Below, one piece after another: positions 1-64,000 of a stretch of DNA of 64,000 nucleotides. This DNA is from Bacteroidales bacterium CF. GTDB lineage: Bacteria; Bacteroidota; Bacteroidia; Bacteroidales; UBA932. A program made the position numbers and the translations under genes. How positions within the stretch are numbered: the first letter of the stretch is position 1; each line of letters starts with the position of its first letter. Location: NCBI GenBank assembly GCA_000473305.1, contig CP006772.1, positions 1,860,001-1,924,000 on the forward strand. The letters run 5' to 3'. The notes below the pieces were generated by a model that saw nothing but the letters and a program-made list of their open reading frames with translations, made no database searches and was not told the DNA's origin.

Positions 1-326
1 TCCCACAACACACAGTATCTGTAGGGTCTGACTATACTTTCATGGCAAAACGAGCTTCCAGGATTTTTGACAAAGTTGTCTTGCACCTCGATGTGAAGGG
101 TTTCGGAAAGATTTACTGGAATGAGTCCAATTCTCTTCACCAGCCATTCTATACCCTGCTGAACGGATCCATATCGATACAGAAGCAAAAAGTTGCACTT
201 GAAGTATGGGGAAAGAACATTACCTCCTCAAAATACAATACATTCTATTTCCTATCTATGGGAAACTCCTTCCTGCAAAAAGGGAAGCCTCTTCAATTCG
301 GGGTCTCGCTGAAAACAAATTTTTAA
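1..326 (+). CDS. TonB-dependent receptor, C-terminal end (partial)
   Basis: The reading frame is open from the window edge (first complete codon at position 3), so the ATG at 42 is probably internal and the gene starts upstream. The visible end is rich in alternating aromatic and polar residues, as in beta-strands of an outer-membrane barrel, and it finishes with Phe (VSLKTNF), the usual C-terminal signal of outer-membrane proteins. In Bacteroidota this most often means a TonB-dependent receptor. The lipoprotein that follows after 9 bp is probably co-transcribed and may be a surface partner. The family call rests on a short fragment only; another barrel protein is possible. Confidence 0.6.
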   Translation, partial: PQHTVSVGSDYTFMAKRASRIFDKVVLHLDVKGFGKIYWNESNSLHQPFYTLLNGSISIQKQKVALEVWGKNITSSKYNTFYFLSMGNSFLQKGKPLQFGVSLKTNF

Positions 327-335
327 ATATATAAT

Positions 336-812
336 ATGAAGAATCTATTTTCTCTTAAAAACAAATCTCTATTTATCGCCCTGTTAATCACCTCATTTTT
401 TGCATCAAGCTGCCAAAAAGAGGAGGAGCCTTTGAAGTTAACTGAAGATGGCACCTATTCAGGGCAACTTGCAGTCGACCAGCTGAACGGCACAAACTAT
501 ACAAGCAGCAATGTCCAGGTAAAGGTTACACCTTCGACTTCTGCCGGTTATATCACAATAGATATGCTTCAGGTATCATTCTCACCTAAAATGCCTGTCA
601 AGCTCGACATGAAGATTCAGAATGTTGCGTACACAAGCACAAGCGAGAAGATCACCATATCCGGCAACAATATAGTACCAATTGCAATGGGTGGTGAGTT
701 CCCTGCCTATACAATTACTAATCTTACCGGCGAGATTCAGAATGGGGTACTCAGCCTATCTATGATGTGCGGTAGTTACCCGCTGACTTATAACGGAACA
801 CTTCTTCTATAA
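336..812 (+). CDS. Lipoprotein, calycin-like beta-barrel type
   Basis: This 158-residue protein starts with a signal peptide and a lipobox ending FFASSC (Cys about residue 26), so it should be lipid-anchored. The mature part has regularly spaced beta-strand-like segments (GTYSGQL, YITIDMLQVSF, ITNLTGEI, YPLTYNGTLLL). They resemble the calycin-like lipoprotein domains that Bacteroidota often encode beside TonB receptors. It lies 9 bp after the receptor fragment, so the pair may bind and import a ligand together. The ligand is unknown. Its 3' end overlaps the convergent regulator gene by 6 bp. Confidence 0.6.
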   Translation: MKNLFSLKNKSLFIALLITSFFASSCQKEEEPLKLTEDGTYSGQLAVDQLNGTNYTSSNVQVKVTPSTSAGYITIDMLQVSFSPKMPVKLDMKIQNVAYTSTSEKITISGNNIVPIAMGGEFPAYTITNLTGEIQNGVLSLSMMCGSYPLTYNGTLLL

Positions 813-1403
813 TTTGTCAATATCGACATAACCATGGGTTACGGCATAGATAGTGAGACCTGATACGGATTTGATGGCAAGCTTCTCGGTTATGTTTCTT
901 CTATGAGTGATAACTGTTGTTACGCTGATATTCAACCGATCCGCAATCTCCTTGTTGATATACCCTTTTACAATAAGTGCAAGCACCTCGATCTCTCTTG
1001 CAGAGAGTAATCGGGGTGTTTCTGTTTGTACAGGGGCTTCCGGAGTGTGATAGCCGTGGTGGTGCGCACCCTGATGAATACTTAGTATCGATTTGACAAG
1101 TTCCTCCTCCGGTTGTGAAAGGTCCAGTATCCTGAACCCCTTCATGACATTGTTTGCCTCATTGTGAGAGGTAAGCACGATTGTCTTTTTCTCTCTTGGA
1201 ACAAAAAAGCTACTGTTCAGGAACAGAACCGAGGATGAGATAAAGTAATGGAAGCACTCTTCAGGATTGTCTTTCAGAAACTCATCGAAATTACCATAGA
1301 TGCATAGTTCCGCAAAAGGAACAACCTCACTCAACAGAGACCTGAGCCCGATGCAAGTGGCAGTGTTTTCATCTATGATTGCTATTCGCAGTTTCCCGTG
1401 CAT
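807..1403 (-). CDS. LuxR-family response regulator with degenerate receiver domain
   Basis: A 198-residue protein. The C-terminal part (about 132-190) is a LuxR/NarL helix-turn-helix (LSAREIEVLALIVKGYINKEIA, then VTTVITHRRNI). The N-terminal part looks like a receiver fold with the first acidic pair kept (IIDEN, residues 9-13). The beta-3 region where the phospho-acceptor Asp should sit reads ISSSV (about 55-59), so normal phosphorylation is doubtful. It is convergent with the receptor/lipoprotein pair and may regulate it, but that is inference. A His-rich linker (AHHHGYH) near residue 113 separates the two domains. Confidence 0.75.
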   Translation of the reverse strand: MHGKLRIAIIDENTATCIGLRSLLSEVVPFAELCIYGNFDEFLKDNPEECFHYFISSSVLFLNSSFFVPREKKTIVLTSHNEANNVMKGFRILDLSQPEEELVKSILSIHQGAHHHGYHTPEAPVQTETPRLLSAREIEVLALIVKGYINKEIADRLNISVTTVITHRRNITEKLAIKSVSGLTIYAVTHGYVDIDKL

Positions 1404-1483
1404 CTTTCCTTATCCTCTTTTTAAGGTTTGAATCCTGTTTGCTGACATCTCAAATTTATGGGTAATTCTTGTTTTGAGCAAAA

Positions 1484-2875
1484 TTAAATCTGACATGAAT
1501 TATTTATAAGTATATAATTCCAGAACTTGGATATATACTTTATTGTCATATATTCACTAACGCTTTGCTCTATCATTCTTCTCAATGAGTTAATCTGAAC
1601 ATCCAGACTATAGATCTCCGGAAGATTTATAAAAGAATTCATCTCTTCTGCTTTTATCACTAATAAGAGATCAAGCAACTCCCCTCTTGACTGATGGCTC
1701 TCCAATAAATGAATAAAAGCAGCCATATTACATTCGAAGAGCGACGCTTCTCTGTCTCTCCTCAACTTTTTATATGTTGGATTCTCCCTTTCAAGCCTTG
1801 AGAAACACTCATCTCTTCGTTTTGCAAAATCTTCCTTACTAATTTTGTTAAGTCTGGAATCATTTAAAATCTTTTGATATGGATTATCCTTCTCCAGAAA
1901 GGCTTGTAAATTCTTTTCGTCCTCTTTGAATTTTTTATGTTTTGTTCTCAACTCTTCAGATTGTTGGAAAAATGAGTCAAGTATAGTCTCATTATAACTA
2001 TAAACAGGGATTATTATAGAGTCCTCTCTTCTATTTGAAATAAATTTATTTGCTATAATCTCGTTTTTTCGAAGCAAAGTTTGTGCTAGCTGGCCTTTCA
2101 AAAGCTCAATTTTATTTTTTAACTCAACCTCCCTATTATAATTCTCAACAAGTGGATTTGAAGGCATTTCCCTTACGTAATGTTTTAATGCGTGTCGTCT
2201 GATTGATTGATCATAATAGATGCCGGAAAGAAAATTTATCTGGTCTTTTAGACTTTCTATCTCATGTTTTGTCACAAATCCATCTACCGTTTCATCAAAC
2301 ATCCTTATATAATTTATCGGTATTATTGATGTGTACGGAATAAGCTGATTCCTTTCTCTTGAGTATTCCAATATATACTTAAGAAGTTCAACATAAAAAC
2401 GGCGTCCTGCGACTGTACTCTTTTCCTTTAGAGATTTATAATAGGGAGATGTTATAAGTAACTTTCTATTTATCTCATATCCTTTTTCTCTTATGATTTT
2501 TTTTGTTTCCTCATCTTTTGCGGACATATTCATTAAAGCCTTATAAGAATCCTGGCTTGTAAGAAAAGCATTCGCCGCTCTCAAACGGTTGTCACTAACT
2601 CTCTTTAACTCCGGCAGTTTTGGGGAAGTGTTAATAAAAGCATCTGTAAGATATCGTCTTAAACCATCCTGATAGACTACGGTAGAGTCCCTGATGCATT
2701 TTTCCAGATATTTTTCAAATATTTTATAACTTCTTGATTTTTCGCTATTTACCAAATCCTGATTAGCATGGTCAAGGGCAGCCTTGATAATTGCTGAACT
2801 ATCCACTACTTGTGCCTTTACCGGGCTCATTGCAAACATTACAAACAGAGAGAAAATAACAATACTTTTTTTCAT
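1484..2875 (-). CDS. Secreted, highly charged alpha-helical protein of unknown function
   Basis: I do not recognise this 463-residue protein. Residues 1-21 form a clear signal peptide ending VKAQ, so it is exported, probably to the periplasm. The rest is rich in Lys, Glu, Arg and Leu with few Gly or Pro. That points to a helical, partly coiled-coil protein, with stretches such as KNKIELLKGQLAQTLLRKNE. There is no lipobox or further membrane segment. The DNA is more AT-rich than the flanking housekeeping genes, as in the neighbouring AbiE region, which suggests accessory DNA. Upstream lies the perfect 24-bp inverted repeat at 2959-3069. A TATATTTG box on the minus strand at 2898-2905 is a candidate promoter element. 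Confidence 0.55.
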   Translation of the reverse strand: MKKSIVIFSLFVMFAMSPVKAQVVDSSAIIKAALDHANQDLVNSEKSRSYKIFEKYLEKCIRDSTVVYQDGLRRYLTDAFINTSPKLPELKRVSDNRLRAANAFLTSQDSYKALMNMSAKDEETKKIIREKGYEINRKLLITSPYYKSLKEKSTVAGRRFYVELLKYILEYSRERNQLIPYTSIIPINYIRMFDETVDGFVTKHEIESLKDQINFLSGIYYDQSIRRHALKHYVREMPSNPLVENYNREVELKNKIELLKGQLAQTLLRKNEIIANKFISNRREDSIIIPVYSYNETILDSFFQQSEELRTKHKKFKEDEKNLQAFLEKDNPYQKILNDSRLNKISKEDFAKRRDECFSRLERENPTYKKLRRDREASLFECNMAAFIHLLESHQSRGELLDLLLVIKAEEMNSFINLPEIYSLDVQINSLRRMIEQSVSEYMTIKYISKFWNYILINNSCQI

Positions 2876-2958
2876 ATTCCTTTTTTTCAGTGATTTACAA
2901 ATATATTATTTTTTCATAAATATATAACTATTTGATAATCAAAATTAAGGAAATTTTT

Positions 2959-3069
2959 GTGGCACTGATTTTTGCATCTTACTGATTTATTGGCACATAA
3001 TATTTTTGAAATAATAATTTCAATTTCTTAAAGCACAAAATATGTGTAAGATGCAAAAATCAGTGCCAC
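2959..3069. repeat. Perfect 24-bp inverted repeat around a 63-bp spacer
   Basis: Positions 2959-2982 and 3046-3069 are exact reverse complements (24 of 24 bases, arm core GGCACTGATTTTTGCATC). The 63-bp spacer is AT-rich and holds a TATTTTTG box at 3001-3008 on the plus strand. The element lies between two divergent genes. An ATG at 3042 would run through the right arm, so I place the start of the downstream gene at 3087. Possible roles are an invertible promoter, a dyad operator, or a small transposable remnant. Confidence 0.85.
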
Positions 3070-3086
3070 TAATATTAAATTTGAAC

Positions 3087-3629
3087 ATGACAAAACAGGA
3101 GATTATATCGCTGCTGACAGCAGATTTTTACGAAAAGTTTGCTGAAAAGTGCGCGGGTATTATAACTGGCAGCGGCTCTATGGAGGCACTTTTTGAACTT
3201 ATGGAAGAGACAATCAGCAGGGAGGATTTAAGGAAGGTGGCGTTCAGGGCTGCATACGTTGTGGAATACATCTATTTCTCCGACATCAGGCAATTTGAAC
3301 CATATTACGGTCGCTTTTTCAGGATTTTTCCACTTGTCACAAATGAGAGCGTAAAGAGGCACTTCGCAAAAATAATGGCGCATATTCTCAAGGGTGATAA
3401 ATATCATGCAACAGATGCAGATTGCGAAGCAGTAGCAACCGCATGTGTGGATTGGATTATAAATAAAAAGGTAAAGGTTGCCGTCCAGATATGGGCAATT
3501 GAGTGTCTGTTCATTTTACAACCGCGGATAGAATGGGTAAAGGAGATTCTTGAGGATGTATTGCAGAACCTGAGTGTAAATCCCTCTCCTGCAATGATTG
3601 TAAGGCTCAGGAGATGGAGAGAAAAGTGA
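3087..3629 (+). CDS. Conserved-looking helical protein of unknown function
   Basis: The 180-residue product begins MTKQEIISLL. I chose ATG 3087 over ATG 3042 because the earlier start would encode its first residues from the inverted-repeat arm. The sequence is alpha-helical throughout (EALFELMEETI, VKRHFAKIMAHIL, VQIWAIECLFIL), like HEAT-type helical repeats. There is no signal peptide or membrane segment, so it is cytoplasmic. I cannot name a function. It is transcribed away from the secreted protein on the left and converges with the AbiE toxin gene 11 bp downstream. Expression could depend on the orientation or state of the inverted repeat just upstream. Confidence 0.6.
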   Translation: MTKQEIISLLTADFYEKFAEKCAGIITGSGSMEALFELMEETISREDLRKVAFRAAYVVEYIYFSDIRQFEPYYGRFFRIFPLVTNESVKRHFAKIMAHILKGDKYHATDADCEAVATACVDWIINKKVKVAVQIWAIECLFILQPRIEWVKEILEDVLQNLSVNPSPAMIVRLRRWREK

Positions 3630-3640
3630 ATGATTTATGA

Positions 3641-4429
3641 CTATTCCGATAGTAAATCTACAAATTCCCCAAATCGCAATATTTTCTCACTATTCGCTTT
3701 ATTGAAAAGCAGGTGTTCAAAATCCTTTTGTTTCTTATTCAAATCAACTCTTTTCAGTAATTCGGCTGTTGTATGTTTGAATTCTTGCAAATTGTGTACT
3801 CCGCAACGATTTGAAAGAAAATCGTAATCGGGTTTTGTCTGTGAAAGTAAAAACATCAAGTCATAAAAATCACGACCTTTTGAGCGGGCTAACATAGCTG
3901 CGATTTTCATACTACACAATACACCATCGGAAGGAACCGGGAAAGGGAAAAAGAAGCCGCACCCCTTGATATTTGTTATAACCGGCGGATAAGAAACTCC
4001 TTGGTCTTGGGTTTCAAGCTTTATCAAAAAACGCTCCTCCTTGTGTCCGCTCAATCCCAAATCGAATAGCAATTCAGGGAAATGAATATTCCGTCTGAAT
4101 GCAGTCAGTCTCGGATTATCCTTATCCCTCACCTCCACTTGTAAACCCGAGCGTTCCAAAAACTTAACTACACCATTCGTCATTTCGACAAACTCCTCTT
4201 CAGACATCTCTTTACAATCGAAATCCAGATCTTCGGAAAAGCGGTCTATCCCTTTTACCAAACGAAGGTTTGTTCCGCCAATGAAAGCCATTTTTCTGAT
4301 ATTTGGCGTGGATGAAAGATAATCTAGAACCATCAACTGCAAATACTCTTTCAGTATGTGCTTGTCGAAACCCGAATTCCCACGGATTTGCGCAGGAAAA
4401 TAATTTCTTATCTGTTCAATCTGTATCAT
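3641..4429 (-). CDS. AbiEii-family nucleotidyltransferase toxin (type IV toxin-antitoxin)
   Basis: A 262-residue protein with the signature of minimal nucleotidyltransferases of the AbiEii/AbiGii family: GGTNLRL (about 51-57) followed by RFSEDLDFD (about 63-71), which carries the two metal-binding Asp residues. These toxins transfer nucleotides to RNA targets and can block phage growth or cell growth. The start codon overlaps the stop of the antitoxin gene upstream by 4 bp (ATGA), so the pair is translationally coupled with the antitoxin made first. Motifs and length are intact, so it is probably functional. The specific target cannot be read from the sequence. Confidence 0.88.
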   Translation of the reverse strand: MIQIEQIRNYFPAQIRGNSGFDKHILKEYLQLMVLDYLSSTPNIRKMAFIGGTNLRLVKGIDRFSEDLDFDCKEMSEEEFVEMTNGVVKFLERSGLQVEVRDKDNPRLTAFRRNIHFPELLFDLGLSGHKEERFLIKLETQDQGVSYPPVITNIKGCGFFFPFPVPSDGVLCSMKIAAMLARSKGRDFYDLMFLLSQTKPDYDFLSNRCGVHNLQEFKHTTAELLKRVDLNKKQKDFEHLLFNKANSEKILRFGEFVDLLSE

Positions 4430-5043
4430 AGACCGTAAGTCTTAAAAAAAAGTTTTACGCGATAGTCAAGTGCCTTGCTTTGGAACTTGGCGCAATAATC
4501 CATCAATAAATCCTTGTTCAAATCATCCTGTAAAAAATCTTCATCTAAGCGCAATTCTTTCAATTCCTGCTCACTATCATAGAACGGATAAAGATACAGC
4601 AAATCAAGCAATGCTTTTTCGGGAGAGGCAAACTGTATTGTGCGGTTGTCTGCCATCGGTTTCAACTCATATCCGAACATCAGGTTTTCTTTGACATTCT
4701 TATATGAGTATTCTCCGAAATCATTGGTAAAGGATTCAGTTTTCAGCGATGTCACACTGGTAATCTGTACTACCGCTTCGGGTATCATTCCATAGAACGA
4801 AAGAGCCGTGTGCAGGCTGATATAGGATGGGGCATAGATCCTATTGGCAACATAAATGGGATAATCAGGTTTGCTCTTATATTCTGAAAAAGCAAAATAC
4901 CCCTGCCGGAGTCGGATAAGATAGCCTTTTTTTACCCAACGGGTAAGATTGTTCCGATCAAAATCAGGTTGCCATGCATATACTTGATATATATTGAAGC
5001 AGGCCAGATCAAACAGCTGTTTTCTAAATTCCAGAAAGGTCAT
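4426..5043 (-). CDS. AbiEi-family antitoxin / transcriptional repressor
   Basis: This 205-residue protein precedes and overlaps the AbiEii toxin by 4 bp. The N-terminal third (about 20-60, WQPDFDRNNLTRWVKKGYLIRLRQGYF) is a winged-helix of the AbiEi type, and YISLHTALSFYGMIPE is typical of the same family. In type IV systems the antitoxin does not bind the toxin; it counteracts its effect and also represses the operon. The region just upstream (5044-5120) is AT-rich and would hold the operator, but I see no clear dyad. The gene lies next to two tRNA genes, a common place for acquired defence genes. Confidence 0.85.
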   Translation of the reverse strand: MTFLEFRKQLFDLACFNIYQVYAWQPDFDRNNLTRWVKKGYLIRLRQGYFAFSEYKSKPDYPIYVANRIYAPSYISLHTALSFYGMIPEAVVQITSVTSLKTESFTNDFGEYSYKNVKENLMFGYELKPMADNRTIQFASPEKALLDLLYLYPFYDSEQELKELRLDEDFLQDDLNKDLLMDYCAKFQSKALDYRVKLFFKTYGL

Positions 5044-5124
5044 TTCTGTATTTTGTTTCTATTATGCTGTAAATATAATGCATTTTAGAAACATACCAAA
5101 TTTTTAAATGATTTTAAATAAGAA

Positions 5125-5154
5125 AAGCGCCTTAACGTTATCGTTAAAGCGCTT
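5125..5154 (-). terminator. Intrinsic terminator of the tRNA transcript
   Basis: AAGCGC (5125-5130) and TTAACG (5132-5137) pair with CGTTAA (5142-5147) and GCGCTT (5149-5154). This gives a 13-position stem with one C-A mismatch and a TTAT loop. On the minus strand it is followed by TTTTCTTATTT. It lies just beyond the 3' end of tRNA-Phe and before the AbiE promoter region. Confidence 0.85.
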
Positions 5155-5163
5155 CTTTTGATG

Positions 5164-5236
5164 TGGTGTCACCAGGAATCGAACCGGGGACACAAGGATT
5201 TTCAGTCCTTTGCTCTACCAACTGAGCTATGACACC
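5164..5236 (-). tRNA. tRNA-Phe (GAA)
   Basis: A 73-nt cloverleaf on the minus strand. The acceptor stem GGTGTCA/TGACACC, the D arm GCTC/GAGC and the anticodon stem AAGGA/TCCTT with loop CTGAAAA give anticodon GAA. The discriminator is A and CCA is not encoded. The T stem CCCGG/CCTGG has one C-U mismatch in the middle. It is downstream of tRNA-Pro in the same transcript. Confidence 0.95.
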
Positions 5237-5306
5237 ATTTGTTTGGTTTGGGAGTGCAAAAGTAGCACTATTTTTCTTTTGTGCAAAAAAATTAACCAAA
5301 GTTTTG

Positions 5307-5379
5307 TCGGAATGAGGCGACTCGAACGCCCGACCCCTACGTCCCGAACGTAGTGCGCTACCAACTGCGCTACATTCCG
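5307..5379 (-). tRNA. tRNA-Pro (CGG)
   Basis: A 73-nt cloverleaf on the minus strand. The acceptor stem CGGAATG/CATTCCG, U8-A9, the D arm GCGC/GCGC and the anticodon stem CTACG/CGTAG with loop TTCGGGA give anticodon CGG. The discriminator is A and CCA is not encoded. It is the first gene of a two-tRNA transcript that ends at the hairpin 5125-5154. Confidence 0.95.
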
Positions 5380-5389
5380 ATAATTGTCG

Positions 5390-5397
5390 TATATTTG
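5390..5397 (+). promoter_or_regulatory. Candidate -7 box for efp
   Basis: TATATTTG fits the Bacteroidota -7 consensus TAnnTTTG and lies 20 bp before the efp start. I see no good TTTG -33 element at the usual 19-21 bp spacing, so this is a moderate call. Confidence 0.5.
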
Positions 5398-5417
5398 CCG
5401 CAAATATAAACAAAAAT

Positions 5418-5984
5418 ATGGCAACTACAGCAGATTTTAAAAACGGCTTATGTATTGATTTCAATGGAAAGCCATGCAGTATAGTATGGTTCCAGCACGT
5501 TAAACCAGGTAAGGGTGGAGCATTTGTAAAGGTGAAGATGAGAAACCTCGAGAATGGCAGGATACTGGAGAACACATACACTGCAGGTGAGAAAATCGAG
5601 ACAATAAGCGTTGAGAGAAGGCCTTATCAATTCCTCTATAAAGATGATATGGGCTTCAACTTCATGCATACCGAGACTTTCGAGCAAATCTCGCTTGGAA
5701 CCGAGATGGTGGACAATGCAGACCTTATGAAAGAGGGACAATATGTTGAAATGATGTTCCTTGCAGATCAGGAGAGGGTACTCACATGCGAACTTCCTCC
5801 TTTTGTTGAGATGGAGGTGACCTACACAGAACCTGCAGTAAAAGGTGACACTGCATCTACAAATGCACAGAAAGCAGCAACACTTGAGACAGGTGCAGAA
5901 ATTATGGTTCCACTCTTCATTAACCAGGGAGAGAGGATTAAGGTGGACACCCGCGACAGGTCCTACTACGAACGCTGCAAATAA
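5418..5984 (+). CDS. efp: Translation elongation factor P
   Basis: A 188-residue EF-P, the usual length. It binds the ribosome between the P and E sites and relieves stalling at proline stretches. The KOW-like N-terminal domain carries the loop VKPGKGGAF, with Lys32 at the position that is modified or functions at the tip in this family. The central and C-terminal OB domains follow, and the protein ends with the conserved GERIKVDTRDRSYYERCK region. The stop codon overlaps the next start by one base (TAATG), so a transglutaminase-like lipoprotein is translated directly behind it, an odd partner for a translation factor. Confidence 0.97.
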   Translation: MATTADFKNGLCIDFNGKPCSIVWFQHVKPGKGGAFVKVKMRNLENGRILENTYTAGEKIETISVERRPYQFLYKDDMGFNFMHTETFEQISLGTEMVDNADLMKEGQYVEMMFLADQERVLTCELPPFVEMEVTYTEPAVKGDTASTNAQKAATLETGAEIMVPLFINQGERIKVDTRDRSYYERCK

Positions 5985-7429
5985 TGAAAAGCAGATCTAT
6001 CCTCATAGCTGTATCGTTATTACTCCTCTCATGCGGAAGGGGTAATAACTATCAGCTCCCGACAACTGCTCAGATTGACAAGCAGATTGTTGCCGGCAAT
6101 TACACCGAGGCTGCAAAACTTATCAGGCTTAAGCTTATAAGTGACACTTTAACGGAGAGTGAGAGATGGAACTTGAATTTCAAGTTGGAGAGGATGGATA
6201 GAATCCGTTATGATTTCAGGGCAAAAGACACCACTGTAATCAATTACATTAAAAAATACTACCCGGAGGTTTCCAAAGAGGAGATTGAAAGTTGGGAGAA
6301 GAGTAACGCTTTGGAAAACATGGTCATTGACGGTGAAAAGTGCTATTTCCGTTCTGCCGGCAGAAATCTTTTCAGAATAGACTCTCTTGCGGCAAAACAC
6401 TTCATAAACCCTGACGGGGCTAATGGAGACTCTCTGACAAGATTCCTCTCGAAACTTATTCCTGATCTGGTTTCAGACAAGAGTGCCGGAAAGAGCCCAT
6501 ACATCAAGCCGGTTACAATGACTGTGAAATATACCCTTACCGTAGAACCCAACCAGGTTCCTGCCGGTGAAATGATCAGAGTATGGTTGCCATACCCAAG
6601 AAGTGATGTCAGGAGTCAGTCCAATGTCAAGTTCATTTCCGCTTCACAACCGGATTATATAATCTCGCCGGACAACTACCTGCACAAGAGTGTATATATT
6701 GAGAAGAGGGCTGTAAAGGACTCTTCTGCAAGATTCTCAATTGAGTTTGAATACACCTCCTCTGCTCAGTATTTTTCATTCAGTGCAGAAGATGTAAAAC
6801 CATACAACACAGAGGATTCACTATACAAAAAATACACTTCAGAAGTTGCTCCTCATATTGTCTTCAGTGACAAGATAAAGGAGACCACCGCTCAGGTTGT
6901 TGGCAATGAGACAAATCCATATAAAAAGCTCCGGCTGATATATGAATGGATTGACACCAATTTCCCTTGGGCAAGTGCACGAGAGTACTCTACTATCGAG
7001 AATATTCCTGAATATGTCCTTGCAAACCGTCACGGAGATTGCGGACAAGTATCGCTTTTGATGATTACTATGGCCAGGTATGCCGGTATTCCCGCAAAAT
7101 GGCAATCAGGATGGATGATGCACCCGGGCAACATCAACCTTCACGATTGGGCTGAGGTCTATTTTGAAGGGCAAGGATGGGTTCCAGTGGACCAATCTTT
7201 CGGAAGGGTCAAGAGCGCCAAGGGCAATGACAATGCATACTTCTTCTACACTAAGGGGCTGGATGCATACAGGATGATAGTAAATCAGGATATCTCCGCA
7301 CCATTCTACCCTGCAAAGATCTATCCGAGAAGCGAGACCGTAGATTTCCAGAGAGGCGAGGTTGAATGGAGAGGCGGAAACCTATACTTCAACAGGTGGG
7401 ATTACGACATGAATGTCACTTACCGCTAG
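5984..7429 (+). CDS. Transglutaminase-like lipoprotein
   Basis: The 481-residue product has a lipoprotein signal peptide with Cys17 (LLLLSCGRG). Its C-terminal half holds a transglutaminase-core domain with an intact Cys-His-Asp triad: Cys353 in HGDCGQ, His387 in LHDWAEV and Asp403 in VPVDQS. Such proteins act as cell-envelope proteases or peptide cross-linkers. The long N-terminal part (about 20-290) has a helical section and then a beta-rich region (MTVKYTLTVEPNQV), typical of DUF3857-like architectures, though I did not confirm that family. It is coupled to efp by a 1-nt overlap and converges with the O-methyltransferase gene. Confidence 0.8.
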   Translation: MKSRSILIAVSLLLLSCGRGNNYQLPTTAQIDKQIVAGNYTEAAKLIRLKLISDTLTESERWNLNFKLERMDRIRYDFRAKDTTVINYIKKYYPEVSKEEIESWEKSNALENMVIDGEKCYFRSAGRNLFRIDSLAAKHFINPDGANGDSLTRFLSKLIPDLVSDKSAGKSPYIKPVTMTVKYTLTVEPNQVPAGEMIRVWLPYPRSDVRSQSNVKFISASQPDYIISPDNYLHKSVYIEKRAVKDSSARFSIEFEYTSSAQYFSFSAEDVKPYNTEDSLYKKYTSEVAPHIVFSDKIKETTAQVVGNETNPYKKLRLIYEWIDTNFPWASAREYSTIENIPEYVLANRHGDCGQVSLLMITMARYAGIPAKWQSGWMMHPGNINLHDWAEVYFEGQGWVPVDQSFGRVKSAKGNDNAYFFYTKGLDAYRMIVNQDISAPFYPAKIYPRSETVDFQRGEVEWRGGNLYFNRWDYDMNVTYR

Positions 7430-8055
7430 AGTTTCCTGATAATATTAATACCATCACGAAGAGGAAGAATGATGTTTTCAACACGTTCGTCCTCTTTGAT
7501 TTTTTTATTAAAAGTCAGTATCTCCCTTGTCTGGGCATCTGTTGGTACACTATCCTGATATACCTTGTCATCCCAAAGCACATTGTCGGCAAGAATGATT
7601 CCTCCCGATGGGACTTTGTCCACCACGAGGTCAAAATAGGCCGAATACTCTCTTTTATTTGCATCGATGAAGACAAGTTGATAGCACTTGTCCAGCGTAG
7701 GGATTATCTCTATTGCATCTCCGAAATGGAGTGTGATTTTTTTTGTCAGCCCTGCCCTGCTTATTGCCTCACGGATTAATGGCTCAAGCTCATCATTCTT
7801 CTCCACGGCATCGAGTGTGCCGTTTTTGCTTAACCCTGCAGCAAGGCAGATTGCCGAATATCCGGTGAAAGTCCCTATCTCTAAAATATGCTCAGGTTGA
7901 ATCATTTTTGAGATCATCTGTAAAAGCCCTCCCTGAATTGCACCGGAAAGCATCCTTGCATGGTTGGTCCTGAGGTTTGTTTCTCTTTCCAGCCAATCGA
8001 GAGCTTCACTCACAGATGAAGAGTTCTCGCGGATATATCTCTCCTCCTTTGTCAT
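7426..8055 (-). CDS. O-methyltransferase (class I SAM-dependent)
   Basis: A 209-residue protein of the O-methyltransferase family 3 type (catechol/caffeoyl-CoA O-methyltransferase-like). Motif I is LEIGTFTGYSAICLA (about 62-76) and binds S-adenosylmethionine. The acidic residue after beta-2 is in AVEKND. YQLVFIDANKREY holds the metal-binding Asp region. The protein is cytoplasmic. It sits 2 bp after the M16 peptidase on the same strand, so a three-gene operon (secreted protein, M16 peptidase, methyltransferase) is likely. The natural substrate is unknown. Confidence 0.9.
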   Translation of the reverse strand: MTKEERYIRENSSSVSEALDWLERETNLRTNHARMLSGAIQGGLLQMISKMIQPEHILEIGTFTGYSAICLAAGLSKNGTLDAVEKNDELEPLIREAISRAGLTKKITLHFGDAIEIIPTLDKCYQLVFIDANKREYSAYFDLVVDKVPSGGIILADNVLWDDKVYQDSVPTDAQTREILTFNKKIKEDERVENIILPLRDGINIIRKL

Positions 8056-8057
8056 TC

Positions 8058-9263
8058 TTATCTGTATATCAGGGTTTTCATATTTTCATCGGCAAACAGG
8101 TCACAGGCGATTCTGTGTATCTGTGCAGGTGTGATTGCCTCTATACGCTTCCCTATCATCTCAATCGACTCGATTTTGTTATAGACAAGCAGTGACTTAC
8201 CCATTGAAAGGCACTGATTCTCGGGATTATCCATAGATATCGCGAGTTGACCCAATAGTTGCTTTTTGGCTGACTTTAATGATACCGAAGATATTTCCGA
8301 AGAGGTCATATTTCTTAGTTCCTTGAAGACAAGATCAGAAGCTTTATCCAGACTGTTTTTGTCGGTACCGAAATAGATTGTGAATATTCCGGTCTCCCTG
8401 TATGGGGTGTATGATGCATCAACAGTATACACCAACCCGTGTTTCTCTCTGAGTATCTGGTTAAGCCTTGAGTTGATGGCAGGACCTCCGAGAATATTTG
8501 TAAGCAGGGAGAGAGCAATCCTCTCTTCGTCATAAAGGCTGTATGCAGGGCATCCTATTATGCAGTGTGCCTGATGGGTCTTCTTGGGAATGGTTATTGT
8601 CTGCTCCCCTCCCGCTCTTACAGTGAATGGCTCAACTTTCTGCTCTGCCATATCTTTATCGCTTGCCTCCGGGCCAAAGTATCTGTCGACAATCTTCTTA
8701 CATCTCTCTTCGGGCAGATCTGCAACTATCGAAAATGTCATGTTCTCCGGAGTGTAATGTTTTGATGTAAAGTCCTTGATGTCATCAACCTTTATATGTC
8801 TGACCGTTGAAGGGACTCCTAGTATTGGCACCGATAGCGGATGCTCACCGAAGAGCAAGGAGTCATAATCGTCGTAAATCAACTCCGATGGAGTGTCCTT
8901 GTATGACTTTATCTCTTCGAGGATTATGTCTCTCTCTTTGATGAACTCTTTCTCAGGAAAGACAGAGTTGAATGTTATATCGTGTAGAAGCTCTATTGCC
9001 TTGGGAAGATCCTCCTTGAGGACTGTGGCGTGTACGACAGTCTCCTCTTTTGTAGTGTAGGCGTTAAGCTCTCCTCCGCACTTCTCCAGAAGGTTGTTAA
9101 TCTGTTTTGCACTCTTCTGCTTTGTACCCTTGAAAATCATGTGCTCAGTAAAATGAGCAAGTCCGTTCTTTGATTTTTCCTCATCCCGTGTACCGGCACA
9201 GATACTCAATGCACAATATGCAACCGGGGATTTAATATTTTTATATGCAAACCTTAAACCCAT
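8058..9263 (-). CDS. M16 family zinc metallopeptidase
   Basis: A 401-residue insulinase/processing-peptidase-type protein. The inverted zinc motif HxxEH is intact (His37, Glu40, His41 in HFTEHM), and the distal Glu lies in ILEEIK (about 116-117). The C-terminal half matches the inactive second M16 domain. The start is fixed: an in-frame stop lies four codons upstream and the previous gene's stop is 2 bp away. The N-terminus begins at the MGLRF strand and lacks the few residues usual before it. No signal peptide is seen, so it is probably cytoplasmic. Confidence 0.93.
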   Translation of the reverse strand: MGLRFAYKNIKSPVAYCALSICAGTRDEEKSKNGLAHFTEHMIFKGTKQKSAKQINNLLEKCGGELNAYTTKEETVVHATVLKEDLPKAIELLHDITFNSVFPEKEFIKERDIILEEIKSYKDTPSELIYDDYDSLLFGEHPLSVPILGVPSTVRHIKVDDIKDFTSKHYTPENMTFSIVADLPEERCKKIVDRYFGPEASDKDMAEQKVEPFTVRAGGEQTITIPKKTHQAHCIIGCPAYSLYDEERIALSLLTNILGGPAINSRLNQILREKHGLVYTVDASYTPYRETGIFTIYFGTDKNSLDKASDLVFKELRNMTSSEISSVSLKSAKKQLLGQLAISMDNPENQCLSMGKSLLVYNKIESIEMIGKRIEAITPAQIHRIACDLFADENMKTLIYR

Positions 9264-9265
9264 GA

Positions 9266-10114
9266 TTATTTTCTATATGGAGCCGATATTTTCTTAATAT
9301 CACTCCTTGAGAATCCGGCAGGAGCACTGCTTGTAACTCGCTGTTTCTTGTAATAGTAGAGCCTGCTTTCAGCCGGATCAATGACAAGCTTATAACAATA
9401 ACCGCCTCTGTGTCCCTCTTTTGGAGAGATGACAAGCCCGACAGCTACATCATCGGAAAACTCTGTGAGAGCCTTCTCGATGCTCTCCTGATCAACAAGC
9501 TCGGCCCTGCCCCGGAATGTCCATTTTATCTCGTCTGTCTCTGTATCGAATGCTATATCCTCTGCCTTGAAAAGCAATGTCCTTCCGTTGACTCCTGTAA
9601 TATCTCCCAGCGACTGCCCGCCGGTAAGGGAGACAATCAGGTTTTTCTGGACGCGCATAATGTAGTTTTGCATTATTTGCAGATATGCTGGCAAAAAAGG
9701 CAAAATCTCTCCCGACTCGTCATCTTTCGCCTGAAGAGGAAGCGAGATGAGCTCGGCACTCATGAACAACCCTTTTTTGAATTCAGGCCCACCCTTTATC
9801 AATGAAAGGAACTCAAGGGATGGCTCGTACTCGTCATTGAATATGCCGTCTGTCCTGATAAGAAAGAAAAATGTCGTATCCTCTTTTATTTTTTCATATT
9901 CCCCGGGTGTGCAGAACTCATAGGGTGATATCTTCCACTCTTTTTTGACAGCATCTCTTATATAGGCATCGATGATTCCCTCGTCAGAGAGAACCACCTT
10001 TGTGGTCTTGGCACCGAAATTTCTGAAATTGTTTCTGGCATCTTTTATGGGTTTCTGACCTGATGCAACTGACAGCGAAAAAAGGGAAATAACAAGCAGG
10101 ATTAAATGTCTCAT
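9266..10114 (-). CDS. Exported protein of unknown function
   Basis: A 282-residue protein with a clear signal peptide (LILLVISLFSLSVASGQ, cleavage near residue 20) and no lipobox, so it is periplasmic or surface exposed. I do not recognise the family. The C-terminal third looks beta-rich (ITGVNGRTLLFKAEDIAF, AESRLYYYKKQRV), and one segment (GGPEFKKGLFMSAEL) is followed by a helix. It is the first gene of a minus-strand set that continues into the M16 peptidase after 2 bp and the methyltransferase. It diverges from dnaX across 54 bp. Confidence 0.6.
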   Translation of the reverse strand: MRHLILLVISLFSLSVASGQKPIKDARNNFRNFGAKTTKVVLSDEGIIDAYIRDAVKKEWKISPYEFCTPGEYEKIKEDTTFFFLIRTDGIFNDEYEPSLEFLSLIKGGPEFKKGLFMSAELISLPLQAKDDESGEILPFLPAYLQIMQNYIMRVQKNLIVSLTGGQSLGDITGVNGRTLLFKAEDIAFDTETDEIKWTFRGRAELVDQESIEKALTEFSDDVAVGLVISPKEGHRGGYCYKLVIDPAESRLYYYKKQRVTSSAPAGFSRSDIKKISAPYRK

Positions 10115-10154
10115 AGAAGTGATGATGTGAATCGCAAAATTAGATAAAAATTTG

Positions 10155-10162
10155 TACTTTTG
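10155..10162 (+). promoter_or_regulatory. Candidate -7 box for dnaX
   Basis: TACTTTTG fits TAnnTTTG and ends only 6 bp before the dnaX ATG at 10169. If used, the mRNA would be leaderless or nearly so. No TTTG element is visible at the ideal -33 spacing. Confidence 0.45.
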
Positions 10163-10168
10163 TCCGGT

Positions 10169-11923
10169 ATGGAAAGATTTATTGTATCAGCCAGAAAGTA
10201 CAGACCGAACAGTTTCGAGAACCTGATCGGTCAGGAAAATATCGCAAAAACACTTAAAAATTCCATTATCCGCAAGCAATTAGCCCATGCCTATCTCTTC
10301 TGTGGTCCCAGAGGTGTCGGTAAAACCACCAGTGCAAGGATTTTCGCCAAGACAATAAACTGTCTTAATCCTTCGGAAAACATGGATCCTTGCGGAGTAT
10401 GTGAATCTTGTGTCTCATTTGCCGAAGGACGCTCATACTCAATACATGAGCTGGATGCCGCGTCTAACAACTCTGTTGATGACATCAGGCAATTGAACGA
10501 CCTTGTCCGGATTCCACCACAAATAGGCAAATACAGTGTTTACATCATAGATGAGGTGCACATGCTTTCCCAGGCAGCTTTCAATGCGTTTCTCAAGACA
10601 TTGGAAGAGCCGCCTGCTCATGCTATTTTTATTCTGGCAACAACAGAAAAGCACAAGATACTTCCTACAATCCTCTCAAGATGTCAGACCTATGATTTCA
10701 ATAGGATCTCCGTAGAGGATATAGTCAGGAACCTTAAGGGGATTGCCGCCAAAGAGAGCGTGACGATTGACATAGAGGCCCTTCATATTATAGCGCAGAA
10801 AGCTGACGGAGCGATGAGGGATGCATTGACCCTATTTGACCAGACCGTTGCATTCTGTGGCCAGAACGTAAGTTACGAACAGGTAATATCAACATTGAAC
10901 GTGCTTGATTATGAGTACTACATCAGGCTCACAAATCATTTTCTCAACTCTTCACATGCAGAGGTGATGCTGATATTCGACGAGATACTTTCCAAAGGCT
11001 TCAATGCCCTTCACTTTATTTCCGGTCTCAGTTCACATTTCAGGGACCTGCTGATATGCAAGGAGAGAAGTACTCAGCAACTGCTGGATTTGGCCCCGAG
11101 TGTGACAGAAAAATACCGTGAGCAGTCAGACAGGTGCAGCCTCAATTTTCTATATGATGCTCTGAGTATAACTACTGCCTGCGAAGCCGGATACAAACTT
11201 AGCGGAAACCAAAGGCTACATATTGAATTCGCTCTGTTCCGCCTATGTAGGATTACATCTCCCGATTGGATAAGCGGTGAGGTGAAAAAGGGACAGCCAG
11301 TGAAGAGTGAGGAGAGAGTGAAGAGTGAGGAGAGAGTGAAGAGTGAGGAGAGAGTGAAGAGTGAGGAAGTGAAGAGTGAGGAAGTGAAGAGTGAGGGAGT
11401 GAAGAGTGATGAGCAGGTGAATAATGCCGGAATCGAGATAAAACTTAAAGCGGAACCGCAAACTAAGTCCATGACCACATCTATCAAGGATCTGATGAAA
11501 TCTGCCGAACAGACAATCTCGATCCAGGAGGAGATAAGGACACAAGAGCGCGGCGAAGATGATTTTGATATGGAGAAGTTGCTTCCGGTTTGGGAAAAGA
11601 TGGCCGACTCGGAAAAATCACTGCCCAATCTGGCAAATGCACTCCGTCAATGTGCCCCGACCATTACCGATAAGACAAAAATACACTTCATGGTGGGCAA
11701 TCAGGCACAGAAGGATTGGATTGAAAGAAAATGCATTTTAAGGCTGAACGAGTATCTCCAGAAGCATCTAAACAATAAAAACATTGAACTCTCTATTTCA
11801 GTCACTCCTGACGATAAGAGAGAGAAAAAACTTTACCTTCCGGACGAAAAGGCAAACTTTTTGTTAGGAAGCAATCCCGAGTTGAAAGAGCTGCAAAACG
11901 ACCTTAAACTCGAGATAAAATAG
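10169..11923 (+). CDS. dnaX: DNA polymerase III subunit gamma/tau
   Basis: The clamp-loader ATPase, 584 residues. The Walker A motif is GPRGVGKTT (45-53), the four zinc-binding Cys lie in the CLNPS..CGVCESC region, the Walker B region is YIIDEVHML, and the sensor/arginine-finger motif is LSRCQ. Domains I-III occupy about 1-365. I chose ATG 10169 (MERFIVSARKYRP) over an upstream TTG. Residues 378-416 are a tandem KSEE linker encoded by a simple DNA repeat. The C-terminal part after the linker is the tau-like section. No clear slippery frameshift site for a short gamma form was seen. lptB follows 18 bp downstream. Confidence 0.95.
   Translation: MERFIVSARKYRPNSFENLIGQENIAKTLKNSIIRKQLAHAYLFCGPRGVGKTTSARIFAKTINCLNPSENMDPCGVCESCVSFAEGRSYSIHELDAASNNSVDDIRQLNDLVRIPPQIGKYSVYIIDEVHMLSQAAFNAFLKTLEEPPAHAIFILATTEKHKILPTILSRCQTYDFNRISVEDIVRNLKGIAAKESVTIDIEALHIIAQKADGAMRDALTLFDQTVAFCGQNVSYEQVISTLNVLDYEYYIRLTNHFLNSSHAEVMLIFDEILSKGFNALHFISGLSSHFRDLLICKERSTQQLLDLAPSVTEKYREQSDRCSLNFLYDALSITTACEAGYKLSGNQRLHIEFALFRLCRITSPDWISGEVKKGQPVKSEERVKSEERVKSEERVKSEEVKSEEVKSEGVKSDEQVNNAGIEIKLKAEPQTKSMTTSIKDLMKSAEQTISIQEEIRTQERGEDDFDMEKLLPVWEKMADSEKSLPNLANALRQCAPTITDKTKIHFMVGNQAQKDWIERKCILRLNEYLQKHLNNKNIELSISVTPDDKREKKLYLPDEKANFLLGSNPELKELQNDLKLEIK
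11300..11416 (+). repeat. In-frame tandem repeat in dnaX
   Basis: Three copies of an 18-bp unit (GTGAAGAGTGAGGAGAGA), then two of a 15-bp unit ending GGAA, one ending GGGA, and a last degenerate 18-bp unit. All lengths are multiples of three. They encode VKSEER x3, VKSEE x2, VKSEG and VKSDEQ, an acidic-basic flexible linker between the ATPase part and the C-terminal part of DnaX. Related repeat text occurs at 29541-29624. Confidence 0.95.
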
Positions 11924-11941
11924 ACAAAAAAATTATTCAAA

Positions 11942-12832
11942 ATGCGCTTACACTGCAGCAACTTAGTAAAAAAATATGGTTCCCGTACTGTTGTAAAGAA
12001 TGTCTCAATCGAGGTGGAACAAGGGGAGATTGTCGGTTTGCTCGGACCTAACGGTGCCGGTAAAACCACAAGTTTCTATATGATAACCGGACTTATCAAG
12101 CCCAACTCGGGAAGGATTTTCCTCGACAATGAGGAGATTACAGACCTTCCTATGTATAAAAGGGCTCAAAAAGGTCTCGGATACCTTGCCCAGGAGGCCT
12201 CTGTATTCAGGAAGATGAGTGTGGAGAACAACATTATGTCTGTCATGGAACTCTCTGAGATGACAAAAAAAGAGAGAACGGACAGGCTTGAGGAGTTGTT
12301 GTCGGAATTTGGCCTGCAAGGGGTAAGAAAAAGTATGGGAATTCAGCTTTCCGGCGGAGAGAGAAGAAGATGCGAAATAGCACGTGCTCTTGCAATTGAC
12401 CCTAAATTCATACTTCTTGACGAGCCTTTTGCCGGCGTTGACCCGATTGCTGTTGAGGATATTCAGCACATTATAGCCAAACTGAAGACAAAAAATATCG
12501 GCATCATCATAACCGACCACAATGTTCATGAGACTCTTGCCATTACAGACAGAGCTTACCTTTTGTACGAGGGAAGCATTCTGGAGAGCGGATCTGCAGA
12601 GGTTCTTGCCAACAATCCTGAGGTTAGGAGAAAATACCTGGGTGAGAACTTTGAACTGAGAAAAGCTGTTCTAAAGACTAAGAAAAACGAAGACGGCACC
12701 ACCAACAGGTCAGAAAAGAAAATCCACAAACCCAAAACCGCAGAATTGCAAGACAGGGGATCTTTTCCTGTAAGTGATGCCGACATCCTAGACTACTCTG
12801 ACAAGGCCTCTGACCTTGAAAAAGGGAACTAA
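11942..12832 (+). CDS. lptB: LPS export ABC transporter ATP-binding protein
   Basis: The cytoplasmic ATPase that drives lipopolysaccharide transport with LptF/G. The first 240 residues match LptB: Walker [10 protein letters not shown] (35-43), the LptB-typical [15 protein letters not shown], the signature [15 protein letters not shown], Walker [14 protein letters not shown], and the switch His in ITDHNVHET. LptB is usually about 240 residues. Here a polar tail of about 55 residues (after YLGENFEL) rich in Lys, Asp and Ser is added, with no known domain. It lies 18 bp after dnaX, probably in the same transcript. Confidence 0.93.
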
Positions 12833-12841
12833 ACTACTTAA

Positions 12842-13513
12842 CTACTTATTAACTTTAATTACTTTAACTGAGTCTTTTTCACAGCACTCTTTGGATTGGC
12901 CGTGCTTTGCCTCTTTACAATCTCCGCTGCACTCGCCGTTGCATCCGTCGGCCTTATGTTTGGCTCCGTCTTTGCAACATGCTTGTCCTTTAGCTTCACC
13001 CTTGCAACCAGCGCCGTTACATCCGTCGGTTTTGATCACTCTTCTCATCTGAACCTGTTTGTGCATCATTCCTGCTCCCTGAGGATTGTGCTGCCCCTGG
13101 TGCATCATGTCCATCCTTACCCTTTGCTCCTCTGTAAGTATTGACCTGACTTTATTCCTGTGATCTGCACTGATTTTCATCTTCTGATTCATAAGATCGG
13201 TGATCTCATCAATCTTTGAATTGATCTTTTTCATATCTGGCTTCTCTGCTGATTGCAGTGTCTTGAGCTGTGCCTTCTTCTCATTAAGAAGATTGTTCAC
13301 CTGAATCATCTGTTTATCGTGGGCCAACTTAAAATCGGCTATCTGCTTCTTTTGATCGTCTGTGAACTTTGGAGCCAGTTTTTGGGGATCAGCTTTCATA
13401 TAACCTCTCTCGGCAGCAGGCCTCATTGCCTTTCTCATCTCTCTTTGAGGCTCCTGTGCAGACAGTGTTGCAACAAGAGCAAACATTAATAACAAACTAA
13501 GTGTCTTTTTCAT
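12842..13513 (-). CDS. Periplasmic Spy/CpxP-like protein with cysteine-rich tail
   Basis: A 223-residue exported protein (signal peptide 1-19, ending LSAQ). Residues 40-140 are helical with the pattern FTDDQKKQIADFKL and ILTEEQRVRMD, close to the LTxxQ repeats of Spy/CpxP/LTXXQ proteins that bind unfolded proteins or metals. From about residue 163 there is a tail with nine Cys and several His and Lys (DGCNGAGCKG, ACCKDG, DGCNGECSGDC, ECCEKD). It has an imperfect internal repeat and suits metal binding. The combination suggests metal or envelope-stress handling. It converges with lptB and is a single-gene unit. Confidence 0.7.
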   Translation of the reverse strand: MKKTLSLLLMFALVATLSAQEPQREMRKAMRPAAERGYMKADPQKLAPKFTDDQKKQIADFKLAHDKQMIQVNNLLNEKKAQLKTLQSAEKPDMKKINSKIDEITDLMNQKMKISADHRNKVRSILTEEQRVRMDMMHQGQHNPQGAGMMHKQVQMRRVIKTDGCNGAGCKGEAKGQACCKDGAKHKADGCNGECSGDCKEAKHGQSKECCEKDSVKVIKVNK

Positions 13514-13588
13514 ATTAATACTATTTAAATTGATTTCAGGATTAAGACATCGTAGAGAATAAAAGGTTTAATTATGTCAAAGATTTGT

Positions 13589-13596
13589 TACCTTTG
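13589..13596 (+). promoter_or_regulatory. Candidate -7 box for mutAB
   Basis: TACCTTTG fits TAnnTTTG and lies 41 bp before the mutA start. A TTTA at 13567-13570 could be a weak -33 element with 18-bp spacing. The 5' region is too short for a cobalamin riboswitch. Confidence 0.5.
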
Positions 13597-13637
13597 CAAA
13601 ATTATTTCAAGGCATTATTTAACATAAAATCATAAAT

Positions 13638-15497
13638 ATGGCAGAAAAATTATTCGCTGAGTTTCCGCCTGTTTCCACCCAACAATGGGAAGAGGTGATC
13701 GCTAAAGACCTTAAAGGCGCTGACTACGAGAAAAAGCTCGTATGGAAAACACTGGAGGGATTCCCTGTTCGTCCGTACTACCGTGCAGAAGACCTGGAAA
13801 ACTTAAAACACCTGCAAAGTGCCCCGGGTGAATTTCCTTTTGTTAGAGGCACAAAAACCACCAACAATTGGCTTATCCGCCAAGGTTACTGTGCCTGGGA
13901 AAGTCTTGAGAAGGCAAATGAGCAGGCAATTGACGGCTTAAACAAGGGTGTGGAGTCTGTTGCTTTCTGCATAGATGGCAAAAAAGCTCTCACAGTTGCC
14001 GATATGGCAAAACTTCTTAAAGGGATAGACCTTGCCAAGACAGAGGTTAATTTTGAAGGGTGCTCATGTGGTGCACCGGAAACAATAAAAGCCTTCATTT
14101 CATACGCAAAAAGTACAGGGGCAAAAGCTGACGAGGTTTATGCCTCTTTTGATTTTGATCCGATGAGAGCTTTGACTACTACCGGAGCATTCTGCTGCCC
14201 TGACTACAAGGCTGCTATCAAGGAGTGCATCTCTGCTGTTGCAGAATATCCTAGAGTACGCGTAATCGGTGTAGAGGGATATGCATTTAATGATGCAGGC
14301 TCTTCAATAGTTCAGGAGCTCGGTTTTTCCCTTGCTATGGGTAGCGAGTACATGGCTACTATCACTGAACTTGGTTTCTCTGCAGAAGAGGCAGCCAGAA
14401 GGATCAAATTTACATTTGGCATAAGTGCAAACTACTTCTTTGAAATTGCAAAGTTCCGTGCAGCAAGAATGTTGTGGTCAAATATCGTAAAGGAGTACGG
14501 CTCAACTAAAGAGTGCACCCAGAAGATGAAGATCCATGCTGTTACAAGCCAGTGGAACCAGACAGTATACGATTCTTATGTAAATATGCTCCGCGCAACA
14601 ACTGAGGCTATGAGCGCCTCTCTTGCAGGAGTTGATTCTCTCGAGGTTCTTCCTTTTGACTACCAATACAACGAACCGGGAGAGTTCAGCAATCGTATCG
14701 CAAGGAATGTACAGATTATACTCAAAGAGGAGTCTCACTTCAATAAAGTTGAAGACCCTGCAGCGGGTTCCTATTATATCGAGACCCTGACCTCTTCTAT
14801 AGCCAATGAGGCATGGAAACTGTTTGTCAAGGTTGAGGAGATGGGTGGTTACACTGAAGCTTTCACAAAGGGTTTTGTTCAAGCCGAAGTAAAAGCCACT
14901 GCAAACAAAAAAGACATGAACATTGCAACACGCAGGGAGACATTGCTAGGCACAAATCAATATCCTAACTTCACAGAAAAGGTTGATAAGGCTGTCACTT
15001 TAGATGTTGTAACCAGAGGGTCAGACATTGAAAAAAGCCCTGTCATGATAGCAGAGCCAATTGAGAAATACCGCGGAGCTCAGGCTTTCGAAGCACTTCG
15101 TTTCGCAACTGAGAAGAGCGGCAAACAGCCTAAGGCATTTATGCTTACCTATGGCAATCTCGCTTTCTGCCGTGCACGTGCTCAATTCTCTTGTAACTTC
15201 TTTGCCGTTGCCGGTATAGAGGTTGTGGACAACAACAGGTTTGCCACAATTGAGGAGGGTGTTGCCGCTGCAATCGAGGCAAAGGCTGACATCGTAGTAG
15301 CTTGTTCTTCTGATGACGAATATGCTGAATCAGTACCTCAGATCAACGCCCTGCTTGGCAATAAGGCTATCCTTGTTGTGGCAGGAGAGCCTGAGTGCAA
15401 GGATGAGCTTATCTCAAAAGGCATCAAGAACTTTATAAGTGTAAAGAGCAACTTACTTGAGACATTAAAGGGTTACCAGGCTCAATTGGGTATTTAA
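13638..15497 (+). CDS. mutA: Methylmalonyl-CoA mutase, small subunit
   Basis: The 619-residue beta chain of the adenosylcobalamin enzyme that interconverts succinyl-CoA and (R)-methylmalonyl-CoA. The barrel domain is recognisable (FEGCSCGAPET, FTFGISANYFFEIAKFRAARMLW, DPAAGSYYIETLT). The C-terminal B12-like domain lacks the DxHxxG cobalamin motif, as expected for the non-catalytic small subunit. It is 23 bp upstream of mutB and co-transcribed. With fumarase in the same window it fits the succinate-propionate fermentation route. No chaperone (meaB) or epimerase gene is adjacent. Confidence 0.96.
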   Translation: MAEKLFAEFPPVSTQQWEEVIAKDLKGADYEKKLVWKTLEGFPVRPYYRAEDLENLKHLQSAPGEFPFVRGTKTTNNWLIRQGYCAWESLEKANEQAIDGLNKGVESVAFCIDGKKALTVADMAKLLKGIDLAKTEVNFEGCSCGAPETIKAFISYAKSTGAKADEVYASFDFDPMRALTTTGAFCCPDYKAAIKECISAVAEYPRVRVIGVEGYAFNDAGSSIVQELGFSLAMGSEYMATITELGFSAEEAARRIKFTFGISANYFFEIAKFRAARMLWSNIVKEYGSTKECTQKMKIHAVTSQWNQTVYDSYVNMLRATTEAMSASLAGVDSLEVLPFDYQYNEPGEFSNRIARNVQIILKEESHFNKVEDPAAGSYYIETLTSSIANEAWKLFVKVEEMGGYTEAFTKGFVQAEVKATANKKDMNIATRRETLLGTNQYPNFTEKVDKAVTLDVVTRGSDIEKSPVMIAEPIEKYRGAQAFEALRFATEKSGKQPKAFMLTYGNLAFCRARAQFSCNFFAVAGIEVVDNNRFATIEEGVAAAIEAKADIVVACSSDDEYAESVPQINALLGNKAILVVAGEPECKDELISKGIKNFISVKSNLLETLKGYQAQLGI

Positions 15498-15520
15498 TCA
15501 TGTAATAAAAATTTTTAGAT

Positions 15521-17644
15521 ATGCGTCCAAAATTTTCAGAAATAAAATATAACGGAGGGAGTGCTGCTGCGCAGGAGAACTCAACATGGATGACCTCCGA
15601 GCAAATTCCGGTTAAAGGGGTCTACACTGCAAAAGACCTCGAAGGTATGGAACACCTCAACTATGCAGCAGGTATCGCACCTTTCCTCCGTGGCCCTTAC
15701 AGCACAATGTACGTACAGAAACCGTGGACTATCCGTCAATATGCAGGTTTCTCAACAGCAGAGGAGTCAAATGCCTTTTACAGAAGAAACCTTGCTGCCG
15801 GACAAAAGGGTCTCTCTGTTGCTTTTGACCTTGCAACACACAGAGGATACGATGCTGACCACCCTAGGGTTGTCGGCGATGTGGGTAAAGCCGGTGTAAG
15901 TATATGCAGTGTTGAGGACATGAAGGTTCTTTTCGACCAGATTCCTCTCAACAAGATGTCTGTTTCTATGACTATGAACGGTGCAGTTCTTCCTATCCTT
16001 GCATTCTACATTGTAGCCGGTATGGAGCAGGGTGCCAAACTTGAGGAGATGGCCGGAACAATCCAGAATGACATTCTGAAGGAGTTCATGGTAAGAAATA
16101 CATATATCTATCCACCTGAATTCTCAATGAGAATCATCGGTGATATTTTCTCATACACAGCCAAGAACATGCCTAAATTCAACTCTATATCAATCTCCGG
16201 CTACCATATGCAGGAGGCAGGTGCAACTTGCGATATAGAGATGGCTTACACTCTAGCTGACGGTCTTGAGTATCTGAGGACAGGTATTGCTGCAGGTATG
16301 AGTGTTGACCAATTCGCTCCAAGACTCTCTTTCTTCTGGGCTATCGGTATGAACCACTTCATGGAGATTGCCAAGATGAGGGCTGCCCGTATGATATGGG
16401 CAAGGTTGGTTAACCAGTTCTCACCTAAGAACCCTAAATCACTCTCTCTAAGGACACACTGCCAGACTTCAGGTTGGTCACTTACAGAGCAGGATCCATT
16501 CAATAACGTTGCAAGGACTTGCATCGAGGCTATGGGTGCAGCTCTTGGCCATACTCAGTCACTGCATACTAATGCTCTCGATGAGGCTATCGCTCTTCCT
16601 ACAGACTTCTCTGCGCGTATTGCCAGAAATACACAGATCTATATACAGGAGGAGACAAATGTTACTAGGTCCCTCGACCCTTGGGCTGGTTCATATTATG
16701 TTGAGAAACTTACTCAGGAGATTGCAGAACGTGCATGGAGCCACATTGAGGAGGTTGAGAAACTCGGCGGTATGGCAAAAGCTATCGAAACCGGTATTCC
16801 TAAACTCCGTATTGAAGAGGCAGCTGCAAGGAAACAGGCAAGAATTGACTCAGGACTGGATACAATTGTAGGTATTAACAAATACAGGCTGGACAAAGAA
16901 GATCCGCTCGAGATACTTGACGTTGACAACACTAAGGTCAGGGAATCTCAGATTGCAAGACTAAAAGAGTTACGCGCAAACCGCGATGAGGCAAAGGTGA
17001 AGGCATCCCTTGCCGCTATTACAGAAGCTGCGCGCAATAAAACAGGTAATCTTCTTGAACTTGCCATTGAGGCAGCCAAAGTACGTGCAACACTGGGAGA
17101 GATTTCAGATGCATGTGAGGCTGTGGCAGGAAGATATAAAGCAATTATCCGTATGAACACAGGTGTATATTCTAGTGAAGTTAAGAATGACAGCGACTTT
17201 GAAAATGCTAAGAAGCTCGTTGCTGAATTCGCCAAGAAAGAGGGACGTCAACCTCGTATTATGATTGCAAAACTCGGACAGGACGGACACGACCGTGGAG
17301 CAAAGGTTGTAGCAACAGGTTATGCTGACTGCGGCTTTGACGTAGATATGGGTCCTCTGTTCCAGACTCCTGAGGAGGCTGCAAAACAGGCTGTGGAGAA
17401 TGACGTACACGTAGTAGGTGTATCATCCCTTGCAGCTGGTCACAAGACACTGGTACCTCAGATTATAGGAGAGCTGAAGAAGCTTGGCCGTGAAGATATC
17501 ATGGTAATTGTCGGTGGCGTTATCCCTGCACAGGACTATGATGCACTTTACAAGGCCGGTGCTGCTGCCATATTCGGCCCGGGCACATCAGTCTCAGTTG
17601 CCTCAATCAAGCTTATGGAGCTTCTTCTCCAGAAGTTTGAGTAA
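15521..17644 (+). CDS. mutB: Methylmalonyl-CoA mutase, large subunit
   Basis: The 707-residue catalytic chain. The N-terminal TIM barrel has the substrate-binding [16 protein letters not shown] and the conserved [12 protein letters not shown]. The C-terminal cobalamin domain starts near residue 575 and has [13 protein letters not shown], with His590 as the lower axial ligand of B12, followed by [11 protein letters not shown]. Length and motifs are complete, so it should be active with MutA. It is the last gene of the operon; a strong intrinsic terminator follows 17 bp after the stop. Confidence 0.97.
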
Positions 17645-17660
17645 TCCGTTTAAATAGACT

Positions 17661-17702
17661 AAAGGTCGCCTGAAATATTTGTTCCGGCGACCTTTATTTT
17701 TA
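17661..17702 (+). terminator. Intrinsic terminator after mutB
   Basis: AAAGGTCGCC (17661-17670) pairs perfectly with GGCGACCTTT (17686-17695) across a 15-nt loop and is followed by ATTTTT. It ends the mutAB operon. Confidence 0.9.
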
Positions 17703-17720
17703 AAAGAGAGATCTGTACTT

Positions 17721-18518
17721 ATGAAGAATAAGCTTGCTGCAATCGCAATACCGCTCTATTATACCAATCTCGGCAAATTGGACAGGCTGAGCATCTCTCG
17801 CTGCTTTGAGCTGTGGAGAGATAAGTTTGACATATACTTTGTCAAACCTGAGAGTCTTGATATTTCAGAAGTGCCTCAGGAGTATCACTGTGCAGAAACA
17901 ATCTCTTTTGCAGACTCATATTTTTCAGATATCAAGGGTTACAACCGGCTGATGTTGTCGGCAGATTTCTACGGGAAATTTCTTGATTATGAATATGTTT
18001 TCATATATCAGACAGATGGCTATGCCTTTAAAGACGAACTTGAAGATTGGTGCAGAAAAGGTTATGACTATATCGGTGCACCATGGATTCCATCACCCAA
18101 GCCATTCCCAAATTTAGACAAGGCATTTGTAAAAATAAGGCGGATAATCAATAAATGGCAGGCAAAACCTGACAGGTCAGAGTTGTATTATCAGGTAGGA
18201 AATGGCGGTGTATCACTGAGAAAAAGCTCTGTTTTTTACAATACAGCACTCTCGGACAAAGAGAATATCGACCTATATATATCCAGATTGGGTGACAGTT
18301 CTTTGTTCAACGAGGATGTATATTGGTTCCGCGCTCCCGGAAGTGGAACTGACGGAAAGCTACACAAGCCTGAATGCATGGAGGCTCTCTCCTTTGCATT
18401 TGATATGAATCCGGGTGAATGTCTCCGTCTTAACAACGGGCAACTTCCATTTTGTTGCCATGGTTTCTCAAAACCAAAATTTCAGAAATTCTGGAAGAGA
18501 TTTATCGATCTCACTTGA
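17721..18518 (+). CDS. DUF5672 family protein, possible glycosyltransferase
   Basis: A 265-residue cytoplasmic protein starting MKNKLAAIAIPLYY. An earlier possible start at 17679 lies inside the mutB terminator and was rejected. Features typical of DUF5672 are the N-terminal strand AIAIPLYY, the centre YEYVFIYQTDGYAF with a D-x-D-like acidic region, YDYIGAPWIP, and GNGGVSLRKSS. Members often sit in glycan loci and look like glycosyltransferases, but an enzymatic role is not shown here. It overlaps the convergent serine hydrolase gene by 8 bp. Confidence 0.75.
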   Translation: MKNKLAAIAIPLYYTNLGKLDRLSISRCFELWRDKFDIYFVKPESLDISEVPQEYHCAETISFADSYFSDIKGYNRLMLSADFYGKFLDYEYVFIYQTDGYAFKDELEDWCRKGYDYIGAPWIPSPKPFPNLDKAFVKIRRIINKWQAKPDRSELYYQVGNGGVSLRKSSVFYNTALSDKENIDLYISRLGDSSLFNEDVYWFRAPGSGTDGKLHKPECMEALSFAFDMNPGECLRLNNGQLPFCCHGFSKPKFQKFWKRFIDLT

Positions 18519-20085
18519 CTCTCTTAAAATCAAGATCCTGGAAATCGTAACTGAAATCTGTCTCCGGAGAGATGGCTTTCATAACAAACCCGTTGGGATT
18601 TCCCTCAAAATCCTTGCTGAAATTAATGAATGCATCTGCATCAAAGCTTCTCTCATCCCATTTTACAACAAATGTATTGTCTATGTAATAGTAGAGTGTG
18701 CCCTTTAACAAAGGTGACATCTCTGAAGAGAATCTGAGTGCACCATTCTCGAGAGTGATATTTACATTGCCGAACCAACTGTCCTTGTATTTGCCGGCAT
18801 ATCTCCTGAGCATCACCTCTCCGGGAGCGAACTTTGAAGAGTTTGCAACTCTCGTCCAAACCTTGCTTACCACGCCCTGCGCTTCTGAAAGATTTGAGAC
18901 AAGCGCTTCCAGTGTCTCTTTCAATCTGTCTTTGCCATAAACACCTATATAGCTGTCTTTTATGGTATTTGTTATAGCTACGAAGGCTCCTGTAGCCTGT
19001 TGGTTTGTCAGTACAATTATACCCAGCTTGAGTTCCGGAATCATTGTAACCTGTGTCACGACTCCTGCCAATCCACCTGTATGTGACACCTGCATATATC
19101 CGTCAAGGTCATTCACCCGCCAGCCTAATGCATATGCCGAGAAGTTAGTTTTATAGCCGAAACTTCCTCCCGGTATTATTGTCTGTGGAGACCACATCTC
19201 CTTTGCGACTTTCTGTGAGAAGATCCTCTTTGAGAGATTCTCCCCGTACTTACCACCGTTGAGCTGCATCATAACCCATTTGCTCAGGTCGCTGACACTG
19301 CTGAAGATACCGCCGGCTGCATTCCCGACCGGAGTAAAGCTCATCGGAACTCGCTGCAAGGTTCCCTCTACCTTCACATGAGCATCAATTATGTTACTCT
19401 TCTCCTTAATCCTTTTGTAGCAGGCAGCACTCCTCTTCATACCAAGCGGAAGCATAATGCGACTCTCTACAAATTCATCCCAGCTCATCCCGGAAGCCCT
19501 TGCAACAACCTCACCGGCAACAAGATACATAAGGTTGTCGTAATCATATTTTGTCCTGAACGATGAGACGGGTTTGAGGTATCTCATATTGTAAATAATA
19601 TCCTTCAGGGTGAAATATGAGCCGTCAGGCCACAGCATAAGGTCTCCGGCCCCCAGACCGAGACCGCTCCTGTGTGTAAGAAGGTCCTTTACTGTAAACT
19701 CGTTTGTCACATAAGGGTCATATAGCTTGAACTCAGGAATAATCTCTGTTACGCGTGTTTCCCATGTTATCTTACCCTCATCGACAAGTATAGCAAGGGC
19801 TGCAGCTGTAAATGCCTTGCTGTTTGATGCTATTGCAAAAAGGGTGTTCTCATCTGTCTTCTCCTTCGTTACTATTGATGAGACTCCATAACCTTTCATG
19901 TGTACTATTCTGTCATCTTTTACAACGGCAACTGCGATTCCAGGCACATTGAAAGCTTGCATGGTCTTCTGAACCAGATTGTCTATATCGTTAGAGGTGA
20001 TTCCCTGTGCTAAAAGATTTAAGCTAAAAAACAGCACGATAGCTGCTGTTAGAAACAGTCTGGAAATATATTGAAAGCTTTTCAT
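18511..20085 (-). CDS. Serine hydrolase, beta-lactamase/class C-like, with DUF3471-type C-terminus
   Basis: A 524-residue exported protein (signal peptide through FSLNLLAQG). The penicillin-binding-like fold has the nucleophile motif SNSK (in FAIASNSKAFTAA, about residue 92-95), YDN for the YxN motif, and HTGG for the KTG-like box. The domain ends near residue 380. The C-terminal region (KYKDSWFGNVNITLENG...) resembles DUF3471. It probably acts on peptides or esters in the periplasm; true beta-lactamase activity is not implied. It is a single-gene unit divergent from the DUF456 gene. Confidence 0.88.
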   Translation of the reverse strand: MKSFQYISRLFLTAAIVLFFSLNLLAQGITSNDIDNLVQKTMQAFNVPGIAVAVVKDDRIVHMKGYGVSSIVTKEKTDENTLFAIASNSKAFTAAALAILVDEGKITWETRVTEIIPEFKLYDPYVTNEFTVKDLLTHRSGLGLGAGDLMLWPDGSYFTLKDIIYNMRYLKPVSSFRTKYDYDNLMYLVAGEVVARASGMSWDEFVESRIMLPLGMKRSAACYKRIKEKSNIIDAHVKVEGTLQRVPMSFTPVGNAAGGIFSSVSDLSKWVMMQLNGGKYGENLSKRIFSQKVAKEMWSPQTIIPGGSFGYKTNFSAYALGWRVNDLDGYMQVSHTGGLAGVVTQVTMIPELKLGIIVLTNQQATGAFVAITNTIKDSYIGVYGKDRLKETLEALVSNLSEAQGVVSKVWTRVANSSKFAPGEVMLRRYAGKYKDSWFGNVNITLENGALRFSSEMSPLLKGTLYYYIDNTFVVKWDERSFDADAFINFSKDFEGNPNGFVMKAISPETDFSYDFQDLDFKRVK

Positions 20086-20147
20086 AATTGAGGATTTAGT
20101 AACTGCAAGTTAGGAAAATTTGTTTAAATTCGCGTAAACAGCTTTTC

Positions 20148-20651
20148 ATGGATACAATTTTAATCATACTGGGCTTTTTCTTTGCATTTGGAGGGATTTT
20201 AGGATGTTTCCTGCCAGTTATACCCGGGCCTCCTCTCTCTTTCATCGCACTCCTTCTGGTTCACTTTACAAAAAGTGCTGATCTGAGCAGCAGTTTACTG
20301 CTTACGATGGCTGTACTTACAATTGTCGTTACAGTCCTTGACTATGTTATTCCCGCCTGGGGCACAAAAAAGTTCGGAGGCACAAAATATGGCACATGGG
20401 GTGCAACCATAGGATTGATAATAGGATTTTTCCTCGGCCCTATAGGTATTATAGCCGGTCCGTTCCTCGGAGCGGTCCTCGGTGAGATGCTGGGAGGTTC
20501 ATCCGGCAGCAGGGCACTTAGAGCCGGGCTGGGCTCCTTCTTTGGATTCCTGATGGGTGTAGGGCTAAAACTTGTGGTTTCAGGAATTATGCTCTTCTAC
20601 TACTTTAAGTTCTCTCTCCCTGTGATTAAGCAGCTTATATCATCTCTCTGA
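20148..20651 (+). CDS. DUF456 family membrane protein
   Basis: A 167-residue integral membrane protein with about four to five hydrophobic segments and Gly-rich helices (WGATIGLIIGFFLGPIGIIAGPFLGAVLGE), the hallmark of DUF456. Its function is unknown in the family. The pattern of two glycine-zipper-like repeats suggests tight helix packing. Its 3' end overlaps the convergent nnrD by 17 bp. Confidence 0.85.
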   Translation: MDTILIILGFFFAFGGILGCFLPVIPGPPLSFIALLLVHFTKSADLSSSLLLTMAVLTIVVTVLDYVIPAWGTKKFGGTKYGTWGATIGLIIGFFLGPIGIIAGPFLGAVLGEMLGGSSGSRALRAGLGSFFGFLMGVGLKLVVSGIMLFYYFKFSLPVIKQLISSL

Positions 20652-21495
20652 AAGCATCCGGGAGATATTCTATCAAGTCACCCGATATCAGGGAGGTATC
20701 TCCTATATCCTCAGCTGCCATATCTCCTGCCAGTCCGTGCAGATATACACCTATACAGGCTGCCTCTGCCAGAGGATAACCCTGTGCGAGAAGAGCCAGC
20801 AACACTCCTGTAAGGACATCGCCGCTTCCTGCTGTTGCCATTCCAGGATTACCGGTAGTATTCACATAATAGCCACCATCAGGAGTGGTAATGGTCGTCC
20901 CAGCCCCTTTAAGAACTACAACAGCCGAATAGTTACGAGAGAACTCAGACTGGAGTCTTCTTCGGTTCTTTTCGGTGACATCCTCTCCAGTCAATCTGGA
21001 AAACTCCATTTTATGAGGTGTAAAAATAGTACCCGGTGGTAAAAGCGGAAGCAGCTCCCTGTTCTTTGCAATAATATTGATTGCATCGGCATCAATTATC
21101 AGGTTTACCGGCCTGGACCTCAATAAAACCTCCATTGCCCTTACTGTCTCAGGATTTGTGCCCAACCCGGGGCCTACGGCTACGGCGTCATATCTCTCCA
21201 GTGGAGGAGACGCTGAGAAGAAACTGTGAGACGGATCAACACTGCACATCACTTCAGGAGCTGAAACCTGCATAATCTGATAACCGCACGAAGGCACGTG
21301 CGTTGTCAACAATCCTACGCCGGATCTCATGCATGCCTTCGAAGCCAGTATCGCGGCCCCCATCATCCCATAAGAGCCCCCGATAAGCATTGCGTGTCCG
21401 TAATCACCCTTGTGGGAGTCTGCTTTTCGCCGTCTCATAAGACTCCTGATATATTCAGAGGTCATATGTTCACTATTGGCTGATTTTGTTTCCAT
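20635..21495 (-). CDS. nnrD: ADP-dependent NAD(P)H-hydrate dehydratase
   Basis: A 286-residue cytoplasmic ribokinase-like enzyme that repairs hydrated NAD(P)H. Family motifs are GDYGHAMLIGGSYGMMGA (about 30-47), AVGPGLGT, the kinase-like FTPHKMEFSRLTG, and the catalytic GNPGMATAGSGDVLTG. Only the dehydratase domain is present. The epimerase (NnrE) domain, fused in many bacteria, is missing here and may be encoded elsewhere. It diverges from the Ca2+ ATPase gene across 63 bp. Confidence 0.92.
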   Translation of the reverse strand: METKSANSEHMTSEYIRSLMRRRKADSHKGDYGHAMLIGGSYGMMGAAILASKACMRSGVGLLTTHVPSCGYQIMQVSAPEVMCSVDPSHSFFSASPPLERYDAVAVGPGLGTNPETVRAMEVLLRSRPVNLIIDADAINIIAKNRELLPLLPPGTIFTPHKMEFSRLTGEDVTEKNRRRLQSEFSRNYSAVVVLKGAGTTITTPDGGYYVNTTGNPGMATAGSGDVLTGVLLALLAQGYPLAEAACIGVYLHGLAGDMAAEDIGDTSLISGDLIEYLPDAFREMI

Positions 21496-21529
21496 AATAC
21501 AATATTACGTCAAATATGTGATTTTTCTC

Positions 21530-21537
21530 TATTTTTG
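21530..21537 (+). promoter_or_regulatory. Candidate -7 box for the Ca2+ ATPase gene
   Basis: TATTTTTG fits TAnnTTTG and lies 21 bp before the ATPase start. No convincing -33 element is seen. Confidence 0.4.
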
Positions 21538-21558
21538 GGGCCAAGAAAATAATTTAGA

Positions 21559-24228
21559 ATGGCACTCAATTACTACAATATTGACCAGGAGGAGGTTCTC
21601 CGTGAATTTAACGTCAATCCGGCATCAGGATTGTCTTCTGATGAGGCAGCAAAAAGATTAGGCACATACGGGTATAATCAGCTTTTGTCAAGGAAGAGAA
21701 AGAGCTTTGTAAAGATGTTCCTTGACCAGTTCAAGAGCTTTATGATCGTAATACTTCTTTTAGCCGCAATTATTTCCGGGATAACAGGCATTATTGACGG
21801 CGAGGGTCTTCTTGACACTTTTGTTATTCTTGGAATTTTAATCGTGAATGCCCTGATAGGCGCAACGCAGGAGATGAAAGCGGAGAACTCGCTGGAGGCT
21901 CTTCAGAATCTAAGTGCACCTATGACAAAAGTCTGCAGAAACGGAAAGGTCGTTGAAGTTGCCACTAAGGAGCTTGTGCCCGGAGACATTGTAGTTATTG
22001 AGACCGGAGACATTGTACCTGCAGATCTCAGATTATTGGAGACATTCAACCTTAAGATCCAGGAATCTGCTATGACCGGTGAATCTCTTCCCGTGGAGAA
22101 ACAGACAGAGAGGCTTTACGAGGAGAATATATCGCTAGGTGACAGAACCAACATGGCCTTTACAAGCGGAATTGTGACCTTCGGCAGAGGTCGCGGCGTT
22201 GTTGTGGCTACAGCCATGAAGACAGAGGTGGGCAAGATTGCCAGTATGATACAGCAGACTGAGGATACAGAGACTCCGATGAAGCTGCGTCTTGAACAGC
22301 TCGGAAAATATCTCGGTATTGCAGCCCTTGCAATCTGCGGGGTAATTTTTCTTGTAGGCATTCTATACAGCAATCCTGTCCTTGATATGTTCATGACGGC
22401 CGTCAGTCTTGCTGTTGCAGCAATACCTGAAGGATTACCGGCGATTTCGACTGTTGTGCTTGCCATAGGGGTGCAAAGGCTGGTAAGGAAAAATGCAATA
22501 ATCCGCACACTGCCCTCTGTCGAGACTCTGGGAAGTGCCACTGTTATATGCTCTGACAAAACAGGAACTCTCACACAGAACAGGATGACAGTTGTGAATA
22601 TTTTCACAGATAATAGAAGCACCCGGATTGACAATATTGAGAAAGAGTATCAGCTGACAGAGAGTGAACATAGACTGATTAAAGGAGCTGTGCTCTGCTC
22701 GGATGCTCATCTGAGCCGTGATGAAGAGGGGCATTTCAAGACTACCGGAGATCCGACTGAGACAGCCTTAATTGATGCCGGTGTCAGATTTTCAGTTGAC
22801 AAGAATCATCTTGAGACAGGTGAACAGAGGGTCGGAGAGATACCTTTTGACTCTGAGAGAAAGAGAATGACCACAATAAACAAGATTGGTGATGGTCAAT
22901 ATGTAATCAATGTAAAGGGTGGTCTTGATGAGGTGATGAGTGTCTGCTCAAGAATATACGATAACGGGAATATAAGGGAGCTCTCTGAAGGTGATCGCGA
23001 AGGAATTAACACAATAAACAGGCATATGGCAGAATCTGCACTAAGGGTGCTTGCTATTGCCTATAACGTTATAAGTGAAGTCCCTTCGGTTGTCAGTGTT
23101 GAGGCCATAGAGAATGACCTGATATTCGTAGGGCTTATTGGAATGATTGATCCGGCGAGACCGGAGGTCATAGATGCTGTCAGGAAGTGCAAGGAGGCAG
23201 GAATAAGGCCGGTAATGATTACAGGAGATCATAAGATAACAGCGGTTGCCATTGCCGGAGAGATAGGTATTTATAATGAGGGTGATAAAGCTGTCACCGG
23301 AGTGGAGATTGAAAAAATGTCCGATGACGAACTGTTCGGCCAGGTCCGCAAGATATCAGTGTATGCAAGAGTTGCTCCTGAACATAAAGTAAGGATTGTT
23401 AAAGCCTGGCAGAGACATGGAGAGACTGTTGCCATGACAGGTGATGGTGTTAATGATGCTCCGGCACTGAAGCAGGCGGATATCGGAGCGGCAATGGGTA
23501 TTGTGGGAACAGATGTGGCAAAGGACGCGTCTGACATGATACTTACAGATGATAATTTTGCGACTATTGTATCCGCTGTTGAGGAGGGAAGGCGAATCTA
23601 CGCAAACATACTGAAAGCCATCCAGTTCCTTCTCTCCACAAATATAGGAGAGATACTTCTCCTGCTTATAACCTCTATTTTCAACTGGGGGACACCTCTT
23701 CTTCCGATACAGATACTTTGGGTGAATCTGGTTACAGACAGCCTTCCGGCACTCGCTCTGAGTGTAGACCCGGCTGAACCTGACGCAATGAAGAAAAAAC
23801 CCCGAAACTCCAAAGCGGGATTCCTCACAAAAGGGATGATCTGGAGAATTTTATACCAAGGTGCTCTCCTAGGTCTGATTCCTCTTGTAGCATACCGCGT
23901 GGGAGTCAGGGATGGAGGTGAGTCGTTGGGACGTACAATGGCATTTGCCTCCCTTGTGTTTGCACAATTGATGCATGTAAGAAACCTCCATTCAAACACT
24001 TTGTCATCATTCAGGACAAACCCTATGAAGAACAAACCGCTGATAGGGGCAATTTTTGCCTCTGCCGGGTTGATGCTTATGGTTCTGCTTATCCATCCTT
24101 TCAGAGTGGCATTCAAACTCTCGCTGATGGATAGTCACCACTGGTATCTTGTGTTGGCACTTTCAGTGATTCCTATAATTGTTGTTGAGCTCTTTAAGCT
24201 TTTAGGAATTAACGGAAGAAGGGATTAA
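21559..24228 (+). CDS. Calcium-translocating P-type ATPase (SERCA-like, P2)
   Basis: A complete 889-residue P2-type cation pump of the inner membrane. The actuator motif TGES is at 173-176, the phosphorylation motif SDKTGTLTQN has Asp333, and the hinge is MTGDGVNDAPALKQADIG. Transmembrane helix 4 reads AAIPEGLPA (Pro290-Glu291) and helix 6 has NLVTD (Asn723, Asp727), matching the Ca2+-coordinating residues of SERCA site II. It therefore probably exports Ca2+. A second related ATPase lies at the end of the window. The 3' end overlaps the convergent hemerythrin gene by 4 bp. Confidence 0.93.
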   Translation: MALNYYNIDQEEVLREFNVNPASGLSSDEAAKRLGTYGYNQLLSRKRKSFVKMFLDQFKSFMIVILLLAAIISGITGIIDGEGLLDTFVILGILIVNALIGATQEMKAENSLEALQNLSAPMTKVCRNGKVVEVATKELVPGDIVVIETGDIVPADLRLLETFNLKIQESAMTGESLPVEKQTERLYEENISLGDRTNMAFTSGIVTFGRGRGVVVATAMKTEVGKIASMIQQTEDTETPMKLRLEQLGKYLGIAALAICGVIFLVGILYSNPVLDMFMTAVSLAVAAIPEGLPAISTVVLAIGVQRLVRKNAIIRTLPSVETLGSATVICSDKTGTLTQNRMTVVNIFTDNRSTRIDNIEKEYQLTESEHRLIKGAVLCSDAHLSRDEEGHFKTTGDPTETALIDAGVRFSVDKNHLETGEQRVGEIPFDSERKRMTTINKIGDGQYVINVKGGLDEVMSVCSRIYDNGNIRELSEGDREGINTINRHMAESALRVLAIAYNVISEVPSVVSVEAIENDLIFVGLIGMIDPARPEVIDAVRKCKEAGIRPVMITGDHKITAVAIAGEIGIYNEGDKAVTGVEIEKMSDDELFGQVRKISVYARVAPEHKVRIVKAWQRHGETVAMTGDGVNDAPALKQADIGAAMGIVGTDVAKDASDMILTDDNFATIVSAVEEGRRIYANILKAIQFLLSTNIGEILLLLITSIFNWGTPLLPIQILWVNLVTDSLPALALSVDPAEPDAMKKKPRNSKAGFLTKGMIWRILYQGALLGLIPLVAYRVGVRDGGESLGRTMAFASLVFAQLMHVRNLHSNTLSSFRTNPMKNKPLIGAIFASAGLMLMVLLIHPFRVAFKLSLMDSHHWYLVLALSVIPIIVVELFKLLGINGRRD

Positions 24229-24659
24229 TAGTCGACTTTGTAGTCATTATCTGACTTAAAGTTTTCATACTCCACATCCTTCCTCATAATATGGAAGTTC
24301 CACCACTCATACAGGAAGTTCAGAACGACCTGCGGAGAGGGAGGTGTGCTGCTCATAAGATTTACATTGAACATCGCCACCTTATATATGTAGTCTCTAT
24401 GAAAACCTACATGCTGCTCATAGTTCGGATATGAGAGGTTAAGCATATAGTTTTCCTCACGTTGAAAGTGCCTTAAGCTGTAATCTGTCATCTCAGAGAG
24501 TACCCTTGCAAATTCAGATGATGTGAAATGATCTCCTTCAAGAAGATCTATAAGTTGATTGTATATGTCGATTATATGTTTATGATCGTTGTCTATCTCT
24601 TTGTTTCCAATTGAATGTGAATTTCCCCACACAATCTTTTTATTCTTTTCCATATTCAT
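24225..24659 (-). CDS. Bacteriohemerythrin
   Basis: A 144-residue single-domain hemerythrin, a di-iron O2-binding four-helix protein. Ligand motifs are visible in order: His in WGNSHSIG, HKHIID, HFQREENYM (HxxxE) and YEQHVGFHRDY (HxxxH), with the last acidic ligand in the FNVNL..MRKDVEYEN region. It may bind, carry or sense O2 or NO. It is the last gene of the minus-strand hydrogenase-phosphatase set and overlaps the upstream SMP-30-like gene by 20 bp, so it is probably co-transcribed. This is notable because [FeFe] hydrogenases are O2-sensitive. Confidence 0.9.
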   Translation of the reverse strand: MNMEKNKKIVWGNSHSIGNKEIDNDHKHIIDIYNQLIDLLEGDHFTSSEFARVLSEMTDYSLRHFQREENYMLNLSYPNYEQHVGFHRDYIYKVAMFNVNLMSSTPPSPQVVLNFLYEWWNFHIMRKDVEYENFKSDNDYKVDY

Positions 24660-25524
24660 TATAATTTATTCTAAAATATTCAAAACATCCTCTGTCTGCC
24701 ATTGTAACGAAGGCTTCCACCTTTTTTCCCTTTATTTTCAATGCTATGTTAGAACAGAGTTTTCCCTTCAATGGTATCTCTTTAAGTAATTTCCCTTTTG
24801 GTGAGAGTATGACTACTGACCCTTTTCCGTGCCTTGTTACAAAAAGGTTGCCCCATTTATCGCAACGCATCCCATCCATACCAAAATCGTCGAATTTTAT
24901 GAATTGACTCTTGTTGGCGACAGCACCGGCAGGTGTTATGTCGTATCTCCATATTACCCTACTCACAGATTCGTTTACATATAAAGTTTTGCCGTCGGGA
25001 CTCACCTCTATACCGTTTGTAGTTCCCATATTCTCCTCTAAAAGGTGCACCCCGCCTTTTCTGTCCACCATCCACAGTTTTCCTGTGGACTCTTTCCAAT
25101 TTGGATCACTTGCGTAAATTATCTCTGTTACAGGAGAAATAGCAATGTCATTTGGCTGATTCATTGAAGACTCATGTGCAAACGCCACTATCTCTTTTGT
25201 CATTGGATTTACCTTGAGGATATTATGGTTGGTATAATCGGCAATATACATATTTCCTGCTTTGTCAAACACTATACCGTTCCCGACCGATCCCTCTGGA
25301 AGTCGTACATATAAAGAGGCTTTCCCTGAAATATCCACAGCTCCGATGGTTCCCTGCTCAGAAAAATTGACGGCATACAATACACCTTTTTTATCGAAAG
25401 ATGGTCCTTCAATTCCTTTAGTAAATGTCCATTCTGGAAGAAGGTCCTTTACCTCCTGAGCAAAAGAGGGTGTGCTCAAAGTGAACACAAATACCATAAA
25501 TGGGATATATTTCATTTTAAACAT
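24640..25524 (-). CDS. SMP-30/gluconolactonase-like exported beta-propeller protein
   Basis: A 294-residue protein with a signal peptide (IPFMVFVFTLSTPSFAQ), so it is periplasmic. The sequence shows six-bladed propeller repeats of the SMP-30/NHL type: GVLYAVNFSEQGTIGAVD, NGIVFDKAGNMYIADYTNHNI, TNGIEVSPDGKTLYVNES and MDGMRCDKWGNLFVTRHGKG. Acidic residues at the usual metal positions are kept, so lactonase or sugar-lactone hydrolase activity is possible but unproven. Starts at 25524 or 25515 are both reasonable. It is 1 bp after the SpoIIE-type phosphatase and overlaps the hemerythrin gene. Confidence 0.8.
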   Translation of the reverse strand: MFKMKYIPFMVFVFTLSTPSFAQEVKDLLPEWTFTKGIEGPSFDKKGVLYAVNFSEQGTIGAVDISGKASLYVRLPEGSVGNGIVFDKAGNMYIADYTNHNILKVNPMTKEIVAFAHESSMNQPNDIAISPVTEIIYASDPNWKESTGKLWMVDRKGGVHLLEENMGTTNGIEVSPDGKTLYVNESVSRVIWRYDITPAGAVANKSQFIKFDDFGMDGMRCDKWGNLFVTRHGKGSVVILSPKGKLLKEIPLKGKLCSNIALKIKGKKVEAFVTMADRGCFEYFRINYNEYGKE

Positions 25525-25525
25525 A

Positions 25526-26725
25526 TCAGATATATTTTACAGTTACTTTTTTCATCATTTTTTCTTCCAGCAGGACCTTCAGGCGTCTTATCAGGTTTCT
25601 GCGAATCTCCAGCTCAACAGGAAGTGACGGGTCGTAGTGCGCTTCATTGATTTTTGTACCCACCATAAATTCAATTATGTCGCTCTCTGCAACTATCTTC
25701 AAAATCTCTCCGGAAGGTGAGTTGTCGGGAGTCTCGCCATCTCCTTGTGACTGGATAAGGTCGGCTAAATGGCCGAGTGTAAGGATTCCCTCTGTCACCA
25801 GGTCTGCCCCATCCATTCTTGCCGATGTGGGAAGGTTACTTTTCCTGCTCTGCCCGTCATCACCATATACCTTACGGTTGAGTTCCCTTGCTATGATATG
25901 GGCTGTGGTACCTCCGCAAATAACCTTCTTTCCCCTGTAACTCTCGAACTGTTCCGCCAGGAAGGGGTCACTCTCCTTGTTGTACGGAGGACCTGTACAG
26001 ATAAGCATCTTCCTTGGAGCCCTGAGATATACAACGCCACACGTTATGTCATCCTTGGCCTCGAAGAGGTCATTATTGAGAGCTTTCTGCATTATAACCT
26101 TAGATAGATCTTTTGCTGAGACTTCAGGGTGCTTCACAACGTAACTACTTACAAATTCTATAAGACCGGACCTCTCCCACCCCGAAGGAAGCTGATTTGA
26201 CCCAAGCCCGCTTTGGGTAACGCCGTCACTCACAAAAATCAGACGATCCCCTTTAAAGAGCATCAGATTGGATTCGAGAAGCATCCTCTCTCCCTGTTTT
26301 GTCGTTAACTTCTGAACCTTCTTTCTTGCCTCGATATGTTTTGAATCCCGAAGAAGAATATATTCCGGATTGTCGAATTCGACAATGTGTGTCTCTCCGC
26401 TGTAGTCAATCTCGACAACACTACAGGTGGCATAACTGATATCCTTTACAGAATCCTTCGGAAGTGTATCCATGATACTGATAAGGGATTCGACAAGAGG
26501 TATGCGCTGAAGGCGGTAATTCACAGCCATTGATGCAGTAAGTGTGCTGAGGACATTTGCCTTGATGCCACTTCCGAGACCGTCAGAGAGCACAGCAATA
26601 AACCGGTTTTCCTCGGGATGCTTTCTTGAAATAAATGTATCTCCCGCTACAATCTGCCCCATCTTGAACTGCTGACTGTATGCGATTTCAATAAAAAATT
26701 TCTCTTCCTGTCCTGAAATTAACAT
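25526..26725 (-). CDS. SpoIIE/PP2C-type serine phosphatase
   Basis: A 399-residue cytoplasmic protein. The first 230 residues form a SpoIIE-like PPM phosphatase: AVLSDGLGSGIKANVLS (metal Asp near residue 47, followed by the Gly motif), FVSDGVTQSG and KDDITCGVVYL with the C-terminal metal-binding Asp. The remaining part (240-399) is an additional domain with LICTGPPYNKESD and KVICGGTTAHIIAREL. Phosphatases of this type are known next to sensory [FeFe] hydrogenases. Here it lies 4 bp after such a hydrogenase gene, so it may be the output of the hydrogenase sensor. Confidence 0.87.
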   Translation of the reverse strand: MLISGQEEKFFIEIAYSQQFKMGQIVAGDTFISRKHPEENRFIAVLSDGLGSGIKANVLSTLTASMAVNYRLQRIPLVESLISIMDTLPKDSVKDISYATCSVVEIDYSGETHIVEFDNPEYILLRDSKHIEARKKVQKLTTKQGERMLLESNLMLFKGDRLIFVSDGVTQSGLGSNQLPSGWERSGLIEFVSSYVVKHPEVSAKDLSKVIMQKALNNDLFEAKDDITCGVVYLRAPRKMLICTGPPYNKESDPFLAEQFESYRGKKVICGGTTAHIIARELNRKVYGDDGQSRKSNLPTSARMDGADLVTEGILTLGHLADLIQSQGDGETPDNSPSGEILKIVAESDIIEFMVGTKINEAHYDPSLPVELEIRRNLIRRLKVLLEEKMMKKVTVKYI

Positions 26726-26729
26726 ACTC

Positions 26730-28451
26730 CTACTTTTTAGGTGTATTGATTACACTCTTGAGTACGCTTTCAGTAAACGAGGCACTCTCTCCTAAAATAT
26801 ATGCTATACGCTGGACTGACTCGGCGTTCTGTCTTATCACCTCCTCAATCTTCTCTGATATAATCTCCTTCATCAATGCAGAGTCATCCATATTCTGGAC
26901 AATCCCGCACAACAGCTTGTTCGGCTGGATGCTGATAATTGAGAGCCTCAGGTTGGCCCCCTCCTCTCTTATGTCAAACTCACTTGTCTGAGCTCCGTTT
27001 GCTATAACTGCAGAGAAATAGCCGTGATATGGCACAATCTTTCTCAAGTCAGCTCCGGCAAGACCCCCGAGAGCCTCTGTGATCATAGCCAGCTCCTCTC
27101 CGCCCATCGAGATGAATTTCTCGTTTGCATCCACAACTTTTAAATTTTCATCAGTAAGGACAACTCCGTACGGCATTTTCCTAAGAAGGATAGAGGCTTT
27201 GTTCTGCGCCTCTTTTCTCATCTGTGAGATACACATCTCTCTCTCCGCCTTTCCGTCAAGCATGGCAATTGCATATGCACGGCAGTTGTCATAACCGCAT
27301 CCTGAACAGTTCAGCTCATCGGCTTTTGTCAATTTACCCATTGAATGAAGCATTTGCTGAATCTCTTGTTCACTGTATGTGCAGTTGATCTTATATGGAA
27401 TTTTATACTTCTCATTTGACAGGTCGACATCAACTGATGGTAGCGGAAGCGCCAGACCTGAACGTTTAAAAATATCGTATTCGGTAAGCAGTTTGTTGCG
27501 TTTTGCCGCTATTCCCTGTTCTTTTGATGTGGCCGGTCCCTTTACACAACCTCCGTCACATGCCATCAACTCTATAAATACACGTTTGGATGGTTTCCAT
27601 GAAGACATCTCTGAACAAACCTCCATAACCTGGTTCATACCTGAAAAACACATATAATTTGCATCAACCGGCTCTACATCCTTGCACATAGTGCTAATCA
27701 TACCACTATCCACCGGGAACAGACCGGCTCTGTCAGAGGCACCGATTACAAATCCTTCCGGAAGTGTAACTTTCTCCATATCAGAAAAATAAACACCCTG
27801 ATCATCAAGAAGATTGCGAAACTCATTGAATGTTATTACGGCGTCTATCTCATCTTCATAGAGATCACTCTCCTGTTTTTTTGAGAGACACGGACCTATA
27901 AAGACAAGCTTTTCAGCAACATACCCGCAACCTCTCAAAAGCCGAGCGTGAGCTATCATAGGAGAAACTATTGGCGCAAGATACTTTTCGTATTCAGGTT
28001 TGTAAACCTTTATATAGTTTACAACAGTCGGACAACAAGTTGCAATTACCTTGTCTGTTCCGGAAGATAAGAGGTACTCATTTGTCTTCCTTGCTACAAG
28101 GTCTGCTCCGAGAGCTGTTTCAGAGACCCCGGTAAATCCAAGGCAATAAAGAGATTTTAATAAAGCTGAAAATTCAACATCATTAAAGTCTGAAATGAAA
28201 GAAGGTGCAAGACAAGCTATCATCGGCAGACCCTGTTCAGCCCAGTCCAGAATATCCCCACCCTCTTGCCTGTACCTCTTTGCCCCTGAAGGACAGGCAT
28301 TTACGCATTTCCCGCAGTATACGCAATCATTCTTAATAACTGACGCACTGAAATCCGACACCTTAATTGATTTGACCGGGCATACCTTAATGCACTTGTA
28401 ACAGTCCTGGCAATTGATTTTCTCGGTATATATTACAAGACCCTTTCCCAT
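26730..28451 (-). CDS. Sensory-type [FeFe] hydrogenase with Fe-S and PAS module (group C-like, HydS)
   Basis: The 573-residue product starts MGKGLVIYTEKIN; an earlier possible ATG adds 12 residues. It has two N-terminal [4Fe-4S] ferredoxin motifs (CQDCYKCIKVCP and CVYCGKCVNACP). The H-domain follows with all three Cys loops: ATCCPT, GPCLSKKQE and ELMACDGGCVKG. Next come a small Cys motif CSGCGYDNC (about 390) and a PAS domain (MPYGVVLTDENLKVVDANEKF, about 440-540), then a helical tail. This order matches putative H2-sensing hydrogenases (group C) rather than bulk H2-producing enzymes. It begins an operon with a phosphatase, an SMP-30-like gene and a hemerythrin. Confidence 0.88.
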   Translation of the reverse strand: MGKGLVIYTEKINCQDCYKCIKVCPVKSIKVSDFSASVIKNDCVYCGKCVNACPSGAKRYRQEGGDILDWAEQGLPMIACLAPSFISDFNDVEFSALLKSLYCLGFTGVSETALGADLVARKTNEYLLSSGTDKVIATCCPTVVNYIKVYKPEYEKYLAPIVSPMIAHARLLRGCGYVAEKLVFIGPCLSKKQESDLYEDEIDAVITFNEFRNLLDDQGVYFSDMEKVTLPEGFVIGASDRAGLFPVDSGMISTMCKDVEPVDANYMCFSGMNQVMEVCSEMSSWKPSKRVFIELMACDGGCVKGPATSKEQGIAAKRNKLLTEYDIFKRSGLALPLPSVDVDLSNEKYKIPYKINCTYSEQEIQQMLHSMGKLTKADELNCSGCGYDNCRAYAIAMLDGKAEREMCISQMRKEAQNKASILLRKMPYGVVLTDENLKVVDANEKFISMGGEELAMITEALGGLAGADLRKIVPYHGYFSAVIANGAQTSEFDIREEGANLRLSIISIQPNKLLCGIVQNMDDSALMKEIISEKIEEVIRQNAESVQRIAYILGESASFTESVLKSVINTPKK

Positions 28452-28527
28452 AATCAGATATTTATAACGATTTGCAAATTTAAGCATAATGATTGATTAA
28501 AATAAATTTGGATGTTCCATTAGATAT

Positions 28528-28543
28528 TTAGACATTTGTCTAA
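28528..28543. promoter_or_regulatory. Palindromic operator candidate upstream of sdpR
   Basis: TTAGACA (28528-28534) and TGTCTAA (28537-28543) are a perfect inverted repeat with a TT centre, located 33 bp before the sdpR start and 76 bp before the hydrogenase start on the other strand. A partial extra half-site TTAGAT lies at 28520-28525. The position suits an ArsR-type autorepressor site. Confidence 0.6.
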
Positions 28544-28576
28544 TTATTGAAATAAACATTGCAATACAAGGTAAAG

Positions 28577-28831
28577 ATGAATGATGTCTTCAAGGCGATG
28601 AATGATCCTGTAAGAAGAGAGATTCTCAAATTGTTGAGACAGGGTGACATGACTGCAGGTGAAATCTCCGCCCGTTTCGATATGACTGCTCCCAGCATCT
28701 CTCACCATCTCGACAAGTTAAAGAGAGCAGGACTTGTAACAACCATCAAAAAGGGACAATTTGTGCTCTATTCTATAAACACAACAATCATAAACGATCT
28801 TCTGGAATATATACTGACACTTAAGAAATAA
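28577..28831 (+). CDS. ArsR-family autorepressor (SdpR-like)
   Basis: An 84-residue winged-helix regulator beginning MNDVFKAMNDPVRREILKLL. I chose this ATG over an upstream TTG at 28559. The recognition region is GEISARFDMTAPSISHHLDKLKRAGLV, and no metal-binding Cys box (ELCVCDL) is present. This fits the autorepressor SdpR branch rather than metal sensors. The next gene is an SdpI-like membrane protein 20 bp downstream, the same pairing as in the Bacillus SdpRI immunity system. A palindrome at 28528-28543 is the probable operator. It diverges from the hydrogenase operon, so it might affect that as well. Confidence 0.88.
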   Translation: MNDVFKAMNDPVRREILKLLRQGDMTAGEISARFDMTAPSISHHLDKLKRAGLVTTIKKGQFVLYSINTTIINDLLEYILTLKK

Positions 28832-28851
28832 CAATCATCACTTTAGCAGAT

Positions 28852-29505
28852 ATGAAAAAATATCTTTTTGAAATATTTTTATTAATCTTCATCATCATAC
28901 CATTCATCTACCTTGGTATATATTATGACACTCTTCCTGAAAGAGTACCTACACACTTCGGATTGGACGGAACGGCCAACGGCTGGTCTCAGAAGAGTAC
29001 CCTCTGGGTCATGCCTGCCGGGATATGCGCCTTGCTATATGTAGTAATGTTTCTCATACCAATACTTGACCCGAAGAAAAGAATCGCTCTCATGGGCAAA
29101 AAATACAATCAGCTTCGAGCCATCTTTGCTATATTTTTCTCTTTGCTATCCATATATCTTATTTACATTTCCAAGGAGGGTTCACTGGAAAATCCGAATG
29201 TTTTCTTTGCCATACTGGGTTTGCTTTTCCTAATGTTTGGAAACTACCTTCAGGCTCTGAGAGAAAATTACTTTTTCGGCATAAGGACACCCTGGACACT
29301 TGAGAGTGAAGTTGTCTGGAGAAAGACACACCGGCTCGGGGCACGTCTCTGGGTCTCCGGAGGTCTGTTGACCATTATCCTTTCGGCTATAATAAGGAAC
29401 GCTCTTGCTTTGGGAATATCCTTCCTTGTAATTGTTGGGGTTATGAGCATAATACCCATTGTTTATTCATATATTGAATACCGTAAGGAACAAAATAAAT
29501 TATAG
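28852..29505 (+). CDS. SdpI-family membrane protein with DUF1648 domain
   Basis: A 217-residue integral membrane protein with about six hydrophobic segments. The N-terminal part has DTLPERVPTHFGLDGTANGWSQK, the DUF1648 signature. The C-terminal half (residues 110-205) contains LLFLMFGNYLQALRENYFFGIRTPWTL and the HRLGARLWV motif of SdpI. In Bacillus, SdpI gives immunity to the toxin SdpC and sequesters SdpR at the membrane. No sdpABC toxin genes are visible here. The gene is 20 bp after sdpR and 5 bp before a serine hydrolase, suggesting a three-gene operon. Confidence 0.9.
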   Translation: MKKYLFEIFLLIFIIIPFIYLGIYYDTLPERVPTHFGLDGTANGWSQKSTLWVMPAGICALLYVVMFLIPILDPKKRIALMGKKYNQLRAIFAIFFSLLSIYLIYISKEGSLENPNVFFAILGLLFLMFGNYLQALRENYFFGIRTPWTLESEVVWRKTHRLGARLWVSGGLLTIILSAIIRNALALGISFLVIVGVMSIIPIVYSYIEYRKEQNKL

Positions 29506-29510
29506 ACATT

Positions 29511-30905
29511 ATGAAGATAAAGAACACACTCCACAATACCACTTTTCCCTCTTCACTTTCCACTCTTCCCTCCTCACTTTTCACTCTATTCCTTTCCCTC
29601 TTCACTCTGTTACTTTTCACTCTGCAAACAACAGAAATTTTCGCCCAACAGATTGACTTTAGAAAGCTCGATTCACTGATATACACTCTTGAATCAAATG
29701 ACAAATTCATGGGGAGCATCGCTGTTGCCAGGGAGGGAAATGTGATTTACACATCTTCGGCAGGTTATAGCGATACAGAATCAGGCTTAAAGGCTGATAA
29801 AATGAGCAGGTACAGAATCGGCTCCATATCCAAGATGTTTACTGCTATTCTGGTATTCAAGGCTATCGAAGAGGGGAAACTATCTCTTGACATGACTCTT
29901 GACCGATTCTACCCATCTGTAGAAAACAGCAAAACAATCACAATTGCCGATATGTTAAACCACCATAGTGGGATACACAGTGTTACAGATAATAAGGACT
30001 ATCTTGAATGGAACACGAAGCCTATTGCAAAGAAGGATATGGTAAAACTTATCTCAGAGGGAAAAAGTGAGTTTGAACCTAAGAGTAAAGCTAAATACAG
30101 CAATTCAAACTATATTCTTCTCTCTTTTATATTAGAGGATGTTTACGGAAAAAGCTACAGGGATATTTTAAACAAGAAGATCATTAAACCACTCTCACTG
30201 GTGTATACAGAGATGCCTTCCAATTCAAAAAAACTTAAGGGGGAGTGCAACTCGTACAAGTTTACCGACAGATGGACAAAAGAGGGTGACACAGACCCTT
30301 CTGTACCTGTCGGCGCAGGTGCAATTGTCTCAACACCTTCCGATATGGTTCTCTTCATAGACAATCTCTTTTCAGGCAAGTTACTGACTGATGCTTCACT
30401 TAAACAGATGACAACCATAAAAGACGGATTCGGACATGGAATCTTTCCACTTCCTTTTTACGACAAAAAACTTTTTGGTCATACCGGTGGTATTGATGGT
30501 TTCGCCTCTGTACTTGCGATAAATCCAGATGACAGAATCAGTGTTGCACTTACTTCAAACGGCAATAACTTTAACATTAACAATATCTTCTCGGCTGTAT
30601 ACAGTTGTGTCTACGGAAAGTCTTTCAGCATACCATCATTCAGTAAAATAGCAATTTCAAAAGAGCTAGTCCAAAAATATTCCGGAATTTACTCGAGCAA
30701 GCAACTCCCTTTTAAGATTGAGATTTCATCTGAGGGAGAAAAGGTGTTCGCACAGGCTACAAATCAGAATAGATTTGAGATAGAGGCAACTGCACCGGAC
30801 ACTCTATGCTCATCAGACAGGAGTATTGTTTTTGTTTTCAAGCCTGAAACAAGTGAGATGACTTTAACACAGTCAGGGTTTACTTTCACTTTTACGAAGA
30901 TGTAG
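29511..30905 (+). CDS. Serine hydrolase (beta-lactamase/class C-like), repeat-encoded signal peptide
   Basis: A 464-residue exported protein. The hydrolase domain (about 55-360) has SISK (in YRIGSISKMFTA) for SxxK, the YSN motif (YSNSNYILLS) and HTGG near residue 325. The C-terminal part (380-464) is a small beta-rich domain. The N-terminus is unusual. Residues 10-40 are almost only Ser, Leu, Phe, Thr and Pro (SSLFTLFLSLFTLLLFTL), because the DNA is a degenerate simple repeat (29541-29624). The result still works as a hydrophobic signal peptide ending IFAQQ. It follows sdpI by 5 bp. Confidence 0.85.
   Translation: MKIKNTLHNTTFPSSLSTLPSSLFTLFLSLFTLLLFTLQTTEIFAQQIDFRKLDSLIYTLESNDKFMGSIAVAREGNVIYTSSAGYSDTESGLKADKMSRYRIGSISKMFTAILVFKAIEEGKLSLDMTLDRFYPSVENSKTITIADMLNHHSGIHSVTDNKDYLEWNTKPIAKKDMVKLISEGKSEFEPKSKAKYSNSNYILLSFILEDVYGKSYRDILNKKIIKPLSLVYTEMPSNSKKLKGECNSYKFTDRWTKEGDTDPSVPVGAGAIVSTPSDMVLFIDNLFSGKLLTDASLKQMTTIKDGFGHGIFPLPFYDKKLFGHTGGIDGFASVLAINPDDRISVALTSNGNNFNINNIFSAVYSCVYGKSFSIPSFSKIAISKELVQKYSGIYSSKQLPFKIEISSEGEKVFAQATNQNRFEIEATAPDTLCSSDRSIVFVFKPETSEMTLTQSGFTFTFTKM
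29541..29624. repeat. Degenerate simple repeat encoding a signal peptide
   Basis: This stretch is built from short words TTCACTCT, CCTCACTTT, TTCACTTT and CCCTC. Its reverse complement carries AGAGTGAA and AGTGAGGAGG words like the dnaX repeat at 11300-11416. On the opposite strand one frame reads VKSEEGRVESEEGKV, almost the same peptide as the DnaX linker. The copies are imperfect, so it looks old. Confidence 0.75.
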
Positions 30906-30928
30906 TTGAATTATCAGTGGATAAATAA

Positions 30929-32356
30929 TCAGAGATTTTTCTCCAGAGTGTTAAGCTGCCTCAAGGCAACTTTCGGGTTAGCAAGTACTACACAGCCGTT
31001 TACACAACCACCCTCACACATCATAACCTCAACAAGGTTAGAGTCTGATTTACCGGTTGTAGTCTTTGCTTTGAGAATTTTTATAGTATCCCTGTTTATT
31101 CCGTTTATAACCTCTGTCTTTAATCCTGCAGGATTTCCAAGATACTTTACCACTGATGAGGCGACACCCCCGCTTTTGGCATACATTCTGCCGCTTGTAT
31201 CGATAGTCGAATCAGGCACATATCCTGTTGAATCCTCAACTATAATACCCTTTGCCCTCATCATGGCATCTACCTCCTCAAAGGTCATGACATAATCAAT
31301 ATTGTGATCTTCTACGCCCTCTACTCTTTTAGCCACACATGGACTGACAAAGACAGTTATCGCGTTGGGATCCTCCTCCTTCACCAATTTTGCCGTATAT
31401 GATGCCGGTGTCGCTGTGTGTGATATATAAGGAACCAGCTCAGGCATATATTTTTCAGCCCAGAGTTTGTATGATGGGCAACAAGAGGTTGTCATGAAGG
31501 GCTCACCATTTTCCTCCACTCTCTCTTTCCACTCCTGAGCCTCATTGCTGGTAGTCATATTTGCCCCCTTCGCAACCTCTACAACCTCATCAAAACCGCA
31601 AGCCTTGACTGCAGAGAGGATTTTCGGCAATGTTGTCTGATACTGTCCGGCAAATGCAGGGGCTACCATTGCAACAACTCTCTTTCCCGAATCCATAATA
31701 TCTCTTATAATCTGTACTATTGTCGTCTTGCTCATTATTGCCCCGTATGAACATATATCCTTACATTTTCCGCAGGCAATACACTTATCTGGGTCAATAT
31801 GTTCTATCCCGTAATAATCTTTTGATATTGCCTTTACAGGACAAGCCTCTTCACATGGTACTGGTGTATATACTATTGCATGATAGGGGCACGCTTGCAT
31901 ACATCTTCCGCAACTTACACATACATCCTGGTCAATGTGTGCCTTTTTTCTGACAGATATAGCGCTCTTGTTACAGGCATAAGTACAAGGGTGACCTACA
32001 CAACCACGACATAAATTAGTTACGGTGTAATTATACTTCAGGCATGAACTGCATGCCTCGTCGACAACGGTAAGCATGACATCCTCCCTGTCCTGTGGCA
32101 TCTTTGCAAGTTGAGCATACTCCTTCAATGTTGTAAGCTCGTCGAGCTCCTCGTCCGGTTTAAAACCAAGAATAGTCATAAGCCTATGCCTTATTACCGC
32201 TCTGTCTTTATGAATACAACACCTGCTGAAATGCTCTCCTTTAGGTCTCATCTCAAGAGGTATCCTGTCTACACCCTCCAGCAGACGCCCCTCAAAACAC
32301 AGTTTACTAACTCTCTCTAATAGTTCTCTCTTAATTTCAGTAGCTTGATTGTACAT
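30929..32356 (-). CDS. [FeFe] hydrogenase, monomeric (group B-like)
   Basis: A 475-residue protein. The N-terminal part holds several Fe-S motifs: CSSCLKY, CRGCVGHPCTYAC, CVSCGRCMQACP, CEEACPVKAI and CIACGKCKDIC. The catalytic H-domain has the three loops TTSCCPSYKLW, SPCVAKRVE and MMCEGGCVNG, with all four H-cluster Cys. Length and loop sequences fit group B [FeFe] hydrogenases, known from anaerobes but little characterised. It may use ferredoxin to produce or consume H2. The maturases HydE, HydF and HydG are not in the window. A consensus promoter (32379-32410) lies just upstream. Confidence 0.88.
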   Translation of the reverse strand: MYNQATEIKRELLERVSKLCFEGRLLEGVDRIPLEMRPKGEHFSRCCIHKDRAVIRHRLMTILGFKPDEELDELTTLKEYAQLAKMPQDREDVMLTVVDEACSSCLKYNYTVTNLCRGCVGHPCTYACNKSAISVRKKAHIDQDVCVSCGRCMQACPYHAIVYTPVPCEEACPVKAISKDYYGIEHIDPDKCIACGKCKDICSYGAIMSKTTIVQIIRDIMDSGKRVVAMVAPAFAGQYQTTLPKILSAVKACGFDEVVEVAKGANMTTSNEAQEWKERVEENGEPFMTTSCCPSYKLWAEKYMPELVPYISHTATPASYTAKLVKEEDPNAITVFVSPCVAKRVEGVEDHNIDYVMTFEEVDAMMRAKGIIVEDSTGYVPDSTIDTSGRMYAKSGGVASSVVKYLGNPAGLKTEVINGINRDTIKILKAKTTTGKSDSNLVEVMMCEGGCVNGCVVLANPKVALRQLNTLEKNL

Positions 32357-32378
32357 ACCGGTTCAAAATTTTAAGCCG

Positions 32379-32410
32379 CAAAAGTAGACATAGAAGAATT
32401 AAAGCACAAA
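32379..32410 (-). promoter_or_regulatory. Consensus Bacteroidota promoter for the group B-like hydrogenase
   Basis: On the minus strand TTTG (32407-32410), 20 bp spacing, then TACTTTTG (32379-32386). This is the full -33/-7 pattern of the primary sigma factor in Bacteroides. It lies 22 bp before the hydrogenase start and is back-to-back with the metX leader promoter. Confidence 0.85.
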
Positions 32411-32414
32411 AAAA

Positions 32415-32445
32415 TTTGTCATTTATTGAACAATTCATACTTTTG
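32415..32445 (+). promoter_or_regulatory. Consensus Bacteroidota promoter of the metX-thrA leader
   Basis: TTTG (32415-32418), 19 bp spacing, then TACTTTTG (32438-32445). Transcription should start near 32450, giving a leader of about 230 nt before metX. The -33 elements of the two divergent promoters are only 4 bp apart. Confidence 0.87.
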
Positions 32446-32465
32446 CAAATCGGACAGATAACATG

Positions 32466-32665
32466 TACAGAGCATCTAACATATCAAACAGCTATTCGGG
32501 GGTCTCTTCAGACACCCTCTCTGTATTAATGTCATCTATGATAATGCGAATGCATCGCCAGATGCTAGGTTAATTTCCGGATCTTACGCAGGTCCATTGG
32601 GTGTAAGCCCAAAAATCCAATCAATCATACAACATTTAATCTAAGGAAGCATTATTGCATTTCCT
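32466..32665 (+). promoter_or_regulatory. Candidate methionine attenuator/leader RNA of metX-thrA
   Basis: The leader shows several exclusive pairings. TACAGAG (32466-32472) pairs with CTCTGTA (32519-32525) and encloses a hairpin (32499-32517, loop CTTC). AGCATCT (32471-32477) can instead pair with AGATGCT (32560-32566), which lies inside the leader ORF. Downstream, GGAT-CTTAC (32579-32587) can pair with GTAAG (32603-32607) and ATCC (32615-32618), competing with TTGGGT/GCCCAA (32597-32612). AGGAA (32644-32648) and TTCCT (32661-32665) form a hairpin just before the metX start. No U-tract follows, so control may be translational or Rho-dependent. I saw no match to SAM-I or SAM-II riboswitches. 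The interval 32357-32679 holds no other gene. Confidence 0.55.
32529..32573 (+). CDS. Methionine-rich leader peptide
   Basis: A 14-codon ORF in the metX leader encodes MSSMIMRMHRQMLG and then TAA. Five of 14 residues are Met (codons at 32529, 32538, 32544, 32550 and 32562). It begins about 80 nt after the predicted transcription start and ends 107 nt before metX. Its second half covers a sequence that pairs with the 5' leader. A run of codons for the end-product amino acid before its biosynthetic genes is the classic sign of ribosome-mediated attenuation. Translation is not proven; the ORF is too short for statistical certainty. Confidence 0.6.
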   Translation: MSSMIMRMHRQMLG

Positions 32666-32679
32666 GTGCATGAACAATC

Positions 32680-33699
32680 ATGAACAGACATTACTATAGG
32701 TCAGAATCTCCGTTTGAACTTGAAAGCGGAGAGAGTTTAAAACAGATAGAGATCTGCTATCACACAACAGACAACATCAGCCGGGGCAGAGAGGTAATCT
32801 GGATCTGCCACGCATTAACAGCTAATTCCAACCCGGAAGAGTGGTGGCCTGATTTAGTCGGGAAAGGCAAGCTTTTCGACACAGATAAATACACCATAAT
32901 ATGCGCCAACATGCTTGGGTCATGCTACGGTAGCACCGGCCCTACATCTTGTGACGAATCCGGCAGGCAATACCTGCTCGCATTTCCGGAAATAACAGTA
33001 AGGGATATCGTCCGGTCTCAGAATTTACTCCGGGAATATCTTGGGATAGAAAAGATTGACCTCATAGTTGGTGGTTCAATCGGAGGATTCCAGGCTATCG
33101 AGTGGAGTATCATGTATCCGGAGATAATCCGGCATATGGTGCTTTTAGCTTGTAACGCACAAGTATCTCCTTGGGGAACAGCCTTCAACGAGTCTCAGAG
33201 AATGGCACTCTTTTCAGACAGCTCCTTTGAGAAACAGGAGAGTCAGGAGGGAGGGGCAAAAGGGCTTGAAGCTGCCCGTTCAATTGCATTGCTCTCATAT
33301 CGCTCGTTCCGGGGTTACGGAATTACACAGAGTGAGTGTGACGAAAATAAAATTTTTGCAGAGAGGGCATGCAGCTACCAAAGGTATCAGGGGAAAAAAC
33401 TCCGGGACAGATTTGATGCATACTCATACTACTATCTGACAAAATCCATTGACAGCCACAACTCCGGCAGAGGTCGCGGAGGAGTTACAGCAGCTTTGTC
33501 AACTGTATCAGCTAAAACCCTGATTATAGGAATTGACAGTGATGTGCTTTTTCCCGTTGAGGAACAAGAATTCCTCGCAGAAAGTATAAGAGAAGGGGTG
33601 CTTGAGGTTATCCGGTCGGATTTTGGCCATGACGGCTTTTTGCTTGAGTGGCAATCAATTGAAAATAGAATAAAAAAACATATAAAATTTCTGAATTAA
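32680..33699 (+). CDS. metX: Homoserine O-acetyltransferase
   Basis: A 339-residue alpha/beta hydrolase that acetylates homoserine for methionine synthesis. The nucleophile is Ser133 in VGGSIGGFQA (MetX family, usually GGSMGGMQ). The Asp of the triad is in IGIDSDVLFP (286-288) and the His is His317 in FGHDGF. The oxyanion/substrate motif is LGSCYGSTGPTS. It may use acetyl- or succinyl-CoA; the sequence alone does not settle this. It lies 1 bp before thrA and behind a Met-rich leader, so the two genes likely form a Met-controlled operon. Confidence 0.94.
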   Translation: MNRHYYRSESPFELESGESLKQIEICYHTTDNISRGREVIWICHALTANSNPEEWWPDLVGKGKLFDTDKYTIICANMLGSCYGSTGPTSCDESGRQYLLAFPEITVRDIVRSQNLLREYLGIEKIDLIVGGSIGGFQAIEWSIMYPEIIRHMVLLACNAQVSPWGTAFNESQRMALFSDSSFEKQESQEGGAKGLEAARSIALLSYRSFRGYGITQSECDENKIFAERACSYQRYQGKKLRDRFDAYSYYYLTKSIDSHNSGRGRGGVTAALSTVSAKTLIIGIDSDVLFPVEEQEFLAESIREGVLEVIRSDFGHDGFLLEWQSIENRIKKHIKFLN

Positions 33700-33700
33700 T

Positions 33701-36130
33701 ATGCAGGTATTGAAATTCGGAGGTAGTTCGGTTGCAGACGCGGCCAATATTTCCAACGTAGTAAAAATTGTAAGGGAGAGTGTCAAAAAGGACCGTACCA
33801 TTTTGGTTGCATCAGCAATAGGTGGATGTACAGATAAACTGATTGAGATAGGAAAGCTTGCAGCAATGCAGGATGAGTCATATAACGAATTGATTGATAA
33901 GCTGGAAGAGAGACATCAAAAAATAATATGGGAACTGCTTCCCATAGATTATCAGCATGCTCTCTCCTCAAAAACAAAGAATACATTCAACCAGTTGAGG
34001 GAGATATGCAAAGGTGTATTCTATCTTAAAGAGCTGAGCAATTCATCTCTTGACCTTATCATGAGTTTCGGGGAGGTTCTGTCTACAAGGATTATCAGTG
34101 AACGTTTCTCATCAATGGGTATAAACAACTTCTGGGCAGATGCCCGGGAGATAATAAAGACCGAACCGGGCAGCTCCGGCAATGTTGTCATAAAGCAGAT
34201 CAGCTACTCTAATATTAAAAAAACACTCAGCTCAAACCGGCAACGTCTTATTATTGTTCCCGGCTTCATCGCGAGTGATATTTTAAAAAGGACGACAACA
34301 CTCGGCCGGGGAGGGTCCGACTATACCGCAGCATTGTTGGCAGAAGCAACAGATGCAAGGGAACTGCAGATATGGAGTGACGTGAACGGAATGATGACTG
34401 CAGATCCCAGAATTGTACCTGAAGCGATTACCATCCGGCATATTTCATACAAAGAGGCACAGGAACTATCTCATTTCGGGGCCAAGGTAATTTATCCTCC
34501 CACCATTCAACCGGCTGTAAGCAAAGGTATTCCCATCGTTGTCAAGAACACTTTTGATCCGGAGGATCCGGGAACCGTTATAGAGAACAACCCGCCTGAA
34601 AGCCGCGGTAAAATCAGAGGCATATCAAGAAGTAACAAAATTGCACTTCTCTCTATGGAGGGGAGCGGTATGGTGGGAGTTCCCGGTTATTCTGCAAGAC
34701 TATTCAGTGCTCTGGCAAATGCCGGAGTAAACATTGTGCTGATAACACAGGCCTCATCTGTCCACACAATGTGTGTCGCTATAGAGGATAGTGATGCTGA
34801 AAAGGCAAAAAAAGCTGCTGACGGCGTATTTGCCTATGAGATAAGCCTGAATAGAGTCAATCCCCTTAAAGTTGAGAGAGGATTTTCAATCATATCACTT
34901 GTGGGAGATGATTTGAAAAACCAATCAGGGACAGGAGGAAAGATGTTCAATGCAATTGGCCGTTCCGGAATTAATATAAGAGCAATAGCCCAGGGGTCAT
35001 CAGAAAAAAATATCTCGGTTGTTGTAAAGGAGGAGGATTCTGACCTGTCAATCAAAGTTATACACGAAGAATTCTTCGGAGAGGAGAAGAAAAAACTCAA
35101 TTTATTCATAGCCGGATACGGGCAGGTGGCAAAAGCGCTTTTATCGATAATTGATTCCCGCCGCGATTGGCTATTTAGTAAAAAAGGGTTGGAAATATCC
35201 ATTGTTGCCATTTGCAACAGCAAAAAGATGATTTCAGACAAAAGGGGCATTCAGATAAAGCAGATTAAATCTTTGCTCCCGCTTGGAGAACCCTCTGATA
35301 TAAACAGATTTCGCGAGATATGTTGTGATATGAGCCTCCCGGAAAGTCTCTTTGTAGACTGTACGGCTGACAGGTCCGTCACATCACTCTACCAGGAGTT
35401 TCTGCAATCCGGCTGCAAAGTTGTAACCTGCAACAAAATAGGTCTCAGCTCCTCTCAGGAAAGTTATGATGCTCTTCAGGAGATCTGCATCAATACAGGA
35501 ATTCAGTTAAGATACGAGACAACTGTCGGGGCTGCACTGCCTGTTATTTCAACCATAAGAGGGAGAAGAGAGTGCGGAGACAACATACAAAGAGTTGAGG
35601 CAATCCTGTCCGGGACTCTTAATTATCTTTTCAGCAAATACGACGGATCTGTAAGATTCACAGACCTTGTAGAGCAGGCAAGGAGGGCCGGCTATACAGA
35701 GCCTGATCCCAGGATTGATCTGGCCGGGACAGACACTATGAGGAAGGCTCTGATTCTTGCAAGGGAATCTGGATTCAGGCTGGAACCGGATGAGATTGAA
35801 ATCAGGCCATTTCTTAATGAAGCCTTATTCTCTGCGGATATAGATATTTTCTATGCTAAACTCAGAGACTATGAAGAGAAGATTGCAGCAAGATTCAGAG
35901 AGTCGGAGGCAAAAGGTGAAAGGTTGAGGTTTATTGCAAAAATTGACAAGGAGGGGTGCAGTATCGGCCTGGAATCCATAGGTTCTTCTCACCCATTTTA
36001 TAACATTTGCGGCAGAGATAACTCTGTTATGATTTACAGCGATGAGTACACCTCACCGCTAATAGTGACAGGTGCGGGTGCCGGAGCATCTCTTACCGCC
36101 TCTGGTATTTTTTCCGACCTCTTGGCGTGA
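33701..36130 (+). CDS. thrA: Bifunctional aspartokinase/homoserine dehydrogenase
   Basis: An 809-residue fusion of the first and third steps of the aspartate pathway. The N-terminal aspartokinase starts [17 protein letters not shown] and has the catalytic region [20 protein letters not shown] regulatory domains follow (about 310-455, with [17 protein letters not shown] and [14 protein letters not shown]). The homoserine dehydrogenase starts near 465 ([16 protein letters not shown]) and contains VTCNKIG and the catalytic [12 protein letters not shown]...[15 protein letters not shown]. It supplies homoserine directly to MetX, encoded 1 bp upstream. Pairing with metX rather than thrB/thrC suggests a methionine-dedicated isoform. 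Confidence 0.96.
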
Positions 36131-36139
36131 AAATTTTTA

Positions 36140-36147
36140 TACCTTTG
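36140..36147 (+). promoter_or_regulatory. Candidate -7 box for parE
   Basis: TACCTTTG fits TAnnTTTG and lies 17 bp before the parE ATG at 36165. No clear TTTG at the -33 position. Confidence 0.5.
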
Positions 36148-36164
36148 CGACAAAGAGATCACAG

Positions 36165-37997
36165 ATGAGCACATATACAGAAAAAAATATCAGGACACTT
36201 AACTGGAACGAGCATATAAGGCGCAGACCGGGAATGTATATAGGAAAACTCGGAGACGGGTCTTCACCTGATGACGGTATTTACATACTGCTCAAAGAGG
36301 TTATAGACAACTCTGTCGACGAATTTGCAATGGGATTCGGAAAGGCAATTTTTGTCAGCATTAAAGACAGGTCTGTAACCATCCGTGACTATGGACGCGG
36401 TATTCCTTTGGGAAGTCTGGTGGATGCCTCCAGCAAGATCAACACAGGCGGCAAATATGACGATGAGGCTTTCAAGAAATCTGTCGGTCTGAACGGAGTG
36501 GGTCTGAAAGCTGTAAACGCACTATCTGTATCATGTCATATACAATCCTACCGTGAGGGAGAGAGTCATTTCGCCAAGTTCAGCAGAGGAGAGCTGATTG
36601 AAGAGGGAAGAATCGCAACAAGCGAGAAGAACGGTACATTGGTGACATTCATTGCGGACGATGAGCTTTTTGAGAATTACACCTACAACTTCGAGTTTGT
36701 AGAAAATATGCTCAAGAACTACTCCTACCTCAACACAGGATTGACAATAAAATTCAATGACAAGGAGTTCTTTTCAAAGAACGGACTTCTTGACCTTTTG
36801 AACGAGGGTCTTACCAAAGAACCTCTATATCAGCCGATCCACCTTAAAGGAGACGATATTGAAATCGCAATAACTCACGGAAATGACTACGGAGAGGGAA
36901 TATCCTCGTTTGTCAACGGACAGTACACGACGCAGGGAGGGACACATCTTGCGGCATTCCGTGAAGGGATTGCCAAGACACTCAAGGAGTTTTATAAAAA
37001 GGACTTCGACCCGAGTGACGTACGTCAATCTATAATTGCCGCCGTCAGTATCAAGGTTCAGGAGCCACAGTTCGAGGGGCAGACAAAGACCAAACTTGGC
37101 TCAAAGGAGATGACTGCCGGCGGGATGAGTATAAGGAACTTCATTGTTGATTTTATAAAGGACAACCTTGACAACTACCTCCACAAACACCCCGAGACTG
37201 CAGATATCATTTTAAAGAAGATTCTCGATTCTGAAAAAGAGAGGAAAGCAATTTCAGGTATCCAGAAACTTGCAAGGGACAGGGCCAAGAAGGCCAACCT
37301 CCACAACAGAAAACTGAGGGACTGCCGCGTACATTACAACGACAAGAACGAAAGAGCAGAAGAGAGCACTCTCTTTATAACAGAGGGAGACTCTGCAAGC
37401 GGATCAATAACAAAAAGCAGGGATGTTGCCACACAGGCGGTATTCAGCCTCAGGGGAAAACCACAGAACTCGTACGGCCTGACTAAGAAAATCGTATATG
37501 AGAATGAGGAGTTCAACCTTCTGCAAGCTGCATTAAACATTGAGGAGGACCTTGAGAATCTGAGATACAACCAGATCGTAATAGCAACAGATGCCGATGT
37601 GGATGGTATGCACATACGACTGCTTCTGCTTACATTCTTCCTCCAGTTCTTCCCGGATCTTATACGTCAGGGACACCTGTACATTCTACAAACGCCTCTT
37701 TTCCGCGTCAGGAACAAGAAGGATACAATATATTGCTATTCAATTGAAGAGAGAGACAGGGCCATTAAGAAACTGGGATCAAACACCGAGGTTACAAGGT
37801 TCAAAGGGCTTGGAGAGATATCCCCGGATGAGTTCCGAGGATTCATCGGCGAGAATATTAAGCTTGAAAGGGTAAGGCTCAGCAATGACGATAACATTCC
37901 GGAGTTGCTGGAGTTCTATATGGGCAAAAACACACCCGACCGTCAGGGATTCATCAGGGCAAACCTGAGACAGGATGTCATTGTAGACGAATTATAG
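36165..37997 (+). CDS. parE: DNA topoisomerase IV subunit B (type IIA topoisomerase ATPase subunit)
   Basis: A 610-residue GyrB/ParE-type protein, starting [27 protein letters not shown]. An in-frame ATG at 36072 lies inside thrA and was rejected. The ATPase motifs are [22 protein letters not shown] and [17 protein letters not shown]. The TOPRIM domain has EGDSASG and [18 protein letters not shown]. The protein ends with the [11 protein letters not shown] motif. The short length and lack of an insertion fit the Bacteroidota ParE form rather than GyrB. The partner subunit gene is often next to it in related genomes, but here the following gene is an AraC regulator on the other strand. Confidence 0.92.
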
Positions 37998-38429
37998 AGA
38001 TCTATTCCTAAGGTAATCTCTTCTCTCCTGAGATGGAAGTTTTCCAAAGAGTGCCTTATAGGATCGGTTCATAGTTCTCAGATTGCTGAACCCACACTCA
38101 AGAGCAATATCAGATAAGGAATCTGTTTTTTCAGACCTTAATAACTCCCGGGCATATCTGACGCGCATTGAATTCACATACTCCCTGAAATTGCACCCTT
38201 TAGTCATCCTGATGTAGCAGGAGACATATGTTCTGTTTGTGGCTGCAGCTCTTGCCAGTTTTGAGATGGTCAATTCAGAGTCCAGGTATAAAAGTTTTGA
38301 TGCCATAAGTTGGTCTGCCCTCCTTCCCGCTTTTTCAACTGCGGCGGAGGTGTAACAAACCGGCTTTTCATATAATAGTCCGGACAGATAAAGCAGTTTC
38401 TTCAGAAAATAGCCTCTTCTGCTATTCAT
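37992..38429 (-). CDS. AraC-family DNA-binding protein, HTH domain only
   Basis: A 145-residue protein consisting of a short N-terminal helix region and a full AraC-type double helix-turn-helix ([21 protein letters not shown] and [31 protein letters not shown]). The start codon overlaps the end of the larger AraC-type gene upstream by 8 bp (ATGAATAG), so translation is coupled. It has no sensor or membrane domain of its own. It probably binds the same or a related operator, perhaps as partner of its neighbour. It converges with parE with a 6-bp overlap. Function is inferred only. Confidence 0.75.
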
Positions 38430-39570
38430 GCTCCCGGAGAAGTTTCTGCTCCTTGCACCAGTCCGCAGGTGTGTTTCCAAGATAATACCTGAACGCTATC
38501 GAGAATGTAGCCATAGATCCAAAGCCTGATCTTGTACACAGCTCCTGAATATTGAGAGAGGAGTCCTCCATGAATAACCTTTTGACCTCCTCTATCCGGT
38601 AATAATTCACGAACTGGTTGAAGTTAAGATTGTGCTTGTCGTTTATAATACGAGAAAGATATGTTTTATTTGAATATAGATACAGCGCAACTTCCTTGAT
38701 TTTAAGGTTCTGTCTGAGATACGGCTTTTTCTGATTGAAATAGATTATCAACCGCTCGTACAGATCATCTCCCCGCTGCTTGTCATTCAGACTTCTGGCC
38801 ATATTATCCTTCCTGTCAATAACTCTATTAACCTGAATTTCGTTTTCATCACTCGCAACCGGCTCTGCTTCTTCAAGACAAAACGGAGCAATAAAAATAT
38901 ACCCGTTAAAGGCAATTATTACTAAGAGGATTGACCACACATATATATAATCCATTTTTAAAAAGATAAGGAAAATGGCCAGCAAAGAGAGTAAAATCTC
39001 TGATAATAGAAGAAAAAGTCCATATTTAATCTTCTCCACGGTTTCCCAATCAGATTGAGACAATGTAGATAATTTACTGCCAATTTTCCATATAATCAGA
39101 GCAGTCTCAGTCAGAAACATAAGTGCAAAAAAGAGTGTAAAAGCCATCTCGTAGTATTCTGGCAATTGCCCTATAAAGTGATATTCTACAATAAATATAG
39201 TGTAAAATATGGAAGCAACCACAACCTTAATAAATGATAAATTAGCAGAACCCTTGCCTATATCCATCTTTCTTGCAATATATTTTCTAAGGGGCGCTGT
39301 AATAATAATCAGGCTAAGCAGCGTTAAAAGTGCACCATGTACGAAATCTTTCTCCGGAAAGAGGACATGTGCAAACAATCTCAACAGAAGAGTGAAAGTA
39401 ATAGCAGAAAAAATCACGGACATTGACCTGATAAGCCTCCTCTCGCTTTCATTGACACTCTTCTTTATGAATAACAGAAAGGGAAAGTAAAGTGAAACAA
39501 TCAGAAAGATAAGAGTAAATAGAAGCTCAATCCTGGACTGAACCTCTACAAAGTCAGATAATAAATTCAT
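38422..39570 (-). CDS. Membrane-anchored AraC-family transcriptional regulator
   Basis: A 382-residue protein starting at ATG 39570 (MNLLSDFVEVQ). The N-terminal 235 residues form about seven hydrophobic segments (LLFTLIFLIVSLYFPFLLFI through WSILLVIIAFNGYIFIAPF). A charged linker and then a C-terminal AraC HTH follow (IKEVALYLYSNKTYLSRIIN, LNIQELCTRSGFGSMATFSIAFRYYLG). The 7TM plus AraC layout is common in Bacteroidota and implies a membrane sensor that binds DNA directly. The signal is unknown. It is co-translated with the smaller AraC protein downstream. AT-rich DNA (39571-39704) separates it from the YitT genes. Confidence 0.83.
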   Translation of the reverse strand: MNLLSDFVEVQSRIELLFTLIFLIVSLYFPFLLFIKKSVNESERRLIRSMSVIFSAITFTLLLRLFAHVLFPEKDFVHGALLTLLSLIIITAPLRKYIARKMDIGKGSANLSFIKVVVASIFYTIFIVEYHFIGQLPEYYEMAFTLFFALMFLTETALIIWKIGSKLSTLSQSDWETVEKIKYGLFLLLSEILLSLLAIFLIFLKMDYIYVWSILLVIIAFNGYIFIAPFCLEEAEPVASDENEIQVNRVIDRKDNMARSLNDKQRGDDLYERLIIYFNQKKPYLRQNLKIKEVALYLYSNKTYLSRIINDKHNLNFNQFVNYYRIEEVKRLFMEDSSLNIQELCTRSGFGSMATFSIAFRYYLGNTPADWCKEQKLLREHE

Positions 39571-39704
39571 ATAGATTAAGTTAGGTTGATTCAAATATAT
39601 AAAATATATTTTATTCGCCCCAATCTAATTTATTACTAACTAATAATTTATCTGATTTTTGATTTTTTTGACAATTTTAAAAAACAAGCGAAACAACGCA
39701 AAGT

Positions 39705-40604
39705 CTACTTCTTAATCTGATCAAACCCTTGCCCGTAAACGCCCATAACATTGCCGACAGATATAAATGCTCCCTTGTCAATCTCCCGGATAATCCGGAA
39801 AACATAATTACTTTCTGTCCTTCTTACTATTACCATAAGAACCTTTCCCTTTTCCTTTGTAAACCATCCCATTGCATCTATGACTGTAACACCGCGGCCT
39901 ATTGATGTAATTCTCTCCGCGATCTCCTCATATTGTTTTGAGAATATGAATATCTGAATAGATTGTCTTGCTCCGGATAGTACCAGGTCAATCGTGTAAC
40001 TTGAGACCGTAATGAGTATGTAACCATAGATGACCACTGCGAGCTTTTCGCCCAGGGATGAATCATCAGGTATTAGCATGGAGCTGGCTATTATTATTAT
40101 ATCACAGTAGAGAATCAGTTTTCCCGGAGATATATTTCTGTATTTTGAGATCATGAGAGCAATAATGTCTGTACCGCCGGAGCTTCCGCCCTGGGTAAAT
40201 GTTATTGCTATACCAACTCCCGAGCAGACACCACCCATTATGGCAGAGAGCAGTTTTCCGTTTCCAATTGATATATCCTGGATTAATTCGGCAGGAATCA
40301 ATCCCGGGATAATTTTAAAAAAGAGCGAAACTATTAAAATCGCATAAACCGTCTTAACCCCGAACTGTTTGCCCAGTACTTTGAGTGCTATAAGAACCAG
40401 TACTCCGTTTATTATTATATAACTGTAGCTTATAGAAAATCCTGTGGCATAAAGGATTATGGCAGATATACCGGTTACACCTCCTCCGACAAGGTTGTTT
40501 GGAATGAGAAAGGTACTCCAACCAAGTGCATACAACAGAAGTCCGATGGAAATTATGAGGTACTCTTTAAAAACTACGAAAGGTGTTCTTTTTTTCTTTT
40601 CCAT
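39705..40604 (-). CDS. YitT-family membrane protein, second copy
   Basis: A 299-residue protein with five to six transmembrane segments in the N-terminal 200 residues (LIISIGLLLYALGWSTFLIPNNLVGGGVTG, GGSSGGTDIIALMISKY) and a C-terminal cytoplasmic DUF2179 domain (GARQSIQIFIFSKQYEEIAERIT, VMGVYGQGFDQIKK). DUF2179 resembles nucleotide- or ligand-binding folds. Transport or signalling is suspected, but no substrate is known. It overlaps its paralogue upstream by 31 bp, so the two are co-translated and may form a hetero-oligomer. Confidence 0.9.
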   Translation of the reverse strand: MEKKKRTPFVVFKEYLIISIGLLLYALGWSTFLIPNNLVGGGVTGISAIILYATGFSISYSYIIINGVLVLIALKVLGKQFGVKTVYAILIVSLFFKIIPGLIPAELIQDISIGNGKLLSAIMGGVCSGVGIAITFTQGGSSGGTDIIALMISKYRNISPGKLILYCDIIIIASSMLIPDDSSLGEKLAVVIYGYILITVSSYTIDLVLSGARQSIQIFIFSKQYEEIAERITSIGRGVTVIDAMGWFTKEKGKVLMVIVRRTESNYVFRIIREIDKGAFISVGNVMGVYGQGFDQIKK

Positions 40605-41473
40605 GATATTTTTCCACCTTTAAATTTATCAAAACCTTCACCATATACACTCATAACCGGTGTAACGGTCATGAATGCATCTTTGTCTATATCCTTTACC
40701 AGTGCAGTAACGTCAGAAACCTGGTTTTTCCTCAGTACAATTATCAACACCCGGCTCTCCTTCTGAGAGTACCAGCCTGTTGAAGTTATCGCAGTGACAC
40801 CCCTTCTAAGTTCTGTCATAGCCCTGTCCGCTATCTCCTTATACTTTGACGAGAAAATATGTATCTGCACAGATTGTTTATTTCCTGTAAGAATCATGTC
40901 AATCACATAAGAGAAAGAGACCATCTCTATATATCCGTAAATAACGTCTGACAAGCTTTTACCGGGGATGAAAATTACCGAGCCGATTATTATCAGATCA
41001 CAGAAGAGAAAAACTCTTCCCGGAGAGGTCTCCCTGTATTTTGAAATGATAAGAGCAATAATATCCGTACCTCCGGTACTTCCGCCCTGAAGAAATATTA
41101 TTCCGATGCCGATACCGCTCATTGTACCGCCAATTACTGAATTAATCAACTTATCCTCTATGTCTGTCACCCAAGGTATGAGTGGAAGAAACTTAAAGAA
41201 AAGAGCAGCAACAGAGATACAGTAAATGGTCTTGAATCCGAAGCCGTTTCCCAGAATAAGAAAACCAACTCCGAGAAGGAAAATATTAATCAGCAAATAA
41301 GAGTAAAACACCTCAATGCCTGTAGCATATTGGATAACAGATGCCAGACCGCTCACACCCCCGCCGGCAATTTCAACAGGAATCAGGAAGGCTGTCCAGC
41401 TGAAAACAAAGATGAACAACCCAATAGTCATTAAAGTATACGATCTTAAGGTTTTCAAAACTGAATTGTCCAT
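40574..41473 (-). CDS. YitT-family membrane protein, first copy
   Basis: A 299-residue paralogue of the next gene, the same length and with the same motifs: FSWTAFLIPVEIAGGGVSG, LQGGSTGGTDIIALIISKYRETSPGR, and the DUF2179 tail ending VYGEGFDKFKG. The last residues are read in a region shared with the start of the second copy (31-bp overlap). Side-by-side paralogues point to a tandem duplication that has diverged. It starts 10 bp after the phzF-like gene, so leuS, phzF-like and both yitT genes may be one long transcript. Confidence 0.9.
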   Translation of the reverse strand: MDNSVLKTLRSYTLMTIGLFIFVFSWTAFLIPVEIAGGGVSGLASVIQYATGIEVFYSYLLINIFLLGVGFLILGNGFGFKTIYCISVAALFFKFLPLIPWVTDIEDKLINSVIGGTMSGIGIGIIFLQGGSTGGTDIIALIISKYRETSPGRVFLFCDLIIIGSVIFIPGKSLSDVIYGYIEMVSFSYVIDMILTGNKQSVQIHIFSSKYKEIADRAMTELRRGVTAITSTGWYSQKESRVLIIVLRKNQVSDVTALVKDIDKDAFMTVTPVMSVYGEGFDKFKGGKISWKRKKEHLS

Positions 41474-41483
41474 ATAACCAATT

Positions 41484-42272
41484 TTAAATATAAATTTCCG
41501 ATTTAGAATAGATGACAGCTTTCCCTCTTATCACAACCGTTCCGTCCTCAACCGTACAATCTATGAGACCACCCCTCTCAGAAAGCTGTCTTGCCAGCAG
41601 TCTCTTTTTATCCAGCTTAGATGCCCAGAAGGGAGCCAAAGAGCAATGTGCGGAACCTGTCACAGGGTCTTCAAGAATGGTAGCCTGCGGGGTAAAAAAC
41701 CTCGATACAAAATCACAATCATTTCCGGGAGCTGTCACAGCAACTCCGCCCGGATCTATGTTTATCTCATCGAAAACAGAGCGTGTAATCTCAATAAGCT
41801 CAATCTCTTCCTGTGTAGAATATACAAGAATATAGTCCCTGGCTTTGAGTACTTCGTTAGGTTTAATGTTCAGACTGTCATATATCTCTTCAGGCAAAGC
41901 GGCCTTTTGTGGCTCCCTCAGAGGAAAATCCATAGCATACATATCACCTTCAACCCTGACCTTTATAGGACCTGAATGCGTGTCAAACTCTATCTCCTGT
42001 TCTTTACACTTGTACCACGAAAATAACACATGTGCAGCAGCAAGTGTGGCGTGTCCGCACAGATCAATCTCTATGTCAGGATTAAACCATCGGAGTGAAT
42101 ATTTACCATTACCCAGAGAAAGGACAAAAGCAGTCTCAGGCAACATATTCTCCCTGGCAATTTTATTAAGGAGCACATCCGACAGTTTTTCCTCCAGAAA
42201 AACAACAGCTGCAGGGTTTCCTGAGAAAACCTTGTCAGTAAAGGCATCAACCTGAAAAGCTTGAAGTACCAT
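41484..42272 (-). CDS. PhzF-family isomerase/epimerase-like protein
   Basis: A 262-residue protein of the PhzF (phenazine biosynthesis-like) family, which has the diaminopimelate-epimerase fold. It starts at ATG 42272; an upstream TTG is less likely. Typical motifs are VDAFTDKVFSGNPAAVVF, the catalytic Glu in ENMLPETAFVL (about residue 45), IDLCGHATLAAAH, and EDPVTGSAHCSLAPFW. Most members outside phenazine loci have unknown substrates, and no phenazine genes are here. The start overlaps the leuS stop by one base (TAATG). Confidence 0.92.
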   Translation of the reverse strand: MVLQAFQVDAFTDKVFSGNPAAVVFLEEKLSDVLLNKIARENMLPETAFVLSLGNGKYSLRWFNPDIEIDLCGHATLAAAHVLFSWYKCKEQEIEFDTHSGPIKVRVEGDMYAMDFPLREPQKAALPEEIYDSLNIKPNEVLKARDYILVYSTQEEIELIEITRSVFDEINIDPGGVAVTAPGNDCDFVSRFFTPQATILEDPVTGSAHCSLAPFWASKLDKKRLLARQLSERGGLIDCTVEDGTVVIRGKAVIYSKSEIYI

Positions 42273-45034
42273 TAACAAACGATATTAATAATTTTACACG
42301 GGACTATAATCACCTTTTTAATCTTGCTTTCACCAAGATACTTTACTGTATCCGGATGAGCAATTATATATTCTTCAATCTCTTTTGGAGAGAGCGCTCT
42401 GCTCAGGGCAACCTTGAATCTCATCTTCCCGTTAAATGAGACAGGATATTCAAAAGTGTCCTCGATAGTGTATGATTCTACATATTCAGGGAATGAGGCA
42501 CCGGAAATACTTTCTTTATGTCCCAGCATAAACCAGAGCTCTTCAGTTATGTGCGGTGCAAAGGGAGAAAGGAGGATCAGCATCGGCTCCAGTATATCCC
42601 TCTTGTTACAACCCACCTCATAAAGCTCGTTAACGGCAATCATAAAGGCACTCACACTTGTATTGAACGAGAAACCCTCAATGTCGTCTCCGATTTTTTT
42701 AATCAGTTTATGAAGTATTTTCAACTCTTTTGCAGAAGCGCTCTCCTCTGAAACAGCGAATGAGTCTCTGTTGAAGAAGAGTCTCCAGAATCTTTTCAGA
42801 AAACGGTGCACACCGTCAATACCGTTTGTGTCCCACGGTTTTGACTGTTCTAGCGGACCCAGGAACATCTCATACATACGAAGTGTGTCTGCTCCGTAAT
42901 TCTCGCAAATCATATCCGGATTGACAACATTGAACATCGACTTGCTCATCTTCTCTACAGCCCAGCCACAGATATACTCCCCATTCTCAAGAATAAACTC
43001 CGCATCTGCATATTCCGGCATCCACTCTTTAAAAGCAGCGATATCCAGCCTGTCGTTTGAAACTTTATTTACATCAACATGTATTTCAGTTGTATCGTAT
43101 TTGTCTTTCAATCCGTATGATACAAAAGTATTTGTTCCCTTTACCCTGTATACGAAGTTTGACCTTCCCTGAATCATCCCCTGATTTATAAGCTTTTTGA
43201 ACGGCTCCGGTTCACAAACATATCCTAAATCATAAAGGAATTTATTCCAGAACCTTGAGTAGATCAGGTGACCGGTTGCATGTTCTGTACCTCCTATGTA
43301 GAGATCCACATTTCTCCAGTACTCGTCTGCCTCCTTGCTCACCAAGGCCTTATCATTACGGGGATCCATATATCTGAGATAGTATGCGCTGCTTCCGGCA
43401 AATCCTGGCATGGTGCTCTTCTCTATCGGATGACCTTCAAATGTCCAGTTTTCAGCCCTTGCCAGAGGCGGCTCGCCACTTTCAGTAGGGAGGAACTTAT
43501 CCACCTCGGGTAGTCTGAGAGGCAGATTTTCAATATCCATAGGGGTTGCAATTCCATCTTTGTAATATATAGGGAATGGCTCGCCCCAGTATCTCTGACG
43601 TGAGAAAATTGCATCCCTTAGACGATAATTGACCTTTCTCCGGCCTATACCCCTCTTCTCAACCTCCTCGATTGCCGCAGGAATTGCCTGTTTTACAGAC
43701 ATCCCCGACAAAAATCCGGAATTACACATTATACCCTCTTTTGCATCAAAACTCTCCTCTGAAATATCACACCCCTCTATCAACGGAATAACAGGCAAAT
43801 TGAAATGCTTTGCAAAAGAGTAGTCCCTGCTGTCGTGTGCCGGGACAGCCATTATTGCTCCGGTTCCGTAACCGGCAAGTACATATTCTGATATCCAGAC
43901 AGGAATCTTCTCCTCAGTAAACGGATTTGTAGCATAGCTGCCTGAAAAGACACCGGTAACCTTACGAGTCTCGGCCATCCTCTCCCTCTCTGTCTTCTTT
44001 TTTGCATAATTGAGATACTCCCCGACAACACTCTTTTGCTCAAGAGTAGTCAATTTCTCCACCCATTCACTCTCGGGAGCGAGAACCATGAATGTGACTC
44101 CGAATACAGTGTCAGCCCTGGTTGTAAATATCTCCATATCATACTCCTCTGTTCCGTTGGAGACTTTAAAGACCATCTCAGCTCCTTGCGAACGCCCTAT
44201 CCAGTTGCGTTGCATATCCTTAAGGGAATCTGTCCACTCCAGATTATCAAGATCGTTGAGCAGTCTCTCGGCATATGCAGAGACCCTCAGCTGCCACTGG
44301 CGCATCTTTTTCTGCTCAACAGGATGCCCCCCTCTGACAGAGAGCCCCTCCTTAACCTCATCGTTTGCAAGGACGGTTCCCAGAGCCGCACACCAGTTTA
44401 CAGATGTCTCACCGAGATATGCGATTCTGTAATTCATAAGAATTGCAGCTTTCTCCTGATCTGAAAAAGAGTTCCAGTTTTCTGCGGTAAAGCTCTTTAC
44501 CTCTCCGCACTCTGCAGTTACATTGAGATTTCCCTCTTTCTCAAAGAGAGATATAAGATCCGAAATCTTCTCTGCCTTGTGTGTTTTAATGTTGTACCAA
44601 TGCGCAAACATCTCCAGGAACGCCCACTGTGTCCATTTATAGTAATCAGGATCACATGTGCGGACCTCCCTTGACCAGTCATAGGAGAATCCTATGCGGT
44701 CCATCTGTTCTCTGTATCTCTTGATATTCTTGTCGGTTGTATCTGCCGGATGCTGGCCTGTCTGTATTGCATATTGCTCGGCCGGCAAGCCGAATGCATC
44801 ATAGCCCATCGGATGAAGTACGTTGTATCCCCTCAGTCTTTTATACCTGCTGTATATATCACTTGCGATGTATCCCAGCGGATGTCCCACGTGCAGACCG
44901 GCACCTGAAGGGTAGGGAAACATGTCTAAGACATAATATTTGGGTCTTGAATTGTCAACTTCTACTTTATAAATCTCATTGTCAGACCAATACTTCTGCC
45001 ACCTCTTTTCAATCTCAAGAAAATTGTACTCCAT
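42272..45034 (-). CDS. leuS: Leucyl-tRNA synthetase
   Basis: A 920-residue class Ia synthetase that charges tRNA-Leu. I use ATG 45034 ([16 protein letters not shown]), since the longer frame would begin with TTG. The HIGH-like motif is [16 protein letters not shown], and the KMSKS motif is present as [15 protein letters not shown]. The CP1 editing domain holds [16 protein letters not shown] and the [19 protein letters not shown] region, so editing should be active. The anticodon-binding and C-terminal domains are complete. No T-box or leader is visible in the 43 bp before the start. It is coupled to the phzF-like gene downstream. Confidence 0.97.
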
Positions 45035-45077
45035 TTTACGTTTAAATATTTCAAACGGCAAATGTAGTCAAAAATTG

Positions 45078-46385
45078 CTATTTTCTTAGTTTAAATTCTA
45101 TCGGAATCGCCATCTTGACACGTACCGGAGCTCCGCTTTTCATACCCGGTTTCCACTTGGGCGATGCAGAGACGACCTTCACAGCCTCTGCATCCAAGGC
45201 ATCTGAAACAGACTTGACAACCTTGACAGAAGAGACCTCTCCATTTTTCTCAATTATAAACTCAACAACAACTCTTCCCTGAACCCCGGACTCAATGGCC
45301 GACCTGGGATATTTAACATAGTCATACACCCAGCGATCCAGAAACTGCTTCTCTCCTCCGTTCAGAAATGATGGCTTCTTATCCACATCATATACTGTAT
45401 AGATTTGGTTATCACCTTTTTCAACATCCTCTTCCTTGGTTTCCTTCAGAGATGTGGCCGGAAGGGATACCTCCGTATTGGCAGCGTCACGGACAAGGGT
45501 TGCAATATACATAGTCAAATCTGTCATACCCTCATAATCAAGAGTCTCTGAAACATCTTTTTCGGTCGGTAACTGCTTTTTCTGGGCAGTAGTAAACATC
45601 GCCACAGGTATACCGTGAGTGACGAAGTTTGTATGGTCAGAAGTGAATATATCACTTGTTTTGATAACAGGAGTAATCATAGCCGGTTTTTCCGAAACAC
45701 TGTTTATCAGGGCTGTAAGTTCCGGCGAAGGCAGTATGGTAAATATTTGCGGGTTGTATTCTCCCGGAGAGACACCTACCTGGTCGATGTTTATCATGAG
45801 TTTAATCTTGTCCCGGTATTTAGCCGCGTTGTCGATAAAAAACCATGAACCGGTAAGTGAAGCCTCGGAAGCACCGAATGCGACCACCATCACAGACCTT
45901 TTCAGGTCAAACGAGACTCTTTTCAACTCTCTGGCAACCTCAATCAAGACAGCTGTACCGGAAGCATTGTCATTAGCTCCTCTGAAAATCTGTGTAACCA
46001 TCTTCCCGTTTACCGAGAGCTTGTTGAATCCGAGATGGTCGTAGTGTGCTCCTACAATTATTAACTCATCTCTGAGTTTAGGGTCACACCCCTCAATGAT
46101 TCCAATAATATTCTGAGAAGAGATTGTGTCTCCGAATGTGGAAAGAAAGGAGAATTGCTGACCGTTTCTGTCAAAGAGAGTCTCAATGTCTGCCTTTGTA
46201 AACTCGTCATGAATATAGAGCGAAGCCTTTTTCTCACCCGGTGTGCCGGCCATCCTGCCCATAAGGGAGTCAGATGTGAGAATCTGCACATGCTTTTTCA
46301 ACCTTTCAGCCGTCTCGTTCTGAGATAACAGGCTCAACGGAGAGAGCAACACCAGTGATGCCGATATAAGAAATCTAAAATTCAT
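45078..46385 (-). CDS. M28-type peptidase domain fused to a TonB C-terminal domain; catalytic Glu missing
   Basis: A 435-residue exported protein (signal peptide through SLLSQ). Residues 30-300 are an M28 aminopeptidase fold. The zinc ligands appear kept: His114 (GAHYDHLG), Asp139 (ANDNASG), Glu174, Asp201 (INIDQVG) and His251 (TSDHTNF). The usual Glu-Glu pair reads Ser173-Glu174 (AFGASEASLTGS), so the general-base Glu is replaced. Residues 345-435 are a TonB C-terminal domain (VKYPRSAIESGVQGRVVVEFIIEKNG ... PKWKPG). The fusion may be a binding or signalling protein rather than a peptidase. It is an unlinked single gene. Confidence 0.83.
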   Translation of the reverse strand: MNFRFLISASLVLLSPLSLLSQNETAERLKKHVQILTSDSLMGRMAGTPGEKKASLYIHDEFTKADIETLFDRNGQQFSFLSTFGDTISSQNIIGIIEGCDPKLRDELIIVGAHYDHLGFNKLSVNGKMVTQIFRGANDNASGTAVLIEVARELKRVSFDLKRSVMVVAFGASEASLTGSWFFIDNAAKYRDKIKLMINIDQVGVSPGEYNPQIFTILPSPELTALINSVSEKPAMITPVIKTSDIFTSDHTNFVTHGIPVAMFTTAQKKQLPTEKDVSETLDYEGMTDLTMYIATLVRDAANTEVSLPATSLKETKEEDVEKGDNQIYTVYDVDKKPSFLNGGEKQFLDRWVYDYVKYPRSAIESGVQGRVVVEFIIEKNGEVSSVKVVKSVSDALDAEAVKVVSASPKWKPGMKSGAPVRVKMAIPIEFKLRK

Positions 46386-46404
46386 GGTGATGTATATTAG
46401 TTTA

Positions 46405-46779
46405 TTATTTTCTTGCAGGCAATATCTCCAGCCAATACCCGTCAGGATCTGTTATAAAGTATATTCCCATTTTGGGATTTTCATAGCATATGCATTGCAT
46501 AGCTGCATGTTTCCCATGTGCACTCTCGTAATCATCTGTCCTGAATGCAAGATGGAATTCATTGTCTCCAAGGTTATAGGCTCTGTCCCAGTCTCTGAGC
46601 CAGGTCAGTTCCAACTGATGCTCGGAAGATCCGTCAGAGAGGTATACAATAATAAAGGAGCCATCCTCCGGAGCAATCCTCCTTACCTCTTCCAGTCCGA
46701 GGGCCTCTTTATAGAATTCAAGGCTCCTGCCTAAGTCTCGTACATTAATGTTATTGTGTACAAATCTGAATTTTGCCAT
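46405..46779 (-). CDS. VOC-family (glyoxalase I-like) protein
   Basis: A 124-residue protein starting MAKFRFVHNNINVRDL; the longer frame starts within the preceding gene and was rejected. The vicinal-oxygen-chelate fold has His (FVHNNI), Glu (HQLELTW), His (NEFHLAFR) and Glu (YWLEILP) at the four metal positions of glyoxalase I. It could remove methylglyoxal via glutathione or another thiol, or handle a different substrate. It is downstream of a PAS protein by 4 bp and of gcvT, so the three may form one operon. It is intact and cytoplasmic. Confidence 0.85.
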   Translation of the reverse strand: MAKFRFVHNNINVRDLGRSLEFYKEALGLEEVRRIAPEDGSFIIVYLSDGSSEHQLELTWLRDWDRAYNLGDNEFHLAFRTDDYESAHGKHAAMQCICYENPKMGIYFITDPDGYWLEILPARK

Positions 46780-46783
46780 ACTA

Positions 46784-47116
46784 TTATCTTTTAAAATGTG
46801 GTATAGTTTCAGGTATTTCAATAGAAAACTCCACAAGCCCCATAACCTCACCGTCACGGAACCAGGGTGTCTGATGTATCATCTTTCTTACACCGGTTTT
46901 CTCTATTGTATATGTATTCGATGATCCTTCGCCAAGCATTTTCTGAATCATCTCCCAGGATTTGCAAGTATGGCAATCTTTCAGGTTTTTACCCTGAAGA
47001 TTGCCATACTTTTCAAATGTCCTGCGAGCCTTGGCGTTCTGATAAATTACATTTGCATCTTTGTCACATACTGTAACTGCGCATTGTAACTCCTCTGTCC
47101 AGTTGAACTCGCTCAT
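46784..47116 (-). CDS. Small PAS-domain protein
   Basis: A 110-residue protein that consists of one PAS domain (LQCAVTVCDKDANVIYQNAKARRTF, then GKNLKDCHTCKSWEMIQ, ending GEVMGLVEFSIEIPE). There is no output domain. A CxxC motif (Cys-His-Thr-Cys, about residues 48-51) could bind a metal or sense redox state. It lies between gcvT and the VOC protein on the same strand, 6 and 4 bp apart, so it is likely co-transcribed. A role as a stand-alone redox or ligand sensor is inference. Confidence 0.8.
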   Translation of the reverse strand: MSEFNWTEELQCAVTVCDKDANVIYQNAKARRTFEKYGNLQGKNLKDCHTCKSWEMIQKMLGEGSSNTYTIEKTGVRKMIHQTPWFRDGEVMGLVEFSIEIPETIPHFKR

Positions 47117-47122
47117 TTTTAA

Positions 47123-48235
47123 CTATTGGAGCGGCTTGTAGAAAGGTGTTTTAACAACAACAGCCTTCAAAAGCCGATCTCTGACTTTAATAAATATTTC
47201 ACTTCCGGTCTTGCTGAATCCCGGAGCAACATAAGCCATACCGACAGGCTTCTTTATTGCAGGACCCATAGTACCTGAGGTCACAACACCAATTTCTGTG
47301 CCATTCACGTCACACACAGGATAACCATGTCTTGGAATCCCTTTGTCAACCAATTCAAATCCTACAAGTTTACGGGTTACACCCTCGCTCTTCTGCTTGA
47401 GCATATACTCTTTGTCTATAAAGTCTCCTTTAGCTTCAGAGAATTTAGTAATCCAGCCGAGTCCGGCCTCAATTGGTGAAGTCGTATCGTCAATGTCATT
47501 TCCGTAAAGGCAGAATCCCATCTCAAGACGGAGTGTGTCTCTTGCACCAAGTCCTATAGGCTTGATATCAAACTCCTTACCAGCCTCAAACACTGCATTC
47601 CACAGCTTATCGGCATCCTCGTTGGCTACATAGATTTCACATCCACCGGAACCGGTATATCCTGTTGTAGAGAAGATTGCATCATCAATACCTGCTATGT
47701 TAAGCTTCTGGAATGTATAATACTCCATATCGGTAACCTTTTTGTCACAAATCTTCTGCATTGCTTTGAGTGCAAGCGGACCCTGAACGGCAAGCTGGCA
47801 TATCTCATCAGAGGCATTGTACAGCTCTTTGCCCGGTGTGATTGAGAACTTTGGAGCGATTGCAGCGAGATGTGCATAATCCTTGTCAACATTAGAGGCA
47901 TTCACAACGAGCAGATATGTTACATTATCAATGCAGTATACCAGCAGGTCATCAACTATTCCACCCTTACCGTTTGGAAAACAAGAATACTGTACCTTAC
48001 CCGGAACAAGAACCGAAACGTCATTCGATGTGGTGTACTGTAGAAATGGAAGGGCATTCGGACCTTTAACCCAAATTTCACCCATATGAGAGACGTCAAA
48101 AACTCCGACTCCGTTTCTTACATGATTGTGCTCCTCATTAATGCCTACATACTCTACCGGCATGTTGTAACCTGCAAAAGGAACCATCTTTGCGCCTAAA
48201 GCAATGTGTTTTTCTGTAAATGCTGTGGTTTTCAT
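47123..48235 (-). CDS. gcvT: Glycine cleavage system T-protein (aminomethyltransferase)
   Basis: A 370-residue folate-dependent enzyme that takes the aminomethyl group from H-protein and makes methylene-THF and ammonia. Family features are [13 protein letters not shown] near the N-terminus, [21 protein letters not shown], the [21 protein letters not shown] region with the folate-binding Asp, and the C-terminal TSGTMGP and GMAYV. It is complete. The other gcv genes (gcvP, gcvH) are not in the window and no glycine riboswitch is visible in the short upstream region. Confidence 0.97.
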
Positions 48236-48252
48236 TATTTATATAAACTCAA

Positions 48253-48741
48253 TTATTTATGTTTTTTTGTATTTGCATCATAAACCCAAAGATCCTCAGG
48301 CGAAAAATCCTTTTCCAAAAGGAACCTCATCTCTTTGGAGGCTTCCGCTTCAGTGTCAAATCCTCCCGCTGTCACCATTGTAAACCCGTTTTTCATAGCA
48401 AAGGAGAGTGGCGTATATCCGTTTTTCTTCAATATATCCTCCATCTTTTTAACATTTGATGCATCCTTGAAACTACCGGCAACAATATAAAACCTCTTTT
48501 CAACAGAAGGTTTCACAGAGTCTGCAGCAGGTAGTGCATTTGCCTGCTTTGAAAGAGAATCTGCCGATGTGGAATCTGCTGCCGGAATTACCGATGTATC
48601 AACTTTAGAGACATATTTACTGCTTCTGTAAGCATCCAGATCCGCAGAAGTAGGCATACCAAGCTCTCCTCTGATCCAGTCGCATCCGGATATAGACAAT
48701 ACGCTTGCAACAATCAGTGAGATAATTACGGATTTTCTCAT
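48253..48741 (-). CDS. SPOR-domain lipoprotein
   Basis: A 162-residue protein. It has a lipoprotein signal ending LSISGCDW (Cys20), a Ser/Ala/Asp-rich linker (about 30-75), and a C-terminal SPOR domain (FYIVAGSFKDASNVKKMEDILKKNGY ... TMVTAGGF). SPOR domains bind denuded peptidoglycan, often at division sites. It should therefore sit in the outer membrane or periplasm and contact the cell wall. It is 17 bp upstream of gcvT on the same strand, and diverges from the capA-like gene. Confidence 0.88.
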   Translation of the reverse strand: MRKSVIISLIVASVLSISGCDWIRGELGMPTSADLDAYRSSKYVSKVDTSVIPAADSTSADSLSKQANALPAADSVKPSVEKRFYIVAGSFKDASNVKKMEDILKKNGYTPLSFAMKNGFTMVTAGGFDTEAEASKEMRFLLEKDFSPEDLWVYDANTKKHK

Positions 48742-48812
48742 AATATGCTAATGATTAATAAATTTGTACATCAACAAAAGTACATATTTTAGCTATAAGA
48801 GAAAAATAAATG

Positions 48813-48820
48813 TATATTTG
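48813..48820 (+). promoter_or_regulatory. Candidate -7 box for the CapA-like gene
   Basis: TATATTTG fits TAnnTTTG and ends 9 bp before ATG 48830, so the mRNA could be nearly leaderless. No TTTG at the ideal -33 distance is obvious. Confidence 0.4.
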
Positions 48821-48829
48821 AAACAATTT

Positions 48830-49849
48830 ATGAGAATTCTACTCCTTATATACCTGCAGCTTTTTTTCTCATCACCTCTGCCTAATCAGGCAGATACCCT
48901 CAAGCTGCTGTTTCTCGGAGATATCATGCAACATAAGGCTCAACTCGAGGCTGCACACATCAAGGGCAAGAGCATCAACAAACCAGAATCCTATGACTAC
49001 TCCTCCTGTTTTTCAGGTCTTAAAGGGATGTTTGACAGCGTAGACCTTAGAATAGCAAATATGGAGACCACTTTCGGCCCCCTGCCCTATACCGGTTACC
49101 CCGCCTTCTGTTCACCATCTTCATTATTGTCCGAATCTATGAAGAGCGGTATAGATATTTTCCTGACAGCAAACAACCACATCTGCGACAAAGGGAGGAA
49201 GGGTCTTGAAATGACTATGGCTCTTTATGACACTCTGAAAGCCGGCTATCTGGGGATTTACCGCTCGCAGGCAGAGATGGAGGAGAAACACCCCATGATG
49301 ATTGAAAAAAAAGGGATAAAGGTAGCCATGCTCAATTATACATACGGTGTAAACGGCAACCATATACCAAAGCCCTATGTGGTAAATCTTCTTGACACCG
49401 TACAGATTAAAAACGATCTCAAGAGGGCAAGAGAGATGAGCCCCGACTTTATAATTGCGTGTGTACACTGGGGAGTGGAGTATATCCTGACTCATAACAC
49501 AACCCAGGAGAAAATTGAAAAAGTACTTCAGGAAAACGGAACGGACATAATAATTGGTTCACATCCTCATGTTGCACAGGATTATACAATTTACCAAACT
49601 GAAAACGGAGATATCAGATATATAACATTTTACTCACTTGGGAACGCCATTTCAAACATGACCGCTCCAAACACACGAACCGGACTTGCCGCCACAATCC
49701 TGCTCTACAAGGACATTTCCGGAAACAAAAGAATCCTGACACCTGAATGCAGGACTATATTTACCTCCAGACCGGGAGAGTCGGGCAAAAACTTTACTAT
49801 CATCCCCGGTAAAGAGTACCAGAATAAAAACGTTAAAACATTAAAATGA
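48830..49849 (+). CDS. CapA-family metallophosphatase-like protein
   Basis: A 339-residue exported protein, starting MRILLLIYLQLFFSSPLP. Longer in-frame starts upstream lack support. The calcineurin-like/PGA-synthesis CapA fold shows LFLGDIMQHKAQ (metal Asp), ANMETTFGPLP, ANNHICDKG (NNH motif), CVHWGVEY and GSHPHVAQD. CapA members are linked to poly-gamma-glutamate export or other cell-surface polymer steps, but most, like this one, are uncharacterised. It overlaps phoH by 4 bp (ATGA), so they are co-translated. Confidence 0.87.
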   Translation: MRILLLIYLQLFFSSPLPNQADTLKLLFLGDIMQHKAQLEAAHIKGKSINKPESYDYSSCFSGLKGMFDSVDLRIANMETTFGPLPYTGYPAFCSPSSLLSESMKSGIDIFLTANNHICDKGRKGLEMTMALYDTLKAGYLGIYRSQAEMEEKHPMMIEKKGIKVAMLNYTYGVNGNHIPKPYVVNLLDTVQIKNDLKRAREMSPDFIIACVHWGVEYILTHNTTQEKIEKVLQENGTDIIIGSHPHVAQDYTIYQTENGDIRYITFYSLGNAISNMTAPNTRTGLAATILLYKDISGNKRILTPECRTIFTSRPGESGKNFTIIPGKEYQNKNVKTLK

Positions 49850-50805
49850 CAGAGAGAATCATAATACTTGACGAAATAAACCCTGTAGAGTTTTACGGTG
49901 TAAACAACAAGCTTTTCGAACTTTTATGCGGTTTTTTTCCGAAGCTGAAGGTAACAGCCAGAGGGTCTGAAATACTTGTCCGGGGAAGCGCCGCTGACAC
50001 CTCAGTATTTGAAGAGAAGGTCCAAAGACTCATTCAGATTAAACAGAAGAAGATGCATCTCAACGAGGCTGATGTAGCCTCCTTGTTTGAAAAGAGAGAG
50101 GAGAACGATAGTGCACCGGCTGATTTCAGCAACATAATAGTATACGGGACCGAAGGGAAAATAATAAGAGCGAGGACTCAGAACCAGATAAAACTGGTTG
50201 AGGATTATGACAAGAACGACCTGATATTTGCTCTCGGGCCGGCAGGTACCGGAAAGACGTATACTGCAATAGCCCTTGCAGTGAGAGCTCTCAAGAACCG
50301 TGAAGTCCGCAGGCTTGTCCTTACCAGACCGGCTGTAGAGGCCGGAGAGCGTCTAGGATTCCTTCCGGGAGATATGAAGGAGAAGCTTGACCCGTATCTG
50401 CAACCGCTCTATGATGCCCTGAGAGACATGATTCCGGCAAAGAAGCTGGAAGTTCTCATGGAGGAGGGTGTAATACAGATCGCGCCGCTGGCATATATGA
50501 GAGGCCGTACTCTTGAAAGTGCTTTCGTCATTCTTGACGAAGCCCAGAACACAACAATAGGGCAGTTGAAGATGTTTCTCACAAGGATGGGATACCACTC
50601 CAAGTTTGTAGTCACAGGAGACGCCACACAGGTAGACCTTCCGAGAAAAAGTGACTCCGGTCTGATCAAGGGGGTTGAACTATGCAGAAAAATAAAGGGT
50701 GTCTCAATAATCACCTTTGATAAGGGAGACATTGTAAGACACCCGCTTGTTACAAAAATCGTCGAAGCCTTCGAGAAAAGTGAGGCAAAGGAGAGGCAGG
50801 ATTAG
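49846..50805 (+). CDS. phoH: PhoH family ATPase
   Basis: A 319-residue cytoplasmic P-loop protein. The N-terminal part (about 1-100) has a KH-like RNA-binding section (LKVTARGSEILVRG). The ATPase domain holds Walker A LGPAGTGKTYTAIAL, LTRPAVEAGERLGFLPG, Walker B FVILDEAQN, and the sensor VVTGDATQVDLP. PhoH proteins are thought to act in RNA metabolism with YbeY. It follows the CapA-like gene with a 4-bp overlap and converges with the amidohydrolase with another 4-bp overlap. Confidence 0.95.
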   Translation: MTERIIILDEINPVEFYGVNNKLFELLCGFFPKLKVTARGSEILVRGSAADTSVFEEKVQRLIQIKQKKMHLNEADVASLFEKREENDSAPADFSNIIVYGTEGKIIRARTQNQIKLVEDYDKNDLIFALGPAGTGKTYTAIALAVRALKNREVRRLVLTRPAVEAGERLGFLPGDMKEKLDPYLQPLYDALRDMIPAKKLEVLMEEGVIQIAPLAYMRGRTLESAFVILDEAQNTTIGQLKMFLTRMGYHSKFVVTGDATQVDLPRKSDSGLIKGVELCRKIKGVSIITFDKGDIVRHPLVTKIVEAFEKSEAKERQD

Positions 50806-52421
50806 CTTGCCCTTCCTCCGAATTCTCCGGTAGGCATACCGTTAGCTATTGTCCAGACACCGTTTACGAGTATATGCTCAATACCTGTTGAATACTGGTG
50901 AGGCTCTGCATATGTTGCCCTGTCAATTATTGTGTCAGGGTTGAACACCAAAAGGTCTGCCATATAACCAACCTGTATCAGACCGCGGTTTTTCAATCCG
51001 ATTCTGGATGCAGGGAGAGATGTACATTTTCTTACAGCAGCACTGAGGTCCATAAGTTTCTCATCACGGCAATACTTTCCTACAAACCTTGTAAACGAGC
51101 CGTATGCTCTAGGGTGAGGCATGTTCTCGGCAAGTTTGCCTACAGGCGAGTAGACACTGCAGTCTGTGATCGGCATTCCTAACGGATGTGATAAAAACAT
51201 CTTAAGATTATCCTCATTCATCGAGAAGCCGACAATGTCAACAATCAGTTTCTCCTCAATGAGTATCTTTTTCATGAACTCCCAATTTGAAAGATTTGTC
51301 ATCTTAGCGCACTCCTCCACATTGTATCCGATGAACTTTCTGTTTTCAGGAGTCTTGGCGGATGTCACCATTACATTTTTTGCCCCTCCGAGTTTTTCCA
51401 GCCTTGTATTTACATACTTGGCTATCTCTTTGGCCTGTACCTCATCATTCATGCGGGCAATGATCTCCTCGGTTGTACCCTGACGGTACTTGAGCGGAAT
51501 AAAGATAGACATACCTGTAGAAAAGGCATTGTATGAATATCTGTCAAAAGCGATGTCCATACCTGAATTTCTAGCATCCTCTATCTGTTTGATCAGCTTA
51601 GGAGCCTTATGCCAGTTGGCTGCATTCTGAGCCTTCAGGTGCGAAACCTGCAGCCTTACATTGGCCTTTCTGGCCATATCTATTGTTTCAGCAAGAGCCT
51701 CCTCAACCATGTCATCCTCGTTTCTCATGTGTATTGCAAAGGTCTTGTCGTGTTTTGCAGCCACCTTCAGAAGCTCCACAATCTCAGCATTTGTTGCATA
51801 AGAGCCGGGAGTATATTCCAACCCGCAGGTAACGCCTATAGCACCCTTCTCCAACTCCTCCTCAAGCAGGTATTTCATCTTCTTTATATCCTCTTTTGTA
51901 GCACGTACGTCATTATCCCCCACTACTATATGCCTCAAGGTTCCCTGACCAATATAACTTCTTATATTGATCCCTATCTTCATCCTTTCAATTTCTTCAT
52001 TATAGTCAGAGATACTCTTCCACTCGCTCTGAGGAAAAACGCTCTCGCCACAGTTGCCGCTTACATCTGTGGTTATACCCTGGTATATCTTGCTGTCACC
52101 CAGCTGCGCATATCTTATATTGCCGTCAGTGTGAGAGTGAATATCTATAAAACCCGGCGAAACGGCCATCCCTTTTGCATCGATGATCTGATCTGCACTC
52201 TCCCCGATATTTCCTATAGCAGCAATCTTTCCCTCCTTTATGCCGACTGAGCCCCTCACAGGCTTGCCCCCGTCTCCTGTGTATATCACTCCGTTTGAAA
52301 TGATAGTGTCAAATTGATTATTTACCCCAACCTTTTTGGAGTCGTAAAAACTAAGGCCGAGTGTGGCTCCTGCCACAACAGAACCTTTTAAGAAGTTCCT
52401 TCTGGAGATTGTCTGTGCCAT
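50802..52421 (-). CDS. Tat-exported D-aminoacylase/N-acyl-D-amino-acid deacylase family amidohydrolase
   Basis: A 539-residue protein with a twin-arginine signal (SRRNFLKGS then AGATLGLSF), so it is folded with its metal before export. The amidohydrolase barrel has the N-terminal HSHTDGN metal motif, the bridging SGNCGESV motif typical of D-aminoacylases (Cys), GVTCGLEYTPG, FAIHMRNED and LQVSHLKAQ with two further His, and the C-terminal GYMADLLVFNP. It may remove acyl groups from D-amino acids in the periplasm, perhaps peptidoglycan fragments. It sits 11 bp after the ApbE gene, so the two may be co-transcribed. Confidence 0.88.
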   Translation of the reverse strand: MAQTISRRNFLKGSVVAGATLGLSFYDSKKVGVNNQFDTIISNGVIYTGDGGKPVRGSVGIKEGKIAAIGNIGESADQIIDAKGMAVSPGFIDIHSHTDGNIRYAQLGDSKIYQGITTDVSGNCGESVFPQSEWKSISDYNEEIERMKIGINIRSYIGQGTLRHIVVGDNDVRATKEDIKKMKYLLEEELEKGAIGVTCGLEYTPGSYATNAEIVELLKVAAKHDKTFAIHMRNEDDMVEEALAETIDMARKANVRLQVSHLKAQNAANWHKAPKLIKQIEDARNSGMDIAFDRYSYNAFSTGMSIFIPLKYRQGTTEEIIARMNDEVQAKEIAKYVNTRLEKLGGAKNVMVTSAKTPENRKFIGYNVEECAKMTNLSNWEFMKKILIEEKLIVDIVGFSMNEDNLKMFLSHPLGMPITDCSVYSPVGKLAENMPHPRAYGSFTRFVGKYCRDEKLMDLSAAVRKCTSLPASRIGLKNRGLIQVGYMADLLVFNPDTIIDRATYAEPHQYSTGIEHILVNGVWTIANGMPTGEFGGRAS

Positions 52422-52432
52422 TTCAGATTCTT

Positions 52433-53425
52433 TTATTTAAGTTTGATTGTCTTTATTCCACTTGTCTTGTATACCTGGAACTTTTCACCTTCTGTATATA
52501 CAAGATATGCATCCACATCAGCGTTTGCGGCAAGATATGCCTTTGCCTCATCAAGCCCCACAACCATGAAATATGTTGCAAGAGCGTCTGCTGTCATTGC
52601 GTCAGCGGCAATAACAGTGGCACTAAGGAGAGAGTGAGTAACAGGATAACCTGTCCTCGGATCGATTGTATGAGCATATTTTTTCCCATCCTCCTCATAG
52701 AATTTTCTGTAATTGCCGGATGTGGCCAGCCCCTTTCCTGAAAGAGAGAGTATCTCCTGAAGATCTTCTCCGGGTATTACATTGCCCTCTATCGGCTTAT
52801 CTATCCCGACAGTCCAGTCTAAACCTTTAGAATTCACCCCCTTACAAAATATTTCACCTCCTACCTCAATCATATAATTCACAATACCCAGCTTGTCAAA
52901 CTCTCTGGCTATTACATCAGAGGTGTATCCCTGTGCAATAGCGTTAGCATTGAGCGAAAGTCTTGGATCCGACTTTACAACCTTCCCGTTTTCAATCTTC
53001 ACCTTATCCATCCCCACAAATTGCTTTATGCTGTCAATGTCGCGCTGAGTAACCTTTTCCTTGTTTTTAAAACCGAATCCCCATACATCAAACATAGGAG
53101 CACCTGAGATATCAAAAGCACCTTTGCTGATGTTATATATTTCAGCCGACCTGTTGAAAACTACAATGAAAAGGGAGTCCGGTGAAATTTCCTCACCCCT
53201 GTTTATTCTTGAAATTACAGAGGAGTCGTTGTAAACCGAAAGAGAGTTGTCAATATCAGCTAACACTTTGTCTACAACACCATTAAGAGAATCAGGTTTG
53301 TCGGTAGAATAAACTATATGATAGGTAGTACCTTGTGTAAAACCATCTATTGTCTTGTATTCCAACTTTTTAGCACAGCCTGAAATCAGCAGCGAAAGAA
53401 AAATGAGAGCAACTATTTTGCTCAT
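52433..53425 (-). CDS. apbE: FAD:protein FMN transferase (ApbE), lipoprotein
   Basis: A 330-residue lipoprotein starting MSKIVALIFLSLLISGCAKK, with lipobox Cys17; an upstream in-frame start only adds ten residues. It has GTTYHIVYS, SRINRGEEISPD, GAFDISGAPMFDVWGFG, NANAIAQGYTSDV, EVGGEIFCKG, and HTIDPRTGYPVTHSLLSATVIA with the Mg/FAD-binding residues. ApbE flavinylates Thr or Ser residues of extracytoplasmic proteins such as Nqr and Rnf subunits. No target is encoded in this window. It is upstream of the amidohydrolase on the same strand. Confidence 0.94.
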   Translation of the reverse strand: MSKIVALIFLSLLISGCAKKLEYKTIDGFTQGTTYHIVYSTDKPDSLNGVVDKVLADIDNSLSVYNDSSVISRINRGEEISPDSLFIVVFNRSAEIYNISKGAFDISGAPMFDVWGFGFKNKEKVTQRDIDSIKQFVGMDKVKIENGKVVKSDPRLSLNANAIAQGYTSDVIAREFDKLGIVNYMIEVGGEIFCKGVNSKGLDWTVGIDKPIEGNVIPGEDLQEILSLSGKGLATSGNYRKFYEEDGKKYAHTIDPRTGYPVTHSLLSATVIAADAMTADALATYFMVVGLDEAKAYLAANADVDAYLVYTEGEKFQVYKTSGIKTIKLK

Positions 53426-53483
53426 AATCTTACAATAATTCATGGAGGGAAGCATTTTGGCACAAATTTAGAATAAATAAAAT

Positions 53484-53491
53484 TATCTTTG
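53484..53491 (+). promoter_or_regulatory. Candidate -7 box for the FISUMP lipoprotein gene
   Basis: TATCTTTG fits TAnnTTTG, 26 bp before the start. TTTG at 53456-53459 could be the -33 element but the 24-bp spacing is longer than usual. Confidence 0.45.
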
Positions 53492-53517
53492 TATGATTTA
53501 ATGACTCTTTCAACAAT

Positions 53518-54534
53518 ATGAGACAATTCTCTTTTTTCTTTCTGCCAATTGTAGCAGTCGTGATGATCTTTGCCTCATCCTGCAAAAAGGATGATGAAGA
53601 TTCGGATTCAGAATCCATGGACGGCTCATTGACCTATTTGTGCCCTACATACCTTACAACATCCACACAGCTATCTCTGAATGCGACCGGAATAACCGCT
53701 CCGACAGAAGGTATAACCTATAAATGGACTATGACCGGATTCAGTGTAGACTCAATAAAAGGGCAAAACGTGGTAGTAACCACTCCTGCAGAAACGGGAG
53801 ATTATACTATAACAGTTACAGCCTCTTTGGATGGATATTATTCAAAAACGAGCACAAATACCGTAACTGTGATGGATCCCACCTCGGAGGCAAGTCTGAA
53901 GGGTCTCAGGAAGAGCGGGAAATTCATAACTGACCCGAGAGACGGGAAGAAGTACTACTACTCAACCATTGGTAACCTCGACTGGTTCAATTATAACCTG
54001 AACTATGCAGGTGCAGGTAAAGCATACGAATATGAAGAGGTGATTGCATTATTCATGGGAAGGCTTTATACATGGGCTGAGGCAACCGGCGGCACAAGCG
54101 GCACCGGTCTCGGAAACGGTCCTCAGGGGGTATGCCCTCCGGGGTGGTCTGTTCCTACCGTACAGGACTGGGAAGACCTTGGCAAGGTGCTGAACAACAG
54201 CGTCGCAGTGCCATTCCACAGCAAGTGGGAAGGCCTGGGAGAGAAGATCACAGTAAATGCCCAGATAAACGACAAGAATATCTGGAGATACAGCCCTAAC
54301 AATTTGCAGAACAATCTGTACACATGGAATGCCCTGCCTTCAGGCAACATGATGAGCAATCTCACAAGATTCGAAAATATATTCAGTTATGGATTCTGGT
54401 GGTCATCCACAGAAAAAGACTCAAATTCGGGCGAATATCGCTACATATATTTCGACAGTCCCGATTTTCCATACAGCTATGTAGCCAAAGAGTATTTCGG
54501 CGCATCAGTAAGATGCGTGAGAAAATCACTCTGA
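53518..54534 (+). CDS. FISUMP-domain lipoprotein
   Basis: A 338-residue surface-type lipoprotein (MRQFSFFFLPIVAVVMIFASSCKKDDED, lipobox Cys22, followed by an acidic run that favours surface export in Bacteroidota). Residues 40-120 look like an Ig/PKD-type beta domain (TYKWTMTG, DYTITVTAS). From about 130 there is a Fib_succ_major (FISUMP) domain: FITDPRDGKKYYYSTIGNLDWFNYNLNY, GVCPPGWSVPTVQDWEDLG, FWWSSTE and SVRCVRK at the end. The molecular role is unknown. It diverges from apbE. Confidence 0.85.
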   Translation: MRQFSFFFLPIVAVVMIFASSCKKDDEDSDSESMDGSLTYLCPTYLTTSTQLSLNATGITAPTEGITYKWTMTGFSVDSIKGQNVVVTTPAETGDYTITVTASLDGYYSKTSTNTVTVMDPTSEASLKGLRKSGKFITDPRDGKKYYYSTIGNLDWFNYNLNYAGAGKAYEYEEVIALFMGRLYTWAEATGGTSGTGLGNGPQGVCPPGWSVPTVQDWEDLGKVLNNSVAVPFHSKWEGLGEKITVNAQINDKNIWRYSPNNLQNNLYTWNALPSGNMMSNLTRFENIFSYGFWWSSTEKDSNSGEYRYIYFDSPDFPYSYVAKEYFGASVRCVRKSL

Positions 54535-54573
54535 TCAACGTAACTTATTATTAAACAATTTCAATTTTAAGCT

Positions 54574-55170
54574 ATGAAATTATCAAAGGGTATTATTGTG
54601 ACATTAGTGATCGTCGGTGTACTGGTGATCATACTTTTATGGGGTATGGGCGGCTATAACAAGATGGTCTCTCAGGAAGAGGGAGTTACATCTGCATGGT
54701 CTCAGGTTGAGAATGTGTATCAACGCCGTGCCGATCTCATACCAAACCTTGTAGCAACAGTTAAGGGATATGCGGCTCATGAGCAAGAGACTCTCGAGGG
54801 AGTTGTAAACGCAAGAGCAAAGGCAACCCAGACAACTATCGATCCGACAAACATGACTCCTGAGGCAATGGCTAAGTTCCAGGCTGCCCAGGGAGACCTC
54901 TCAACCGCATTAGGCAAGTTGATGGTTGTTGTTGAACGTTATCCTGACCTGAAGGCAAACCAGAACTTTCTGGAGCTGCAGGCTCAGCTTGAAGGCACAG
55001 AGAACAGAATTACCGTTGAAAGACAGAAATTCAACGATGCTGCTAAAAGTTTCAACACTCTTATCCGTAAGTTTCCAAAAAACATCATAGCCGGCATGTT
55101 CGGTTTTGAAAGAAAGGAGTATTTTGAGGCTAAAGAGGGTGCAGAAGAGGCTCCTAAAGTAGAGTTCTAG
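54574..55170 (+). CDS. LemA family protein
   Basis: A 198-residue membrane-anchored protein. A single N-terminal transmembrane helix (IVTLVIVGVLVIILLWGMG) is followed by a helical bundle with the LemA pattern: SAWSQVENVYQRRADLIPNLVATVKGYA, then YPDLKANQNFLELQAQLEGTENRI and the final FNTLIRKFPKNIIAGMFGF. LemA function is unclear; it is nearly always next to TPM-domain genes, as here. It starts the lemA-TPM-TPM-membrane protein operon. Confidence 0.95.
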   Translation: MKLSKGIIVTLVIVGVLVIILLWGMGGYNKMVSQEEGVTSAWSQVENVYQRRADLIPNLVATVKGYAAHEQETLEGVVNARAKATQTTIDPTNMTPEAMAKFQAAQGDLSTALGKLMVVVERYPDLKANQNFLELQAQLEGTENRITVERQKFNDAAKSFNTLIRKFPKNIIAGMFGFERKEYFEAKEGAEEAPKVEF

Positions 55171-55173
55171 GCC

Positions 55174-55611
55174 GTGGCTGCGTCTAAATTTATCACAGAT
55201 GCGGACAAAGCTGTTTTAGTAAAGGAGATCGAGGCCGCCGAACTCAGGACATCCGGAGAGATCAGGGTTCATATCGAATCCAACTGTTCATCCGATCCTG
55301 TAGAAAGGGCGGTTTCCGTTTTCAACACACTAAAGATGTACCGCACTAAGGACAGAAATGCTGTTCTTATCTATATTGCATACCACTCGAGAAAACTTGC
55401 AATCATCGGTGACAGCGGGATTAACACAGTGGTCCCGGAGGGTTTCTGGGATGATGTCAAAGAGGTCCTTGTAAAACATTTCGCCGCCGGCCAGGTTGTG
55501 GAGGGGTTGAAACAGGCAATAAGCATGGCGGGTACCAAACTTAAAGAGTATTTCCCATATCAAACAAATGACACAAATGAGCAGAGCAATGAGATATCGA
55601 TTGGTGAGTAG
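55174..55611 (+). CDS. TPM-domain protein, small cytosolic form
   Basis: A 145-residue protein with one TPM (Psb32/MOLO-1/TLP18.3) domain: KAVLVKEIEAAELRTSGEIRVHIES, DRNAVLIYIAYHSRKLAIIGDSGIN. It has no signal peptide. The start is GTG at 55174, 3 bp after the LemA stop; no ATG lies nearby in frame. Its end overlaps the next TPM gene by 23 to 44 bp depending on that start. A role in membrane protein maintenance is only suspected. Confidence 0.83.
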   Translation: MAASKFITDADKAVLVKEIEAAELRTSGEIRVHIESNCSSDPVERAVSVFNTLKMYRTKDRNAVLIYIAYHSRKLAIIGDSGINTVVPEGFWDDVKEVLVKHFAAGQVVEGLKQAISMAGTKLKEYFPYQTNDTNEQSNEISIGE

Positions 55612-56413
55612 ACCGCTGGTGATAATCATAATGATGCTCTCCCTGAGTGCATCTTTATGGGCACAGGTTCCTCAGAGGCCTTCACCACCAAGACTTGTAA
55701 ATGACCTCGCAGGCATCCTTACTCCGGATGAGGCCTCTCAGATGGAGTCCGTACTTGTAAGCTTCGCAAATAAGACCTCAAACCAGATTGTTGTTGCCAT
55801 CCTCAGCGACCTTGGAGGAATGGATAAGTCTCAGATGGCCTATTCGATCGGAGAGCAGTGGAAGGTTGGTCAGGAGAAGTTTGACAATGGTGTGGTTATA
55901 CTTGTAAAGCCAAAAACAGCAGAGAGTTCAGGTGAGGCTTTCATTGCCACAGGATATGGACTTGAAGGGGCACTTCCCGATGCTATATGCAAAAGGATTA
56001 TCGAACAGGAGATGATTCCCCTTTTCAGAGATAATCAATACTACAACGGCATTGTAAAGGCTCTAAATGTAATAATGCCCATCGCAGCAGGAGAGTACAG
56101 CTCCGACGAGTATGCCGCAAAGAGTGATCAGGGTTCGGCAGCAGGCGCGATTATAGTCATCGTATTTGTTATACTCTTCATAATAATTTCCATCGCAAGA
56201 AGGGGTAAAGGTCCTACCAATTTCGGCGGAGGCGGAAGAAGAGGTCCGGGGCTGCTTGAGATGATGATTCTCGGATCCATGCTATCAGGAAGAGGTGGTC
56301 GTTCAGGAGGCTTCGGCGGAGGCAGCTTTGGTGGCGGAAGCTTCGGTGGAGGCGGATTCGGAGGCTTTGGCGGGGGAAGTTTCGGAGGAGGCGGAGCCGG
56401 CGGAAGTTGGTAA
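55568..56413 (+). CDS. TPM-domain protein, exported, with Gly-rich tail
   Basis: A 281-residue protein. The signal peptide is MRYRLVSRPLVIIIMMLSLSASLWAQ, so the true start may be 55589 rather than the upstream ATGs at 55568 or 55577. The TPM domain (about 40-180) contains PPRLVNDLAGILTPDEASQME, NQIVVAILSDLGGM, GVVILVKPK and ATGYGLEGALPDA. A single transmembrane helix (IIVIVFVILFIIISIA) comes near 197-212. It ends with a Gly/Ser/Phe-rich tail (FGGGSFGGGSFGGGGFGG), usual for this family. It overlaps the next gene at TAATG. Confidence 0.9.
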   Translation: MTQMSRAMRYRLVSRPLVIIIMMLSLSASLWAQVPQRPSPPRLVNDLAGILTPDEASQMESVLVSFANKTSNQIVVAILSDLGGMDKSQMAYSIGEQWKVGQEKFDNGVVILVKPKTAESSGEAFIATGYGLEGALPDAICKRIIEQEMIPLFRDNQYYNGIVKALNVIMPIAAGEYSSDEYAAKSDQGSAAGAIIVIVFVILFIIISIARRGKGPTNFGGGGRRGPGLLEMMILGSMLSGRGGRSGGFGGGSFGGGSFGGGGFGGFGGGSFGGGGAGGSW

Positions 56414-57072
56414 TGGTTGATATGGCAAAATACGGAACTTTTATATGGTTGTCGATTCTTGCCCTTGCGGCAGGTTTTCTTATATATCCGGCAACTAATA
56501 CACTTTTTCTTGAAACTACGGCAAGCCATCCATACATTATGGGGTTTGTAAAGTTTGCAATTCTCTCCATGATGGGTGAATTCCTTGCTGCAAGATTGGT
56601 TTACGGCAAGTGGACCAAAGTGCGCGGGATGATACCGAAAATGGTTGTCTGGGGGATTGTGGGAGTCATGATTGTTGCCATGTTTAGCGTTTTCTCCCAC
56701 GGAGTTGACGGAGCAGCGGCAGATGGTTTGTTATATCTTGGCGGGTCAAAATTTCTGAGGGCATTCCTGATATCTGCAATAATGAACCTGACATTTGCAC
56801 CTGTGTTCATGGCCAGTCACAGAATAACCGACCTCTATATCGACAGCCGTTATGCCGGAAAGGCAACCTCCGTCTCACAAATAATCGGCACAACAGATTG
56901 GGGAAAATTCATAAAGGATATTGTGGTAAAAACAATACCACTCTTCTGGATACCTGCGCATACAATCACCTTCATGCTTCCGGGAGGATACAAGGTGTTG
57001 TTTGCTGCGTCACTCTCTATTGTACTGGGACTGATTCTGTCTTTTGCGAAGATGAAGAACAAAGGTGAATAA
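56413..57072 (+). CDS. Integral membrane protein of unknown function
   Basis: I do not recognise this 219-residue protein. It starts MVDMAKYGTFIW at ATG 56413, sharing one base with the stop of the TPM gene. It has about five transmembrane segments (FIWLSILALAAGFLIYPA, FVKFAILSMMGEFLAARLV, VVWGIVGVMIVAMFSVF, FLRAFLISAIMNLTFAPVFMAS, LFAASLSIVLGLILSFAK). It is translationally coupled to the lemA-TPM-TPM set, so it probably acts in the same membrane-quality context. Its 3' end overlaps the convergent metallophosphoesterase by 56 bp, a fairly long overlap. Confidence 0.65.
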   Translation: MVDMAKYGTFIWLSILALAAGFLIYPATNTLFLETTASHPYIMGFVKFAILSMMGEFLAARLVYGKWTKVRGMIPKMVVWGIVGVMIVAMFSVFSHGVDGAAADGLLYLGGSKFLRAFLISAIMNLTFAPVFMASHRITDLYIDSRYAGKATSVSQIIGTTDWGKFIKDIVVKTIPLFWIPAHTITFMLPGGYKVLFAASLSIVLGLILSFAKMKNKGE

Positions 57073-58189
57073 GCACCAATTCTGAAACCGTTCCAATACG
57101 AAACTCCGGCCCCCACAATCCGAGACCCGATGAGACCACATAATGGGTCTTACCTCTCTGTTTGTAACCGTAAGACAACTCATACATCCTCTTTACAAAG
57201 AAACTTCCGGGCCAGAATTGCCCCTGATGTGTGTGGCCGGAAAGCTGAAGGTCAATACCGGCAGCCTCTGCCTCTGCGAGTTTCGCAGGCTGGTGATCCA
57301 TAAGTATGAGAGGGAGTGTTTTGTCAATGCTTCCAACCAGATCTGAGAGAGCCTCTCTTCTGTGATTTGTTCTGTCATCCCGGCCGATAATCATTATATC
57401 ACCCCCCGGAATTGAAACTCTGGCTACAGAGTCAATCAACAGATTTATACCTGCCGAGCGGTAATAACCGTATATAGCCTCTCTCTCTCCGCCGTAAAAC
57501 TCATGGTTCCCGGTAACGGCATAAATGCCGTATTCTGATCTTATCTCACGGAAGAGTTCTGCAATATTCCCTTCAACAAGAGGTTTGAGATTACGATCCG
57601 ATATATCTCCGGCAAGCATTACCAGGTCCGGATTCTGACCATTAATCAGATCTACATATTTTTTAAACTTCTCCCTGTTTATATATGTACTCAGGTGAAT
57701 GTCGCTGGCCATGACTATGTCAAGGCCTCCCTCGGGCAAAGGTTTGTCAATTCTCACTGTTAACTCTCTTACCTCCGGATGGTTGAATTTCCAGTTGCCG
57801 TATATCAGCAATCCTGAAACAGTCAATGCTCCGCCCAGAGCCAGAATCAATTTGACTGTCTGATAGTTTTCCCTGATAAAAGCAGGATAGAATCCTGTAA
57901 AGTGGTTTGTAAGTCTGATTATATCCAGTGAAAGAGCGAAAAGGGCAAGGTATATTACCGCAACAAACCAGGTGAATCCTATTCTTGATAACCACAATCC
58001 AACTACCGGATCCATATTGTCACCAAAAAACATCTTCAGCATAAAGGCTGAAAACGAGAGGAGATACAGAGTGGCGAAGGCGATTCTCAGCCATGGGATT
58101 TTAGAAAACGATTGCCACCCTCTTAAAAAGAGGTAGGTGGTCACAAATGTGACCACCCCCAGTGCTATTATCGGAAAAAGTATTTTCAC
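57017..58189 (-). CDS. Membrane-anchored metallophosphoesterase
   Basis: A 390-residue protein starting with GTG at 58189 (encoded KILFPIIALGVVTF). The N-terminal 140 residues hold about four transmembrane helices. The calcineurin-like domain follows with VMASDIHLSTY (metal Asp and His), LAGDISDR, VTGNHEFYGG, LILMDHQPA and LQLSGHTHQGQFWPG, so all metal-binding motifs are intact. It resembles the YaeI/YkuE-type phosphodiesterases that act on lipids or nucleotides. Two adjacent hairpins lie in its first codons (58119-58157). The gene is 14 bp after fumarase on the same strand. Confidence 0.88.
   Translation of the reverse strand: MKILFPIIALGVVTFVTTYLFLRGWQSFSKIPWLRIAFATLYLLSFSAFMLKMFFGDNMDPVVGLWLSRIGFTWFVAVIYLALFALSLDIIRLTNHFTGFYPAFIRENYQTVKLILALGGALTVSGLLIYGNWKFNHPEVRELTVRIDKPLPEGGLDIVMASDIHLSTYINREKFKKYVDLINGQNPDLVMLAGDISDRNLKPLVEGNIAELFREIRSEYGIYAVTGNHEFYGGEREAIYGYYRSAGINLLIDSVARVSIPGGDIMIIGRDDRTNHRREALSDLVGSIDKTLPLILMDHQPAKLAEAEAAGIDLQLSGHTHQGQFWPGSFFVKRMYELSYGYKQRGKTHYVVSSGLGLWGPEFRIGTVSELVLIHLCSSSSQKTESVPVQ
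58119..58157. promoter_or_regulatory. Pair of adjacent hairpins in the 5' coding region
   Basis: CCTCTT/AAGAGG (58119-58133, AAA loop) and GGTGGTCAC/GTGACCACC (58136-58157, AAAT loop) are perfect inverted repeats 2 bp apart. They lie in codons 11-24 of the metallophosphoesterase, just after the fumarase stop. They could slow or stabilise the transcript; a regulatory role is unproven. Confidence 0.4.
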
Positions 58190-58203
58190 CTGATAACCGG
58201 TTT

Positions 58204-59820
58204 CTATTTAAACTGAGCGAAAAAGTCATTACCCTTATCATCCACTAATATGAATGCCGGGAAGTTTTCAACCTCAATTTTCCAGATAGCCTCCATTCCA
58301 AGTTCAGGATATTCGAGAACCTCAACTTTTTTTATGCTGTCCTGTGCAAGGATTGCTGCAGGGCCACCGATACTGCCGAGATAGAAACCTCCGTGCTTCT
58401 TGCACGCATCGGTAACTTGCTGACTTCTGTTTCCCTTGGCAATCATAATCATGCTTCCTCCGTTCTCCTGGAAAAGATCGACATAAGAGTCCATCCTGCC
58501 TGCTGTTGTAGGGCCGAAGGAACCGCTTGGCAAACCTTTTGGAGTCTTGGCAGGACCTGCATAGTAGATCGGATGATCCTTTATGTATTGAGGAAGTCCC
58601 TGACCGGCGTCAATGCGCTCCTTTAATTTTGCATGCGCTATGTCACGGCCTACAACGATTGTTCCGTTAAGGAGCAGGAATGTAGATACCGGATATTGAG
58701 AGAGATCTGCAAGAACCTCTTTCATAGGACGGTTAAGATCAATCTTTATACCACCTGCATGAGCAGCATTTCCGACTCTGTATTTCTCGGGAACGAGTCT
58801 GATAGGATTTGAATCCATTGTCTCAAGCCAGATTCCGTCTTTATTTATCTTTCCCTTGATATTCCTGTCTGCACTGCAAGAGACACCCATTCCAACAGGG
58901 CATGATGCTCCGTGTCTCGGGAGACGGATTACTCTGATATCATGAGCAAAGTATTTACCGCCGAACTGAGCACCTATTCCAAGATTCTGAGCCGCTTTCA
59001 GCAGTTTTGCCTCAAGTTCGAGATCTCTGAAAGCATGACCTCCTTCACTTCCTGATTTCGGCAGCTCGTCAAGATACTTGGCAGAAGCGAGTTTGACTGT
59101 CTTCATACAAGTCTCGGCAGATGTACCTCCAATCACAAAAGCAATGTGGTAAGGAGGACAGGCTGCTGTACCGAGAGTCTTCATCTTCTCTATCAGGAAC
59201 TTCTCAAGTGTTGCCGGGTTAAGCAAAGCCTTGGTCTCCTGGAAAAGGTAACTCTTGTTTGCAGATCCGCCGCCTTTTGCCACAAATAAAAACTTGTACT
59301 CATTGCTGTCTGTTGCGTATATGTCTATCTGTGCAGGAAGGTTACAGCCGGTGTTTTTCTCGTTATACATATCGAGAGGTGCATTCTGGGAATATCTGAG
59401 ATTGTCCTGAGTATAGGTGTCAAATATCCCGTGCGAAATTGCCTCCTCGTCACCACCGCCTGTCCATACTTTCTGGCCTTTCTTTGCAACAACAGTTGCA
59501 GTTCCGGTATCCTGACAGAAAGGGAGGACGCCTTTCGAAGCAACATCAGCATTGAGCAACATGGTAAGAGCTACAGCCCTGTCATTCACGCTCGACTCAG
59601 GATCACTGAGTATTGATGCAACCTGCTCATTGTGCTCGGGACGAAGCATAAATGAGACATCATGCAAAGCCTGTCTGGCCAGCAATCTAATTCCCTGAGG
59701 ATCTACTCTGAGTACCTCCTCTCCTTCAAAATTTGCGACAGATACATAATCCTTTGTCAACAGATGGTACTCTGTCTTATCTTTCCCAAGCGGGAACATT
59801 TCCTGAAACTTAAAATCCAT
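58204..59820 (-). CDS. fumA: Fumarate hydratase, class I
   Basis: A 538-residue iron-sulfur fumarase that interconverts fumarate and malate. The N-terminal domain has [36 protein letters not shown] and the substrate loop [18 protein letters not shown]. Conserved Cys for the labile [4Fe-4S] cluster are in FCQDTG, CMKTVK and [10 protein letters not shown]. The C-terminal beta domain has [44 protein letters not shown]. In this anaerobic context it probably works in the reductive branch to succinate, upstream of MutAB. The O2-sensitive class fits an anaerobe. Confidence 0.95.
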
Positions 59821-59860
59821 AATCAGCTACAATTAATATTTCTGTTTATATAACAATCTC

Positions 59861-60950
59861 TTAGTGTGAAGAGTTCTCCATCAGAAAACTTTTCATGAAC
59901 TCATTTATATCTCCGTCCAGAACAGCCTGAGTGTCTGATGTCTCAAAACCAGTCCTGAGATCTTTCACCATCTTGTAGGGATGAAGGACATAGCTCCTTA
60001 TCTGAGATCCCCACTCTATCTTCATTTTTGAGCCCTCCAGCTCAGCCTCCTTCTCCCTTCTCTTCCTCAGTTCAAGTTCATAAAGATGAGACTTCAGTAT
60101 TCTCAGTGCATTCTGTCTGTTGTCAAGTTGAGAACGGGTTTCAGTATTCTCAACAGAAATACCTGTGGGAAGGTGCCTTACACGCACACCTGTCTCAACT
60201 TTGTTGACATTCTGGCCACCGGCACCGCCTGAGCGGAATGTGTCCCATTCAAGGTCACCCGGATTTATCTCAATTTCAATTGTATCATCAACTGCCGGGT
60301 AAACAAATACAGATGAGAATGTGGTCTGCCTTTTTCCCTGAGAATTGAACGGCGATATCCTGACAAGCCTGTGAACTCCGTTTTCTGCCTTGAGATATCC
60401 GTAGGCATAGTCTCCCTCGAACTCAATTGTTACAGATTTTATACCGGCCTCATCACCCTCTATCAGGTCATAAATGTGTACCTTGTAACCGTTACGTTCA
60501 CCCCATCTTGCATACATTCTCATGAGCATTGAGGACCAGTCATTACTCTCAGTACCTCCGGCTCCGGAATTGATTTTAAGAATTGCACCGAGGTTATCAC
60601 CCTCTCCTCCAAGCATTTTCCTGAGTTCCAGATCTTCAATTTTCTTTTCTAATTGAATATAGTGCTGATCAGCTTCACCCTCCAGAGAGGAATCCTCCCT
60701 GACAAAGTCCATCATAACCTCAAGATCCTCCAGAGATTTTTCTATTGATGAGAAACTCTCGGTCCAGTACTTTATTGATGATACATTTTTCAGAAAGCTC
60801 TCCGCACTCTTCGGATCATTCCAAAAATCAGGAGCCAGAGTCCTGGCCTCTTTCTCTTTTAAATCCTCTCTTTTAGCATCGATGTCAAAGTGACCTCCTC
60901 AACGCAGAAGTGCGTTGCTGGAGCTCCTTGAACTGTTCCAGATAAACCAT
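59861..60950 (-). CDS. prfB: Peptide chain release factor 2, with programmed +1 frameshift
   Basis: RF2 recognises UAA/UGA and ends translation. The gene is split between two frames. The first ORF starts at ATG 60950 ([12 protein letters not shown]...) and runs 21 codons to TGA at 60885-60887. The second frame begins with GAC at 60886-60884 and runs to 59861. The join is CTT TGA C, preceded by AGGAGG (60894-60899) three bases upstream, the classic prfB autoregulatory site. Skipping base 60887 gives a 362-residue protein with the RF2 motifs RISPFN (SPF anticodon tripeptide) and GAGGQ. It starts 2 bp after recX. Confidence 0.95.
60884..60899 (-). promoter_or_regulatory. prfB frameshift site
   Basis: The sequence AGGAGG-TCA-CTT-TGA-C on the minus strand combines an SD-like stimulator (60894-60899), the slippery CTT (60888-60890) and the in-frame stop TGA (60885-60887). 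Low RF2 levels favour slippage by +1 and more RF2 synthesis. This is the best match to an SD sequence I noticed in the window. Confidence 0.93.
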
Positions 60951-60952
60951 TT

Positions 60953-61465
60953 TTATTCTTTTTTACCGGCCTCAAAGTTAGCCATTGTTTTATTAAATAC
61001 CTTTAAAATCTCCTCGTAAGAGAAACCTCTTGTCAGGGCAAACCTGATCACCCTCTCCCTTATCTTTGCCTTATCCTCTTCACTATTCACTCTTCTATTC
61101 ATTAACTCCTCAAACTTACGCTTTATAACCCTCTCCAGCACCTTAACTCCGGCCTCGTGATCCAGCGATTCAAGGGCTGCCTTGATAGTCCCGCTGTCCA
61201 AACCTTTATTCTTCAGAGCAAATTCAATCTTCCTGCCACCCCATCCCGAAAGAGAAGACTTATCCCTTACAAAAGCCGTGCAATAACGCTCCTCGTCTAT
61301 AAAACGACCCTCAACCAGCTTTTTAATGACAACCTCTGTCTCATCCGGATCACAACCCCTTGTCTTGAGCTTTTTTCTGATATCGTTTGCACAATACTCC
61401 CTCATTGAGCAATAACGCTGCATCAAAGCAGTCATGTCACTGATTTTTTTCAGGGAGTCGGACAT
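60953..61465 (-). CDS. recX: Regulatory protein RecX
   Basis: A 170-residue protein that modulates RecA filaments. It is made of the expected three-helix repeats: MQRYCSMREYCANDIRKKLKTRG, VEGRFIDEERYCTAFVRDKSSLSGWGGRKIEFALKNKG, and the third repeat ending RFALTRGFSYEEILKVFN. A short acidic insert with RRVNSEEDKAK lies before the last helices, where the DNA resembles the simple-repeat words seen in dnaX. It ends 2 bp before prfB on the same strand, so the two are co-transcribed. Confidence 0.92.
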   Translation of the reverse strand: MSDSLKKISDMTALMQRYCSMREYCANDIRKKLKTRGCDPDETEVVIKKLVEGRFIDEERYCTAFVRDKSSLSGWGGRKIEFALKNKGLDSGTIKAALESLDHEAGVKVLERVIKRKFEELMNRRVNSEEDKAKIRERVIRFALTRGFSYEEILKVFNKTMANFEAGKKE

Positions 61466-61467
61466 CT

Positions 61468-62667
61468 CTATTTCTCTTTAATAAGATCCTCAATCAATCT
61501 AGTAAACTCCTCCACAAAATTTCTGTAATGAACTCCCGTGCCCGGACCTGAGAAGCCTGAGTGAATCTTTCTTACTACACCTTTTTTGTCTATCACTATG
61601 GTTGTCGGGAAGGATCTGAAGTTATCGAGTTCAGGAAGAGCATCCTTCACCTGTGACGGAGTCTTGCCTGTAATCAACATCCTGTAAGGAATTTTTGCCG
61701 CTGATTTGAGTTTTAGCGCCTCTGTCCTCGCTTTCTGAAAATCTTCCGAACGCTCGAAAGAGAGACAAAGAACATCAACTGACGGGTTGTATTTGTTCCA
61801 CATACCGGCAAGAAAAACACTCTCGTCAAAACAGTTAGGGCACCACGAGCCGCTTATCTGCAATACGACAACCTTCCCCTTAAGTGATTCGTCGGCAAGT
61901 GAAATCATATTGCCGTCACTATCAGGAAATGAGAATCCCAGGGTCTTGTAACCGTTTTTCAAACCGGTAATAGAGAATGCATCAGGAAGCTTAGCATCCT
62001 CCTTTCTTACTGCACTCCCTGTTGAAACAGACTCATAACCGGAATGCATTGCAATATTTTTAAGAGTGTCCTTTCCTTCAACATCTGCGGTAAAAAGCCT
62101 TATAAAGCCTCCGTCAAAGCATGACATACTAAGCTTTCCCGCATCAGTATGGATACCCTCAAAGAAGCGGTAATCTCCGGCAGGAGTTAGGAAAGAGCCG
62201 GTAACCAACCCTTTTTCCTCGACAAATTCACCTATTAAAGTATCGTTATCAAGCATAACAAGCCATCTTCCCTGAACAGAGACAGAATCGGGAGATATCT
62301 TTGATGCGAACCTGTACGGCTGATTTGGATAGGCCACAAAAGGCATCCTGTACTTACTTCTGACAAGTTCACCCCTCATCTCGTCCTTAGTGAGAAGCAA
62401 CTCGAACCTTGTGCCAAAAAGAGGCATCTCTACAAAGAGTGAATCCCCCTTTCTCACCAGGCTGTCAACCCTCATCCTCTCAGATCCGGTAATAATCTCT
62501 ATAACAGGATTTTCCCCCTCTTTTTTGATTTCAAAGTTGAAAGGTATCTTAGACGAATCCTTTGTCAATAAAATTCCTCTCCATATTCCGTCCTGCAACT
62601 CGACTGGCTTTTTAGCACAGGAAAGAGAAAGAGATGTAATCAAAAGCAACCAGAAAAACTTTTTCAT
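61468..62667 (-). CDS. TlpA-like thioredoxin-fold lipoprotein
   Basis: A 399-residue lipoprotein (lipobox Cys17 in LSLSCAKK). The first part (about 20-240) is a beta-rich domain (GIWRGILLTKDSSKIPFNFEI, LFGTRFELLLTKDEMRGEL), as in other Bacteroidota DUF4369-like thiol proteins, though the family was not confirmed. The C-terminal thioredoxin domain has the active site ISGSWCPNCFDES (CPNC) near residue 280, and cis-Pro FPTTIVIDKKG. It should act as a periplasmic thiol oxidoreductase. It lies 2 bp before recX. Confidence 0.9.
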   Translation of the reverse strand: MKKFFWLLLITSLSLSCAKKPVELQDGIWRGILLTKDSSKIPFNFEIKKEGENPVIEIITGSERMRVDSLVRKGDSLFVEMPLFGTRFELLLTKDEMRGELVRSKYRMPFVAYPNQPYRFASKISPDSVSVQGRWLVMLDNDTLIGEFVEEKGLVTGSFLTPAGDYRFFEGIHTDAGKLSMSCFDGGFIRLFTADVEGKDTLKNIAMHSGYESVSTGSAVRKEDAKLPDAFSITGLKNGYKTLGFSFPDSDGNMISLADESLKGKVVVLQISGSWCPNCFDESVFLAGMWNKYNPSVDVLCLSFERSEDFQKARTEALKLKSAAKIPYRMLITGKTPSQVKDALPELDNFRSFPTTIVIDKKGVVRKIHSGFSGPGTGVHYRNFVEEFTRLIEDLIKEK

Positions 62668-62671
62668 ATAA

Positions 62672-64000
62672 TTATCCTATTAATTTTTTCAATAGAGCAA
62701 TAACCTCTCCGGCAACAAGAACCAGAGATGTCGAGAGGATTATCACAATCCAGTCGTGAAAGCTGATAGGCTCTGTCCTGAAAACCTCTCCTCCGAACTG
62801 AACTATCAAGATCTGCCCGACTACAATCAGAAGTCCTACCAGTACAAATCCCTTGCTTTTTGAAATCTCCCTGAAGGCAGAGCCTGAAGAACCGTATCTC
62901 TTTGCATTGAACATGTTCCAGAACTGCAGCATAACAAATATGGTAAAGAAGCGGGAGAGGTCGTATCTTGAAATTTCACCGGCCTCATTGGTAAAGTAAT
63001 CCATCAGACCGAGCATCAGTATCACAAATACCACACCTGTCACGATGATATTGTAAGCCATCTTGCGGGTAATAATAAAATCACCCGATTTTCTCGGCTC
63101 TCTTTTCATCACCCTTTCATCAGGAGGCAGAGATGCTAGTGCCCCGGCAGCAAAAGTATCCATTATAAGGTTAACCCAAAGCATTTGAGTGACGGTCAAC
63201 GGAAGCTCCTTTCCTATCAGAGAGCCCAGAAAGACTATCAGAAGGGCAGCAAGGTTTATAGTTAACTGGAAAAGTATAAATCTCTGTATGTTCTGGTAAA
63301 GCGAACGGCCCCACATTACTGCCGTCGCTATGCTGTTGAACGAGTCATCCAGGAGTGTGATGTCGCTGGCCTCTTTTGCCACAGATGTACCTGTCCCCAT
63401 AGAAAGCCCGACATGGGCATGATTGAGGGCAGGTGCATCATTTGTACCATCTCCTGTCACTGCCACAACCGCACCCTTTTGCTGCAGAAGTTGGACAAGA
63501 CGTTGTTTGTCCGTAGGCCGCGCACGGCACATTATCTTAAGTCCCAGAACCCTCTCCAACGCCTCGGCATCACTTAGTGCCTCAAAATCGACACCTGTTA
63601 TGACACATTCCGGACCATCCTTATCTGTAAGAATCCCTATCTGACGGCCAATCTCCTTTGCCGTTCCCGGTGTATCTCCGGTAACAATCTTCACATCTAT
63701 CCCTGCACTGAGACATCTTGCAACAGCATCCGGAACATCTTTCCTGACAGGGTCAGATATGGCGACAATCCCTATATAATTAAGCCCTTTCTCAGCCAGG
63801 ACCTCTATCCTCTCCTTGCTATCCACAGAGACCTCTGCATATGCGAATCCAAGGGTCCTCATAGCCTGGTTCTGATATTTCAACAACAGTTCATTCAAGC
63901 CATCCGGTACCGATTTGCATTTAGAGATAATAATCTCCGGAGCCCCCTTTACAAAAAGAATCCTTTTACCTGAAATTTCCGAATCGGCAATTGTGGCCAT
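62672..64000 (-). CDS. Calcium-transporting P-type ATPase, C-terminal part (partial)
   Basis: The gene is cut by the window end, so its N-terminus (actuator domain and the DKTGT phosphorylation site) lies outside. The visible 442 residues include the N-domain end (RILFVKGAPEII), the P-domain motifs VKIVTGDTPGTAKEIGRQIG and VAVTGDGTNDAPALNHAHVGLSMG, and the last transmembrane helices with MLWVNLIMDTFAAGALASLPPDERVM (Asn and Asp for Ca2+ binding). It ends with a Cation-ATPase C-terminal domain. It is a second Ca2+ pump of the window, close to eukaryotic PMCA-type. It is 4 bp before the TlpA-like gene. Confidence 0.9.
   Translation of the reverse strand: MATIADSEISGKRILFVKGAPEIIISKCKSVPDGLNELLLKYQNQAMRTLGFAYAEVSVDSKERIEVLAEKGLNYIGIVAISDPVRKDVPDAVARCLSAGIDVKIVTGDTPGTAKEIGRQIGILTDKDGPECVITGVDFEALSDAEALERVLGLKIMCRARPTDKQRLVQLLQQKGAVVAVTGDGTNDAPALNHAHVGLSMGTGTSVAKEASDITLLDDSFNSIATAVMWGRSLYQNIQRFILFQLTINLAALLIVFLGSLIGKELPLTVTQMLWVNLIMDTFAAGALASLPPDERVMKREPRKSGDFIITRKMAYNIIVTGVVFVILMLGLMDYFTNEAGEISRYDLSRFFTIFVMLQFWNMFNAKRYGSSGSAFREISKSKGFVLVGLLIVVGQILIVQFGGEVFRTEPISFHDWIVIILSTSLVLVAGEVIALLKKLIG

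Follow-up and report, generated by a model that had tools for sequence, protein, structure and literature searches.

The window, i.e. the whole 64-kb stretch of DNA analysed here, comes from a genome represented by a single contig of 2.66 Mb and carries on its forward strand an operon whose first gene (32680-33699) we take to be metX, encoding homoserine O-acetyltransferase. The second gene (33701-36130) is presumably a thrA-like gene for a fused aspartokinase/homoserine dehydrogenase. The operon is preceded by a promoter of the Bacteroidota type, with TTTG (32415-32418), 19 nt and TACTTTTG (32438-32445), as had been pointed out in an earlier annotation made from the letters alone (hereafter the sequence-only reading); the leader length of about 230 nt given there is correct provided that transcription begins near 32450, the start deduced here. 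The intergenic region with this promoter is shared by a divergent gene on the minus strand (30929-32356), which features ferredoxin-like clusters and a putatively hydrogenase-like sequence. An out-of-frame ORF, MNNHEQTLL (32670-32699), begins 10 nt upstream of metX and extends over its start, and a similar frame, MNTHEQTLL, is read from the alignment at the metX start of the nearest named relative (locus L031, MetX 88% identical).

The leader contains a short ORF with an unusual content of methionine codons. The segment 32529-32573 reads MSSMIMRMHRQMLG and has ATG codons at 32529, 32538, 32544, 32550 and 32562, exactly the five that had been claimed for it. Five or more ATG within 14 codons turned up in 2 of 5000 dinucleotide shuffles of the leader, and a scan of both strands of the window gave a single further stretch of this kind, at 63450 on the minus strand. 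The 14-codon ORF of the sequence-only reading was right in its Met run but probably not in its start, the frame being open up to a further ATG at 32463, which lies 17 nt downstream of the -7 box and gives an ORF of 36 codons (32463-32573) with Met codons at 32463 and at the five positions above. Since the frame is open upstream and the leader peptides of relatives begin at the matching place (ATGAACAGAGAG..., MNREN...), the leader peptide is most likely MYRASNISNSYSGVSSDTLSVLMSSMIMRMHRQMLG, of 36 amino acids.

In L031 the Met stretch and the next 60 bases are nearly letter-identical to those of the window, and the sequence upstream has diverged more. A DNA search of 149 genomes of the family, 12 of them from the window's genus, recovered the leader in each of these 12 (its own included), and a pattern search in 22 of 25; 20 of these 22 genus leaders precede metY, not metX. 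The operon in the window lacks a metY gene. Pattern search and alignment define a family-wide core, ATGCGAATGCATCGCCAGATGC (32544-32565 in the window). The search pattern, ATGCGNATGCANC...GNTGC, which partly fixes the core letters of the loci that it matches, matched at 89 places, spread over 80 of the 299 family genomes searched; a reversed control pattern matched at 7. Seventy-three of these places were taken as leaders, and all 73 sit 82-418 nt before metY or metX. Fifteen others, first set aside by eye, turned out to fall within unrelated reading frames 122-540 codons long, and the DNA fetched around them contained neither a metX nor a metY match; the remaining one, a second copy of G071 cut by a contig end, was left uncounted. 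The leader of the window is one of 73 cases of a family-specific leader (core ATGCGNATGCA with its hairpin, upstream of metY or metX). Among 110 loci reached through MetX, which include same-genome duplicates and loci with too short a flank, a looser core was found at most 450 nt from metY or metX in 47, KRMHR variants among them. Fourteen variant loci chosen by hand from these 47 were added to the 73, giving 87 loci; one of these was not usable, and removal of redundancy left 50 representatives of the other 86.

The leader is not universal in the family. Among the loci listed, a promoter lying close to metX, with no leader, is seen in many Cryptobacteroides-like genomes, and because many relatives' metX loci show none, part of the family has, judging from these sequences, either lost the leader or never acquired it. 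In the metX loci without the core that are listed among L075-L110, the metX start is preceded by a promoter-like box at a distance of a few tens of bases. In the window's own genome, which has two metY relatives (33% and 40% identical), the core was not found in the sequence read upstream of either. Across the order, the strict core pattern matched 2 of 393 genomes, both from the window's genus, with just 6 of the 393 belonging to the family. A covariance model of 41 core positions was also run on 198 genomes of the order and abandoned: as 188 of the 198 matched at E <=0.5, its E-values were unusable, and its 11 best matches outside the family (L248-L258) are loci without a metX or metY match, the best of them (L248) preceding an rpsL-like gene.

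Within the family the reading frame is maintained. A TAnnTTTG box lies 5' of the core in 86 of the 87 leaders, and in 80 of these 86 the first ATG after the box is in frame with the core and the frame is unbroken; the one locus without the box stands outside this count. Two features typical of leader-peptide attenuation are therefore present at the level of sequence, namely a translatable short ORF conserved in frame, in 80 of 86 loci, and enrichment in codons for the pathway product, in the window leader (5 ATG in 14 codons). Counted from the first ATG, the leader peptides have 7 to 49 residues but share a similar end, as in MKKSSFISMMSMRMHR, MNNSVNISVFIKPMRMHR and MENSFFISMMSKRMHR, and some have just two or three Met codons (MKEKRHIVDMRMHL).

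The peptide end MRMHR falls on a near-invariant RNA hairpin, GCAUC-loop-GAUGC (32552-32556 paired with 32561-32565), which the sequence-only reading had missed, together with the pairing of the Met segment with the metX start region described below. In the core alignment, which comprises 51 of the 87 loci, 255 of 255 cells are paired, a count fixed in part by the search pattern; the single two-sided change is GCAAC/GUUGC in G049, and two cells are altered on one side. The leader stop codon lies, by eye, within the loop of this hairpin in 38 of the 51 sequences, and the window's genus reads on. In L018, L062, L064 and L082 the stop is moved past the core (MSKRMHRQDA) and the hairpin is retained.

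Further structure is predicted on either side of the core. The minimum free energy (MFE) fold contains a 5' stem (32465-32472 with 32519-32526) capped by a hairpin (32498-32505 with 32510-32518), and the window leader as a whole folds at -65.7 kcal/mol (z -4.14), with none of 200 shuffles as low. Downstream of the core, hairpin H3 (32579-32584 with 32590-32595) covaries among the genus leaders: three of its six pairs show at least one two-sided change in an alignment of 18 of the 22 genus leaders, near-duplicates being omitted. For core and H3 together, 10 cells are changed on both sides, a number reached in none of 500 shuffles, and three pairs show a both-side change, a number equalled in 49 of 500. 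H4 (32597-32612), UUGGGU...GCCCAA in the MFE fold, varies by eye from UUGGG/CCCAA to UCGGG/CCCGA in G133 and G601. The hairpin that had been placed at the metX start appears in the MFE model just upstream of it (32645-32651 with 32656-32663), and its sequence is identical in G611. The alternative helices named in the sequence-only reading are mostly not conserved. The 7-bp pairing of 32471-32477 with 32560-32566 is absent at that place in L031, where a shifted 5-bp match is possible, and the alternative 32583-32589 with 32601-32607 is, by eye, complete in the window alone among the 18 genus leaders, G611 having one mismatch. The absence of a U-tract noted there agrees with our search of 32380-32800 in the window, in which no terminator-like site was found.

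The Met-codon segment has a second predicted partner in the start of the gene that it precedes. In the MFE fold analysis of the window, 32533-32547 has a mean pairing probability of 0.74 per nt; the putative anti-start strand 32534-32546 pairs with 32689-32701, i.e. metX codons 4-8, and 32649-32657 is an alternative partner of 32539-32547. From the alignment, L031 could form 11 successive pairs, one of them G-U, between its Met segment and metX codons 4-8. In members of the window's genus AUGAUGAUG is opposite AUCAUCAUC, next to the start of metY, and the two strands change in step in G010, ATGGTTATG with CATAACCA (TGGTTATG/CATAACCA), and in G089, ATGATAAT with ATTATCAT (TGATGATAAT/ATTATCATCA); in G133 leader and start match over 15 bp. 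As MAFFT did not align the start regions, this long-range covariation was judged by permutation rather than by column counts, with pairing windows set after inspection of the sequences and with permutations that ignore shared ancestry. Duplex energies computed over the whole region, with long internal loops allowed, gave a weak signal (mean z -0.90) and were set aside for single-helix and permutation tests. Among the 50 representatives of the 86 loci, the best single helix between a leader and its own start averages -6.78, against -4.71 for permuted pairs, a difference reached in 0 of 20,000 permutations (metX loci alone 32, metY loci alone 15 of 20,000). A repeat of this test again gave 0 of 20,000, with -4.70 for permuted pairs and -4.31 for shuffled starts, and the controls gave 910 of 20,000 for an upstream segment of the ORF and 3973 and 2922 of 20,000 for coding segments. 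The start region used at first (-35 to +10) left out the main partner in the window, metX codons 4-8, which the full fold revealed; with a wider start region the result was 0 of 20,000 (3794 for the control), and for the window's leader its own start came first among the 50. In 16 of the 50 representatives the best helix is weaker than -4 kcal/mol (e.g. G048, G049, G591, G646 and the g21 metY group). In most representatives the Met-codon segment is, by these sequence comparisons, complementary to the start region of its own gene, and on average it is more so than to the starts of other species.

We propose that the leader RNA (32450-32700) serves as a methionine-responsive, ribosome-mediated attenuator, most likely acting on the initiation of metX translation. 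Such a built-in methionine gauge appears probable, if with ample room for doubt, because a conserved, Met-rich tiny gene is joined here to an RNA that can fold onto the start of the first gene. When charged Met-tRNA is ample, the ribosome would traverse the leader ORF and depart, upon which the Met segment would pair with the metX start region (in the window, codons 4-8); core hairpin, H3 and H4 would be enclosed in a loop, and translation of metX-thrA would be low. When Met-tRNA is scarce, the ribosome would stall at the AUG codons, covering the Met segment along with the 5' strand of the core hairpin and so leaving the metX start open.

In folding models with a ribosome placed on the leader, stalling opens the start region modestly on average and, in the window, by little or in the opposite direction, which leaves the mechanism plausible rather than established. 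Mean openness of the start region over the 50 representatives is 0.50 for the free RNA and 0.55 with a ribosome before the CGA codon (P = 0.0002 versus free), with a gain above 0.1 in 12 of 50; with a ribosome at the Met after CGA it is 0.54, with such a gain in 10 of 50. A control ribosome placed upstream gives 0.53 (P = 0.007 versus free; gain above 0.1 in 8 of 50), and the stalled positions do not differ clearly from it (P = 0.095 and 0.35), the controls in short ORFs overlapping the pairing segment. For the window itself openness is 0.30 in the free RNA, rises to 0.36 with the ribosome before CGA and drops to 0.26 with it at the last core Met, so that the local hairpins at the start would need opening too.

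The sequence-only reading had suggested attenuation by a Met-keyed leader peptide, which is partly supported and is the interpretation that the data favour most: the ORF is conserved in frame, dense in Met and situated before metY or metX, the named helices being what mostly failed to be conserved. Its guess that the switch may be translational fits the complementarity to the start region and the terminator search. It had also stated beforehand what would speak against it, on the sequence side homologous leaders lacking a Met-rich ORF and any conserved alternative pairing. By that standard the outcome is mostly favourable. Homologous leaders were found to keep a Met-containing ORF, several with pairing changed on both sides; on the other side, many relatives are leaderless and 16 of 50 representatives pair weakly.

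The family core (CGAATGCATCG) is more invariant than the counting of codons would need, and this, like the leaders with just two or three Met codons, speaks against our proposal. In a different mechanism the peptide ending in RMHR and a stop would, on sensing methionine or SAM, arrest the ribosome that makes it, so that Met would matter as a residue and not as a codon. TnaC, whose peptide stalls its own ribosome in response to tryptophan, offers a model. The series CGA ATG CAT CGN is near-invariant across the family despite very different N-terminal parts, and the KRMHR variants drop one Met codon and retain RMHR, as peptide arrest would predict. The residue changes MRMQR, MRMHL and MRMHQ, however, are accompanied by changes that preserve or extend the hairpin, which points to RNA rather than peptide; moreover, the window's genus reads through the core with no stop there, and leaders elsewhere have Met in common and not RMHR. 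Nascent-peptide arrest is on this evidence an unlikely basis for the leader. Arginine, of which MRMHR has two, was also considered as the amino acid sensed and was rejected, as leaders in other families share Met and not Arg.

Attenuation of transcription, in which the stalled ribosome would alter formation of a terminator, intrinsic or Rho-linked, differs from our proposal in its read-out. Several genera have U-rich stretches after the core hairpin, and the Met-rich leaders outside the family, described below, are without the start pairing, so that their read-out may be of this type. For the leader of the window we nonetheless think it improbable, given the result for 32380-32800 and a pairing partner that is the start region of the gene.

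Overlap of the small ORF with a binding site for a metabolite or protein would account for a strongly conserved hairpin with an invariant flank and for the covariation of H3. Conservation of the frame in 80 of 86 loci is unexpected for a pure RNA element, however, and the Rfam comparisons point the same way. In the 64-kb window only two tRNAs reach their gathering score, and no riboswitch, T-box or other leader family, including the Bacteroid-trp motif, was matched; for the leader itself, matches up to E 10 are three unrelated ones (a transposon-linked sRNA and two microRNAs) at 13.6-13.9 bits against gathering scores of 65-94, and the leaders of 14 relatives gave none up to E 0.5. We therefore regard such a site as very unlikely. 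Least credible of all is that the ORF merely raises or lowers basal initiation at metX, through reinitiation or as an AUG decoy, without sensing methionine: short leader ORFs near a gene have been proposed to raise initiation (PMC4833913), but the stop-to-start distance in the window is 106 nt, far from the peak of 11-14 bp that the same study gives for Bacteroidetes, and the leader is Met-dense and attached to met operons.

No account of a Met leader in Bacteroidota was found in the open-licence PMC literature within the terms searched. The usual routes of methionine sensing run through SAM (riboswitches, MetJ) or T-boxes, and ribosome-mediated attenuation is known for the trp, his and leu leaders. 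In ermC-type translational attenuation the position of the ribosome on a leader ORF decides whether a downstream start is masked. The window leader would follow the same ribosome-position logic, although homology is not expected and erm leaders respond to an antibiotic and not to charged tRNA. The Corynebacterium ilvB uORF has an article devoted to it (PMC10272879) and is also described in PMC11109978. In common with trp, his, leu and ilvB attenuation, the leader studied here has a short ORF rich in codons for the product, placed before a biosynthetic operon, and predicted alternative RNA pairing; unlike them, its amino acid is methionine, a terminator was not found in 32380-32800, and the codon run is complementary to the gene start. 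The metL leader before metNIQ of Streptomyces lividans, as described in PMC8079986, resembles it in encoding a peptide with several Met codons (MSTTSDRTPATEATTTPGARCMCRRMCAF) and in lacking a typical terminator, on a leaderless transcript. It differs in its phylum, in the operon, which encodes a transporter, and in being a single annotated instance. For the fthC uORF of Streptococcus, the authors suggest sensing of methionine supply via the initiator tRNA (PMC11109978); methionine sensing is thus shared as a proposal, and the fthC case differs in being initiation-based, in its terminator hairpin, and in gene and phylum. Closer in lineage, clues that leader peptides attenuate amino-acid operons have been noted for Flavobacterium psychrophilum (PMC9723704), and sORFs that bring leader peptides to mind have been described in B. 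thetaiotaomicron (PMC7366714).

The kind of attenuation proposed is already known, and what would be new is the amino acid, methionine, the lineage, and a codon run that doubles as the anti-start strand. If true, a codon-counting methionine sensor in Bacteroidales would be a new solution, and since the amino acid sensed is also the initiator, it raises the question of how stalling at internal AUG codons is separated from failing initiation. The leader class provides a ready set for reporter tests.

Met-rich leaders are also apparent in other families of the order. Sixty-seven regions before metY were compared, these being the best 70 of 104 listed places minus G022 (same family) and G158 and G234 (near contig ends). 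MxM among the last 12 codons of a short ORF was found in 17 of the 67; 60 shuffle sets averaged 2.6 and never exceeded 5, and the reverse strand of the same regions gave 2. At least four Met in 12 codons were found in 6 of 67, against 0.09 expected in shuffles. Examples are MKSIHLADKNFIMPLMPMCMRR, MHMLPMSMPRPKLR, ...FWMQDMLMLLG and ...FYMRMQ, and ATGCGAATG is kept in four leaders (G171, G205, G275, G297). Most of the 17 ORFs do not begin shortly after a -7 box, only those of G169 and G297 lying within 30 nt of one, and three are tiny (MQMV, MTMYI and MKMP) and may arise by chance. Pairing of the Met segment with the start was absent in 16 hand-picked loci outside the family (14,955 of 20,000 permutations). 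It is tempting to speculate, and we do so tentatively, that there is an order-wide Bacteroidales class of Met leader peptides for metY-metX-thrA operons, evolutionarily interchangeable with SAM riboswitches, and that in the window's family the AUG run has become the antisense strand masking the start, so that codon run and start would coevolve. The SAM-I riboswitch (RF00162), which senses its metabolite directly and was not found in the window, occupies the same position before the same gene, metX, in 2 of 18 other-family loci scanned (L269 and L273). In L273 (G244) the RF00162 match (2734-2839, minus strand) stands in tandem with a Met leader, MPLMPMCMR, ahead of a single metX, an arrangement that would suit the sensing of both SAM and Met-tRNA.
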